DNA of 64,000 nucleotides from Fragilariopsis cylindrus CCMP1102 (lineage: Eukaryota > Bacillariophyta > Bacillariophyceae > Bacillariales > Bacillariaceae). The stretch spans positions 62,001 to 126,000 of the forward strand of contig FMBT01000403.1 in assembly GCA_900095095.1 (NCBI GenBank), written 5' to 3'. Of the stretch, positions 1 through 64,000 are shown piece by piece. Made by a program: the position numbers and the translations under genes. The stretch's first letter is position 1. Every line of letters starts with the position of its first letter. The notes beneath the pieces were generated by a model. The model was not told the origin of the DNA and did not search any database. It saw nothing but the letters and a program-made list of their open reading frames with translations.

Positions 1-884
1 AAATACCTTTTAACATACCTTGTAAATACTTTTTATGTTACGTTACTGTACGGAAGATATTGTCAATACCCACATCAATCGGTTTTTTACTAATACATTT
101 GGAGGGTGTCGCTTTCAGATCCATTCGCTAAATAAATTAAAAATTGCATACTCGTTTGGTCGCGCAGAATCCCTCATTTCGCTTAATTTTAGCAAGAATG
201 AATAGAAAACCACGTGCATGCAAATGAATGAATCGTGCTTTGAACGGTAATAGCTTTAAAAAAAAGATAAATACAATCCACGACTTCACTCGTGCATGCC
301 AATGAGACACGCTTCATTGGCGAGCACTATGTCATGCGGGAGTTTTTTTAATCAAATTAGTCAAACAAATAATAGCTACAGTATATAATATTATTATTAT
401 GTATTTCATTCTCTTCTGATGTATTTTATTACAGTTCTTTGTTTATATACTTTCTTCCTTTGTGAGTTGGTTTTGCATTCTTGTTATTCTTGTTGTCCTT
501 TCGACACCTTGATTAGAGATAGCTATGTAATTGTCAATTGTTAGTTACGTTGAATATTTATCTAATCGTAATTTATGGTATTCAATAGTGCTCGATTATT
601 TATATCTATTAAATTATATAATCTATTATTTTGCTTTGTTTTCTGTTAGCTTTTCTTTGTTGCAGGATCTATTCCACAATTTGCGGCAGTAAGCCGAACT
701 AGCAACATAGTTCCCGAAGAGAAATAGTATATTTAATATAATATGGAAGGATGGAATGAATCTAATCGTAATATCAATAAAATATAATGAAAGTCAAAAA
801 TAGATCATGAATTGTTTTTAATAGAGAAAATGAATCGTATGTGTGTAATATGCTTGTGTTCATCTACTTTATAAAGCTAGTAAG
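1..884. other. Intergenic, AT-rich, no gene recognised
   Basis: No convincing reading frame on either strand. It contains the 3' flank of the minus-strand gene that ends at 885. An imperfect 15-bp direct repeat (CGTGCATGCAAATGA, with C for A in the second copy) lies at about 213-227 and 291-305; its meaning is unknown. Confidence 0.5.
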
Positions 885-3737
885 TTAATAAATTGATCTA
901 TCCACCAGTAGCTGAATCTTGAGAGGATCACCTAAAGAATCTAATATAGTTGTGAAGTTGCATCTCTTGATATTCCCAACTTTTAAAAATCGATCCGACA
1001 TGGCATCGCGCTTATCATTATTGGAAAGTAAAGAATGAATGTGAGCCTGTAAATAATACACCTCTCTTAGTCTATAACGGTCTTGGCAATCTTCAAACAA
1101 CTTCATACTTTTGTTGAGCGCATGTAGAGCATGATGGAAGCGCTTATTAGCAGCAGCAGCAGTAGAATTTTTGGTATCCATTTGACCGGTATTCCCTGTG
1201 GTGTTAGTTTTTGTTTTCGTTGCAGTAGATTTTGCGTTATGATACTTTAAATGCGATTTGCATAGGGTCAGATACGCCTGTGCTTGAAACCAAATATGTC
1301 CTCGTTGTAACAAAGTTGGCAACGTAGCCTCTAGAATGGCAATGGCTCGTTTCGGATTTTGAAGTCTATAAAAAACCTGTGCCAAGATCGACATGGCTGC
1401 TGCATGTAAGCCGTGCATTTCCCATTTTTCGCACATAGCAAGGGCTTCGAGGAGTGGTGATAGGGCTGTTGTACATTGTTTCCGATCCGATTCCAATTCT
1501 GTTATTCCCATTTGAATTAATATTCTAGCCTGATTGTTTAAAAGGCCCTTACTTTGACAGTATGCGACCAATGAGGTTCCAGTCTCTTTAGCCTTTTCCC
1601 AATTTTGTGTGCGACAAAAATAAAGATATTTTTGCATTCTAATATCAGCATTGAGTTGATCACGATTGTATAATCCAGGATGTAGGTAGGAATCTAACAT
1701 CATCTGTAACGCGATAGCATCGTCCAAATCTCCACGATTAACAGCCCACTCATGAAATATTAATGCAAGATTGTGTAGAATCGGTTCTTCCAATTCATTC
1801 CCATCTAGTCCCAACTCTGTTCGTAATTGCAGCATGGCACTCACAGCTTTTGCGTAGGAACACGGACGACTTGAAGCAGCGCTTTCAGTGTCATATTTCC
1901 CTTGTCGTCCAGCGTTCATTGTTCTAATTGTTGGTGGAGAACCGTACAAGGCGCATCGTGAAATGTTTTGAATGGCAGCAAGTATGTCAGCATATGATAA
2001 TTCTTCTTGCTGGTTCAAGGTCGTCTTAGAGGCCCATTCCGACATTGCTGGCATCCCAAGTGAATCCCATATCCCAGCTGATACTAATCGTTGTAGAGCC
2101 ATACTCTCTAATACCTCCTTGGGATCTTGTGACAAGTGTGTAGGTCGATCTAGTGTTCCACTATGATCTGTACTCGGCTCTGCCGTAACTTGTAGTAGAT
2201 GATTCCAGGACGTTGTCCAATTACCACCACCACCACCACCACCCTGGGATGACACGTCCCCTTCTTCTCCTGTTGAGTATGCGCTGGATCTTTCCCCGTA
2301 CGTAGATGAATTGCTTCCACTCGGATCATCCCCCTGTAATGCATGTTTGGCTAATGTCAGTTGTGCTCCTGCTACCAATGGACGTAACTGTCCTTGTGAT
2401 GCCCGACTAGCACATCGTCGTAAAAGTTCCCGTCGTTCCGCGGTTCCATGCCCATGATGTTCATACAGCCATCCAAGAGCAAAAGCAACACAGGCAGCAT
2501 CCTTTGATTGTTGAGCAACACGAACGGCCTCTTCTGTGGCTAGTAATGCAAGGTTAGAGTCACCAAAGGAAGAATGAGTCATGGCTAATAATATGGCTGA
2601 GAATTGTAGAATATCCTTAGAAGAAGAAGCAGAAGAAGAGGCCGATGCAGAACCATTTGTGTTGTTGTTATTGTTATTGTTATTGTTGCTGCTGTTGTCA
2701 ATAGATGCAGCACTACGACTGTTAGTATGCTGTACCATAGAATGATCAAAGTACTCGTGGAGGGCATCTAATGCACCAACCCGTTCTCCATGTCGCAAGC
2801 AGTTAAGGTAGCGTAAAAAGTGTGCCGCTGGAAGTTCTGGATTATTTTTTAACATATTCCGAATATAAACCTCCATTTCTTCGAAGGAAATTCGTGCACG
2901 GTGACGACTACAAGAATTAGTACTAGCAGGATGGTGCGTAATATTTGGATTCATCTGTTCATCGCCATCATCGTTGTTATTGTTGTTGTTTGTATTGCCA
3001 TCATTGTTTTGGCCGTGGTCAACATCAAAACCAATGCAATCTTGACGCAAAATAGATTGAAGCTGATCGGTTGAAAGAGGCCAAGCCCAAACAGTAGACT
3101 TATTACTAGCATTGCCATTATTACTGCGATCATTATTATTATTGACAGTAGTAGTAGTGGTAGTATTCTCGTCTAACGTTGATATTTGTATCGATGAAAC
3201 TCGTTCCTTAAGAGCCTGCCAAAGTAAAATAACAGATTCGAAGGAAAGTTCATCAAATCCTAAACAATATTGTCGAAGATATAGTCCATGTAAACTTGTT
3301 GCGTCGACTAAACCCTCTAGAATCGCACCCTTCAAAGATTCGAACAGGTCCATTAATGAATCCACCGATTCTGATGCCATATGTAATGTATCTACCAGTA
3401 GCTCCGTTGCTTGAATTCCTAAATGACGTTTCACTTTGATCATCCATAAGGCCAAAGAATTGTCATAATTCGTATCGTCGTTCTTATTCTTAAATACAGT
3501 GTCATTATTAACGTCAACATTGTTGTCATTGTAATTATTGATACTATTACTATCGATTCGTTGATTATTTCCAGAAACACTCTCTTCCAAAAATGTTGCA
3601 ACTACATTTTCTGACAAAACAATTGATGATCCATCGACATCATCATGCTCCAGATCGTGAAGGAGAGAATTTGGATCAGAATAGATAGCAATCAATGCAC
3701 AGACACCAATATTGTGAGGATTTGGTCGTTGTGACAT
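885..3737 (-). CDS. APC5: Anaphase-promoting complex subunit 5 (APC5)
   Basis: Single-exon gene for 950 residues. APC5 is a TPR-type scaffold subunit of the APC/C ubiquitin ligase, which drives mitotic exit in the nucleus and cytoplasm. The family signature is the block around residues 285-335, where a segment like ALDALHEYFDHSM follows a helical stretch; it matches the ANAPC5 domain, in which a conserved Tyr/Phe-Asp (YFD) motif sits after an ALDALH-like helix. Around residues 375-425 comes a TPR-like helix pair (FGDSNLALLATEEAVRVAQQ), typical of APC5. More TPR-like helices fill residues 640-880. Asn-, Ser- and Gly-rich inserts (for example about 195-260 and 345-370) make it longer than the roughly 750-residue animal protein. 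The start is the first ATG of the frame. It is divergent from VPS29 across 422 bp. Identification rests on motif memory, not alignment. Confidence 0.82.
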   Translation of the reverse strand: MSQRPNPHNIGVCALIAIYSDPNSLLHDLEHDDVDGSSIVLSENVVATFLEESVSGNNQRIDSNSINNYNDNNVDVNNDTVFKNKNDDTNYDNSLALWMIKVKRHLGIQATELLVDTLHMASESVDSLMDLFESLKGAILEGLVDATSLHGLYLRQYCLGFDELSFESVILLWQALKERVSSIQISTLDENTTTTTTVNNNNDRSNNGNASNKSTVWAWPLSTDQLQSILRQDCIGFDVDHGQNNDGNTNNNNNNDDGDEQMNPNITHHPASTNSCSRHRARISFEEMEVYIRNMLKNNPELPAAHFLRYLNCLRHGERVGALDALHEYFDHSMVQHTNSRSAASIDNSSNNNNNNNNNTNGSASASSSASSSKDILQFSAILLAMTHSSFGDSNLALLATEEAVRVAQQSKDAACVAFALGWLYEHHGHGTAERRELLRRCASRASQGQLRPLVAGAQLTLAKHALQGDDPSGSNSSTYGERSSAYSTGEEGDVSSQGGGGGGGNWTTSWNHLLQVTAEPSTDHSGTLDRPTHLSQDPKEVLESMALQRLVSAGIWDSLGMPAMSEWASKTTLNQQEELSYADILAAIQNISRCALYGSPPTIRTMNAGRQGKYDTESAASSRPCSYAKAVSAMLQLRTELGLDGNELEEPILHNLALIFHEWAVNRGDLDDAIALQMMLDSYLHPGLYNRDQLNADIRMQKYLYFCRTQNWEKAKETGTSLVAYCQSKGLLNNQARILIQMGITELESDRKQCTTALSPLLEALAMCEKWEMHGLHAAAMSILAQVFYRLQNPKRAIAILEATLPTLLQRGHIWFQAQAYLTLCKSHLKYHNAKSTATKTKTNTTGNTGQMDTKNSTAAAANKRFHHALHALNKSMKLFEDCQDRYRLREVYYLQAHIHSLLSNNDKRDAMSDRFLKVGNIKRCNFTTILDSLGDPLKIQLLVDRSIY

Positions 3738-4159
3738 CTTTTGTTCAAATATTTAATTTAATATTCAAATACTATAAATGTAAATGTACAGTCAAGTGCT
3801 TCTACCGCAAAGCCACTTTTTAAATGACAGAGAGAGTGAAGATTGTAAATGCAAGCAAATAAAAACAAACAAAAAAGCAAGTTTAAAAAAAAAAATCAAA
3901 ATTGAAAAACAGGACCAGCCCATATGCAGCCTAACGGGACTGGATCCATTCAGTCCCGTATCATCCTTAAAGACAAGAAAGAATTAGAATTTTCACGACT
4001 CTTAATTCTCTTAACTCTTCATCTCGACGTTAGTAGTTGTTAGTTTACATTATTTTATGTTGAATGTCTACATGAAAAGTGTATTCGTTGTGATATAGTA
4101 TCTAGATAGATAATAGGAAAAAAAGAGAAGTCAATATCTCTGATTAAATAGGGAAAAAC
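3738..4159. promoter_or_regulatory. Shared upstream region of APC5 and VPS29, with a perfect hairpin
   Basis: Divergent intergenic region of 422 bp between two start codons, so it must hold both promoters. A perfect 8-bp inverted repeat (CGGGACTG at 3935-3942, CAGTCCCG at 3951-3958) with an 8-nt spacer is the only clear structure. Whether it is a protein-binding site or chance is not known. Confidence 0.35.
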
Positions 4160-5166
4160 ATGGCTAGTTTCGGAGAACTCGTTTTGGTCCTGGGTGATTT
4201 ACACATACCAGAGAGAGCAAATGCAATACCAGAAAGTTTCAAACGGTACGAGAAATAAAATAATCTTTAACATTTTGAGTTTCGACGAAGGCATTAGATA
4301 TATGGAATCAATCCATCAATCAGTGTTCGTGTCGTATCTAAATTAATTTCTAACCTAGAATTATTCTCTTTATTATCGAAAAAAAAAAACTTTCCATTTA
4401 ATTCATTTCTCAATCGATGTAACATTTAGTATGCTCGTTCCAAATAAGATGCAACATGTGATTTGTACGGGAAATATCGGTCGCGAACAATTTAATGAAC
4501 TTTGTACACTGGCGCCGAACGTACATGTCGTTCAGGGTGATTTTGATGATGATGAGACATTACCATTTCCAGAAGTTCAGGTCGTTCAAGTTGGACAATT
4601 TAGAATTGGATTAATCCATGGTCATCAACTACTACCATCACCATCATCACAGGATGCAAAAACACGAATGAGACGGAAATTGAACGTAGATATTTTTATA
4701 TCTGGTCATACTCATCAAAATGAAGTTGTTTTAGAGGATGGATACTATCATATCAATCCAGTGAGTAGTTTTTAATTATTTACCTTATTCTTTTCATTCA
4801 TTCTGTTGGTATTACTTACTAATACCACATATTCTAACTCTTCTCATTTTGTATTATGGTGTCATCATTATTCTTTCAATTCACGACTGACTTTTAACTT
4901 TCCCCCTTTCCATTACTACTACTGCTGTCTATTACTACTAGGGATCAATTACTGGAGCATATTCGGCAATAACTCCCGACGTTACTCCATCATTTATCTT
5001 GTTGGCTGTCCAAGATACTAAATTGGTATGTTATGTATATGAATTGAACAAGAAAGGGGAAGTTGAAGTAAGTAAAACAGAATTTACAAAACCGGAACGA
5101 CCTGCTAGTGATGCAACGACACCAGGCAACAATAATCCTGCATTATTACAATCATTACTGTCATAG
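4160..5166 (+). CDS. VPS29: Retromer subunit VPS29
   Basis: Three exons: 4160-4245, 4430-4760 and 4942-5166, all with GT-AG introns and matching phases, giving 213 residues (human VPS29 has 182). VPS29 is the metallophosphoesterase-fold subunit of retromer, which sorts cargo from endosomes back to the Golgi. The motifs run in family order: LVLVLGDLHIPERANAIP at the N-terminus, CTGNIGREQF, VQGDFDDDETLPFPE, GLIHGHQLLP, ISGHTHQNE, and YHINPGSITGAYSAI spanning the second intron. As in other VPS29 proteins, GDFD replaces the GNHD of active phosphoesterases, so a scaffold role is likely. The C-terminus carries an extra tail of about 30 residues rich in Pro, Ala and Asn. Very secure. Confidence 0.95.
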
Positions 5167-5806
5167 TAAGAGAATATAGAGACGATAATTATAGGATATA
5201 TACGAAGTTACATACAGTATACTGCGTTTTTGTCATTCAGGCTGTGCGCTTTAAAAACGGCATGTAGTTATTGTAGTGGCAGCAGTAGTTCTATCGTAGT
5301 AGGTCCTATGATTTATTTGTACAGTATAAAAACAGTAAAATTATATCTGATTTCATTCAACTCTAGTATAATAAATAAAGGAACCATTTTCTTCTCCTTG
5401 TCAAAAATAATAGTAAAAACCACGGAGCTAATTCGTAGATTAGGCACATCATTATGTGTCTAGCATAATTGGAATCACTATAATATTATATAATGAATAT
5501 ATTTAAATATATAATATGTAGTTCGTAGACATGAAGAAAAGATAATATCTGATTCCCGCGGGACTTTACAATTATTTTAATCTAAGTAGTCAAAACGAGT
5601 CAGTAGCACCATTCATAATAATATTTTTGGATTTACTGTACCCGCGCCCCTCAGTACCGGTAGCTATTCGAAGTTCGAGAAAGAAAACAACAAAAACACA
5701 AAACGAAAAATCTAATGGAAATAAAGATGCCGACATAAACATCTTATAACCTTATTCTCTCTTCTACTCTCAGAAACCAATCCATAGAATAGAAGAATAC
5801 GAAAAT
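5167..5806. other. Intergenic between VPS29 and RPAP1-like gene
   Basis: 640 bp holding the 3' flank of VPS29 and the upstream region of the next gene. AT-rich; no conserved frame or strong repeat seen. Confidence 0.4.
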
Positions 5807-8800
5807 ATGGCTAATACGGAATGTATGTCCGACGAATTCATAGAATCACTTGCGACGGCAGGTTCGTCGTCCGCCGTGGTTTCAACGTCGTCGTCGTCGT
5901 CGTCATCTCAAGATCGTCGAAGGCAGCAAGAGCAGCGACAGCGACAACAATTGCGATCTCGCCAGATGCAAAATAGATTACAGAAAAAAATGGAACTTCC
6001 AATTGGGGATACACCCGCAGCAAAGGTCGTCCGAGCTAGTCCCAACAATCAATACAAGAATTCCAGAGCGCCCGCAGAAAATATACAAGAGTCTGACGGC
6101 GGTGTGGTAGATCCATCACCCTCATCGCCCTCACCTACCCAGGCGGATTCTGCAGGGGCTCGTCCTTTGGTGGGAAATATCATCGAACACAACGATAATC
6201 ATCGAGGGAATAAGAAGAAGGTAAATGGAAAAGGTTCGCGATTCTCCCGAAACCGACAAGAAACAAATAACACAACAAAAACCCATAGTACAGGATTTCC
6301 ATCAGTCCACGACAAACCTTTCGGGACCTTTGTCAAAGGTAACAAGAACGATGGGAACCGTCCAATAAACAAAACAGTAACGAAAACGAAAACGATCGAT
6401 AAACATTCTAATGGTACAAATAATGTTATCGATATGAACAGCAGCGGCAGAAGTGATGGTAATGCACACCATCTCCTCCAAGAAGCCAGTCATAATGAGG
6501 CCCAATCTATGTTATCCGGTATGTCGCTGGAAGAAATCAAGGACAATCAACAGGAAATTCAGCAGGCTCTGTCACCAGAATTAATGGCATTCTTAAAAGA
6601 TAGACGTAAGTCAAAAGTCCAACAAAAAGAAACCGCATCTGAAAGAGAATCGTCGTCATTGCCATCATCATCATCGACGAATAATACAATTCGAACTGAA
6701 ATTAATACTGCTACAAGTACTCCCGACGTGAACAAAAACAAAAAGGGTCAAGAGGAAAATTCAGAGCGTGACGATAAGGAGCGAATGGCGAAACTTGTCG
6801 CATCTATAAAGACGCATGAAGATTTGGATGCCACCTTCCGAGCAGAAATGAAGAGTGACGTTTTTGGTATAGATTTTGATGAGAAGGACGACGACGATGA
6901 CAAAAATGGCAAGGAACAGTTTTTGGTGGCTTGCGGTTTACTTCGTTCAACATCCCCACGACAAACACTATGGGCAGCGAGGACCGTGAGCTTTAAGTTG
7001 AATGAACTAATAACCGCGCCTACTTTCAAACTTCAGCAGCAGCAACAACAGCAACAAGACAATGATAATGTCAAAGATGATAGGACGGATCCTCCCGCCA
7101 CTTCGAAAGCGGAAACGTCAACGATAACAAAGGCCGACTTACCATCAACTCTTCCTGTGTCATTGCGATGCCTTTTAGACAAACTACTGACTAGCTCATG
7201 CAATTATCTTTTGCACACGTATGCGCTCCAGTCTCTCTATTACTTAACAATTATTTATGCCCATCCAGATCATGACATAATTCACTACGATTCCTCGTCA
7301 CCTTTATCATTGAGAAGCGATGCCACTACCTTTTCAGCATCTGAAAAATCGACTTGCTCGGACGTTTCGATCTTTCAAGAGAACTTCATGGACGATGCCG
7401 TACCTACACCACCACTTGATACTGCGTATCCGCCCATGTCGGTTACACCGCTCGCTGTCCCTGAAGAAATAAGTCGTAACAACACGAATGATAAGAATGG
7501 AGCGCCGGCATATATGACCTCATCTTCTACTGCATCAGCACTGACCGAGGGTGAGGCCTTTAAAAAAGATCCCATGTGGACGCTATTATCAAAAATGAAG
7601 ATTCTTCCCCGCCTTTCATTTCTTTTGGAACATCAACAACATATGATTAGCATTCCAGCAGAGGCTTTAGTCGCTATTTGTGGAATCGTTAGTATGGTCG
7701 GTCAACGCTCACCAGGAGCTGCTTCTGCCATAGTACAGCACAAAACTCTGACCTCCCAACTATTAAAGCGAATGATAGAACAGATCCAGCAAGGACGAAG
7801 CGAAAGTGGAGAGAACAGTAACAACAACAATGGTAGAATCATACACGCCACAATGCGACTCTTTTGTATTTTGTCACGGCAATCAAGAGTTGCCGCCGAA
7901 GGTTTACCTCTCGAAGAAATTCTAGCTCCTATATTGGCAACTGGTCCTGCATCTTCCTATGAAGAATATCGTACACAGCAACAAGCATTGGTCTTGTGGA
8001 GGACCATGTTAAGATACGGACTTGCTCTCGAAGCGTTGCCATTCATGTTAACCGTATCTGCTCGACACTTAGCCTTGCCGTTTTCCAACGAATTCTCTCT
8101 TTCCTCAGAATTTCTCTCCGCCTTTACACTAGTCTTGGAATGTGTGAAAGTGGTGTGGAGCAAAAACCACGGAGCTTCGACATCACCAGCAGCAGTAGCA
8201 ACAACAACGGAAACGCTATCAACAGTCCACGAACACCCTACCGGAATGATCAACCCAGCCTCAATCAAGATCATTGAGACAGCAACGAATTTAATGGTCT
8301 CTACACTTATTTTATCAAAAAAAGCTTCACCCTTTGATTCGGACGCGGACTTGATTCTCAACTATAGGTTTAATGCATCGAGACTATTGTACTTGTCAAC
8401 CTGGTTTCAGCTATTTGATCCTGCAGTTAATACATATGATGATGTGGCGGTGGAAGATTACATTTCACTCAATGATCAAGAAAGTCTCTTGATTACAATG
8501 CAATCATGGGCCAAACAAGAAGGGGTCATTGAAAGGGCGTGGAAATCAGTAGCGATCTGGTGTGATCCTTCCTTAAATCTCGATGAGTTATCACGAGACA
8601 TTACACCAATCAAAGTCGAAGCCGCAGTAAGTGGGTTTATTCATAGCTACTTCTCACTCGCTTTGGTATTATTGAGATCAAAAGTTTCAAATTCTCGCAT
8701 TGAAGATATCAAACGTTCCCTTCACAAACATTTGGTCAGGACGATTATTCAGGGTTTGAAATCAGCTTTAAAGTCTCAAGCTGATCATATTACAAGTGCC

Positions 8801-10408
8801 AAATCAAAGCACAATAATACGGCAAGAGAAGGGTGGATAATTCAGAGTCATTTTGCTGTTGCGAAATTCTGCTTCCATTCCATGTCAATGGGCTTGATTG
8901 AATCCTCTTCCGACCTAACACTTGTACGGAGTATGGTGTTCTCACTTTTGGGGAGACTTCAAAAAGGAAACGAGTCTATTGCTGCTGTTCTTTATAGTAG
9001 CGATGCTTTATTTCAAACTTGCGGCAATCCTGTACAAGAGCATATCATGTCAACAGAATCATCATCACCAATATCTACCATGTTCCTTGGTGAGGTTTGC
9101 GGGTCAGAGCGTGCAAGAAAACAACTAGATCATAGTTTTAAACTCCAACATGGGTTTGGACTCACTTCGGCAGGATTTGGACCCTTTGCGTTGGACTCGT
9201 TGCTAGGTAACGCAGAACAACCAAACACTGGTCCAACAGGTCCAAACAGTACCGAAGATTCAACTTTTCCTCTTGGTAAATTTTGGATTTGGCAGTGCCT
9301 GTCGGGCTCTATTCGGATGAGAGATGACGTTGTTGCTGTGGGTGCAGAAGAAGCAACAAACGTGATTGCAGCTGTCCTTGGTCTGATTTTGGAACAAGAT
9401 GAGACGGAAGAAGTCATGGGAATCGCAGGATATATGTCACGTCTACCGATGGGTTCGAAGATCTACTACCTCATGAACATATGTTTGCAGCCGGAGCAGG
9501 TATTTCGTGACGAAAAAATATTTAATTGTGGTGAGGTAATATTGGACCGATATTTAAAACATTTTGGGGACGTCGAAATAGATATAACAGAATTTTGTCA
9601 AGAATGCCTTGATCATTCAGGACGAGATTCTAAGATTAGTAAAGTAAAGAACGATGAGGAGGAGGATGCATTACAGGAAAAGGATAAGAAACTATTGGAT
9701 GATTTTGCTAATGCAATGGAGGGTGACTACAATGATTCTCAAATTTCTCATGAGGAATATCGTGCACTGGAAGCATTTGTTGAAGACTTGACCACAGCCT
9801 ATCGAGAATATGGCGCTCAGTACGACTTTTTTACAAAATGCATCCGAATATTTCTGTTACCTGTGTTCCCGTCTTCGATCCGATGTCGTGCATTAAAAGA
9901 ATTGGAGAATATGCTTCATCTGTTGACGGTGTCTAAGGAATATGAGGACGAAGATGAAATGGCAGTATTGTTATCTAAAAGTTTCGTGGGGGGTATACCA
10001 AATATCGACAATTCCATCCGCGATGGAGCTGAAATTTTGGATGCTGCTAGTAGAATTCTCGCCAGAGATTCCATTTCCCCCAGACCGTTAGAAGGATATA
10101 TGCGTCATTACTGTATCGGGTTATTAGTTCGTAGTTTTTCATCTAGTTTGTCGACAGAACAAGGGATCGAGATATCAAAGCTACGAATGAAACGACTAAA
10201 CAAGAAAAATGTATATACAATATGCAAAGCTACCTCACACCTCATGCAGACCGACGGTTCCAAGAGCGCACTTGTGGCAGCAGTAATCGAATCTTCATCC
10301 TGCACGAATAACAACGACGAGATAAGAGAAAAGGATTCTGTGGAAAAATGTATCAATGATTGCATCAATCGTCATATCAATTTCTCCCGAGATAGCGATA
10401 TCCGATAA
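5807..10408 (+). CDS. RPAP1: RNA polymerase II-associated protein 1 (RPAP1/MINIYO-like)
   Basis: Single-exon gene for 1533 residues. RPAP1 (MINIYO in plants) links Pol II to chaperones and Mediator and helps assembly or nuclear import of the polymerase. Two family segments are visible. The RPAP1_N-like helix lies near residues 235-265 (MSLEEIKDNQQEIQQALSPE followed by LMAFLKDRRKSK), the motif in which an acidic helix precedes L-x-x-FLK-x-R. The RPAP1_C-like block lies near 345-405 and ends FLVACGLLRSTSPRQTLWA. The rest is a long helical, probably ARM/HEAT-like region, as in the family. The first 230 residues are low complexity (Ser, Gln, Asn), and a poly-Gln run sits near residue 408. Its length is close to plant and animal members (about 1400-1600). 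The ATG at 5807 is the first of the frame. It converges on the ankyrin gene with only about 50 bp between stops. Confidence 0.8.
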   Translation: MANTECMSDEFIESLATAGSSSAVVSTSSSSSSSQDRRRQQEQRQRQQLRSRQMQNRLQKKMELPIGDTPAAKVVRASPNNQYKNSRAPAENIQESDGGVVDPSPSSPSPTQADSAGARPLVGNIIEHNDNHRGNKKKVNGKGSRFSRNRQETNNTTKTHSTGFPSVHDKPFGTFVKGNKNDGNRPINKTVTKTKTIDKHSNGTNNVIDMNSSGRSDGNAHHLLQEASHNEAQSMLSGMSLEEIKDNQQEIQQALSPELMAFLKDRRKSKVQQKETASERESSSLPSSSSTNNTIRTEINTATSTPDVNKNKKGQEENSERDDKERMAKLVASIKTHEDLDATFRAEMKSDVFGIDFDEKDDDDDKNGKEQFLVACGLLRSTSPRQTLWAARTVSFKLNELITAPTFKLQQQQQQQQDNDNVKDDRTDPPATSKAETSTITKADLPSTLPVSLRCLLDKLLTSSCNYLLHTYALQSLYYLTIIYAHPDHDIIHYDSSSPLSLRSDATTFSASEKSTCSDVSIFQENFMDDAVPTPPLDTAYPPMSVTPLAVPEEISRNNTNDKNGAPAYMTSSSTASALTEGEAFKKDPMWTLLSKMKILPRLSFLLEHQQHMISIPAEALVAICGIVSMVGQRSPGAASAIVQHKTLTSQLLKRMIEQIQQGRSESGENSNNNNGRIIHATMRLFCILSRQSRVAAEGLPLEEILAPILATGPASSYEEYRTQQQALVLWRTMLRYGLALEALPFMLTVSARHLALPFSNEFSLSSEFLSAFTLVLECVKVVWSKNHGASTSPAAVATTTETLSTVHEHPTGMINPASIKIIETATNLMVSTLILSKKASPFDSDADLILNYRFNASRLLYLSTWFQLFDPAVNTYDDVAVEDYISLNDQESLLITMQSWAKQEGVIERAWKSVAIWCDPSLNLDELSRDITPIKVEAAVSGFIHSYFSLALVLLRSKVSNSRIEDIKRSLHKHLVRTIIQGLKSALKSQADHITSAKSKHNNTAREGWIIQSHFAVAKFCFHSMSMGLIESSSDLTLVRSMVFSLLGRLQKGNESIAAVLYSSDALFQTCGNPVQEHIMSTESSSPISTMFLGEVCGSERARKQLDHSFKLQHGFGLTSAGFGPFALDSLLGNAEQPNTGPTGPNSTEDSTFPLGKFWIWQCLSGSIRMRDDVVAVGAEEATNVIAAVLGLILEQDETEEVMGIAGYMSRLPMGSKIYYLMNICLQPEQVFRDEKIFNCGEVILDRYLKHFGDVEIDITEFCQECLDHSGRDSKISKVKNDEEEDALQEKDKKLLDDFANAMEGDYNDSQISHEEYRALEAFVEDLTTAYREYGAQYDFFTKCIRIFLLPVFPSSIRCRALKELENMLHLLTVSKEYEDEDEMAVLLSKSFVGGIPNIDNSIRDGAEILDAASRILARDSISPRPLEGYMRHYCIGLLVRSFSSSLSTEQGIEISKLRMKRLNKKNVYTICKATSHLMQTDGSKSALVAAVIESSSCTNNNDEIREKDSVEKCINDCINRHINFSRDSDIR

Positions 10409-10458
10409 CTAACTTCGTGATAGAAAATAAATATAAGATAATAAAATTCCTACGCTAG

Positions 10459-11088
10459 CTACAGTTCGTCCTCTTTATCCATAGTTCCCATACTATGTTG
10501 CAATTCTGATATAACCGTTTCCGATATAAGCATCTTTGTTCCCTCATTGTTAGTCATTTCTGCGCATGTTTTTCCATTATCAGCAGCTATCTGCGAATGT
10601 ACATTATTCGTCAAAAAGACCTTCACGGTCTCGGTGTGACGAGGTTCCCGACCCCAGCATGATCTGTGGATAGGATAAAATCCATCTTTGTGTTTGTCCG
10701 TTGCAGGATCCAATACGAAGCCTCCAGCTTCCTTCTGATTGGCAAAGTGTTGAAGTAATACTTCCAATATTTCGGATCTTCCTTGAAAACCTGCAGCATG
10801 AAGAACATTATATCCATCAGTTTCTGTGGCTGCCGTATTGGCACCAAGATCTAATAAAGTCTTGACGGACTCCAATTTACCAGTCAACACGGCATGCAGA
10901 AGTGGTGTCTGTCCTCCCGGTCCAATAGACTCAAGTGTCGACGGGTCATTTTTGACAGCTGATTTTATCGCAGTGGTATCATCCTTCTTCACTCCTTTGA
11001 AGATTTCGTTATCGTCGCTTGCCGAACAGATCTGATGCGACAAGCCAAATACTACCAAAAGGTATAATGAGAACAAGGGAAACTGCAT
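10459..11088 (-). CDS. Secreted or ER-lumenal ankyrin-repeat protein
   Basis: 209 residues. A signal peptide covers about residues 1-23 (hydrophobic LFSLYLLVVFGL, likely cleavage after CSA). Ankyrin repeats follow at about 25-190, with the usual TPLLHAV and GYNVLHAAG motifs and a DGFYPIHRSCWG variant. The protein ends in KEDEL, close to the KDEL/HDEL class of ER-retention signals. Together this suggests a lumenal ER protein, unusual because most ankyrin proteins are cytosolic. The partner and function are unknown. The start is the first ATG and directly precedes the signal peptide. The 3' end nearly abuts the stop of the RPAP1-like gene. Confidence 0.75.
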   Translation of the reverse strand: MQFPLFSLYLLVVFGLSHQICSASDDNEIFKGVKKDDTTAIKSAVKNDPSTLESIGPGGQTPLLHAVLTGKLESVKTLLDLGANTAATETDGYNVLHAAGFQGRSEILEVLLQHFANQKEAGGFVLDPATDKHKDGFYPIHRSCWGREPRHTETVKVFLTNNVHSQIAADNGKTCAEMTNNEGTKMLISETVISELQHSMGTMDKEDEL

Positions 11089-11327
11089 ACTATCTTTTGT
11101 AAGCTACTTGGGAGTACCTTACTTGTAATAGCAAAAGAAGTGGTCAACAATGATTTGTAATTTGTGCCTAATAATAAATAATAATGCATGGTGTAAACTG
11201 TAAACTGTAAACTGAAAACCCGAACCCCCAAGGTTTTCCGTAACACGTGAAATCGAGTTTTGAAGGTAAATTGAAAATCTTGCTCACAAAATCATAAAAT
11301 AGAAGGAAAAATCTTTTCATCATACTA
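11089..11327. other. Upstream region of the ankyrin gene
   Basis: Short AT-rich flank before the MITE, with three tandem copies of a TGTAAAC-like 7-mer near 11191-11212. Nothing else is seen. Confidence 0.35.
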
Positions 11328-11550
11328 CTTCCTCCGTGTAACGCTTATTGTCAAACGTTCTATCGATTGAAAATTTAGCGTGTGTATAAGGACGCTAAAA
11401 CCTTAAAATATTAAGATCTACTCACAAAATAGAGGGTTAAAGTCACAAGTTTCCCTCATCCTCCTTGCAAATTTCGTCGTTGAACGTCTAAATTAGACCC
11501 AAAATTTTCAAGCGATAGCGCGCGTGACAATAAGCGTTGCACGGAGGAAG
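11328..11550. mobile_element. Stowaway-like MITE (Tc1/mariner-type, non-autonomous)
   Basis: A 223-bp element bounded by TA on both sides (11326-11327 and 11551-11552), the target duplication of Tc1/mariner elements. The terminal inverted repeats begin CTTCCTCCGTG and match over about 26 bp with one difference (CTTCCTCCGTGTAACGCTTA against CTTCCTCCGTGCAACGCTTA, then TTGTCA in both). After a 6-bp gap the similarity goes on (CTATCG, TTGAAAATTT) to about 50 bp. The end resembles the CTCCCTCCGT terminus of plant Stowaway elements. It carries no coding capacity, so it would depend on a transposase elsewhere. It sits between the ankyrin and PIG-A genes and interrupts neither. Confidence 0.85.
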
Positions 11551-11744
11551 TATCTTAAGTTCTACCAGGCGTATTGAGAAAGTTCAAATCTAAACCTAAA
11601 GCATACACAAAATAAGCACCTGATATCCGAAAAACAATAATAATACGGTTGGTCTATATCTTCTGATATGCGTTCCCCTTCCGATATTTTTTACGATCGG
11701 TGTGATTCAATCATGTCGATTGTTCGATAAATGAAGCTTTCTTC

Positions 11745-13895
11745 TTATTTTACTTTTTTATGTGTAACAGAATGTTGCGGTGATGACGGTGGTATTAAAT
11801 CTGGTACGATATCGATTAATTCACGTGGTTGTATCCACTCGACGAAACGAATCCATAGCTCAATGTACAGAACTAATGCACATACAACAATACCTGAAAA
11901 CCCTCCAAGGCTTTGATAACTCCTTAATCGTTGAAGGAATGACATCGGTTTATCTTCAATGATACGATCGTAAACTTGGACTGTTTGTACAGCCACTCGA
12001 TGCCAACTGTACATGCGTTCAATACGACGATGTGCATCCGACGGATCAACAGCATTTTCGCTCTCTTGTCGTTCGATGGCTTTACCTAAACCTTGCACCA
12101 ATGCCTCTACATTTGGGTCACAGAGGACGATCCTTTAATAGTACGTTAATCAACAACAAGAAAATGACAGTAAACGAAAAGACGTTAATAGAATTACACA
12201 CATACTAAAAAAGATATTTCCATCTGATTTTCATATCATCCAACTATCCCGAATAGGAGGATCAAATGTATCCTCTTGCAAGGACATAATATGACATGCA
12301 TAGAGGCAAGAAGCATAGAAATACGCATCCAAAAAAATAATTCTGTCGTTTTTTTTTGAGTTTCCTACTTACATATCCGGTTCAAGTACTTCTGGAACAC
12401 CACCGACGTTCGTTGAAACAACTAACAATCCACAACTTGCCGCTTCTAAGATAGCGATACAAAATGATTCTGTCAATGAGCAATTCAAGAAGACATGTCC
12501 CTGTCGTAAGACACTTGCAACATTTTTATGAGGTACAGCCCCTAAGAATGAAACCCGATCCTGTAAGTGTTCCCGTTCGACCATTTCTTGTAAGTTCAGT
12601 AATTTATTCCCATCTCCACCGACAATAAAATCTACTTGAGGTAACAGGTCACATATTTTTGGTATAATCCCCACTAACAAATCAACACCCTTACGGTATA
12701 CCAATCTAGAAACAACGACGACCTTTATTCTACTTCTATTATTAATTTCATTATTATTATCGTCTCGAGGTAAGAATTTAGTTGGATCGACAGCGTTGGG
12801 TATAACATCAATTTTATTTGGATCCAATACAGCTCGTAATATAAGATTATCACGACAGGCATGAGAAACACAGATAGCTGCATTTACTGTACTACGTAAC
12901 GTCGTTTCTAATACACGATTTAATACCACACCAGCTAAGTCATCGAATTGAAATAAGGAATGGTCGGTAAATACACTTGGCAATCCCAATGCAGCAGCAT
13001 ATACAACACTTTCATTTGACATAACACTTGTTGCTTGATGTGTATGAACTATATCAATGTTTTCTCGAATCATTATAGATCTCCACAACGGGAATGTCGC
13101 CGTTAGTGTAGGTAGAATATCTTGATCCGTCATAGGAATAAACGGCTGTATGTATTTATTTTTCCGTATTAAAATAATTGATTGAGTACGATGAGTAATA
13201 GTAGTAAAGAAGTCATGTAGTTAAATTAGCAACTAAGAACAAGAAATAGTCCGGTCTTTAGTTCGGCAGTACAGGTACAGCTTAAATTAATAATCGACAC
13301 ATCACTCACACAATAGTAAACCTTCAATGATCCATCCATGTACCTGACACCTTTTCTATTGGCGTATGCATGAGTTATAACAATCACTTTATATGTATAT
13401 ATGTATATATGTATATATGTATATATATATATATATACACATATACAACAAATCACACATAATTTGAATTATGATTGTGCAATAGGAGAAAATAGTGTGT
13501 GAGATTCAATTGAATATACAAATAATAAATATAAAAATGATCGATCGATCGATCGATCTTTTCTTCAATTGATTTCTATTTCTTCATTTTCGTACAAAGG
13601 CCCGGGGAGTATATGCATTAGTATTTCATATTTCAAATTCCATCATTCTTATTGGTTTTTTTTGTCTCGTCGTACCTTTATGTCCCATACGGATTAAATG
13701 TTGTGACAAACTCCAAATATGCATTTCGACACCACCCATGCGTGGATAAAAAAAATCACAGACCATTGCGATCCGATATTTTCGTTTACTTTGTAGTGTT
13801 TGGTTCATCATCATCATCGTTATGTTTGTATCTGTGTCTGTGTCTATGTCTGTGTTTAATGAGATGGTTTTTGTTCTTGATGTTATATCACCCAT
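11745..13895 (-). CDS. PIGA: PIG-A, catalytic subunit of GPI-GlcNAc transferase
   Basis: Four exons on the minus strand: 13895-13676, 13386-13310, 13145-12373 and 12132-11745, all GT-AG with consistent phases, giving 485 residues (human PIG-A has 484). The enzyme moves GlcNAc from UDP-GlcNAc to phosphatidylinositol on the cytosolic ER face, the first step of GPI-anchor synthesis. Visible family motifs: [20 protein letters not shown] in exon 1; [17 protein letters not shown] across exons 1 and 2; [39 protein letters not shown] and [18 protein letters not shown] (the GT4 EX7E region) in exon 3; and a single membrane helix near the C-terminus ([15 protein letters not shown]) that anchors it to the ER. 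Introns 1 and 2 are rich in simple repeats (TATATG and GATC runs). A GPI-anchored protein candidate is encoded nearby at 20156, but the proximity is probably coincidental. Confidence 0.93.
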
Positions 13896-15049
13896 TGATG
13901 TCGTCGTCGTCGTCGTCGTCCTTGTCCTTAATTAATTAATCGTCTCAGTCAATTTCGTCGCCTTCTATTATTGCATCATAACTCTCCATCCATCCAAATA
14001 AATATAATTGCGTTGATATATCCTTCTCACTTCGATCCTTGCCTACTCTAATAGTCTCTTGCTACGTTGCTACGTTGCTACAATATATATAGTATTCCAA
14101 TTCATCTCTTATGCATTGTCAATTCTTGTCTTTTCTTTCGATCTTATTTTTGTTTTTGCTCATTTTTTTCGCCTCGATCGCTTTCAATCTTCAATCTTGG
14201 CAAATTTTACAAAATAAAAATCGAAAATCCGTCTCCCCCTATTCATCTCAGAACCTACTGTAAATGCAGAAAACAATACAACTTTGTATTGTACTTTAAC
14301 TACAGTATAGTACAGTCACTCAGTACTCAGTCTCACTACACTTTGCCCATGGAACCATAACCAACTTCTTACTCTTCAAAAAACCTTTATAATATAAAGG
14401 CTTAGTCTATCATAGAATGAATGGCTGGTACGTTTTTGTGAGATTTTTATAACATCTTATGACATATTTTTGGTTCAAAAAAATACACAAGATTATAGTT
14501 GATTAATTAGGATGCATAGTTACTTTAATCTGTTATATATTACTTGTATTGTTTACTATGTGATCTTTATCATTAAACCTACCTTTTAGTTTGATATAGT
14601 TGTTGGTTTTAATAACCACGTATAGGGAAAGGGAGAGGAATATTCTTCCAGTAATAATATGATACAATATGACGATTCTCACAAATTATATCTTCGAACG
14701 ACTACAAGGAAAGAACAGAAACAAATGCTTCAATAGCCAAATATACCAACAAGATCTAACATAATCCAACTCTGGTTGCCTTGAGGTTATAGAAGCCCTA
14801 TTTAGTAGAGTACTATTCATCATTTTCGTATAATATTATCAAATGATGTTGTCGCCGTCATATATAAATCTCGCCATCACAAACGATAAATTTATTTGAT
14901 TTTTTTAGTTTCCATAGTCATTGCCATATATGTGTTGAAACATATTTCTACTACAAGGTCAGTTTTTTATTCTAATCGCCCACTAACCGACGAAGACGAA
15001 ATAGATACTTTGCATTGATCTAGGTAGTTAGTTAGTTAGTTAGTTAGTT
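13896..15049. other. Intergenic, AT-rich, upstream of PIG-A and downstream of the J-protein gene
   Basis: 1154 bp without a supported gene. Small structures: three tandem GCTACGTT units near 14061-14082; a 7-bp inverted repeat CCTTTAT/ATAAAGG with a 3-nt spacer at 14384-14400; and a GTTA-type tetranucleotide run at about 15026-15047, just downstream of the J-protein stop. Confidence 0.45.
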
Positions 15050-16252
15050 TTACACCGTGACACGTGATGATACCGTGTTCCCTAAAACAAACCCTTCGAA
15101 TTTTTCTAATGCCTCTATAGGCGAAAGATCGTTATATATGATATCTGTATCTGCGTCAGGCAATGGAAGTGGGAAAATTGATGATACCTGTTGTTTCGAC
15201 GATAGTCTTTTTATCTTCTTCTTGATACCACCCAAAGTATCATTTCCCATTTTTTTAGCACTGTTTCCTTCCTTCTCATCGTTGTCGTCGTCTTCGTCTT
15301 CTTCCAGTTGTCGCAGCAGCCTATCGCGTTCTACTGCTTGACGCATTCTACGATCTTCCAAACTTTCGTTCATATCAGTATCAGTATGTTGTGACGATCG
15401 ATGATCAGCTTGTTTTTGTGCTTGATGTTCGGCTCTTTCCTCCTCTTCCTCTTTGCGTCTTCCAACGTACTTAGCTCTCATGACTGTACTAGTTGCATAA
15501 TGATCCACGCAGGGTTTACAGCTACTCTGATCGTTGAATGTTACAAGCGCTTGATTGCCCTTCCTACCAAGCAACTCAACACTTTCGACAAGACCAAACG
15601 GTTTGGACAAAAGTACAACTAAAGAATCTTCTGACGGACTTGGTTTCATTTTCTTTCTCTCCCATTTAAGTCGAACTTGTCGCTCTTCTAATTGATCATG
15701 TCTTGACGTTTTTCTTTCACGTATCGTCTCCTTGAGCTCATCATCTTCCTTTTTTTGGGCATCGCGTTCGGCATATTCTTCTTTTTTCCTTCGTCCTTCT
15801 TTTCGCAACTGATTCACAATGTCATCCTCCTTATTTTGTTTTCGTTGTTGCTTCTTTGATTGTGATTGACGTATTGCCACTTTTTCTTTCTCTCTCAATT
15901 CTTCTCGTAGACGTTTCCGCCGTTCACTCATATTCTTCTCACGTAAAGCCTCGGTCTGTTGACGAAGACGATCCGATTCTCGTTTCGCATTCAATTTTCG
16001 ACGAGCCTCGGCATGGTCAGCATCCAAAAGAAACGATCGTGCCTCTTTAATGTCGTGGAATTTCTTGGATATCTCCTCAGCCGATGCAGCATGATTCTTC
16101 CCTTGTTGTTGCTGCTGCTGCTTGTCAGGATGATACTTTAGTGCTAATTTGCGATAAGCCTTCTTCACTTCGGCGTCGGTAGCGTTGAATGGTACACCCA
16201 GTACTTCGTATGGATCATTGGAAGGTATTAATTTATCGCTACTAGAGGGCAT
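15050..16252 (-). CDS. DNAJC17-like J-domain protein with RRM-like segment
   Basis: Single exon, 400 residues. The J domain is at about residues 12-85, with the HPD motif in [10 protein letters not shown], so it should stimulate Hsp70. A long charged coiled coil (about 95-225, rich in Arg, Glu, Lys) follows, then an RRM-like fold at about 205-260 ([10 protein letters not shown], then [19 protein letters not shown] and [11 protein letters not shown]), and an acidic low-complexity tail. This order (J, coiled coil, RRM) matches DNAJC17/Cwf23, which is linked to splicing factors in the nucleus. Gln and Glu/Asp repeats make it longer than human DNAJC17 (304). The gene is divergent from the large VCBS-like gene. 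Confidence 0.78.
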
Positions 16253-16875
16253 GTTGATGTTATGTTCTCATTGCAACCACTTGCGTGAGTTGTATATTCA
16301 GATTATAATACAAGTAGGTTACGAATGATGGTGTCGAAAATCAATTGGATTAACGAATTCCAATTATGTTGGCGATTTCGATCGTACAGTCAATTTTCAA
16401 TGTGGTTGTAGTGTGTCTTGATTGTTGTCGTGGGAATTTTCGACTTCGCATAGTCGTCGTCGGGAAAGAATCTGTGCCTACTGCTACCTAGGTATGAATG
16501 TTGCAATTACTTTTTAATATCAGCAAGAGAGTTTAACAAGAGTGAAGCAGATGAGTGAAGATTATTATTTATTTTCATAAAACTGAGGGTGTCGTGGTAA
16601 TCTTCGCAACCCTTTTTAGGGACATAAAGTTCCAGGTGGAAGCAGTTGAAAAGATTTTCTGTTTCTGGCACGTTCGCTCACAAAAGTATCGGCACATCAA
16701 CAGTTGGTATTTTACTGCTTGCAGTTCTCGCGTAGAAAAGAGAAAGAAATCTATAAAGAAAGAAATCAAAAATCAAACTTCGTGACAACCATCACATCAA
16801 CACATTAAACATACTTATTGTACTACATGGTTTGGTCTTTCTGTCTCTTCATGCATACACAATTGCCACAGCTCA

Positions 16876-16912
<37 letters not shown>
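16253..16912. other. Divergent upstream region with a CAT trinucleotide run
   Basis: 660 bp between two divergent starts. A (CAT)n run at about 16876-16914 ends exactly on the first ATG of the downstream gene, so repeat length changes would alter the leader. An open stretch runs through it in frame but lacks an ATG before 16913. Confidence 0.45.
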
Positions 16913-16914
<2 letters not shown>

Positions 16915-17437
16915 GATAGAAAGAGGACGACGGCGTTCGTCACAGCGGCTACAGCAACAACCCCCTGAGTTGAGTAGTACTTATAGATTGGCAAGAAATA
17001 ATGTTATAAATTCGAAGAGAAAACGAAGACGAGACGAAACGATCGGTATAATAATGACGGATGATGAGGGTGAGGCTGAGGTTGAAGATCATGATCAAAG
17101 AGAAACATCAATTAATTGCCATCAGCACAAACAAACAGTTCGTAAAAGGGAAATAAGAACGTCAACGGATGTGAGGCGGCTACCTCTGACACGCTCTATC
17201 GGTCGACGTATGTTCGTCCTTTTTTGGGTTTGTATCGTATCTTGGAGGGATTCGTCGTACGTTGAATCGTTCTTCTTATCAAGAACGCCTACATCTATGG
17301 TCAATACTAATGCGGCAATATCAACAAATTCTCTCAACAAATACACGCCAATTAATTCATCATCTAATATTCGTTATTGTCATCGAAAATTGCCTATTAT
17401 GCTTATGCAGCAACATTCGGCAGCCGCCGCTGATGCA

Positions 17438-17470
<33 letters not shown>

Positions 17471-17486
17471 TCGTCATCGGCGTCGT

Positions 17487-17518
<32 letters not shown>

Positions 17519-19681
17519 CCGTCACCGTCATCAGTACCGATAGATTTAACCCAGTCCTTCCGAAGTATCTTGGCTGGCAACAGAAACCATCATCATAGAC
17601 AAAGATTCGTTACAGGGAAATTCCCACTGATTGTATCGGTGGAGGAAAATCCTACTCGTAAATGGCTCGATTTAGGTAGAAAACAGCAACAAAGTGGTTT
17701 AATAGTTCAAGTTAATGGAACAAACATCGATCGCAGTCTTGCTTCCTACGATAGATATCAATGGTTAGATGATCTAGAACGAAAAGAATTACATGATCGG
17801 TACGCAACCGTTAGTGTGGAATTATTGGCTGAGATCAATATTGAAAAACCTGGGTATCTTCAAATATTATCCAGCGATGGTGCTGGATCGTTGGCGGCAC
17901 TGTCACGAGATGTACAACATCAACAGCAAAACACCGCCAATGGTGGTACAATATGGAATCGATGGAGGAAAGATAGTACTCAACATCTCGATAGTCAAGA
18001 AGAAGAATTAGCGTTGCGTGATCGACTCTGGTCAACTGGATTTTCTCTTACCAGTCCACGGGGTTTTATGAAGTGTGTTGATATACACGACGGATATATT
18101 CATACGCTCAATCCACGATCTGAGTCTGCAATTTCATGGCCTAATGAGATTACTAAAGTACCGACCAATATAATACAACGCTGTGACGATAGTCCTAGTA
18201 GCAGAGATCATGTCATACAACAACATCAACATCAACAACCATTTCTTGGCGGCAACTTTTCGGATAGAAGTAATGTCGGTAGTAGTTATACCCAGGATGC
18301 GTTGTTAGTCGCAGACGGATTTCTAGTGCCTGGGAAGGATCGAGGTGGGATTTACGTTGTGAAAAATCCGGGACATGAACAATTGGAATGGACTATCTCT
18401 ATGACCGATCCATATTCGACCGATAGATGGTTCTACCACAAAGCTATCTGGATTGATTTAACAGGTGATGGTAGACAGTCTATATTAACCGCACGGGCAA
18501 AATTGAGAAAGGTTGCCGCCTCAACTACGTCGAATATTGGTAATGGGTCAGTATCATCCAGCGCTTCTGGACCGTCGGACGCAATGGAACAAGGTCGTCC
18601 AAAGAATGGGCAGCTGATCTGGTTAGAAATGCCCAAACCACCTCATTTTGACGTCGAGACAGGGACGCCATTGGAAGAAGACGGGACTACTTTCAACCCT
18701 TTCAATGCACGTCATTTGCCGTGGAAGGAACGAGTCCTAGCGACAGGACCGGACGTCACGTTTGCTGTCGCGGATATGGATCCCAATGATGACACAATCG
18801 AAGTTTTGGCGAGTCAATTTTTTGACGAAAAGGTGACTCTACACTCTATTCGACGTGGACCAAATCCTCAAGTGACTTTTTCGCGTGTAATTGATAATAA
18901 ACCGGGAGCTTCTTTTGGTGGGATACTGGTTGATCTGGATCCGGCAGAAAAAAGGGAATCTCATCTTGTCGTTGATTCGGGCAGTACTATAAAATCTTTG
19001 AGTCAAGGAAACTCTTTTTCTCACTTTTTGGTAACGAGCCATGAAGCAAATTTCAAAGACAAAAGTGATAAAAGCACTGCGAACAATGTGATGATGACCG
19101 AGTACAAGGGTGGTAATGACAAACAGCAATCTGAGGGGCAAATACGCGGGGGTTCACTTTTTGCATATAAAGTTCCGAAGGGAAAGAATGCATGGAAGAC
19201 TGCGCCTTGGATCCGGACAACCATCGCTACAGGATTCCAAGTTAAGCAGCAGATATGGAACGTGATAAATCCCGGTGCCCCGGGGTTCGCATACGCGTTT
19301 CACGCTCGGAAGGATGACGAATCCCAAGGGAAAAGACCGATGATTGCGGTTGCGGGTGATTGCGCAGAATCTGCATATATCTTTCGTCCGCAGGAATCAC
19401 TAGTAGAAGGGGTTGAATTAAACACCCGCAAAGAAGAGGGTGGAGAATGTGACACCTTACAAAGTGATCTCCAAGCTGAATATAAGCTTATGTGTGAAAT
19501 CAAATGCGGCGCCACAGTGGGAAGTATAGCTGTGGGGTACGACGATCTTTGCTCGGCAGAACAGGAATCTGGTTATGCGAAAATTTACATTCCATGCTTT
19601 GAGAAGGACAAAATTCTTGTTTTTGCGTTAGGCAGTGGGGAGGAGGAGGATATAGTTGAGATAGACGAAAGTGGCTGGTAA
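16913..19681 (+). CDS. Large FG-GAP/VCBS-like protein with signal anchor
   Basis: 922 residues from the ATG at 16913; a later in-frame ATG at 17210 would give 823. The second start begins directly with a hydrophobic segment (MFVLFWVCIVSW) followed by SSYVESFF, which reads like a signal peptide with a Phe at the junction. The first start leaves a 99-residue basic, disordered leader and makes the same segment an internal signal anchor. A Ser/Ala run encoded by TCG repeats lies at 17438-17520. The rest looks beta-rich: segments such as KAIWIDLTGDGRQSILTAR (an Asp-rich, calcium-loop-like D-x-T-G-D-G), TFAVADMDPNDDTIEVL and SFGGILVDLDP recur in the way of FG-GAP/VCBS beta-propeller blades. Substrate and location are unknown: secreted, plastid or endomembrane are all possible. 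Confidence 0.6.
17438..17520. repeat. TCG trinucleotide run coding for Ser/Ala
   Basis: A (TCG)n run grading into TCATCG and GCATCG variants inside the VCBS-like gene; translated as a Ser-rich then Ser-Ala tract. Slippage here would change length without shifting frame. Confidence 0.7.
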
Positions 19682-20155
19682 GGGTATAGAATAAGATATA
19701 TTATATAAATAGACTAGCTGATAGAGTGTAACTAGATTAATTAATAGAGAGGTATAGAATTAGTTTTGTTTGTTAACTGCTATTGTTTTGCGGTTTCGGT
19801 ATCAGACTTTTGCTGAGTACACTAATCTGTAGAAAAATGTCAAAACATTGATGTAGTTTGATAATAATTCGATGGGATTTTTTCATTTTTTAGTTTCGTA
19901 AAACATTGAGTCCCTGATTGATATCACGGGAATCGTTGAGTTTTATGCGTGCCGCTTGTCATGCGCTATTATGTACTGTACTTGAAGTATCCTACGTATT
20001 ATGTGTCATTTTGTATCTCCTAGGCCTTGGAATTTTTTAATTTCTTCGCATCTGCCCGTTAGTTCTTCCCTCATTAACATTGAACATTACCGCTGATATT
20101 CTCAATTCTCGTCAAGATCATCTGCAACGAATCGAATACTGCTATCATAATTAGA
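19682..20155. other. Intergenic, nothing recognised
   Basis: 474 bp with the 3' flank of the VCBS-like gene and the upstream region of the Cys-rich gene. No repeat or frame of note. Confidence 0.4.
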
Positions 20156-20770
20156 ATGTACAAAGCCATGCGTTTCTTCCGTTCAATGTGGGTCGCTCCC
20201 TTCCTATTCGTTCTAGTCGCAACTCAGATGATCCCAGATGGGCTACTAGATTTTTTCCCCGCAGATTGCCTTGAACAGCTCGAAAACGACCTCTTACCTT
20301 GTGCTATCAGTAATCTATGCTTTAGTCTTCTCCCAACAGATGAAGAACTTGCTGCGATTCCTACCTCGGAGGAGATCGAATCGTGTGTTGATGTTGATAC
20401 CGCTCTCTGCCCTATCACGACTCGCTGTCCTGCTTGCAAGGAAAAAGCCGATGATGTCTTCAAATGCGTCATTTTAAAAAACGAGAATATTCCTCAAAAC
20501 ATCACCGATTTGGTTAGTGGATGCCCTCTAAGTTGTATCCCGGAGGCTGAACCAGTCGCAGCAATAACTCCATTGCCAACGGACGCACCTGCCGATGTTC
20601 CTATTGATGCACCTGTCGATGTTCCTACTGATGCACCTGTCGTCCCTCCTTCTGAGGCTCCTGAACCCGTCGAAGCTACCCCTGCACCCACTGTTTCTGG
20701 TACAGTGTCTATCATGACGTCCACTGTTGGGACTATTGCCGGCCTTACTACATTATTCCTATCCCTGTAA
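20156..20770 (+). CDS. Cys-rich surface protein, probably GPI-anchored
   Basis: 204 residues. The signal peptide lies at about residues 5-25 (hydrophobic WVAPFLFVLVATQM). A domain of about 100 residues carries ten Cys, likely paired in disulfides. A Pro/Thr/Asp/Ala linker of short repeats follows (TDAPADVPIDAP type, about residues 140-175), then a hydrophobic C-terminus (VGTIAGLTTLFLSL) with no charged tail after it, preceded by small residues. That layout is classic for GPI attachment or a cell-wall-facing anchor. The function is unknown; the linker style is frequent in diatom surface proteins. An alternative start at the Met five residues in would keep the signal peptide. Confidence 0.7.
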   Translation: MYKAMRFFRSMWVAPFLFVLVATQMIPDGLLDFFPADCLEQLENDLLPCAISNLCFSLLPTDEELAAIPTSEEIESCVDVDTALCPITTRCPACKEKADDVFKCVILKNENIPQNITDLVSGCPLSCIPEAEPVAAITPLPTDAPADVPIDAPVDVPTDAPVVPPSEAPEPVEATPAPTVSGTVSIMTSTVGTIAGLTTLFLSL

Positions 20771-21007
20771 AAACATGCCATAGCGACAAATGTAACTAAG
20801 TTATAACAGCTGAATTAACAATTAACAATGACTTGTCTTTTCTTGAGAAAAACAACTTAGCTTTTCCTTCTGACGTACAATTTTTAGTTCAACTGATTCA
20901 TCTCACTAAATGAAGATATAAATTAGTTATATGATTGAAATAAGTTCGAAAGTACAAAATAAAATAGAATAGTATAAAAGAACTAAATGAAATTATCGAG
21001 AAGGATT

Positions 21008-21474
21008 TTCCAACGGCTCGAGTATCAGGGGGGATATTTCTCTATTCCGAATCAAGCTGCCGTATTAACTTATCTAATACAGAGTCTCCATTTGACCCGC
21101 CTGGAAGATCATCGAAGCACAATCAATATCTGTGAAACTGGTTTCGGATCTGGACATTAACCACATTTTTTCCAAGAAGCAGGAAATATCTCGCAAGTTA
21201 TTCCGTTTGATAAATTCGATCGACCTTATTTCAACTACCCATTTATCGACATTTTAATGAAACCTTCAGCGTTAGTAATTGCAGCAAATTGTAAGACCGT
21301 GTCAATCCATATCCAAATATAAGGAAATCAGATATAGTTATTGTAGACTCATGCAAAACACTCCTGAATAATTTATCATCATCATCATCGTCATTCCAGT
21401 GCAATATCTTACATGGGTCGTCATTATGCCATTCCGATAATATCGATTTGGTTGAAAATTCACCATGTGGGGTT
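21008..21474 (+). pseudogene. Decayed SAM-methyltransferase-like gene fragment
   Basis: Two conceptually related stretches remain. The first, from 21008, reads YQGGYFSIPNQAAVLTYLI and then INICETGFGSGH, the motif I (Gly-rich SAM loop) of a class I methyltransferase. It hits an in-frame stop directly after SGH, but the reading goes on sensibly (FDKFDRPYFNYPF) to a second stop near 21330. The second, from 21334 in another frame, reads IVIVDSCKT and then CNILHGSSLCHSDNIDLVEN and ends at a stop near 21472. So there is at least one internal stop and one frame change, and neither a start nor a C-terminal part. A similar methyltransferase-like family recurs in diatom genomes as I recall it; a database match would be needed. 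The 3' side meets the retroelement-type relic in the opposite orientation. Confidence 0.55.
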
Positions 21475-22401
21475 TAGTGAGAATCCTTTAGTGGTAACAT
21501 CTTTTCCTGTCATTCCATTAAGTCCATTTAGATCTGAGGTAGCTGAAGAATGATTTTCTCTGGCCATCTGGGCCAAGAGTTCCGCCATTCTTTCATCTTC
21601 GGTTAGTTCACAAGTGAAATGGTAATCCATACCACTTAGTACAGTAGATTCGAAGAAGTCGAAGTTAGGGTGCTTCCCAAGAATGATGCGGAGATCTTCA
21701 ATCGGCCGGTATTCAGAGCCAAAAGCTACAGTGGTGTCTTGGAAATCTGGCAGCAACTTGGAGAGGTCATAATCATATTGCTTGAAGAGAGCCGCATTAT
21801 GCTCATCAAGAGCTGCGGTATCTGTCCGAAAGAGGAGGAGGGGGGGGGGGGGTATTCCAGGGGATGAAGCGACACGGTCAATAGTTTCAAGTAGCCAAGG
21901 TGTTGGGACAAAGTTGTCATTGTCTGGTGTAACACAAGGATCATCAAAAATAGACAGAACAGAGGGTAACGTACAAGTACCTACCAAATTTCTGTCTTGG
22001 TCATTTCGAATTTCCAATCGCCAAGTGTTTCGTGCTTCTGCGGCAGTGAATTTGACCTCAAAGCAATGGGCAGAAGTCTCATGGGTGTTTGGTGTTTCAG
22101 GTGGCTGACTAACTGGGAAGATAGGCAGTTCAACTCGGGTTGGCGGCTGCTTCAAACGAATGCCAACAGGAACGACAGACGGCAACGGGGTTGGTTTTGA
22201 CCGGCTCAAAGGCTGCCTTTCGGCATACAATCCATTGCCAGCAGAGCTTGCAGCAATGATTGACGACTTCCTCATATTCATGCAAATGGGAATGGTTATT
22301 GTGGTTGGCAAAGGATTCCGTCGGCTTGGTGCTGGGGATGAAAAACTACTGGGATTGGGGCTGAGACTGGCACTGAATATGGAGCGATGCTGGAGGTTCA
22401 A
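21475..22401 (-). mobile_element. Relic of a retroelement-associated reading frame (fossil)
   Basis: An open stretch of about 310 codons on the minus strand, Pro/Ser-rich in its first half. The second half (TVAFGSEYRPIEDLRIILGK, then HPNFDFF, then a TEDERMAELLAQMARENHSS block) resembles the segment that precedes reverse transcriptase domains in retroelement proteins repeated in diatom genomes. No reverse transcriptase or end repeat is visible in the window, so it is an incomplete fossil. The family cannot be fixed. It abuts the methyltransferase-like pseudogene. A host protein of unknown function remains possible. Confidence 0.4.
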
Positions 22402-23685
22402 TGGGAATGACCTGATCCGAGTGTCACTGGCAGAGCCTGAGAAGGGTGCTGGTTGTCACTTGGTGTCATAGAGGGCACATCAGTTTTGTTTGGACATGGA
22501 CACAAAAACAGTTGATGGTGCATTTTCCTGTAGTTAACCATTGGAGGCATTAACCATTTGAGGTAGATGGGGTGCTTCTTGTGTGCCTTGTGGTGTCCGC
22601 CCACTCGGAGTTAGAAAGATCAGCCACATATGTGGCACCACATCCTATCCATACTAATTTTTCCGAGTGCTGTATGTGCATATTGAAGATCACCAATTGT
22701 AAAAAGCTCTAACTTGTGATACTTGCAATTGTCTATGGTCCTATCACTATCACAAAACTAACACAAGTTCCATTATTTGGGATACAAATAAATTTACCAT
22801 TGATTTCCTCCATGGAATCATTCATGATAGGACCTATTGTTTGAGACAAAACATCAAACGTATCTTTTCTGCAATCTATATGACCAACCTTCCCAATAGC
22901 ATCTTTATAACATTACATTTTTAGAGCAATTCAGACCAATCCGCTCGGTCAAGATAGATGTCACTTATAGCAATCTTAAGGTATTGACTTTGTTGTGTCA
23001 TCGTTTGGTGGTGTGTAGTATGGTCTAAAATTGTGGAAAAGCGCCATTGTGGATCGATTAAAAAAAATTATCTAAATAATTTTCTTCCGTCTCACAGAAA
23101 TAATCTAATCAAACTTGACTACTTCGATTAAAAAAGATATGACAGTTCTTTTTTTGCCATTATCTCGCCCGAATTTCCCCGGAACTGATGTGAATAATGA
23201 GTATTTATTTAATGTATCGAGATAGAGAAACTTTTGGAAAGCGAAGAGACTTATAGATAAATTTTGTCATCATAAACAGTCGGGTGACGCATAAGTAATA
23301 TTTTGCAATCATTACATAATGCAATTGCCACATTAGCACATTATGCATGGAGGAGATATTCCGATGGCTCCATCCGGACAACACAGCATTTTCTGCGATT
23401 CGAATTCGATGATTCGATATCTTCTTCGATTCATGCATCATCGATCATCCTCTCACGCACACTAACTTGACTTGTTACTTGACTTGTTGCTTGTACTTCC
23501 TAGTACTGTACTGTTCTTTATAGTCACACAAGTAATTTATCCATCCACAATAGACTTGACTCGGCATCAAACCAAAGTCAAAAGGTTACAAATAAATAAA
23601 AACAATAGTCAATGACAAGTTAAAGTGAAGATAGGTAATTTTAACATCTTAGAAAAATTCGAAATAAGCAACACACGTCATAATT
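22402..23685. other. Intergenic, no supported gene
   Basis: 1284 bp. The first 200 bp may still belong to the neighbouring relic. The rest is AT-rich with short stop-broken frames. The last 250 bp are the upstream region of the giant repeat gene. Confidence 0.4.
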
Positions 23686-26600
23686 ATGGAAAATAACATC
23701 ACTGACGAAGAACAGCCACAGCTTCACCGTCACCGTCAACGTCAGCCACAGCGTCACCGTCACCGTCAGCCACAGCGTCGTCGTGATCATCAACATGGAT
23801 ACAACAGGACGGTGACGTCTTTGTTACATCATACGGATACCCTTGTAGAGGAGGAGGAGGAGGAGATTGCCGCAATGTCCTCCACTGAAATACCAATGAG
23901 AGGTTCAAGAAGCGGAAGAAATACCACCGCCGGTTTGTCATCATCATCGTCGTCTTCTGCTAATTCTTTTGACAGAATCGATGACGATGACGATGAGGAT
24001 AATCGTCGAAGAACAAGGATAAGAAATTTGCCAAAACAATCATCAACACCATTACCACGACAAGGGCAACAACAACAACTGCCACTACTACCGTTCGTCA
24101 TAGTTGATTATGCTGCTGCTGCTGCTGCTGATGATGATGATGATGGCGATGGTGGCAATGATGGCAATGATGGCGATGATGGCGATTGCGACGAATATGA
24201 TAGTCCAGACGATGACAATAATACCTGTAACAAAGACAGCGATAACGATAATAACAGCGAGTATAGCGATGATACTCACAACAGTATCAATAGTGGGTTA
24301 TCGAAACGATCCACCCAAGAAGAAAGTTTGATTGGATTACCGATGGGAAATGATAGTCCTGGTGGTTCTAATAGTATGAATATGAATATATCATCATCAT
24401 CATTGACATCATCTAAAGCTACTATAAGTAGTAAAAGGAGGAGAAGGACAAGCAGTACGATAGTTGATGATTATGGCAATAGAAGAAGAAATTCATTTAA
24501 TGAATCCTTTCACGGAAAATATATCACTTTATTAGAAGAAGAAGAACAGCAACCACCACCACAAAGGCAGAGAATTATGCCATTGCGTGATTTGATGTTT
24601 ATAAGTTCTACGTTACCATTACATTCGTCAACCAACAACAACAACAACAACAACAATCTCGGCGAGATGATAGTAGTGGATGATAACAACGGTCATAACA
24701 GTAACGAAAATGGCAATAATCACAGCAAAAATTGTGTTATACTATCGCAACACCAACTATACGAAAACCATTCAAGGCAACATCTGTTATATCAACAACG
24801 ACGAAAGAGTGTGATGTTGTCAATGGAAGACGAAGATGATGATAATGATGACGTCCTGTATTACGACGCCGACAGCAACAATGACAACGAGTACGAGGAA
24901 CTATTTGTTGATACATTCCAAGATGAATATAACAAAGAAGGATCATTGTACAGCAACTTTAATGGTAGCGATGACAAACTCAGTAACAATATTAACAATA
25001 ATGTCCAAAGAGGAAATAGAGTCGTTCGTTTCGCAATGGATATTGTTGATGGTGGTCCAGAATTGATTGAACGTGATTTACAGAATCTAGGAGCAAGCGA
25101 ACATTCATTAAGTGTATTAGATATCTTCAATTCCAATTTATCATCACAATACAACAATGATAATGGTCCTGGCACTAGTCTTGATGGTAACAATTATTAT
25201 AACGATCTTCGTAGACTGTACGACGATGGTAATGACGACGACGAAGTGAATGCGTACGATTCCGAAGAAGAAAAAGAAAAAGAAGACGAAGAAAATCCTG
25301 AAAAGAAAGTGATTCGAGGTATGATGTACGCATTTGGTGGAATGGCTTTAGTAGGTGCAATAGGAGGTGTACAGAAGTTGTTTAAAGCATTCGTAAATTC
25401 AAATGACGACAACTTAGATGTTGGTGCAACTTCACAAGGAACGGGTGGTGGAGAAAATGGTATAATTCAAGCAACGGCAGAGAATGCTGCCCACGCTGCT
25501 GAAATGACAGCGGAAGTAACAAATGCATCTAGTAGCGTATTACAAGGTTCCTCTTCTGCCTTGAATTCATCTTCAAGCGCATCATCGTCGATGAGTGCAT
25601 CCTCATCCGCATCAGCATCTACATCAGCATCAGCATCGACCTCCTCGGTAACTACATCAGCAACAACGTCAGCATCTTCCTCTTCAGCTGCATCCGCTTC
25701 TTCTGCCTCTGCCTCCGCTTCGACAGCATCAAGTGCTAGTGCTAGTGCAGCTTCGAGTGCCGGGTCGAGTGCAGCGGCTTCCTCGAGTGCAGCGGCGTCC
25801 ACGAGTGCTGGTAAGTTTGCATATGTATGTTTATATGTCTATTTGTTTTACATATCATTGTTTTGTTTCGCCTGTGTTTCTCATTTATCATTCTTGTTGT
25901 GCAAACCAGCGGCGGCATCATCGTCAGCAGTTGTGGGCCAAGCAACAGCTGTAGCAGCACAGTAAGTTACACCAAATAATATATCAAATATGTTGATTTG
26001 ACAAAATACAATACCATCGTAGCTAACGCTCACATACAAACCACTTTTACTATAACTATTATTTTACCACACCTATTTTGTCGTTCATTTGATTTATTGA
26101 TCTATTTTATCAGAGCTGCTGTAATGCAAACAATGGCGTAAGTTACATATACAAGATTAAAATTCACAATATGCGATAATGAGGTTGCTGCCATCTTGGA
26201 TTTTTTTTCAATCATATCAATACCCCCCCCCCCCCCCCTTCCCCTTCTTTACTCTCACACATATTATATCATGATATTCACTTTTGTGATCTGCATAAAT
26301 GTTTCTACTTATTTATAATATATATTGTATAGAGTTTCCGCCGCCAGTACAGTTGGTAGTGCTGCTACCGCAACAGTCGCAGGAGCAACTACGTAAGTAT
26401 CCGCTGTTTCTGTATGTCTGTATGTCTGTATATTTCTGAAATCATTTATTATATGAAAAAAAAATTTAATATTCTTTCATCTATTAATTTTCGAAATATG
26501 TCCTCACACACGGCAAATATTTTCCATGGTTCTCTCTATTCTTGATGTGCAAACCAAAACTAATATAAATACATATCTTCTTTTATCTAATCAACCAGAG

Positions 26601-26827
26601 CTGCTGCTGTTACTGGAGCTGCAGCAACAACCGTTGCGGCGGCGACAGTCTCTACAACTGTGACAGCGGTGAGTGAACATATTTGTATGTACTTTGTTAC
26701 TACTATGGAATCTACTCTGGTGTAAATGTTGCAATGGTCAAAACATCACCTTTTGATGCATGTTTATATTGTGGATACGTTGCTGTGCTTTGCTATTAAC
26801 TTGCACAATCCCTCAATATTTTTATCT

Positions 26828-26859
<32 letters not shown>

Positions 26860-29800
26860 CACAAACTCTCGGTGTAAATTGTAGGTTGTCACTACAGCAG
26901 CGGTCGCCACTGTCGCCGCAACTGCTGGAGCGATCGCAGTCCCTACCATTGTGCCAGCGATAATTCCAGCATGTCTAGATCCAGCTTTCCGTGTGCAGGC
27001 TATGAGGAATTTCAAGTTATCATTTGATCGGAAATCATCAGCAACAGAAAGATTTTCTGATTCGGATTCATCCATTAATCTAGCAGATTTTGGGGAAAAT
27101 ATTACGAAAATTTACAATAAAGTTTCAGAACCCTGTTTTGAGACATATCAGAGACGAATGGAAAGTTGCGAACACAAGCATACAACCATAGGTGATGTAA
27201 ATATAACTATATACTGGAACGCATTGGTGACATGCACCGGTTCGTGTCCAGAAGATCCCTTGTTCGGAATTGATACACCTGATTTTGTATCAAGAATGTT
27301 GCAAGATTTTTCACCCTCCCCAACATTGTTACCAAGCTATGCACCTAGTGAGTTACCAAGTAGTTCACCTACACGTCCAAAAGTTGACATCGATATGGAA
27401 TTGGTTGAAAAAGAGCTTGAGAGGTTATTTCAAGTACTGGGCATACTTGAGGATGGATATCATCCTTATTTATTAGATTGGAATAACGAACGAACAGATT
27501 TTGAATCACCAACTGTCAACCCCAGCAATGCACCCTCATTGGAGCCTAGCTCAGGTCCCAGTGGGGAACCAAGTAGCTCTCCTAGTACCATTCCAAGCTC
27601 TTTGCCAAGTACAGCACCAAGTGTATTACCCAGTACAGTTTCTAGTGCACTGCCAAGCATCACTGGATCCTATTTACCTAGTCTTGAACCAAGTAAAGAT
27701 CCTTCAAGAGTACCAAGCACTCTACCAAGTCTTGACCCAAGTGATGTCCCAAGTTCTGTTCCAAGTACGCAACCAAGTAGAGAGCCAAGTCCTGTCCCTA
27801 GCTCTGTTCCATCTACTGTCCCTAGCTTTATTCCAAGTGATGATCCAAGTGGTACTCCGAGTTTGGAACCAAGTAAATATCCTTCAAGTATTCCAAGCAC
27901 TTCATTGCCTTCGGCAACTCCCACTGTATCACCTACAATACCACTCACGCTAGTTCCAACAGTAGCTCCAACAAATGCGCCTTCTTTGGCTCCTACACAA
28001 GCGCCGACACCAGCTCCTACACGTAACCCCACAAACGCACCGACACCAGCTCCGACTCTGTCTTCGAAAGTATCACCAAGTCTACCACCAACGGCCGCTC
28101 CGACTCAGTCTCCAACTTTACCACCGAGTATACCACCGAGTCTACCACCGACAGCAGTACTTACGGCAGTACCTACGGCAGTACCTACGGCAGTACCTAC
28201 GGCAGTACCTACGGCAGGACCTACACCAGTACCTACACCAGCACCTACACCAGTACCTACACCAGTACCTACACCAGTACCTACACCAGTACCTACACCA
28301 GTACCTACACCAGTACCTACACCAGTACCTACACCAGTACCGACAGCAGCTCCTACACTAGTACCGACAGCAGTACCGACAGCAGCTCCTACACCAGTAC
28401 CGACAGCAGTACCAACAGCAGCTCCTACACCAGCTCCTACACCAGCTCCTACACCAGCACCAACATTGAATCCTACATTAACTCCTACACCAGCTCCTAC
28501 ACCAGCACCAACATTGACTCCTACATTGACTCCTTCATTGACTCCTTCATTGACTCCTACATTGACTCCTTCATTGACTCCTACATTGACTCCTACATTG
28601 ACTCCTACATTGACTCCTTCATTGACTCCTACATTGACTCCTACATTGACTCCTACATTGACTCCTTCATTGACTCCTACATTGACTCCAACAGCAGAAC
28701 CAAGTTCATTGCCCAGTTTCATTCCAAGTACTGAGCCGAGTCTTCTACCGAGTGCTGAACCTAGCTCTGTTCCTAGTGCTGATCCAACTGGCGCACCAAG
28801 TTCCATTCGTAGTTCAGAACCGAGTCCATTGCCCAGTTTCATTCCAAGTATTGAGCCGAGTCTTCTACCAAGTGCTGAACCTAGCTCTGTTCCTAGTGCT
28901 GATCCAACTGGCGCTCCAAGTTCCATTCCTAGTACAGAACCGAGTTCATTGCCCAGTTTCATTCCAAGTACTGAGCCGAGTCTTCTACCGAGTGCTGAAC
29001 CTAGCTCTGTTCCTAGTGCTGATCCGACTGGTGCACCAAGTTCCATTCCTAGTACAGAACCAAGTCCATTGCCCAGTTTCATTCCAAGTACTGAGCCGAG
29101 TCTTCTACCGAGTGCTATATCTAGCTCTGTTCCTAGTGCTGATCCAACTGGCGCACCAAGTTCCATTCCTAGTTCAGAACCGAGTCCATTGCCCAGTTTC
29201 ATTCCAAGTATTGAGCCGAGTCTTTTACCGAGTGCTATACCTAGCTCTGTTCCTAGTGCTGATCCAACTGGCGCTCCAAGTTCCATTCCTAGTACAGAAC
29301 CGAGTTCATTGCCTAGTTTCATTCCAAGTACTGAGCCGAGTCTTCTACCGAGTGCTATACCTAGCTCTGTTCCTAGTGCTGATCTAACTGGCGCACCAAG
29401 TTCCATTCCTAGTACAGAACCGAGTTCATTGCCCAGTTTCATTCCAAGTACTGAGCCGAGTCTTCTACCGAGTGCTGAACCTAGCTCTGTTCCTAGTGCT
29501 GATCCGACTGGTGCACCAAGTTCCATTCCTAGTACAGAACCAAGTCCATTGCCCAGTTTCATTCCAAGTATTGAGCCGAGTCTTCTACCGAGTGCTATAC
29601 CTAGCTCTGTTCCTAGTGCTGATCCAACTGGCGCACCAAGTTCCATTCCTAGTTCAGAACCGAGTCCATTGCCCAGTTTCATTCCAAGTATTGAGCCGAG
29701 TCTTTTACCGAGTGCTATACCTAGCTCTGTTCCTAGTGCTGATCCAACTGGCGCTCCAAGTTCCATTCCTAGTACAGAACCGAGTTCATTGCCTAGTTTC

Positions 29801-31672
29801 ATTCCAAGTACTGAGCCAAGTCTTCTACCGAGTGCTGAACCTAGCTCTGTTCCTAGTGCTGATCCAACTGGCGCACCAAGTTCCATTCCTAGTTCAGAAC
29901 CGAGTCCATTGCCCAGTTTCATTCCAAGTATTGAGCCGAGTCTTCTACCGAGTGCTGAACCTAGCTCTGTTCCTAGTGCTGATCCAACTGGCGCACCAAG
30001 TTCCATTCGTAGTTCAGAACCGAGTCCATTGCCCAGTTTCATTCCAAGTACTGAGCCGAGTCTTCTACCAAGTGCTATACCTAGCACTGTTCCTAGTGCT
30101 GATCCAACTGGCGCACCAAGTTCCATTCCTAGTTCAGAACCAAGTTTGGAACCAAGCACAGTACCCAGTCTTGACCCAAGTGCAGCACCAAGTCTAGAGC
30201 CGAGTACTATTCCTAGCTCTTATCCTAGTCGCAATCCAAGCGGTGGACCGAGTACCAACCCGACCACTTTTCCTAGTTCTGCACCAAGCTCGAGGCCTAG
30301 TCTTATTCCAAGCTCTATTCCGAGTTATATTCCAAGTCTTGAGCCGAGCTTTGAGCCGAGTGGTGGACCTAGTACTGTTCCTAGTTTGGAACCAAGTGTG
30401 TTGCCAAGTTTGGTGCCCAGTTCTATCCCAAGTGCTTCTCCAAGTAGGGAGCCAAGTTCTCTTCCAAGTGTTGTGCCAAGTGATGAACCTAGCTATGGTC
30501 CTAGTTTGGAACCAAGTGTGTTGCCAAGTTTGGTGCCCAGTGTCATCCCAAGTGCTTTTCCAAGCAGGAAGCCAAGTGCTGTACCAAGCGTCGAACCAAG
30601 CGGCGAACCTAGCTCTTTTCCTAGTCGCAGTCCAAGCGGCGAGCCGAGTTCAAACCCAACTGTTATTCCTAGTTCCAGTCCCAGCTTACAACCGAGTCTT
30701 TCACCTAGTTCTCAGCCGAGTTACTTTCCAAGTCTACAGCCAAGTGGTCTTCCTAGTTCTGCCCCCAGTTTTGATCCAAGTGACGCACCTTCTGGAGAAC
30801 CTTCTGCAAATCCTAGCGGGTCACCATCAGGCAGTCCATCTGAGTTACCAAGTAGTATGCCTTCTGCCTCACCTAGTTCCACACCAAGTAGATCACCTAG
30901 CGAAACACCAAGTTCTATTCCTTCTGATGGACCAACTGATTTACCCACAAGCTTCCCTACAGATCCTCCCACAAGATTTCCAACGGGTTTTCCAACTCCA
31001 TCTCCATCGGATACACCCAGTGAATCGCCAAGCGCATCTCCTAGTAGGGAACCAACTTTACTTCCAAGTTTCATTCCGAGTACTGTTCCTAGTTTGGAAC
31101 CAAGTGTGCTGCCAAGTTTGGTGCCAAGCGTGTTGCCAAGTTTGTTGCCAAGTTTGGTGCCCAGTTCCATCCCAAGTGCTGTTCCAAGTTTCACTCCTAG
31201 TCTTACACCAAGTGGTGTACCCAGCTCTTCTCCTAGTTTCGATCCAAGTGACGCACCTTCTGGTGGACCTTCTGGTGGACCTTCTGGTGGACCTTCTGGT
31301 GGACCTTCTGCAAATCCTAGTGGATCACCTTCAAGCAGTCCGTCTAAGTTACCGAGTAGTATGCCTGCTGCCTCACCCAGTTCTACACCAAGTAGATTAC
31401 TTTTACCAAGTTTACCACCCACTCCATCGCTTGTATGTGTAAAACCGACTGAATTTCCTCCTGGTAGTTGTCTTGGTTCTACACAGTCTCCAATTGCTAA
31501 TGACAAATGTGAAGTTCAAGGGTATCCGGCGCTCGGGGTTTCCATGGCCGGGGAATCCAGTACATGCTTTTGTGATAGTTTTTGTGCTGGTCTTGGTGAT
31601 TGTTGCGCTGATATATGCAGTTCATCATGTGATACTCTTGAATTCAAAGCCTCTGACGTTTGCTTTTGTTGA
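23686..31672 (+). CDS. Giant Pro-Ser repeat protein with somatomedin-B-like tail
   Basis: Six exons: 23686-25810, 25910-25961, 26114-26137, 26333-26392, 26599-26668 and 26885-31672; phases agree throughout and give 2372 residues. Order: a low-complexity, acidic and His/Arg-rich N-terminus (1-540); a hydrophobic Gly/Ala-rich helix near 543-562 ([16 protein letters not shown]); a Ser/Ala then Ala/Thr/Val tract made by the mini-exons; a second hydrophobic stretch at about 778-808; a globular Cys-containing segment ([14 protein letters not shown] to about 950); then about 1300 residues of PSxxPS and PTxxPT repeats; and finally a Cys-rich domain with [20 protein letters not shown], the C-x-C-D-x-x-C ... 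D-C-C pattern of somatomedin B domains. It is most likely a cell-surface or wall-associated protein anchored near its middle, with the repeat arm and Cys-rich tip outside. Pro/Ser arms of this kind are common in diatoms, but the exact architecture is not one I recognise. Confidence 0.8.
25811..26884 (+). other. Mini-exon and intron array inside the giant repeat gene
   Basis: Introns at 25811-25909, 25962-26113, 26138-26332, 26393-26598 and 26669-26884 separate coding exons of 52, 24, 60 and 70 nt. Exons 3 and 4 are multiples of three and flanked by phase-2 introns, so either can be skipped without a frame change. Exons 3 and 5 both start AGCTGCTG. Introns 1 and 4 share a TTCTTG(T/A)TGTGCAAACCA stretch upstream of the acceptor, hinting that exon-intron units were duplicated. 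A run of 16 C at 26223-26238 and a (CT)n run at about 26831-26861 lie in introns. Confidence 0.7.
28135..28690 (+). repeat. 12-bp PTPV/PTLT coding microrepeats
   Basis: Tandem 6- and 12-bp units coding for P-T-x-V/A (28135-28470), then L-T-P-T/S (28500-28690). They lie within the last exon of the giant gene. Confidence 0.85.
28703..30142 (+). repeat. Twelve tandem copies of a 120-bp coding repeat
   Basis: A 40-residue unit ([20 protein letters not shown] and the following [20 protein letters not shown]) is repeated 12 times with exact 120-bp spacing; the marker CCCAGTTTCATTCCAAGTA recurs once per unit. Four units form a higher-order block: 28921-29400 is repeated as 29401-29880 with about six differences by eye, including shared rare variants. 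The array is therefore young and has grown by unequal exchange or slippage. Confidence 0.93.
31565..31634 (+). other. Somatomedin-B-like Cys motif at the C-terminus
   Basis: Codes for [20 protein letters not shown] plus the next Ser-Cys. The C-x-C-D-x-x-C-x4-D-C-C-x-D spacing fits somatomedin B domains (C-x-C-D-x-x-C ... C-C-x-D). One further Cys pair lies upstream (CLGS and KCEVQ), as the fold would need. Recognised by pattern only. Confidence 0.65.
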
Positions 31673-33196
31673 AACCGAATTGGTTTTTGTATACCACCCC
31701 TTTCGTTTCCGTATCTTGTTGTCTTCTTGTCGTCGACGTTTCATTTCGTTTCGTTCTATTTGAATGATAGATAATATTGGAGACAGGATACGATATGCGA
31801 TATGGCGACGACTATAATAAGGAGGAGCAATCACAGGAGCAAGAGTTATTGTTACTGTTATTTTACCTATCACACAGTAAGAAAATGTGGAGAATTTGTT
31901 TTGGTAGTATACCTTATTTCTCTGATGTATTTCCACTACCACAATACTCATACAAGTACTAGCACCAGTAAATATTACTATTACGACCATCAAGAAGTAT
32001 CGTAATCAATTGGAGAATAATTTATAATAGAATACCAGGATATATCAAAGGATGTAAGTTGTCGTTTTTTAGGATACGTAGTGCGTGATATATCGAATCG
32101 ATTTCTACTAATACAAAAGAAGCATAGGCAGTACATGAATAACCTTTTGATCAATTATGAATCTGAATCTGAACTCCTCGAAGATGAAATATTTGTAGCG
32201 CCTTCTATTCTATCATTTTATGCTTATATACCCAAGGAGCACAAGCTTAAGCTAACCCAGCGAATACCTGAGTCCAACACCACCAAACGAACTGTGGTAA
32301 TCAAAGGATGCCAATGCGCAACTAATATGGTTACATGGTTTAATTGTGACCAACATCCGTGAGATACTACTACGCAAAGGGAGTTTGATTTTAGAGAGAC
32401 GTTCGTCCTTGTGGACTGTTCCGATTAACCCACTCATGTAGAAATTAGAGCGGTTCGAAACGAAGAACCTATAAAGCGTTCCGTCAAAAAGAGAAAACAA
32501 AGTGGAATCGCTCATTTGAACAATGTGAACATAATGTTTTTGGAGTTGGGTTCAGTGAGTCTGCAGTATACCGATAGGCATCTCCCGAAGACTCGTGAGC
32601 AATTAAAGATATCGAATCAACCGAAATGATGGAAATGAATTTGAGTGCCCATGCATAAATTCTCCTGCTGACGAACTCTGTGGTATTGTCAACACGTCAG
32701 TTGGTGACATCTGCAACGATATCAAGATGTTTCATCACGGTCTTCGACTTGAGACAATACGTCCAGTTTCTAGGATGGCATACTGGTGTCCAAGACGAGA
32801 TTTAAATCTTTTGAGAATGCCTTGGCTCTTTGGGTGTTACGGACACAAAAGGTTACATTATTTTTTTCGGCGAAGAATTCTGTTACGAGTATTCTCCGTA
32901 TGTCACACAAGGTACGTAGTTTTTCCTTTTTTTGGGGGGGGGGGGGGGGGGGGCTTCTTGTTTCATAAGACAAGGGAGTGAGCTTATCAAAACCTAATTC
33001 GTCCTCTCACATTTCCTGCTGATATATTATGAAGGGAAATGTTTTTCCAAAATTTCATCAAGACATTGAGTCGCACCAAGTCTATTGCAGTCTCGCTGAT
33101 CTTAAAATCTTGAAGAATAATGAAATATTACGCGGACGAACCCTGCAAGTGAATAACAAGATATAGAATACGAAAAATAAAATAAAAATTACATAC
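31673..33196. other. Intergenic, no supported gene; contains a G20 run
   Basis: 1524 bp between convergent genes. Several frames of under 100 codons are present but none has a credible ATG, codon pattern or recognisable motif. A run of about 20 G at 32934-32953 is the only striking feature. A degraded gene cannot be excluded. Confidence 0.4.
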
Positions 33197-36100
33197 CTAA
33201 GAAATATTACTTAAGGCCATCTCTTGGTTTCTAATTTCTGGCTTTGAGAATATACACTGACATCCACATCCCGTCGGACAAGATGAATTCTTTTTGAACC
33301 AATTGACCATATGACGTAAATGTCCGCTGTAGAAAGTAAAAGAAGAATAGCAGAAGGGAACAACAAAGTTAGTTCATGTTGTGCTGCTGTATTGATGAAC
33401 ACATTGGAAGGAAAATAATACATAAAGAAGTACACAACATTGCTAGATTGCAGCACAAATAAGCTACTTACCCATGTTGACATATGTCGCAGAAGGTAAA
33501 AATACCGCGGACAGCTATATCGCAGATAGAGCATCGGAATGCAAAATCTCTACAACTCTGGCAATAATTGGTCCTAGAATTTACGCCATTGTGGCATGTA
33601 GGGCACGATAAAGCAACTCCTAGATCATACTCTTCTTGTTTTCCCTCTTTTACTGGAATGAAATTTAATTCATTCTGTTCATATTTTCGTTGAAGATGTT
33701 TATTTAGCTCGGCTCGGGTGTTCAAAAGGCCCCACGAATAGAGCACCTCCGCATATCGAATAATGTACGTGTCGCAAACTTTTTCGCGACTCTCAGGAAG
33801 AAGACACAAGCGATTCGTCCTCTGGTCTTGATGATGACGGTCGCTTAAAACGCAAAACATTGTCGCCAACATCTGAACATCTTGTAGAGCTTCATAATAC
33901 AGAAAGAAATTGTTGATCATATCAACACCCAAGGCACCACCGGCTTTTCCTCCCCATCCATTGAACACCTTATCGTCTTCGCCCATCTGACTTAGTACAG
34001 TTTCGGCCAGTATGTTCCAGACGCTCTCTTTCTCGACCTCTCTACAATCCTTACTAACTCTCGCATTATGAAGACAGAGTTGGCGTATTTCTTCAAGCTC
34101 GTCGAGATGGGTTGTATCCATATCATGTTTTTGTATGCGAAGGTTGTGCACTCCTAAATCTGGGGCTCGCATGTTCTCGGTATTCGATTTGTATTTAATA
34201 GAAGACTTATCATGACCTGCTCGAGAAACTCTCTGATTCATCACTGTAGTAGAAGAATTTATGATGAGACACGTACAGCAATCAAACAACACATATTTAG
34301 AGAGAAAGAATAGAGTAAAACTAGTGGTGGACTTACGAATTGGGCTATCAGGTGGAGACATGAGCGTGGTGGGGAACGTGACACCGTCTTCTTGCTGATG
34401 AGTGAACAGTTTTTTAAGGAACGTCATTGATTCCTCCACATTCGGTCGCTCGGATATTTCTGAGAAATTAGGGACGGACATGGCTCTGGAAAAAGAAGAC
34501 TTCCCTTTTTTTGGAGTAACGTCAGGATAAGGTAGAAGTTGGGGCTGATCCTGTATATTGGATTCAGATTTGGATTCAGGATAGGTCTCTCGATTCTCCC
34601 ATCTGCCAAGTTTCCATCCTTTAGCAAGAAGGATGCCTTGAATATCGAGCGCAGCTACGTTAAGTGGATGCGCAACAGTCACAATAGGCTGGAGCATATC
34701 AGATGATGGCCCAACAGAAAGCATTGAGCGCTGGAGCATTGACCGAGTAGATTCAATAGCCGTGCCTTGTGGCATCGAAGCCCTCATTCCAGAATATCCC
34801 TTCCATGTTCGGCCACCACCAAAGTATCTTTTATAGATTTCGTCCTTGTTTTGAATAATTTCGTCGTCGTCGTCATCATCATCATCATCATCGTCATCGT
34901 CATTACTAGAGTCATCACTATTTGATTCGAGACTATCTTCTTCGAAGAAATTTTCCATTACACTCAGGGCATCGTCTTTGGAATCGTTTTCTTCTCCCCA
35001 TTGTGCCTCTTTTGCAGCAGTGGTCATATCCACCAACTCCTTTAATGTTCGTGGTCCCGAACTCGATGCAATCTGATATCTTTTCCCTGAATCTTCGGAA
35101 GTCTTAGGGCTAGTAATAAGAGTCTGTGGGTCCGAGGATGAGGTAACATCTACTTGTCCTCCTGGGATACTCGAAAGTCGAATTGTATCAGTTCTTTGGT
35201 ACCAATTCCACATTTTTTTTACTTCGCCGTTACGAAATATGACGAGACGACCATTTCCAGACCCGAAGACAGCGCCGCATAGCCTTGGACATGGTACTCT
35301 TTCTTTATCTATATTTTCCATTATGGATGTTGAGTTCAGAGCCGAGATCTCTTCCCCATCTTCTGACGTATTTATGATCGCACTGAGAGGAGTCATATCC
35401 GTCATTCCTATCTGTATGCCACTCATTCCACCTAGATTCCCTGTAGTAACTGAGTTGTAGGCAACTGGAACCGGGACGTCCATATCAAACGGTAGAAAAC
35501 CTCCTTCTCCTCGGCGTCCACTGTTTCGCAATGAATCCTCCTTGGGTGCTGCCAATTTCAAAGGTGATGACGACCTCAATTGTTCGATCTTCTTGTCGTC
35601 GCCTCGACTCACTGTGAGATCCCCTACATTACCAGCCAAGCTGCCCCAAATACTTGCGACGTCAAGTAATGAATCACCCTCTTTGGTTTCAGGAAATACC
35701 TTAGCGTGGTTATTAGCTGATGATCCAAAAGCTGTCCTTATGATGTTGCTTCGAGTCAAACTTCTTTGAGGTGAGGAATTTTTGTTTTGATCATCAATTC
35801 TGTTGTTTGCCGGTATCGCTTCAGGTATTGCAGTAGTCGTAAGTACACCGCTGTCACTTAAGCAGCACAACAAGAGCTCCGTCCCAGCTTCAATTTCTTC
35901 CTTTTCGTTCTTCTCAATAGACCCGTCATCTATCGTTGTCGTTGCTGATGTGCGGTTGTTGGCTCGTATTATTATTGACGACGAGAAGGCTAACTCGGAG
36001 GCCTGGAGTTTACCCAGATTAGAATTTCCCAGTACAGACATTAAAGATTTTTTGTCAACATCGGTATTGGCAGCTCCTCCACAAAATGACACTATTTTAT

Positions 36101-37709
36101 CGAGTCCAAAATTGCCTCTTCTCTTCATTTTGTATAGCACGTTCTCATCCGGGCTGTTATGCAATTGTGACTGCGACTGCGACGATGAAGGTAGTGATAG
36201 TAAGTCAACCCACCATCCATCACTACTATCCCCCGAAGTACCATTCGAGGAAGACGGAGGGTCAGATTTTCGATCCAAGTAACCAACCACGACAAGGCTA
36301 TTATTGACCGGAGTGGGACAAACGCGAGCGCAACACATATTGGACCGTGCGTACTGTGCAATGAGTTGATATTCTGACGAAGGTAATATTTTATTATTGC
36401 TATTGATATTGTTTGTACTAAATTTCGTTGATGGAGTATTTTGGGATTCGCCTTCTCCCATAAACCAATATTCGTCCTTATCAGTACCCAATGCAATAGA
36501 ATCAGAAGAATCGTCGTAAGCAGCCGTCGTCGTCAATGACTTTGCTGCTACTCCCCAAACCTTAACGACCGCTGAGGACATTTGTGTCTCTAATCCCCAA
36601 GTAACCCATGCCGATCCCTTGTTACCACCGTTATCGTATCTTTCCATATGTTGGATACCAACACCAGCCTCATGTGCCATAAATACAGCCAGTGGGTACC
36701 CCGTCGAAGATCGACCACCCCCCTCACCAGTCTTTCGAAGATCGTACGTCCGTACTATTCCGGAGGCGTCGATGGTTGCGCATTCTTCGGAACAAGTGGA
36801 GCATGCGACTTGAACGATGGGGGCTGCGTCCTTCGCAATATTGGCATTACGAGAACTACAAAATCGCAAACTAGGTTGGAACTGTGACGAACCATGACAC
36901 CGTAAATCCCACATCGATAGAGATGATGCAGTTGTAGTTGCCAAAAGCGGGGTATTATTACGACTACCAGAAGACAACATCCAACTCATACTGGTAATGA
37001 GAGTGTCCGAGTCTCGTCGACTACCTCCAGTACTACCAATTGTCGAGTCGTTAAGATCATTTAACAATAATCTTCCCAGGAGTGGATTTTGACTATGACC
37101 ACTAGCATCCCATATTAAAACCCCCGACCCTCGTGCCGCTGCCAAGTAAAGTGTGTTTGCATTATTATTAACAGGAACATAACCTCCGTTGGCACTAGTA
37201 CTAGTAAATTCACCGCCACCGCCACCGCCACCACCACCGGTCGGTTGAAAGGCCAAGGATGAAATTGAGTTCCGGCTTTGATTATATTTCTTTCCAGATG
37301 ACGAGGAATAATTTGTTGCATGACTAAATATCAATAATGGTATATGAGGACTAGATAGTCGAAACAATGCGATACCTCTAGGACCTGCTATTGCACTTAT
37401 TTCGTTGGAACAAGCCAACGCCTGCGGATGAAAGGCATTGTATTTAGCCACGGATCGTAATCGACTTGTTGGTGCGTTTTGTTGTTGATGATGACTAGTC
37501 GTATTATTATAATTATTATTATTATTCATTGTAGCTCCAGTCGCAACATTTTTATTCGAGAGATTACCACGATGCATTATGGTATCAGTATCATCATCCA
37601 AAGAAAATTCAGGAATCATCATGTGTGCAGCCATATTAGTCGTATCCGGAGATGGTGGTAGTCTCGACATGGCTGGTGAATGAATCGTTGGACTATCGGG
37701 ATTTCTCAT
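33197..37709 (-). CDS. WDR59: WDR59/SEA3-like GATOR2 subunit (WD40 plus C-terminal zinc-binding RING-like domain)
   Basis: Three exons on the minus strand: 37709-34337, 34243-33472 and 33326-33197, giving 1424 residues. The N-terminal part has WD40-type segments (GVLIWDASG, SLSMWDLRC, IVRTYDLRK, VVKVWGVAA). The middle is Ser/Asp-rich and poorly structured. The C-terminus carries helices (DVQMLATMFCVLSD and YAEVLYSWGLLNTRAELNK) followed by a zinc module: CPTCHNG, CQSCRDFAFRCSICDIAVRG, FCDICQHGGH and CPTGCGCQC. The last part matches the WDR59 zinc tail more closely than WDR24 or MIOS. In other eukaryotes WDR59 belongs to GATOR2, which relays amino-acid status to TORC1 at the lysosome or vacuole. 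The protein is longer than human WDR59 (974), mainly through low-complexity inserts. I saw no clear RWD domain. Intron 1 is 93 nt, a multiple of three, and open. Confidence 0.78.
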
Positions 37710-38415
37710 CTTGCTGTGTGTGTGTGTGTTTTATTCCCCGTGGTCGTCATCATCGAACAATTTGAAATTGTGGAGTAACAAATTAGATCGAGAGCTATGT
37801 GTTGGATATCCAATATATCATCAACTGCTGGTATGGATGAGTACAAGTACACGTATGTTGCTAGATGATCAATGATGTCGCCATGTGCTACAATTATTTG
37901 TTATAATTTGCTGTTCAAGTCTAGTTATCGTCCTTATTTCACATCATACTTTACTCTCCGATCTTCCATCACAACAAAAGATCGAGATTCTCTCGCCCCC
38001 CTACCGTATAAAAGGTAGGTAGTGAGGGTATGAACGTAGCGTGCGAGGTATCGGTATCAAACCCTACAGTATCATGCTTTTATTTTAGCTCACGTAAGTA
38101 ATATAATGCCACCATGCTAAATTGAATATTGAGGGTCTGAAATCCTATAATCATCATTGTACATAGATTAAATTGATGAAGTATTAGGCTCTGTAGACAT
38201 GGCTATGTCACAAAGTTATATCATATGCCACGAAATTAATTATTCGAAGTAGAAACATTATTGAAAAAACCTAGAACAATTGGAAACTCATTGAATTAAT
38301 TATCAACGACATTAAAAGTTAATAGGTATATAAATACAATAACATGAAGTATTATATGATTATCTAACACAATTACAATATTTATTCATATCAAATAGTA
38401 TAAGTGCCATTTAAT
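37710..38415. other. Intergenic between WDR59-like and NudC genes
   Basis: 706 bp: the upstream region of the WDR59-like gene, starting with a (GT)-type run near 37711-37730, and the 3' flank of NudC. A CTACC/GGTAG inverted pair flanks GTATAAAA near 38001-38018, a possible TATA context but not proven. Confidence 0.35.
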
Positions 38416-39674
38416 TTAACTAATCTTGGCATTGTCAAAGTTCATTTCTGGGTGTTGCTTTTTAAACATTTCCAAGGCGTCCATTTTGGTTTGTTCGTCA
38501 CTTGAAGGTAACCCCATCGCTAAGAAGAAGGTATAACGAGAAAGGAATAATCACAGTATATTAGTTTTTGAGGAAGCAAGAGAGAGAGAGAAAAAGAAAG
38601 AGAGGATGTGCATATTACGAAGACATACCAAGACATACCTTTTTGTCGCTGATCGAACATCATTTTTTCGACAGTCTTTCGTGTTTCACCGTCCAAATCT
38701 CCCAAGTTAGAATTTTCAGGACGGATCTGTCGAACATTAATGATAGGATCACTTTTACAAATAGAATTCCACCATTCCATTTGATTCAACTTTTGCAGGT
38801 TAATAACCAACCGATTAGAATCTTCGATTGTCCAAAATGAATCATCACATATGATAGGCTTCGTGAAGTCATCATCGACTATCAACACTTGTTGTTTGTT
38901 CTTTAGGGACACCTTTAGATGCGATCGAGACATAGTAACTTGAACATCACGACCACGAGTATTTTCTGGAACTGGAATAGTTACAATACATTCAGCTAAA
39001 GTTTGTGTCCATACGTACTTATCAGGAACTGTTCCACCATTGCCCGCAGGAGGTGGACCGTCATTATTTTCACCATCATCACCATCATCATCACCTGTTT
39101 CTTTTTTGGTTTCTTCTTTATCGCCGTCGTCGTCATCATCATCTTTCGCCGCATCGGCTTTCATCGGTATCTCTTTCTTTGATGGTTCTTTCTTCGGTGG
39201 TTTTACAGTCGTCGACGATTTTCCTAACGGCGAAATCACGGGTTTTTGACTCGTAGTAGGAGTTGTTGACGCATCAAATTCCCCATCAGTTCCCATTTCA
39301 ATTATTTCTTCTTCGTCTTCCGGTTCTGTAATTTTAAAAGGTTGCTTTACTGTCGTCGTTGTTGGTTTCGTCGTTGTTGTTGACTTGGCTTTTTTGGAAG
39401 TTTGTTGTTTTTGTTGTTTTACTTTCTTCTTATTTTTCTTAGCAATTATATCTTCTTGGTACCGATTGGCATGTTTTTGTAATACTTCATTTACTTTTGC
39501 TATAGCAGCGGCTTGTCCATCGGGACCATCAGCACCAGGTGGACCGGCAAAAAAATCTGTCTTCCGACGTAAAAAGGAAAATACAGAATCCAATAATGGT
39601 TCGATACCTCTAGTTGTTTGAGCTACATTCAAATACAAACCATCAAATCGTTCGTCGTCTTCGAAATTACTCAT
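38416..39674 (-). CDS. NUDC: NudC nuclear migration protein
   Basis: Two exons on the minus strand: 39674-38639 and 38519-38416, giving 379 residues. NudC is an Hsp90/Hsp70 co-chaperone linked to dynein. The N-terminal NudC_N helix reads [20 protein letters not shown] with [10 protein letters not shown] after it. A charged low-complexity linker (about 105-235) follows, then the CS domain starting at YVWTQTLAE and including HLKVSLK and NQMEWWNSI. The conserved tail has [18 protein letters not shown] and, across the intron, [12 protein letters not shown] and [12 protein letters not shown]. These match animal NudC almost word for word. The first exon could also end 15 nt later at a second GTATGT, but only the first site gives the family sequence. 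Confidence 0.93.
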
Positions 39675-40273
39675 GATGACTGTCTGTCGATTGCGGTGGG
39701 ATGGATTTTCAGATCCGCACTTTCTTTCTTCGATGCAATGAGTTGCTTTATGTAAGCTTGGATACTAGCATGAAGAATTGTAGGACAAGATTTATCCATT
39801 CTCTTTTTACATTTTTTTTGTTTACAGGCTTGTGTTTAGTATCGAATCGATTGAGAGACGGATGGACGAACAGACCATGGAGGATTTAGGTCATTGTTTT
39901 GAAATAGAACAAGGTTCAAATGTTTTTATAGTACTACAATTGTACATGACTGTACTGTAGCTGCCACATTGATCCCCACTGCACTGGAAGATGTTAATGA
40001 GTCAGCAGTGTTAGAATTTATGTATACAAGTTTAGACCTGTCCCTCAAAATTGTAGCTCAACTCTCTATATCTAATAGCACAGCTAGTTCACAATAATAA
40101 TATTTTCAGGTGATGATGCAATGATGAGACCATTTTTCAGCACGGAATCAGACTGTTGAATGATATGATGTCATCTTTGCATCTAGTTTACCATAACAGA
40201 GCTATAGGAACAAGATATGTGGCTTGTGTTGATTTGATTTGTTTTGATCTCACACGCTCTACTATGATACAGT
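39675..40273. other. Upstream region of NudC
   Basis: About 600 bp of AT-rich DNA without a supported gene. It leads into the 280-bp repeats. Confidence 0.4.
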
Positions 40274-41009
40274 ACAATGTTATAGGGTTTATCACTAAAG
40301 AAGTGGACTATTAACTCATATACTATTATATACTAAAATTATGTGTTGGTAATTTTCGCCAATAGGCTTCTTCAGTAGTATTCTTTATGTTGCAAATCAG
40401 TGGTATTTTTTCGAGTTTAGTCAAGAGGTAGGTGGTAAAAAATAGAAAGCGGAAAAAACTATTTTAGTCTTATTCGCTTTGAAATAAGAGCTTTTCAAGC
40501 TCCATCTGGGTCGGCCCTGTATGGATAACTTGTTATGTTATAGGGTTTATCACTAAAGAAGTGGACTATTAACTCATATACTATTATATACTAAAATTAT
40601 GTGTTGGTAATTTTCGCCAATAGGCTTCTTCAGTAGTATTCTTTATGTTGCAAATCAGTGGTATTTTTTCGAGTTTAGTCAAGAGGTAGGTGGTAAAAAA
40701 TAGAAAGCGGAAAAAACTATTTTAGTCTTATTCGCTTTGAAATAAGAGCTTTTCAAGCTCCATCTGGGTCGGCCCTGTATGGATAACTTGTTTTTGGGTG
40801 GGATCGGCTGTACAATGTTATAGGGTTTATCACTAAAGAAGTGGACTATTAACTCATATACTATTATATACTAAAATTATGTGTTGGTAATTTTCGCCAA
40901 TAGGCTTCTTCAGTAGTATTCTTTATGTTGCAAATCAGTGGTATTTTTTCGAGTTTAGTCAAGAGGTAGGTGGTAAAAAATAGAAAGCGGAAAAAACTAT
41001 TTTAGTCTT
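40274..41009. repeat. Three direct copies of a 280-bp AT-rich repeat
   Basis: Copies start at about 40274, 40532 and 40812 and share GTTATAGGGTTTATCACTAA and everything after it. Copies 1 and 2 look identical by eye over about 255 bp. Spacing is 258 then 280 bp because about 22 bp at the junction of copies 1 and 2 (TTTGGGTGGGATCGGCTGTA region) are missing there. Copy 3 stops early, at about 41009. Each full unit ends with a small inverted repeat, GAGCTT-TTC-AAGCTC. No coding potential. A local satellite or a duplicated non-coding element; very recent, or a trace of assembly. Confidence 0.9.
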
Positions 41010-41490
41010 GAGCTCCTGATCCTACTATAATATGATACATTGTTATTGATCTAATTGATACCACAACCCTTTGTAAATTTTTATTATGGTCTCATAAACT
41101 GCAAGTACATCTAGCTTCCTAAGGCTCACTATTAGACTGACAAGATTTCCTAACTATCATGTAAATACGCTTACATCAGTCACTAGCTACTCGTGTCTTA
41201 GTCCTAGTTAATATATGTTGTCACATGTAGTGCGTGCATGATGATGTCACTTCTGGGGGGATCGATACCGGTACTGAATCAATCACCATTATCTCGCGTT
41301 TGTGACGTTCTTCTTCTTTTTGAGAAGAGGCTGAAGGCAGAGTGTGCGAGACGCGTGGAAATTTGATGCCGGATGAGTGAGTATTTATCTCCATCAATCA
41401 CGTGTTTTTATCTATTTACTAATTACATCATGATTGAGGCTTCTACGGTATTTATCCTCGCCAAATTCTTTAAGTGCAAAGCATCCCATT
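41010..41490. other. Intergenic after the 280-bp repeats
   Basis: About 480 bp, nothing recognised; upstream region of the Ser-rich gene. Confidence 0.4.
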
Positions 41491-41547
41491 ATTTCTCCAC
41501 CACCGAAGTAACATTTATAATTTCTCCACCACCGAAGTAACATTTAT
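41491..41547. repeat. 29-bp tandem duplication upstream of the Ser-rich gene
   Basis: ATTTCTCCACCACCGAAGTA plus the following ACATTTATA occurs twice in a row (41491-41519 and 41520-41547). It lies about 70 bp before the ATG at 41616, so it falls in the leader or promoter. Confidence 0.9.
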
Positions 41548-41615
41548 GTTGTAGATATCTCATTTCTTCAACACCAATACGTTTGAAAGTGCTAACAATA
41601 CACATACCACCAATC

Positions 41616-42422
41616 ATGATCTTGACAACCAATAAGGCTAACAAGAACAACCCATTATCGATGATGCCGATGGACTCTCCCAGTAGCAGAAATATTCGAG
41701 AAAGGAAAATGATTGTTGATGAGAAGAAAACTACTACTTGTACTACTACCACTACTACTACTGCCTTATTAAGAAGCGCACCAAGTACTCCCACCGGACT
41801 ACGATACAGCGTTAATGCTAGCGTTGACTCATATGATCGTGACGTTCCAATTCCTCATCGACGTTTATCATCATTTGGATCGGATGCATTCTCTTCTTCT
41901 AGACGCCTTAGCATAGATTCTGGATCTTGTACAGGCGAATCGAGCAGCGTAGAATGTAGTATCAGCAACAGTAACAGTAACAACTGTAACTCCACTCGAT
42001 CTGTAACCCTTATTGATTTGATTGACGAATCATTTGTGGTGAATAGTGGAGCATTCGGATTCCATAACGAAGATGGGTCAAGTGGGAGAGGAAGAAGAAG
42101 ATCAACGATAGGGTCGCCAAATATAAGAAAAAAACATCGACGACGAAAAAGTATACTGGATATGATTGACCGTATCGATAGTTCTATGTCATCATCATCG
42201 TTTGACGACGACGACGACGACGGTGATAACAATGATAACAATGAGAATAAGAGCAAAACGAATATTGATTATCATTTTGATTCTTCTTCTCATGTAATGA
42301 CAACACGATCATATCCTCGAGGTATATACGTCGTTCCATCTAATGGACGAGAAGCGTCTACAGGTGCAAGTGGCAATACTACCGTAGCCTTTGTATCTGC
42401 TGAAGCATTCAAACTGTGGTAA
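41616..42422 (+). CDS. Ser-rich basic protein of unknown function
   Basis: 268 residues from the ATG at 41616; the open frame extends 11 codons upstream without an ATG. No known domain seen. It has a Thr-rich run near residues 40-50, repeated basic-Ser segments that look like kinase sites (RRLSSFGSD, SRRLSIDSGS, GRRRSTIGSPNIRKKHRRRK), a short helix LIDLIDESF and another SILDMIDRIDSS, and an acidic Asp run near 205-215. RKKHRRRK is a likely nuclear localisation signal. It may be a phospho-regulated nuclear protein, but that is inference. Confidence 0.55.
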   Translation: MILTTNKANKNNPLSMMPMDSPSSRNIRERKMIVDEKKTTTCTTTTTTTALLRSAPSTPTGLRYSVNASVDSYDRDVPIPHRRLSSFGSDAFSSSRRLSIDSGSCTGESSSVECSISNSNSNNCNSTRSVTLIDLIDESFVVNSGAFGFHNEDGSSGRGRRRSTIGSPNIRKKHRRRKSILDMIDRIDSSMSSSSFDDDDDDGDNNDNNENKSKTNIDYHFDSSSHVMTTRSYPRGIYVVPSNGREASTGASGNTTVAFVSAEAFKLW

Positions 42423-43293
42423 CATTAACTACTGAAGGAAGGTTATGATAGATCGCATCGATGGGGAGGTGCCGTACTGTACATTGTACTTGCGCTGCGG
42501 AAAAATAGAATGGAATGGAATGAAATGCGCAGTCAATAGTTAAAAGACAAATACATACATACATAGCTACATGTTACATAGTAACGTTCATCACATTTCA
42601 TACTAAATACAATTCTGTTAGTTTCAAATGATATTATAGAATACAAGTACTTTGTATACAGTAGAGACGCCACGTCATCCCTTTGCCCTCTCCACAACCC
42701 AACCGTTAGGGGTGATCGATGCTGCCAATTTCTAATAAGAAGAATGTGTGTGAGAGAGTGTGTGTGATGTAATAATGATTCGCTTTGTCCGTGTATCCAT
42801 CCATCCATCCATCCATCCATCCATCCATCCATTGTCATTGTTGGTGTGTTATTTTTCTGTTCTTTCCTCTATGAAATACGGTATCTATATCTTTGGACTG
42901 GAGCTTGTTGAAACTTCAACTCATTTTTTTTGCGCTAAGTTAACGTTATGTCATATTTTATTCACTTGCGAATCATAAATGATTAAAAAAACAAATAAAT
43001 AAATAATACATAATATAAGACTTATACTATATAAAATAAAATAGAGAAAACCAAAGTATACTGGTATTGCTTAATCTACTTGAAGTAATCACTCCATATA
43101 GTAACATCACGTACGGTACACGTATAACAGTAGAAATACCGTGCATAGGAACAAAAATGTTGGGTATAAGCAGGATGAAAAAAACGTTTCGTTGAAATAA
43201 ATTAATACTTAATTTTTATTTTATTTCATATCACATTATAAATGTGTTGTACTCGGAAGTACGTAGATCGTCCGGAAAAATAATAATTAGCAA
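42423..43293. other. Intergenic with an ATCC tetranucleotide run
   Basis: 871 bp between convergent genes. A (CATC)n-type run lies at about 42797-42832. No gene supported. Confidence 0.5.
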
Positions 43294-45733
<2,440 letters not shown>

Positions 45734-46225
45734 ATCTTTCTGGAAGACCTTTCTCTGATACTCGTATTTTGTGAGGTACTAGTTACGGGTATGTTGTTGT
45801 ACAAGAAAGAACACAGAATTTAAGATTTTTGTAGTTTGTTTTTAATTGTTATTTTAATGGAAATGAAGATTCGATTCGTTGATACACCTACTACACATTT
45901 TTTGTAACTGTCCGTACAACGACAAGACTGACTGACATGTGGAAGAATACATTTGGGGGAATGGGTCAAAATAATTCGTTGATTTATTGTTAGTAGGATA
46001 TCTCAATATGAACCCTCTTATTATGCCCCTAATAAGTAAACAGCTTCCACTATAAGTTATCGAATCAATCATCACTTCCAAGACAAAAATTATTTATTTA
46101 GATTACTTTGGACAAAGGACAAAGAATAAACACCAACAAGCGTGTGTACAAGTAAATCTAACACTTTCGTACACTTCGAATTAATCAATAGCACCACTAA
46201 CGTTACTTCAAATAAATAAATCATC
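45734..46225. other. Divergent upstream region of lysyl-tRNA synthetase and membrane J-protein genes
   Basis: 492 bp between two start codons; no clear motif or repeat. Confidence 0.4.
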
Positions 46226-47745
46226 ATGTCAGAGGACGCTGGAGCAGGAAGTGACGACTTTTCGGGTCTTGGAGGATTTTTCTTTTATGTTTTTCTCGTC
46301 CATCCCATCACGGCATGGATCTTACGACCCGGTCGTTTTGAACGAAAAAAGAGCATAATGTATGCCATTGCCTTCTTGGCAGCATTGGCAGCTGTTAAAA
46401 CGGGTGAGTAATTTAGTATTGGAGTGTATATGTTCATATTAAGGAAGGAAGAACAAGAATGTTCAAATAATTATGTTGATTCATTCGCGACGACGAAAAC
46501 AATGATGATGTTATTTATTATTTCGGAAAGGATGTTCCAGAAACGCCACTTTACATGACCCTCTCCATCATATCGAGTTACGGACTGCTATTGAAATCAT
46601 CATCAGGGATGTTCAATCCAAAACTTGACGTAGTAGCGGTTGTAGACCTCGTTTTTTCGAATGATTTATCGATCATTATGGATTTTTCATTCCACGTGGC
46701 AAAATGTTTCGTTGATTTTGTACTGGACAGGTCTTTCCATCCATCACGCCAAAAACTCACAATTTTTTTCTTTCATTTTTATCACTTTTTATAAAAACTT
46801 TCGTTTGGGATCTTGGTTTAAATATATATAATTATACAATAAAAAGGTCTGGAAATTCAACAACAAGGACCTAATTACTATCAGATATTAGATGTAACCC
46901 GAGAGTCGAATCCTTTAGAAATTAAACGAGCTTATAAAAAACTTGGATTGAAGTTACATCCAGATAAGAATCCATCTCCTGATGCGGCAGATGAATTTGA
47001 CCGTGTCAAACAGGCCTATGATATCCTTATGGATTTAGAACTTAGAGATGTTTATAACAAATTCGGTAAGGAGGGGGTTAGGGATAACAAACGGTACAGT
47101 GAAACGCAATTCCTCATCGAGGTGGCTATCTTTTACGTGTCCTGGGCCGTCATGGCATTCCTACTAACGATGGGCAAAAAGAGTGGACAGGCTAGAGATT
47201 GGGTCTTTACTGGATTGATTGTTATGTTGGTTGTCGAAGTCGTTGTAATGACGTCGCAGGACAACCCCATACCGACATGGCTATTACCTACCGTAACCGA
47301 ACGCGATATAGTACGAATTATGCATTCACTTTTCCCCGCTTTTATGAATGGTTGCCGTTCTTTGGGATCGTTTTTGTTCGTTGATGTTGATGCACAGCTA
47401 CGTCAATTCCTTTTGGCTCTACAAGAACAAAATAAGGATATTTTACTAGTCCTACGAGATGTTCAAATTGGGGTACAAAATATTCAAGCAAACGGAATTA
47501 GTGGTGGTGGTTTTGGTGGAGGTCCACTTCAATCGACTGGCAACATTCCTGTAACCACTGAGGGTGGTATTCCCACCAAAGCTACGCCCACTGGAAAGAT
47601 CAGAGAACTCCAAGATCGATTGCAATATTCGAATGCGACTGTCGCTCAAGCTGTACAATCACTCAAAACGGAAAACAAATCATCTAATCTTGGTTTCTAC
47701 GGAATGATTATTGGATATATTGTTATTTCGTACCTATTCGGTTAA
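46226..47745 (+). CDS. Multi-pass membrane J-domain protein (ER-type co-chaperone)
   Basis: Two exons, 46226-46403 and 46847-47745, giving 358 residues. Exon 1 codes two hydrophobic segments (GGFFFYVFLVHPITAWIL and IMYAIAFLAALAAV). Exon 2 opens with the J domain: NYYQILDVTRESNPLEIKRA with the HPD motif in GLKLHPDKNPSPD and ending at DVYNKFGKEGV. Two more membrane segments follow (FYVSWAVMAFLLTM and WVFTGLIVMLVVEVVVM), a helical Gly-containing region, and a hydrophobic tail, FYGMIIGYIVISYLFG. It should recruit Hsp70 at a membrane, most likely the ER. No exact family is recognised; a Sec63-like part is not visible. The 443-nt intron contains a further open stretch but joins poorly in phase. Confidence 0.75.
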
Positions 47746-48265
47746 AAAGATCGGATTGATACGTTACTTAAATGCATGCTATTATTATGATACTATACTA
47801 CCTCTTTATCTTTTTGTGACATACTGATCAACTAAAAATCTACTAAGAAAATTAATTACACTTTTGAACAATTATACCATCCAAGAAAGATATATATATA
47901 TACTATATAAAGATAATTCTGAAGAGTACTACGGTAGCTTAGTTGACAATATATTTGGTACGCGAGTATATTGAATTAAATAGCTAGTAGAATAGCTTTG
48001 ACACGCACAGTTGTAGCGGCGGGTATTCGCGACTATTTGTTTATGTCTTCTTGGCATTCATAAACAAATTAAATTGGCGTGTGTATGGTACAGTACATGC
48101 CATAATTGAAACTATACACAAAGCCACCTACAAAAGATAAATCCTACATGGTGCAAGTTATTAAAAATTTTTGATCTACTAAATAAAGCTTTCAACGTTC
48201 ATTCTCGTACATCGATTGTACAGTTTCTTTACAAGAAGAACATGCTACCGTGCGTACGGCTTTTA
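47746..48265. other. Intergenic between convergent genes
   Basis: 520 bp of AT-rich 3' flanks. Nothing recognised. Confidence 0.4.
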
Positions 48266-48760
48266 TTATGGAGCTTGACCTTGAACCCATTTCAACATGT
48301 CTTGTTGGGCTTCTTGTCGTCCCTTCCCAGCTGCGATCTTAGCACTCTCTAATGTCTTTACTAACTCTTTTGATACAGCTTCTCTACCAAGTGCCTTACC
48401 AGCCTCTGTGATAGTAATATCGAATTGTTTTGGTGGATTATTAACATCACGTTCAACATAAATAGTACCTTTATCACCAGCATTTACGATTTTACTATCC
48501 ATTGTCTTAACCAACTGTTCTCGTGCTCGCATTGCAAGTTTGTACTCATCAACAGACATATTCATTGCAGCTGCACCCTGAACAATTGAAGCTTCCGCTG
48601 CAGGATCGTCTTCAGTTGGACTAGCGCCACCTGCACCTCCAAACATATAACGCTGCGTACTACTAATGCTAATACACGATGATGGTCGTGATACCGTCGT
48701 AAAACCCAAGACAGCAAATGCCTGGGAGCATAAAAGAACAAATGCAAATGAAGTCTTCAT
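48266..48760 (-). CDS. Small plastid-targeted protein, YbaB-like possibility
   Basis: 164 residues from the ATG at 48760. The frame is open for 64 more codons upstream, but the sequence there looks like leader and the signal peptide begins exactly at 48760 (MKTSFAFVLLCSQAFAVLGF). The junction AVLGF-TTV is an ASAFAP-like plastid motif. The mature part starts near MFGGAGGASP and holds helices with VDEYKLAMRAREQL and a short beta segment, GTIYVERDVNNPPKQFDITI, then a helical C-terminus. The size, the MFGG start and the helix-strand-helix order recall YbaB/EbfC nucleoid proteins, but no decisive residue supports that. Best treated as unknown, plastid-directed. Confidence 0.6.
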   Translation of the reverse strand: MKTSFAFVLLCSQAFAVLGFTTVSRPSSCISISSTQRYMFGGAGGASPTEDDPAAEASIVQGAAAMNMSVDEYKLAMRAREQLVKTMDSKIVNAGDKGTIYVERDVNNPPKQFDITITEAGKALGREAVSKELVKTLESAKIAAGKGRQEAQQDMLKWVQGQAP

Positions 48761-49517
48761 TGTTGTTTTTGGTGGCTTGCTTTCGTTGATACGATATAAT
48801 GAAATAATAATGTGTCGGTACCAGTACAAGTAGTCAGGGGCAAGTAGTGTCAATCGTTGACGATTATGAAAAATCTTAAAAAGAGAGACAGAAAGGGATT
48901 TGCTGCGAACGATTTGTGTCACAGAAATGTTATCGAGCTCCACCTGGAGCAAAACTGATGCTGCTGGACCAATTTGTAGATTATTTATAGCACTAATTCT
49001 GTCCTATCCATTAACGTCAATAATCCAGTCCCGTCAAATTAAAAAAACCCACCCCAGTGAAGCCGACTAAGCACAAGCGCGAAACTGGAAGCGCTCTGTG
49101 TTTTGCTCAGAACTCTGGAACACCGACGTAAATGACAAGCAATTACGAAAATTTGCCAGCTAATAATTTAAGAAATTACATTAAACATTTTCAATTATTT
49201 ATTATTTTTAATCAAAGGAAGACTTCTATACTCTTTCGATTAAGTTATAGCAGAAATAATTTTCCCGCTCTAACTGGATGCAAAAGATAGAGTAGGAAAT
49301 ATATCACGCTCAACAGAAAATTTGAGAAAAATCGACGTTTGTCAAGAAAAAGAAACCTCGAATCGAATCGAATCTGTCGAAATTTTAAAGCAAGTTTTAG
49401 CCCAAAGTAGCCAATCTGAAGACGTATTTTTAAAAGTCGAACGTCGACAACAACCGAAGTTAATTAATCGATACTGTCAGTCGTTTCTTAACAACATATC
49501 CCACAGTACAAAAAATA
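48761..49517. other. Divergent upstream region of the plastid protein and the carrier
   Basis: 757 bp; no gene supported. Nothing notable beyond AT-rich tracts. Confidence 0.4.
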
Positions 49518-51074
49518 ATGGAAAAGGCAGACCCAGATGATTTGTCCGTGGAAGCGACGACGTTCGACGAGGAGGAATCTGAATCATCATCGTCGTCTAT
49601 GTTGTCGTTTTTTAAACGAACTCAACAGGAATATTCTACCGATTCGGTACCGACGCAACCTCAATCATTGTTTGACGTGGAAGACGACCGTATGAACGGT
49701 ACTAGTAGTAATAGCAGCAGCAGCAGCAGCGACAACAACAACAAATACTATGGCAATTCTTGGTACTTTGATGAACTGAAAAGATTACCAAAAGAAATTC
49801 GTAACATCATGGCTGGAGGTTTTGCGGGAATGATCGCAAAGAGTGTAGTGGCACCATTTGATCGGATAAAAATACTATATCAAGTTTCATCAGCCGAGTT
49901 TCAGATTATGAATTTACCTAAAATTGCGAAAAGAATAGTCAAGGAGGAAGGTCTATCCGCGTTATGGAAGGGTCATACCGCTACATTGATTCGAGTATTC
50001 CCCTATTCGGGTATCCAATTTATGGTTTTCGATCGATGTAAGACATTTGTATTACGGGAACAAGAACATATGTATCGACAAGAAAAAGCCATCCATCCTG
50101 AGACGGAAAGACCTAGGTGGGGTTTATCACCATTAGAGAGCCTATGCGCTGGCATGACAGCTGGTGCTGTTTCCTGTCTTGCTACATATCCATTAGATTT
50201 GACCCGAGCACAACTTGCAGTATTAAAGATGAAAAAAGGTGGATCTTCTCATAATGTGGGATTTGGTGGGGCATTGCATAGAAATTATCTTGATCGAGGC
50301 GTAAAAGGTCTTTTTCGGGGAATAACGCCGACCCTGATGGGAATTTTACCATATTCAGGAATTGCATTTTCTTTCAATGAGCAAGCAAAACGAAAGGTAA
50401 GTGAGCGTATTCTTTCTGAAGGTTTGATGTTGTTGGCACACCTAAATAATGTTTTACCGATGTTATCACCGTCACCATATTCAATAGCGACTTAACTCAA
50501 TTTTCCATCTCTGTTTGTTTGTTAGATTCAAGATATGACAGGTCGGGATTTAACTACTATCGAACGGATGCAATGTGGAGCATTATCTGGACTATTTGCG
50601 CAAACGCTTACTGTAAGTTTTTCCATAGAATTGTACCGAATTTCGACTTTTTCCCTTCTAAACATTGTCATGTTTTCTCACCTCTTTACGATCCTCTTTT
50701 GTGTGTATGCGTAAATATACATATAGTATCCCTTAGAAGTGACGAGAAGGCGTATGCAAACAATTGGAATTGTCGCCACTAGCGGAAAAAATGCAGCTGT
50801 AGATGTGGTTGGAAAGGCCCATAGTCGAAATCCAGCCTTGGAAAATGCCATTCGAGTGGTCGCAGCAGATCGCCCTCCTTCTATGTCAGTTATTATTAAA
50901 GAATTATATCAAGAACAAGGGATTCGCGGATTCTATAAGGGCGTATCATTGAATTGGTTTAAAGGACCAATCGCTTTCTCCATTAGCTTTACCTGCTTTG
51001 ATATAATCCAAAGTTTTCTGGAAACAGATGCAGAACGACGATTTCGACTTCATAGACGAACAACAACAGTTTGA
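49518..51074 (+). CDS. Mitochondrial carrier family protein (CoA/ADP-type, SLC25A42-like)
   Basis: Three exons: 49518-50396, 50526-50612 and 50727-51074, all in phase 0, giving 437 residues. After an acidic, Ser/Asn-rich N-terminus (about 90 residues) come the three carrier repeats, each with a P-x-[DE]-x-x-[RK] signature: VVAPFDRIKILYQ in repeat 1, ATYPLDLTRAQLAV in repeat 2, and TYPLEVTRRRMQTIG in repeat 3, built across the last intron. The matching helix ends GLSALWKGHTATLIRVFPYS, GVKGLFRGITPTLMGILPYS and GIRGFYKGVSLNWFKGPIAF are also present. The RVFPYSGIQF and ILPYSGIAF motifs fit the CoA/adenine nucleotide carrier branch (SLC25A42, SLC25A16, Leu5). It sits in the inner mitochondrial membrane; the exact substrate is not certain. 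Confidence 0.9.
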
Positions 51075-51399
51075 GTCTCCGCTTTAAAAGAATAGGAGGA
51101 TACTATATAAATTTTAGAATATATTAACAATAATAATGATTTAATGAGTCTAACTTGAGGATGGGTTTATCTTACAGTTTCAAAGTAAATTTGTCTGGAT
51201 AAAGTATTTTATATTTTACAGGGCAAATTTAAGCTAGTTTAGTAGATGGAAGCATAGAAGATGAGATTTTCTGTCGTTATTTGTTGTTATAGATTATACA
51301 TAATCATAGAAAATATTGTATATTTTTTGAATATTTTTTTTTCTACACAGATCGAGATATAGCATCGACGAATGCGGTATTAATATAAATTTAATTTTA
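51075..51399. other. Intergenic between convergent genes
   Basis: 325 bp of AT-rich 3' flanks, nothing recognised. Confidence 0.4.
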
Positions 51400-51819
51400 T
51401 TAGAGCTCCCGCCCATTCGTTGCACGTGTTTTCGCCCTATCATTTAGTAATTCTTCTCGTTGCAGTATTCGTTTCGAATGTCTTTCGTCAAACTCTCGGT
51501 TTAATTCTTCTAATTTACCTTCGTAAGCCTTCTTTTTTCGTTCCAATTTATTGTATTCGGTTTCAGTCAATAATCTTCCACCACTTGTATGAGAATCTAA
51601 TTGTATATTAACTTCATCAAGGCGACTAGTAAACAAATCACTATGTTCTTGACGTCGTGATACAATCTCTTCATGTGTAGAAGGAATATGACCAGTCACA
51701 TCATCACGTCTGTGATGTCGGGTGTCTGCTGCTACCAAGAACGATGGCGAAGATAAAAGCAACAGCAGCGACGTCCCAGCGAAGAAGAAAAATGCTCCTT
51801 TTAGTATATTATGTGTCAT
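51400..51819 (-). CDS. Secreted helical protein, cluster member A
   Basis: 139 residues from the ATG at 51819; an ATG 17 codons upstream is in frame, but the signal peptide starts cleanly at the second (MTHNILKGAFFFFAGTSLLL). Cleavage is likely after FLVAA. The mature part is charged and helical, with HEEIVSRRQEHSD, then LDSHTSGGRLLTETE, then KAYEGKLEELNREFDERH. The core H-x-x-G-x-x-L-L-T aligns with the proteins at 54840, 56070 and 57624. No intron. It ends in NGREL. No known family is recognised; the role is unknown, perhaps a secreted or ER-lumenal coiled-coil protein. It lies on the far side of the potassium channel gene from its three paralogues. Confidence 0.75.
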   Translation of the reverse strand: MTHNILKGAFFFFAGTSLLLLLSSPSFLVAADTRHHRRDDVTGHIPSTHEEIVSRRQEHSDLFTSRLDEVNIQLDSHTSGGRLLTETEYNKLERKKKAYEGKLEELNREFDERHSKRILQREELLNDRAKTRATNGREL

Positions 51820-52495
51820 CCTTTTTTTTTTTGCGTCGTTCAAAATATAAACTGCAATAAACCAAAGCAATAGTTAGATTCTTGTACAACCTTGCCGATT
51901 TGTGTTTTTAAAAAGCGTCGTTTGTTCACTATTTGATGGATTCGAGATTGAAGATGGAGAGAAATGTTATTGTGACGTTCACTTGTGTGCACATCTGAAC
52001 ATCATCGATATTGAATATAGGATGAAAGAATAGTCATTTTATCATTTCACGACTAAAACCGGAGCATTTTGTCATAATATAATAAAAGGTTCTAATTTGA
52101 AAATGATGGAAATTTCAATTGATGAAATTTCATTAAAATATTTTCCAAAGACTTGTTACTCGTGACTCATTAATAAGTATCTAACGGACTATCTCTCTAC
52201 GTACAGTACGACTACAGCACTTATTATAGTGTACTTAGTACGCATCAGTGCAGTAGATTCGATGGATTCATTCATTCTCCTTGGCTCTGAACGCGATTTT
52301 TTTCTATTTATTATCAATTCTACAATTTCATTCTCGCTCTCGCCATGCACTTTGGAAATTAGACACTGATGGAGCATGAACAATCAAAAGATTTCAACAT
52401 TAGGTGTGTCCGATCTAGATTATAACGACAGGTAGATTACTTCAACTCGATCAGTTTGAGTATAAAGTATTTTACTAGAATACAGCAACAATAAT
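51820..52495. other. Divergent upstream region of cluster member A and the channel gene
   Basis: 676 bp, no gene supported. Confidence 0.4.
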
Positions 52496-54133
52496 ATGAC
52501 GATTGTTGACGAAACAACGAGGACAAACCGAAAGGCTACTACATACAACACATATGGTGAACATAACGATGTAGAAGAATTTTACGGAGGATTGATAGGA
52601 AGGGATAATTTATTACAAAGCAGCATGAGGAAAATCAACTCGACTTTTTTTCGACCAGCTATTTCAGGACTAATTCCGGGTGATTTCGAAGACGGCAAAG
52701 ATGATGATTCCCCACCAACGCAGCAAAATGATAACGAAAATGGCGGTCACGAGTCGATGTATTCGGAACGACATCATAGAAGCTTCCGAAGAAGGTTGTT
52801 CCTGTTCCTGACAGAGCCGTCTAGTTCTTGGGGTTCCGCTATCTATTTTTTCATCTTAATTCTTGCTATATTTGCTTCAAACCTAATCATTATCTTGCAA
52901 ACGATGGCGTATTTTCAGTACACCCCTGTCGATTGTGGCTTTTGCCGAGGAGAGAGCTCTCATGATAAAATTTACGATGATGATCAAGACCAGATTTATA
53001 ATGGATCTGATATAATTCAATGCGTATGTCCACCTCGACCATACCCATACCTTGAAAGGGCTATGGATTACATTTTAATTTTCTTCGCTGTTGAATGGAC
53101 GCTGAGAGTACTCTCTTTTGTCCCTGCGCATCCAAGAACTGATATCATCGGTAAATGTAACGATTGGTTCACATTCTTAACATCAATGCCAACTATGTTT
53201 GATGCATTGGCTATCTGGCCGTATTTCATTGAAATTTTACATTTACCCGGACTTATAAGTCTACGACTTCTACGACTCTTTCGAGTTTTTCAATTTGTTC
53301 GTCTAGGCAAGTATAACTCTATGTTTGTCAGTTTGACCAATGTACTGTACAAAAGTCTCCCATTTTTGAGATTGATGATCGTTGTATTATTCTTCGGGGC
53401 GTCCATTTTTGGTAGTCTAGTATTCTGGTAAGTGGGTATGCACACAGTGGACAGCGTACGCGTTTTATGTACCTCGTAAATCTCGACTAACACAATTGAA
53501 TATGATATTTACAGGTTAGAACAAGGAACGTGGAAGTATTGGGAGCCAACAGGAACTTTTCAATACATTCGCATGAGCAAAGATTTAACGAACGAAGAAA
53601 TCTCTCCTTTCAATTCTATACCTTGTGCCTATTGGTGGTTTATTGTTACAGCAACGACGGTTGGTTATGGGGACTACTACCCCACCAGTACGATTGGCCA
53701 GTGGATTGCAGCATTTGCCATGATTGCTGGGGTCTTGGTCATAGCATTTCCCGTGAGCGTGTTCAGTGACCTTTGGTCCGATGAGTTGAAGAAAGTAAAA
53801 GGCTTTGAATCAATCTTCGAGGACGATAACGATAACGATAACGATAACGATAACGATAATACTGCAAATAATGGTGTCAGTGATAATATCAGGTCAAATG
53901 AAAAGGAAGAGGAACACAAAAGTCGTCGACCGGCGCTTCGTCGACGAGACCATGACCAGTATCAAGAAATTAACATTGGATCTGAGGAGTTACATTCTAA
54001 GAGTTCTACGCATATATATATGGAGAAAGAAGACCTGAACGAAATTGTTTCGTCAATATATACCATACAACAAAATCAAAGGCGTATTCAACGAATAATG
54101 AAAAAGTATTATCTCGATGAAGATCATCATTGA
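52496..54133 (+). CDS. Kv-type voltage-gated potassium channel subunit
   Basis: Two exons, 52496-53427 and 53515-54133, giving 516 residues. Six membrane helices are visible: S1 (AIYFFILILAIFASNLIIIL), a Cys-containing outer loop, S2 (YILIFFAVEWTLRVLSF, with the conserved acidic residue), S3 (FDALAIWPYFIEIL), S4 (ISLRLLRLFRVFQFVRLGK, basic residues at every third position), S5 (RLMIVVLFFGASIFGSLVFW, ending at the intron), and S6 (IAAFAMIAGVLVIAFPVSVF). The pore has the filter TVGYGD in TATTVGYGDYYP. It therefore selects potassium and gates by voltage at a membrane. No T1 tetramerisation domain is seen; the N-terminus is acidic and disordered. The C-terminal tail has an Asp-Asn run coded by a GATAAC repeat and a final coiled-coil-like helix. 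Confidence 0.93.
53823..53860. repeat. GATAAC hexanucleotide run in the channel gene
   Basis: About six GATAAC units code a (Asp-Asn)n tract in the cytosolic tail; in-frame length variation is expected. Confidence 0.85.
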
Positions 54134-54839
54134 GTCGACAATGTTCTTTCTCTGGCTAGAACTTTCAGAAAATAATCACGTGTCAGTATGTTTCAGTTCC
54201 GCGTGACTAGTTTGTTCGGAGTGAAAAGACAACAAAATAATACTCTCCATCGGGTTTGTGATCCTGAACAATGAATCGAATCAATTCTTGTATTCATCAG
54301 CCTATACATTTTAATGAAAAGAGCCATAGGATCACATAAATTGTATCGAAAATGACTGGATCCCATTGGATTTCAAGTCGAAGGCATTGCTTCATTTTAT
54401 AGGCCGAAATGACATGTCCCCCCTTTTAGTCTTGCTAGTCATAGATTTGTTCACATATCTTATCTTATGATGATTTAATACTTCTTTTTCGGTAATAGCA
54501 GTTTTTCCTGTGAAAAGATAAAATTATAAATACAAGTTATGTTTCTTTATTTACTTCCGAAAAGGCGCACGACAAGGAAGACAGAAACTAATTCTCCCTC
54601 ACCACTAAGACCGATAATTTATTGGCTGATATTTAAAGTGATTGGGAAACGACGATCAGCGAGCAGGGTTTCGCCGATTTTAGATGTAGAACAAAAACAG
54701 ATCGAAGATCGACGATATGGCGATATTGAAACGTATATCATACATCCCATCTCACCACTCGTCGTGATAATGAAATACCGTATGTAGCATGCATGTAGCA
54801 ATAATAATCTACTATACGTTATTCTTCTTCTTCCGAACT
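54134..54839. other. Intergenic between the channel and cluster member B
   Basis: 706 bp between convergent genes. Frames here are short and show no motif. Confidence 0.4.
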
Positions 54840-55286
54840 TTAGAATTCGCTGTCACTCTTCACTCGTCGTGAATGTTGACTCCTTTCACGACGACGGTTC
54901 GCATTATCTGTTTCTCGAACAACAAGTCGTTCAATTTCCCACTCCTCCAAGTCGACTTGCATCGAATCGAGCTTCCGTTGAAAAATATCCATTTTATTTT
55001 CGAATTGTTCTTTCTGCTCCATTGTCAATATCTTCTCACCAGCAGAATGATCAGCTAGTTGCTTCCGTGCATCCAGAATCATTACTTTGTACTGTCTCTT
55101 CCGACGTTCTCTAGTCTGCAGAATTTCTTCCCTGGTTGTGTCTCCATATGATGAGTTTTCATGTAGTCTTTTATATTCTTTATCTACTGCCGCTAAGGTT
55201 GGGGTGCTGCCGAATACCAAGGCCGCGGACACAATAAGTGCAAATAGCACTAATCGCGAAGCAAGTGATTGACGAAGTCGCAACAT
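54840..55286 (-). CDS. Secreted helical protein, cluster member B
   Basis: 148 residues, single exon. Signal peptide at about residues 1-33 (LVLFALIVSAALVFG, cleavage near TLAA). Mature part: TTREEILQTRERRKRQYK, then LADHSAGEKILTMEQ, then MDIFQRKLDSMQVDLEEWE, with a basic tail rich in Arg and Ser that ends KSDSEF. The H-x-x-G-x-x-I-L-T core and the preceding R-E-E-I-L helix align with the other three cluster members. Predicted mainly helical or coiled coil. No known family; function unknown. Minus strand, as are the other cluster genes. Confidence 0.78.
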   Translation of the reverse strand: MLRLRQSLASRLVLFALIVSAALVFGSTPTLAAVDKEYKRLHENSSYGDTTREEILQTRERRKRQYKVMILDARKQLADHSAGEKILTMEQKEQFENKMDIFQRKLDSMQVDLEEWEIERLVVRETDNANRRRERSQHSRRVKSDSEF

Positions 55287-56032
55287 CTGGAATGGGGTAC
55301 TTAAAATGTAATTTCTGTTGATGTTTCTTGGTGTTCTTCGTATTATATTACAAGCATGTGAAAAGATGAAAAGTATAACTATGCCGAATTGTCACTTCGG
55401 TACGGTAATAATAGACCCAGCAACAATAAGCGGAAAAGAGAAATAAAATAAATCAAAAAAATTGCCTTAATTTTGAAAATAACGGCACCGCGCGTGTCTG
55501 ACCAAAATCCAAAATTCTTGAAATATTGCGGTAATAATTAAATTATCAGCGCACCCCCGAAAGAAAAAGAATATAAATATTTTTATTTTTTATACTGTAG
55601 TATATTTTTGTATCTACTGTAGCTAGGTCTAGAGTACGTATTTCATCTTTCATCTGAAAGGGTAGGTGTATCTAGAATTTTTCACACGAAGTTTCTGCAA
55701 AAATACAGTTCGAGTACGGTATTAATTTTTTTACATATCCATCTATATAATAACTACGTAACTTCCGCGTATCATCCTGTCGTGAAAGAAATTGTCAAAC
55801 CTACTTTACGTGGCACTTACTTTTACTCGAAAATACAAAATACATTATAGTTAAGTATCATTCCAATGTATTATTTTTATCTCAATATCGTCGCGACTGG
55901 GATGTAAAGTTCCTAACGTCAATAATATGTGCCAAAATTTCTTCGAATTAGCTAGTCGATTGCTGATTATATGGTCACATATCCATCAATGTCTTCCGAT
56001 ATGTTCGATAGCATTGCTCTCTCTCCAGGATT

Positions 56033-56034
<2 letters not shown>
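55287..56034. other. Intergenic between cluster members C and B
   Basis: About 750 bp of AT-rich DNA, with the upstream region of member B. Nothing else is seen. Confidence 0.4.

Positions 56035-56068
<34 letters not shown>
56035..56068. repeat. TG dinucleotide run (17 units)
   Basis: (TG)17, read as (CA)17 on the minus strand. It begins 1 nt after the stop codon of cluster member C, so it forms the start of that gene's 3' UTR. Confidence 0.95.
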
Positions 56069-56069
<1 letters not shown>

Positions 56070-56777
56070 TTACAGTTCTGAATTACGGCGCTCTTCTCGC
56101 ATCCTTGTTCGGTCCATGATTCGATTGACCTCTCTGTCATCCATAGGTCCTGACATCTGTTCAATCTACGGGCCGGACATGATTCAACGATGAAAAATGA
56201 GCGTATCATCATATAAGTAAGTGCATACAGTATTCTTAATATTGTGTGAAACAGAGGAATAATTATCGATAGATATCCATTATTTCAATGGAAAAGTATA
56301 GAGTTGTATTTGAATTCAAAACATACCTTTTTCTCGTATAGGGGAATACGTTTTGTTAACCTTTTATATTCATCGTCTTCCAGTAAATTTTTTCCGGCAT
56401 CGTGATCTGCAAGCTTTACTTTCGTTTCCGCGACTAACTTTGTCAGCTGTTCCTTACGTCGTCCATAGTTAGCAACTACGTGTTCCCGCTAATAATCATC
56501 AATCAGACAAGGAAAGTATTCGACAGTTAGTATTAAAATAGTGAGTATATTATAATTCGTATAGCAAGACTTGAGAAAAGTACAGAACGAGCGTACTTGG
56601 AATTTTCACATCACGTACCGTAGATGCATCTCGATCGATAGTAATTTTTGGCCCAGTTTGATCGATAGTTTGAATTTGTGCGTGTGTCACCCCAGTTTGA
56701 AGCGTAAGCGTCACTGTAAATAAGTACAAGGCATGTAAGATGAAAGCGGTGTAAGAGATGCGTCTTTTTACCATCAT
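56070..56777 (-). CDS. Secreted helical protein, cluster member C
   Basis: Three exons on the minus strand, 56777-56619, 56488-56327 and 56165-56070, all phase 0, giving 138 residues. Exon 1 holds the signal peptide (hydrophobic FILHALYLFTVTLTL, cleavage near VTHA). Exon 2 begins REHVVANYGRRKEQL and includes LADHDAGKNLLEDDE and KRIPLYEKK. Exon 3 codes a charged tail that ends RRNSEL. The core aligns with members A, B and D; intron 1 falls right before the R-E-H/H-E-K block, at the same place and phase as in member D. The tail has Arg-rich stretches. No known domain; function unknown. Confidence 0.75.
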
Positions 56778-57623
56778 AATCCCAGGAAGAGTAGTATTGA
56801 ATTTGGGGGAGCAATTGCAAGGACGATAGCCTAGATTGAGTAAAAAAACGAGAACGAGAAGATTGTTCTTTTGCTATCTCGTCGGTTTATTGTATCAGTT
56901 ATTGTCATCGTCGCTATTTTACGGTGATAACGTTATATATCATTGCTTTATTACGAAGTATTATGATGATCGATAGATTTTCAAGGATCGACGCGTACAC
57001 TGCTGGACGTGGCAAAACTATAAGACTTACTTAGCTCCTCCAAAATTAAAAACTACTGTACAACACTTGAGAAAATCTATTGAAGATTTTAGTAGCAGAC
57101 TCAAAGCACAACCCCAAGTAGAAGAGAGGGAAAGTACATTTAAGAATATATTGAAAAGAACACAAAAACACAAACTAATACAAACGTGGTGATGTAGAAT
57201 GTTGTGTGATGATCGCAGATTCTAATGAATACGATCGAAAAAAGAATACGATAATAATATCACCACACTATGATTCGGAAATCTGACTACTTATTATAGA
57301 CTGTCACGGGGAGCGTATATTACATATTGCGTTTAACTTCACTGTGTAATTTCATCGGTGATATTTATTGATCAGCATTGAGATGGTGTTAATATTCGAA
57401 TTGAAAATTTGTGTATGAACTCCCAACATACTGCGTTTATAATATAAATAAAGTGTAATTTGAGAGTAGCATAGGATACAGTCGTCGACGTCCCGTCATT
57501 ATCGTATAATTCGATTCTTTTTGTGTGATTGATTCGACTAGTATGAAATTTAATTATTTAAAGAAGCGTTATCTATCTGTGCTGAAGAAATCATCACCAT
57601 CCTCATCATTGTGATCTACAATT
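56778..57623. other. Intergenic between cluster members D and C
   Basis: 846 bp, no supported gene. AT-rich. Confidence 0.4.
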
Positions 57624-58334
57624 CTATAGTTCCCCATTCTTCTCTTCCTCGGTGATGATTAATTCCTTGATTTCCTTCGGACACAATGACAATGATAAGT
57701 ATTATAGGAGGTGATGAAGGTTATGAGATGAGAAAAAAAACATATTATGAAACGAGAAAATGAGAGGACAACATCGTATATGATACACCCATTTTCTTTT
57801 TTCTCCTCAAGGTCAAGTAATACTCTTTTTACAATACAAAAATAAATAAATAAACATACCTGCTGTGACAAACCCCTCGATGCTTCAAAAATTTGTGCCT
57901 TATAGGAATTCATTCTAGTTTTTAGAGACTTAAGACGTTGATCCTCTAAGACTTTGACACCATTTTTATGGTTCTCGATTTGTTTTTCTAAAGATGCAAG
58001 TGCATACTCTAATTGAATGACTTTCTTTGATCGATCTGATAAGATTTTCTCATGCTATATATTATATTGATCGAGAGGAGATAAAATTAGATCCATCAAT
58101 CAGAGTTGTATACATTGAAAGAAAGCGAAATGGTTGCATTAGTATTGTTGTTGATTACGGTACTTCGAGCAAAGCAAAACAAAACAAAGCAAGAAAAAAA
58201 AATGTAAAGGGAAACATCTTGGTTCGAAAATACACCAGTAAACATACCATCGCCGTCGTATCGGCTTCCGCGAAAAGCACAACCAACAGTAGAACGAAAC
58301 ATAATAGTAATTTGGACTTGGCCATCATGATCAT
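57624..58334 (-). CDS. Secreted helical protein, cluster member D
   Basis: Three exons on the minus strand, 58334-58248, 58054-57860 and 57674-57624, all phase 0, giving 110 residues. Exon 1 codes the signal peptide (LLLCFVLLLVVLFAEA, cleavage after AEA). Exon 2 begins HEKILSDRSKKVIQLEYA and includes IENHKNGVKVLEDQR and MNSYKAQIFEASRGLSQQ. Exon 3, short and less certain, ends EEKNGEL. The alignment to members A-C runs through the H-x-x-G-x-x-V-L-E core. It is the shortest member. Three alternative Met start codons lie within the first four residues. Function unknown. Confidence 0.7.
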
Positions 58335-58683
58335 ATTGCTTATTGTTTGGGGTTATTTGAAAAGTAACTCTGCTGAAAGTGAAATGTAATGATTTGGCTG
58401 GCGATGAGTTCAAAGTAGTTTGATTGAGATGATGATAACAACAGTATTTTGGATGTGAAGTCGGTGTGAACAATCAAAGCAGAGTCACAGACATCAATTT
58501 CGTCATTTCGTATTTTCCTAGTCAAACGTGGATGATCTACTATATTATGCATGACTGAATATTTCAACAATTTTTGGCCAAGCAAATAAAATCGAAACTC
58601 TAAAAATGACAACGACGACCATTAACCCTCAGTTTGAAAAAAGTGTTATCCATACATAATTCAGTAATAATAATAATACAAAG
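58335..58683. other. Divergent upstream region of member D and CacyBP gene
   Basis: 349 bp between start codons; nothing specific seen. Confidence 0.4.
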
Positions 58684-59565
58684 ATGGTAGCGATCGAAGA
58701 AATTCAAGAAGAGGTGACTCCTCCTTCTCAAGAAAGACTTTTGGATGCGGAAGAAATTGAAAAACTCGTGTCGCAATTGAAACGTCCAACTGCTACAATG
58801 CAGATTGTATCATTGGTCAAAAAATTGAAAAAAGAAGCTTCCGCTTTACAATCCATCGAATCTACAAACTCCAACGATGATAGTGTTGAGTCAACAACAT
58901 CAGCAATAGCGACTAAGACTCATACATCGCCGGTCGCTCCTACTCCTGTCCCTACCCCTGTAGTACGTGTACCCGTCGCCCTCCCTAAGTCAGTAGGTAC
59001 AACAATGTCGTCATCATCGGTTACGTATAATAGTATTGATCGATTTATGTTTGATGCTGGTGGATCCAGTGATAAATTTGTTACATTGTACCTACCATTA
59101 CCTGGAGTTAGTTCTGCTATTCAAAATAAGGACGAGCAAATTAAATGTAACTTTGAAAAGGATGCATTTGATGTCTCTATTTTGGATATAAATGGAAAAA
59201 ATTATCGTATCAAACGTGATAATTTAGAACATGATATCATTCCAGAAAAATCAAAATACATTATGAAGGCTGATAAAATTATTGTGAAGCTTGCTAAAAG
59301 TAAAGGTGAATATGGAACCTTTGATTTTTGGAGTAAATTAACTGATCCCAAACGGAAGGAAAAGAAAAATAGTAAAACAGGAGGAGCATCCGATCCAACC
59401 GGTGGTATTATGTCAATGATGAAAGATATGTATGACTCTGGAGATGATAACATGAAAAAAATGATTGGTGAAACTATGTTGAAACAACGTAATGGAGAAT
59501 TGAACAATGGCAAAATGGATAGTGGATTGGGAGGTATGGGAGGCTTGGGAGATTTTGGAAAGTAA
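58684..59565 (+). CDS. CACYBP: Calcyclin-binding protein (CacyBP/SIP)-like
   Basis: Single exon, 293 residues. CacyBP/SIP is an adaptor between E3 ligases (Siah, Skp1) and a co-chaperone-like CS domain. The N-terminal helical hairpin (about 15-60: LLDAEEIEKLVSQLKRPTA and IVSLVKKLKKEAS) fits the Siah-binding dimer region. A Pro/Thr-rich linker follows (about 80-105), then a CS domain (about 118-220: FVTLYLPLPGVS, CNFEKDAFDVSIL, IIVKLAKSKGEYGTFDFWSK). The C-terminal SGS-type segment reads SDPTGGIMSMMKDMYDSGDD and MKKMIGETMLKQR, matching the D-P-x-x-G-L-M ... Y-x-D-G-D-D-x-M-K pattern of the family. It ends in a Gly-rich tail. The gene is divergent from cluster member D. Confidence 0.88.
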   Translation: MVAIEEIQEEVTPPSQERLLDAEEIEKLVSQLKRPTATMQIVSLVKKLKKEASALQSIESTNSNDDSVESTTSAIATKTHTSPVAPTPVPTPVVRVPVALPKSVGTTMSSSSVTYNSIDRFMFDAGGSSDKFVTLYLPLPGVSSAIQNKDEQIKCNFEKDAFDVSILDINGKNYRIKRDNLEHDIIPEKSKYIMKADKIIVKLAKSKGEYGTFDFWSKLTDPKRKEKKNSKTGGASDPTGGIMSMMKDMYDSGDDNMKKMIGETMLKQRNGELNNGKMDSGLGGMGGLGDFGK

Positions 59566-60177
59566 GTGATTAATACTGTTTATACAAAAACAACAACGAG
59601 TAGCGAGTAGCGAGAACATTATAAAATAATGGTCACAGTAATGAATACAAAATATGGGAGAATAGAAGAAATGATCATGGAAAGCTACGAATAGTGTGGT
59701 GGTCGTATTATAATATAACACGATGATATAATGAATGAATCAATTTAAAAAAATAAAAAAGTTAGTATCATCAAATCAAATAGGCAGATGTATGTTGAAT
59801 TTAAATATTAATTCAGCAAATTTTAGAAAAAGTAAATTATGTCTTCGACTACTGTACGTGATATATATGTTTGCCATTGTCTTGTTCTCTAGTAGTTACT
59901 CAATCCAACTAAGAAAATCCAATTTATTTACTACTTAAGTAGTATGGTAGTTTTTTGTTGTCATATATTTCGTCCCCCAAATTCTTATTTGGGGGCATTT
60001 CTGACCGACGTTCGTGCCATCAACAATCAATAATCATTTCTTTTTATTTAATCTGAATCTAAATTTGACCATGTTCAATGAAGAACAAATATTCTCATTA
60101 ACAAATACGACAGCATACTTCATTACCCCCCCCCAAACAAACACTGCAAATCGTTGCTGTCCCATTATATTCTGATT
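59566..60177. other. Intergenic with a strong hairpin
   Basis: 612 bp. It contains a perfect 9-bp inverted repeat, CCCCCAAAT/ATTTGGGGG, with a 4-nt loop at 59974-59995. A run of C at about 60126-60134 is also present. No gene supported. Confidence 0.6.
59974..59995. repeat. Perfect 9-bp stem-loop
   Basis: CCCCCAAAT, loop TCTT, ATTTGGGGG. It lies about 400 bp after the CacyBP stop and 180 bp before the next start, so it may be in a 3' UTR, a leader or neither. Confidence 0.8.
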
Positions 60178-61092
60178 ATGAATCAAATTACAACGTCGTT
60201 GGTTTTGCTGCTCGTCACAGCCGATCCACTAGGATCTTATTCATTCAATACTGCCAGCACGAGTTGTCGAATAGCAGGTCGGCAGCACCTACCTAAAACT
60301 AAAATACCGACGACGTTGATTAATACTAGATCTCAAAATAATCAAAATCTCAAAACAATAAATCGTATCTCTGTATTCCTTCAGTCCTCATCGGGGTCGT
60401 CCGGCGATGATATTAATGATGAGCCAGAAATCGGCTTTGCTAGAGCAACAACAACATCCACAACGGTAGACAACAATGATCAAAGTACCAACAACAAAAA
60501 GAAAGATGAAGGCACAGGAGGAGGAGGTGCAGCTGCTACCAATACTATCAATGAACGATTACTAGCAGAGCTTCAAGATGCAGAACAAAAGGAACGATTC
60601 GGATCAAAATCGACAATAGGAAAGAAACTTGGTTCGGTAGATGGATACGGACGATCACGTAAATCAGATGAAGAAATTAAGATGGCTATTGAAGAAGCTC
60701 GTGATTTGAATGGTGTGAATCCAATCGTTGCAATCGGTGGCTCATTTTTTGCATTCGCTGTTGCAGCGGCCTTATGGTATGCCACAAACCAATTGGGAAG
60801 TTACTTCGTCTCACATCCGCCTGCAACAGATGTATATTTCGTAATCCGATCCGCACAAGTATTTCGTAATGTTGTTATGGGATTAATTTCTCTTGCTGCT
60901 GGATTTTTTGGTGTATGTGGTCTTGGAATTTTTGGTATGGGAGTTCGTGTAGCATATGGAATTGCCAATGGAGAATTAGACCCGACACCGATAGTGTCAT
61001 TAAGTAAGCCAAAGGAAACCGTCAATATGTCTAAAATGATGGATCTGATGATGAACAAGAAGCCAGGAAGAAGAGGGGGAGGCAGGAAATAG
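60178..61092 (+). CDS. DUF3082 family protein, probably in a plastid membrane
   Basis: 304 residues from the ATG at 60178; the open frame continues 8 codons upstream without ATG. The leader has a hydrophobic stretch (TTSLVLLLVTADPLG) followed by SYSFNT, an S-F junction resembling diatom plastid leaders. A low-complexity linker (about 70-140) precedes a helix with LLAELQDAEQKERFGSK. The C-terminal half holds two membrane helices: IVAIGGSFFAFAVAAALWYA and VVMGLISLAAGFFGVCGLGI, the latter preceded by IRSAQVFRNVV. This pair with an amphipathic segment between matches DUF3082, found in cyanobacteria and plastids. Function unknown in the family. Ends in a basic Gly/Arg tail. Confidence 0.78.
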   Translation: MNQITTSLVLLLVTADPLGSYSFNTASTSCRIAGRQHLPKTKIPTTLINTRSQNNQNLKTINRISVFLQSSSGSSGDDINDEPEIGFARATTTSTTVDNNDQSTNNKKKDEGTGGGGAAATNTINERLLAELQDAEQKERFGSKSTIGKKLGSVDGYGRSRKSDEEIKMAIEEARDLNGVNPIVAIGGSFFAFAVAAALWYATNQLGSYFVSHPPATDVYFVIRSAQVFRNVVMGLISLAAGFFGVCGLGIFGMGVRVAYGIANGELDPTPIVSLSKPKETVNMSKMMDLMMNKKPGRRGGGRK

Positions 61093-62002
61093 TCCGAGAC
61101 TTATAAAGAACACAGCAATAGTTGATACAGTAGCCCAATTTAGTGCTGCTCCTGCTTTCGTACAATATATACGGTATATCGAATAATATTACTGGGAAGG
61201 CGAAACTAAAATAATGTGCTATCTATAAATTCAAGATGAGAGTATATTATGCATGAATAAAAAATGGGAATTTGTTGCTCAGAAAATTGCTATAGTAGTT
61301 GATAAAGACACAATACAAGTTTGACGGCTTCTACAAAGAAAACATATGTAGTAGAAAGAAATATTATTCGTTCATTGATTTTTTTTCTACTACGAGTAGT
61401 TGTTTTTCACACAGATAATGATATCACTGTGCCATTCCAATTCATCAATCGCTCTATTAGTAATGTGGGACGTGAAGTACTGTATTTTGGGTGTGATTGT
61501 ATGAGCTTGAATTCGAATTTGTAGTGTGTTGAATGTACTGTATATGTACTGTAGTATATTTTATGTTGCTAACTTAGTGCTTAATTAATACACTGTAATA
61601 CTTATTGTACGCCTACCAATTATGATTTGATTCTAGTCGAGTAAGTGGAATATTAGTCAGACGAGTCGAATGCAAATTTATGGTTTCTGTCTGCGTCACA
61701 GATGATTAATTTTAACCACACAAATCATACTTGTACACGATTTCTACGCGAAACTTGCTTCTCTGAGCCGAAAAAAGCACTACATACTGCGAATCATTAT
61801 CAATCAACATATTGAATTCGCTGTATCATATCTTCTTCTTTCTACAGTAATAGTACACACGAAGAAAAAAAAACAATAGAGAGGAAACGACTACGTCAAC
61901 GTCGTTACACTAATCAACTAGCTAGGAAATCATAAAACCGCACACAAAGCATTAACCTTTCGGAATCGAAAAAAAAGAAAAAAAAACACATTCTATCTCA
62001 AA
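61093..62002. other. Intergenic upstream of tryptophan synthase
   Basis: 910 bp, AT-rich, no supported gene. An A-rich leader directly precedes the start at 62003. Confidence 0.4.
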
Positions 62003-64000
62003 ATGCGCATAACATCGTTTACCCTATGGTTGGCCTGTACCACTTTTGCGTCGTCGACTAGTGCCTTTTCCGGATCATCTACACTTGGAAGATCAACACG
62101 ACCAGAAGGACGTCATCATGTTGTCGATAATAAAAAGAGTAAATCTATTCTTCCACTTCACGTAGCGGCTGAGACATCAGAAGCAATTTCTGTCGCAGAT
62201 ATGGAACGAGGAATGGGAGGACGTATCGAATCGGCCTTCGAATCGGCGAAAGAGAGAGGAGAGGCTGCATTTGTTGCATTTATTACGGCTGGATATCCTG
62301 CGAAAGAAGGTATGTTTAAGTGTATTTATTTTTATTCTCATTTATTCTAATGTTGTTGCGAGAAAAACTTTTCGAATATCAACTTCATGCCGTATAATTA
62401 TTTTAATTTGAAAAAGGAAGAAAGAGAAACGTTGATTACATTCGCTTCGATATCAAATTAAATAATCATTCTAATCGTGGAACCAACCTTTTTCTTTCTT
62501 CTACTTTTGAATTTGAATCTTGAAAAAAACACGTCTTTGTTGGTCGTTACTTTCCTTTGAAAATAGATACGCCATCAATTCTCATGGCAATGCAAGAAGG
62601 AGGGGCTTCGGTTATTGAATTGGGTATCCCATACACAGATCCACAAGCTGATGGTGCCACTATCACAGCCGCCAATCAGGTTGCTATAAAAGGTGGAACA
62701 TCAGAAATTGGTCCTTGTCTTGCTATGGTCAAGGAGGCACGAGAAATGGGATTAACTGTTCCAGTTGTTTTGATGGGATACTGCAATCCTTTCATTCAAT
62801 ACGGTGAAGATCGATTGTGTGCCGAAGCAAAGGAGGCTGGTGCTGATGGTTTCATTGTCGTAGATTTACCACCTGAAGAAGGTATCGATTTGAACAAGGC
62901 ATGTGTGAAATACGGACTTTCCAATATTCCATTATTAGCTCCCACTAGTAGTGATAAAAGGATTGCATCCTTAACAGATATGGCCTCAACCTTTTTGTAT
63001 TGTGTGTCTGTCACGGGTGTGACTGGCGCCCGGACTGAGCTCCCTGCCGATTTGGACGATTTTATTAAAAGAGTTCGATCTAAGACAGACTTACCATTAG
63101 CGGTTGGCTTCGGTATTTCTTCTCCAGAAATGGTAAACGGTGTTGCCAATATGGCGGATGGAGTTGTTGTCGGAAGTTCTATCCTGAACGCTATGAAGGG
63201 ATTGGGAGACGATGCTACAACTGCAGAAAGGGCGGAAGCTGTTCGTAGTGTCATTGCGCATCTGGTTACAGGTGTTAAGCAAGACGAAAGTCCTAAGAAT
63301 CAGGCTACCAAATTAGGTCAAGTTCCTCAGGAATGGGCCAAAGTTAATGAGAAATCTCGGTTCGGTCAATTTGGTGGACAATTTATTCCTGAAACTCTCT
63401 CAGTGGCCTTTGAGGAAATCGAAGAGGCGTACGATGAAATTAAGGGTGATCCTGATTTTTTGGCTGAATTGGATCGTTATCGACGAGATTTTGTTGGAGG
63501 ACCAACCCCACTCCATAAAGCCGAACGATTAACCGAATTAGCAGGAGGTGCTACCATTTGGTTGAAGAGAGAAGATTTGGCCCATACAGGTGCCCACAAA
63601 ATTAACAATGCGATCGGGCAAGCTCTATTGGCCAAACGTATTGGTAAAAAACGTATCATTGCCGAAACAGGTGCAGGACAGCATGGTGTTGCAACAGCAA
63701 CTGTATGTGCTATGTTTGGATTAGAATGTATCGTCTACATGGGTGCTGTTGACTGCGAACGTCAAAAGTTAAATGTATTCCGAATGAACACACTTGGTGC
63801 TAAGGTCGTTCCCGTTGAGGTTGGTCAACGCACACTCAAGGATGCTATCAATGAAGCTATGGCTGATTGGGTAACCAATGTCCGCGATACACATTACCTT
63901 ATTGGTTCTGCAGTCGGTCCTCATCCATTCCCCACTATCGTCAGAGACTTTCAAAGTGTGATTGGTAAGGAGATCAAGGAACAATACAAGGCGAAGAACG
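62003..64000 (+). CDS. Tryptophan synthase, fused alpha-beta, plastid-targeted (3' end outside window)
   Basis: Exon 1 is 62003-62309; exon 2 starts at 62567 and runs past the window end. It makes tryptophan from indole-3-glycerol phosphate and serine, using indole as a channelled intermediate. The leader ([20 protein letters not shown] followed by AFSG) is a signal peptide with the TSAF junction, a textbook ASAFAP plastid motif. The alpha part has [10 protein letters not shown], then [16 protein letters not shown] with the catalytic Glu and Asp, and ends near the [14 protein letters not shown] phosphate-site region. After a short linker the beta part begins [13 protein letters not shown] and carries [20 protein letters not shown] with the PLP-binding Lys, and [20 protein letters not shown]. 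Alpha precedes beta, as in fungi and diatoms. Confidence 0.96.

Follow-up and report, generated by a model that had tools for sequence, protein, structure and literature searches.

The four short genes at 51400 to 58334 of the window (the whole 64-kb stretch of DNA that was analysed), here designated A, B, C and D, raise the question of whether they form one family and, if so, in which compartment their products would reside and what they would do there. A sequence-only reading had described them as locally duplicated paralogues of an unrecognised family, secreted and possibly under changing selection. These claims were followed up by comparisons within the window, in the 68-Mb genome assembly (818 contigs) and in databases, and by structure prediction. 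In this assembly the window corresponds to 62001-126000 of contig C441.

Gene models and family relationship

All four genes were readable on the minus strand where they had been proposed, and their features are given below.

Gene A, 51400..51819, minus strand: single exon, intact, 139 aa; signal-peptide-like N-terminus, helical hairpin (predicted), C-terminus GREL
Gene B, 54840..55286, minus strand: single exon, intact, 148 aa; signal-peptide-like N-terminus, helical hairpin (predicted), C-terminus DSEF
Gene C whole, 56070..56777, minus strand: three exons, two introns
Gene C exon 1, 56619..56777, minus strand: signal-peptide-like N-terminus; phase 0 end before REHVV
Gene C exon 2, 56327..56488, minus strand: [RH]-E motif, helix 1, H-x-x-G turn, start of helix 2
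Gene C exon 3, 56070..56165, minus strand: remainder of helix 2, C-terminus NSEL and stop
Gene D whole, 57624..58334, minus strand: three exons, two introns
Gene D exon 1, 58248..58334, minus strand: signal-peptide-like N-terminus; phase 0 end before HEKIL
Gene D exon 2, 57860..58054, minus strand: core block
Gene D exon 3, 57624..57674, minus strand: acceptor CCGAAG (inferred); EIKELIITEEEKNGEL and stop

The introns of gene C were GTACGT..TTAG and GTATGT..GTAG and those of gene D were GTATGT..ATAG and GTATGT..GAAG, with AAG as an unusual acceptor of the last D intron. This acceptor is supported because EIKELII of D exon 3 aligns without a gap with EIERLVV of B. Nine candidate starts of D exon 3 were translated. 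Four lie upstream, share one frame and end in NGEL, and one of these does not follow an AG; the other five, downstream, lead to unrelated ends. The first intron is of phase 0 and lies directly 5' of the [RH]-E motif in both C and D, and this common position is likely a shared ancestral feature; the second introns of the two genes lie at different positions. On sequence grounds, namely splice sites, exon alignment and the haplotype comparison given below, the splicing proposed earlier for C and D holds. The possibility of D as a non-gene was rejected, as its exons align with A, B and C and its two haplotypes differ by 5 synonymous versus 2 non-synonymous changes, which are few.

A hydrophobic N-terminal core was found in 4/4 of the proteins, with the best 12-residue Kyte-Doolittle mean from 2.0 to 3.7. 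Cleavage sites were placed by eye (after ..FLVAA in A and after ..PTLAA in B), and the residues after cleavage were D, V, Q and D in A, B, C and D, respectively. The four products would thus enter the endoplasmic reticulum (ER) by a putative signal peptide.

The common motif block is as it had been described: HEEIV, REEIL, REHVV and HEKIL, followed by LDSHTSGGRLLTE, LADHSAGEKILTM, LADHDAGKNLLED and IENHKNGVKVLED, in A, B, C and D, respectively. Invariant positions are the H, G and L of the turn and an E close to the beginning of helix 1. For the pairwise test, Smith-Waterman scores were compared with those from 1,000 shuffles, both plain and heptad-preserving. In 6/6 pairs the real scores (81-124) exceeded the shuffle means (31-40) with z values of 7.3-14.8 and were reached by 0/1,000 shuffles, and the alignments, 78-108 residues long, contained no more than one short gap each. 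The identity of the paralogues to A was 22-25%, which suggests that the duplications are old.

In the genome searches the best 8-12 candidates were scored per query. A consensus query matched all four loci (A-D) and, on the second haplotype, A, B and C (not D), and the next match elsewhere had an E of 2.5 among the best candidates scored. D scored 1.3e-7 in this search, a somewhat flattering value as D itself is partly built into the consensus. Queries with A, B or C found A, B, C and their second-haplotype copies and, among the best 8-11 candidates scored, not D. With D as the query, B was found at E 0.015 and 0.020 and A at 0.23, and C was absent from the best 8-11 candidates scored. All matches of the single-member queries below E 0.1 lay within the cluster or its second-haplotype copy (best 8-11 scored), and matches outside the cluster had E values of at least 0.5 (on contig C92 for a single-member query and on C182, C97 and C148 for the consensus query). 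By these sequence scores D is the weakest member, and the pairwise and genome comparisons together make it almost certain that A-D form one family, as had been claimed. The proposal of local duplication is likewise upheld, since no other family member was found among the candidates scored with the consensus query.

The sequence-only reading had not recognised the family, and searches of Pfam, NCBIfam and PDB returned nothing convincing. No relatives were found in viral contigs (queries A and B) or in bacterial and archaeal genomes (query B), and a text-based literature search, in which sequences cannot be queried, retrieved no description of the family.

Structure prediction was done by using AlphaFold2 on the mature A and B, each with an alignment made up of the other of the two and exon 2 of C and D. 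The predicted helices were at 18-47 and 55-107 in A (mean pLDDT 82.8) and at 19-48 and 56-114 in B (mean pLDDT 83.1). Both models are antiparallel two-helix hairpins that turn at the conserved H-x-x-G-x-x-x-L, of which the H ends helix 1 and the G and L lie within the turn. Helix 2 exceeds helix 1 by more than 20 residues, and in these models the long second helix could bind partners. Its block columns 41, 44, 48, 51, 55, 58 and 62, with a spacing of 3-4, are hydrophobic in 3/4 or 4/4 members. Only generic hairpins came up in the fold comparison, with no Foldseek match at E <= 0.001 (best 0.47).

Second haplotype, selection and neighbouring genes

A collinear copy of the cluster is carried by contig C299 in three pieces over 18 kb with 93.6-95.4% identity; it was treated as the other haplotype and used as an internal check on the gene models. 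Between the haplotypes, the exons of C differ by 1.1-2.5% and its introns by 3.1-3.7% with no gaps in either, and the exons of D differ by 0-3.5% and its introns by 5.4-6.7% with nine gap events. On the other haplotype, A, B and C are complete frames with their stops preserved. In the D copy (C299:15000-24999), exon 2 lacks one base in each of two A-runs, which breaks the frame; this copy may be either a null allele or the product of an assembly error. A frame change is likewise seen at the BiP locus.

For the calculation of dN/dS, each multiply changed codon (B 19 and C 87) was divided equally, and D codons containing gaps were excluded. The values between the haplotypes, which derive from few changes, were 0.15, 0.17, 0.49 and 0.10 for A, B, C and D, respectively, and the same counting gave 0.09-0.42 for neighbouring gene frames. 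When A-D were pooled, 12 non-synonymous changes at about 1,247 sites stood against 17 synonymous changes at about 361 sites (Fisher p 2.3e-5). The haplotype comparison indicates purifying selection on the family overall. The constraint is loosest on C, the changed codons 86 and 87 of which lie directly after the conserved glycine. No sign of diversifying selection on A-D was seen between the haplotypes, and the suggestion of changing selection did not stand up, with weaker purifying selection in C alone.

Near the cluster lie a mitochondrial carrier and, beyond D, a CS-domain protein, and an ion channel occupies the opposite strand between A and B; no hint of a pathway came from these genes. 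The ion-channel gene (52496-54133) lies in two frames, probably with an intron between, and contains a DNDNDN run encoded by a 6-base repeat (53823-53859). Elsewhere in the window, a 1573-codon frame at 26951-31672 carries very long PSxxPS / PTxxPT repeats, has a C-terminus rich in cysteine and is probably the source of the high G+C and strong skew at 28001-32000. Two tandem copies of 153 bases, 90% alike, lie at 45152-45456.

C-terminal ends and a possible retrieval code

The C-termini of A, B, C and D are GREL, DSEF, NSEL and NGEL, respectively, that is E-[LF] in 4/4, with NGEL depending on the inferred splice site of D. Among the stop-to-stop frames of at least 60 codons in the 64-kb window, 6/291 (about 2%) end in E-[LF], which makes chance unlikely for the family; the four ends are not fully independent observations owing to the homology of A-D. 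These six comprise A, B, an ankyrin-repeat protein (EDEL), a frame that continues from C exon 1 into the adjoining intron (LYEL) and two further frames. On the other haplotype each of the four genes retains its stop and its E-[LF] end; the tags of B and C are unchanged there (DSEF and NSEL), and A ends in RREL, the two residues before REL being altered and REL kept.

The classical K/H-D-E-L is absent from all four ends, which have R, S, S and G, respectively, at position -3. The strict retrieval pattern has an acidic or amide residue at -3 and is not matched by GREL, DSEF, NSEL or NGEL. To establish which ER tag the organism employs, C-termini were also read from ER-type proteins of the same genome. 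Four reference proteins were selected by visual inspection of 50 HSP70 and thioredoxin loci and one calreticulin stretch, and the ends were DDEL in BiP, SDEL in a protein disulfide isomerase (PDI), GGEL in a second PDI and GDEF in a calreticulin-family protein. The DDEL of BiP lies in a frame differing from that of the preceding block and was recognised by its likeness to known BiP tails. SDEL ended both of two copies of the first PDI, with the signal-peptide exon read in one copy. The second PDI (L071, contig C86) has a signal-peptide-like start and GGEL after an aspartate run, and the calreticulin-family protein (L082, contig C97) was assigned without its signal peptide being read.

Among thioredoxin-type frames with a hydrophobic N-terminus, those without an E-[LF] end (L052/L053, QQKHR; L054, INSHR; L079, LSIL) were taken by eye as plastid or other proteins, and L055, which has no visible signal peptide, ends in GDDL. 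The remaining HSP70 and thioredoxin loci were cytosolic, plastid-like or transmembrane in appearance (e.g. L065 and L073) or had ends unassignable across introns. Five minus-strand loci (L045, L046, L049, L051 and L075), which were not read in the correct orientation, lie outside the comparison. GGEL and GDEF are, in themselves, non-classical ER tags in this genome. The ankyrin-repeat protein at 10459-11088 (209 aa, Pfam E 3e-12) has a signal-peptide-like start together with its EDEL and is likely another resident of the ER lumen, an unusual place for ankyrin repeats.

The x-x-E-[LF] type of these reference proteins is matched by 4/4 members of the family, and the KDEL-receptor family (PF00810) has two loci in the genome, on contigs C558 and C182 (E 9.5e-49 and 1.7e-32, order of contigs not implied). 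Judged from these ends, A-D probably reside in the ER by retrieval. The retrieval reading is weakest in the lack of an acid at -3, which the GGEL end of the PDI makes acceptable, not proven. In the literature, DDEL is reported to retain a protein in the diatom P. tricornutum (PMC3503769) and not to function as a retention signal in human cells (PMC8248988). The human receptor is described as forming a salt bridge to the -3 aspartate of the tag (PMC8248988). H/KDEF is described as working in mammalian cells with less efficiency than with a final L (PMC7617889), and KDEL, DDEL and DEEL are the three forms named as checked for in one diatom genome analysis (PMC2173943).

The earlier word "secreted", in the sense of exported, is not supported by ends that resemble those of four ER-type proteins of the genome. 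An export of A-D to the cell wall, or for signalling or defence, with E-[LF] ends inherited or arisen by chance and without function, would fit the signal-peptide-like N-termini, the departure from K/HDEL and the background of about 2% of window frames. We consider it unlikely, as the ends are kept in 4/4 members although the paralogues are 22-25% identical to A and the tails differ in length, and as a PDI and a calreticulin-family protein of the same genome end similarly.

Possible role and comparison with known systems

The explanation preferred here, to which a probability of about 0.6 is given as a whole, is that one gene for a small ER-lumen protein gave rise by old local duplication to the four genes. 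Each protein would enter the ER via its signal peptide, as its N-terminus indicates, and would fold into the predicted antiparallel two-helix hairpin with H-x-x-G-x-x-x-L at the turn. The x-x-E-[L/F] end would be read by a KDEL-type receptor and the protein returned from the Golgi to the ER, as the likeness to the ER-type proteins of the genome suggests. As a guess, the proteins would then act as non-enzymatic escorts or co-chaperones, the charged helix 2 binding secretory clients or BiP/PDI in a RAP-like manner and different paralogues serving different clients. The escort or adaptor role itself, which is put forward by analogy, is doubtful at present.

The ER residents might instead have a structural or buffering job as charged coiled coils, and the highly charged helices and the generic hairpin fold are in keeping with this. 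Such a job is rather improbable for A-D, for the invariance of H, G and L in the turn and of an E early in helix 1 suggests a defined interface, and the charge is mixed, whereas that of known Ca buffers is mainly acidic. A plastid or periplastid location by way of a bipartite targeting sequence, which the residues between the signal-peptide-like part and the block in A-C might suggest, is very improbable, as the diatom plastid rule given for the site directly after cleavage is F, W, Y or L (PMC2173943), the residues placed at this site by eye are D, V, Q and D, and gene D has only about 5 residues from cleavage to block.

For the preferred ER-lumen reading, a wider version is tentatively possible: a novel ER-lumen escort family expanded at one locus, together with a relaxed x-x-E-[L/F] code that needs no acid at -3 and is also used by a PDI (GGEL) and, with a final F, by a calreticulin-family protein (GDEF), which would imply a KDEL receptor with altered specificity. 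A retrieval code wider than KDEL, DDEL or DEEL is suggested by these ends, so that annotation may miss ER proteins. An unnamed family of secreted unknowns thereby gains a compartment as a testable hypothesis, the ER lumen.

RAP (LRPAP1), the ER escort of LDL-receptor-family proteins, is small and helical and has three domains, whereas A-D are predicted to have a single hairpin. Like A-D as proposed here, RAP is a soluble protein of the ER whose retrieval tag is a variant, given as HNEL (PMC8239462). The RAP model (Alpha-2-MRAP) was absent from the Pfam-A scan of A-D at E 1, and by this Pfam test A-D are outside the RAP family; PF06401 had no match in the genome in a search that detected 0/14 controls. 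MANF and CDNF are cysteine-rich, whereas A, B and C are cysteine-free and D has one cysteine in its signal-peptide-like part. They gave no match in the Pfam scan of A-D and resemble the family as small ER proteins with a KDEL-like variant tag, given as RTDL and [QK]TEL (PMC4731063). HSP70, thioredoxin and calreticulin domains were not detected in A-D by the Pfam scan, and the likeness to the BiP, the two PDIs and the calreticulin family of the genome lies in their E-L or E-F end.
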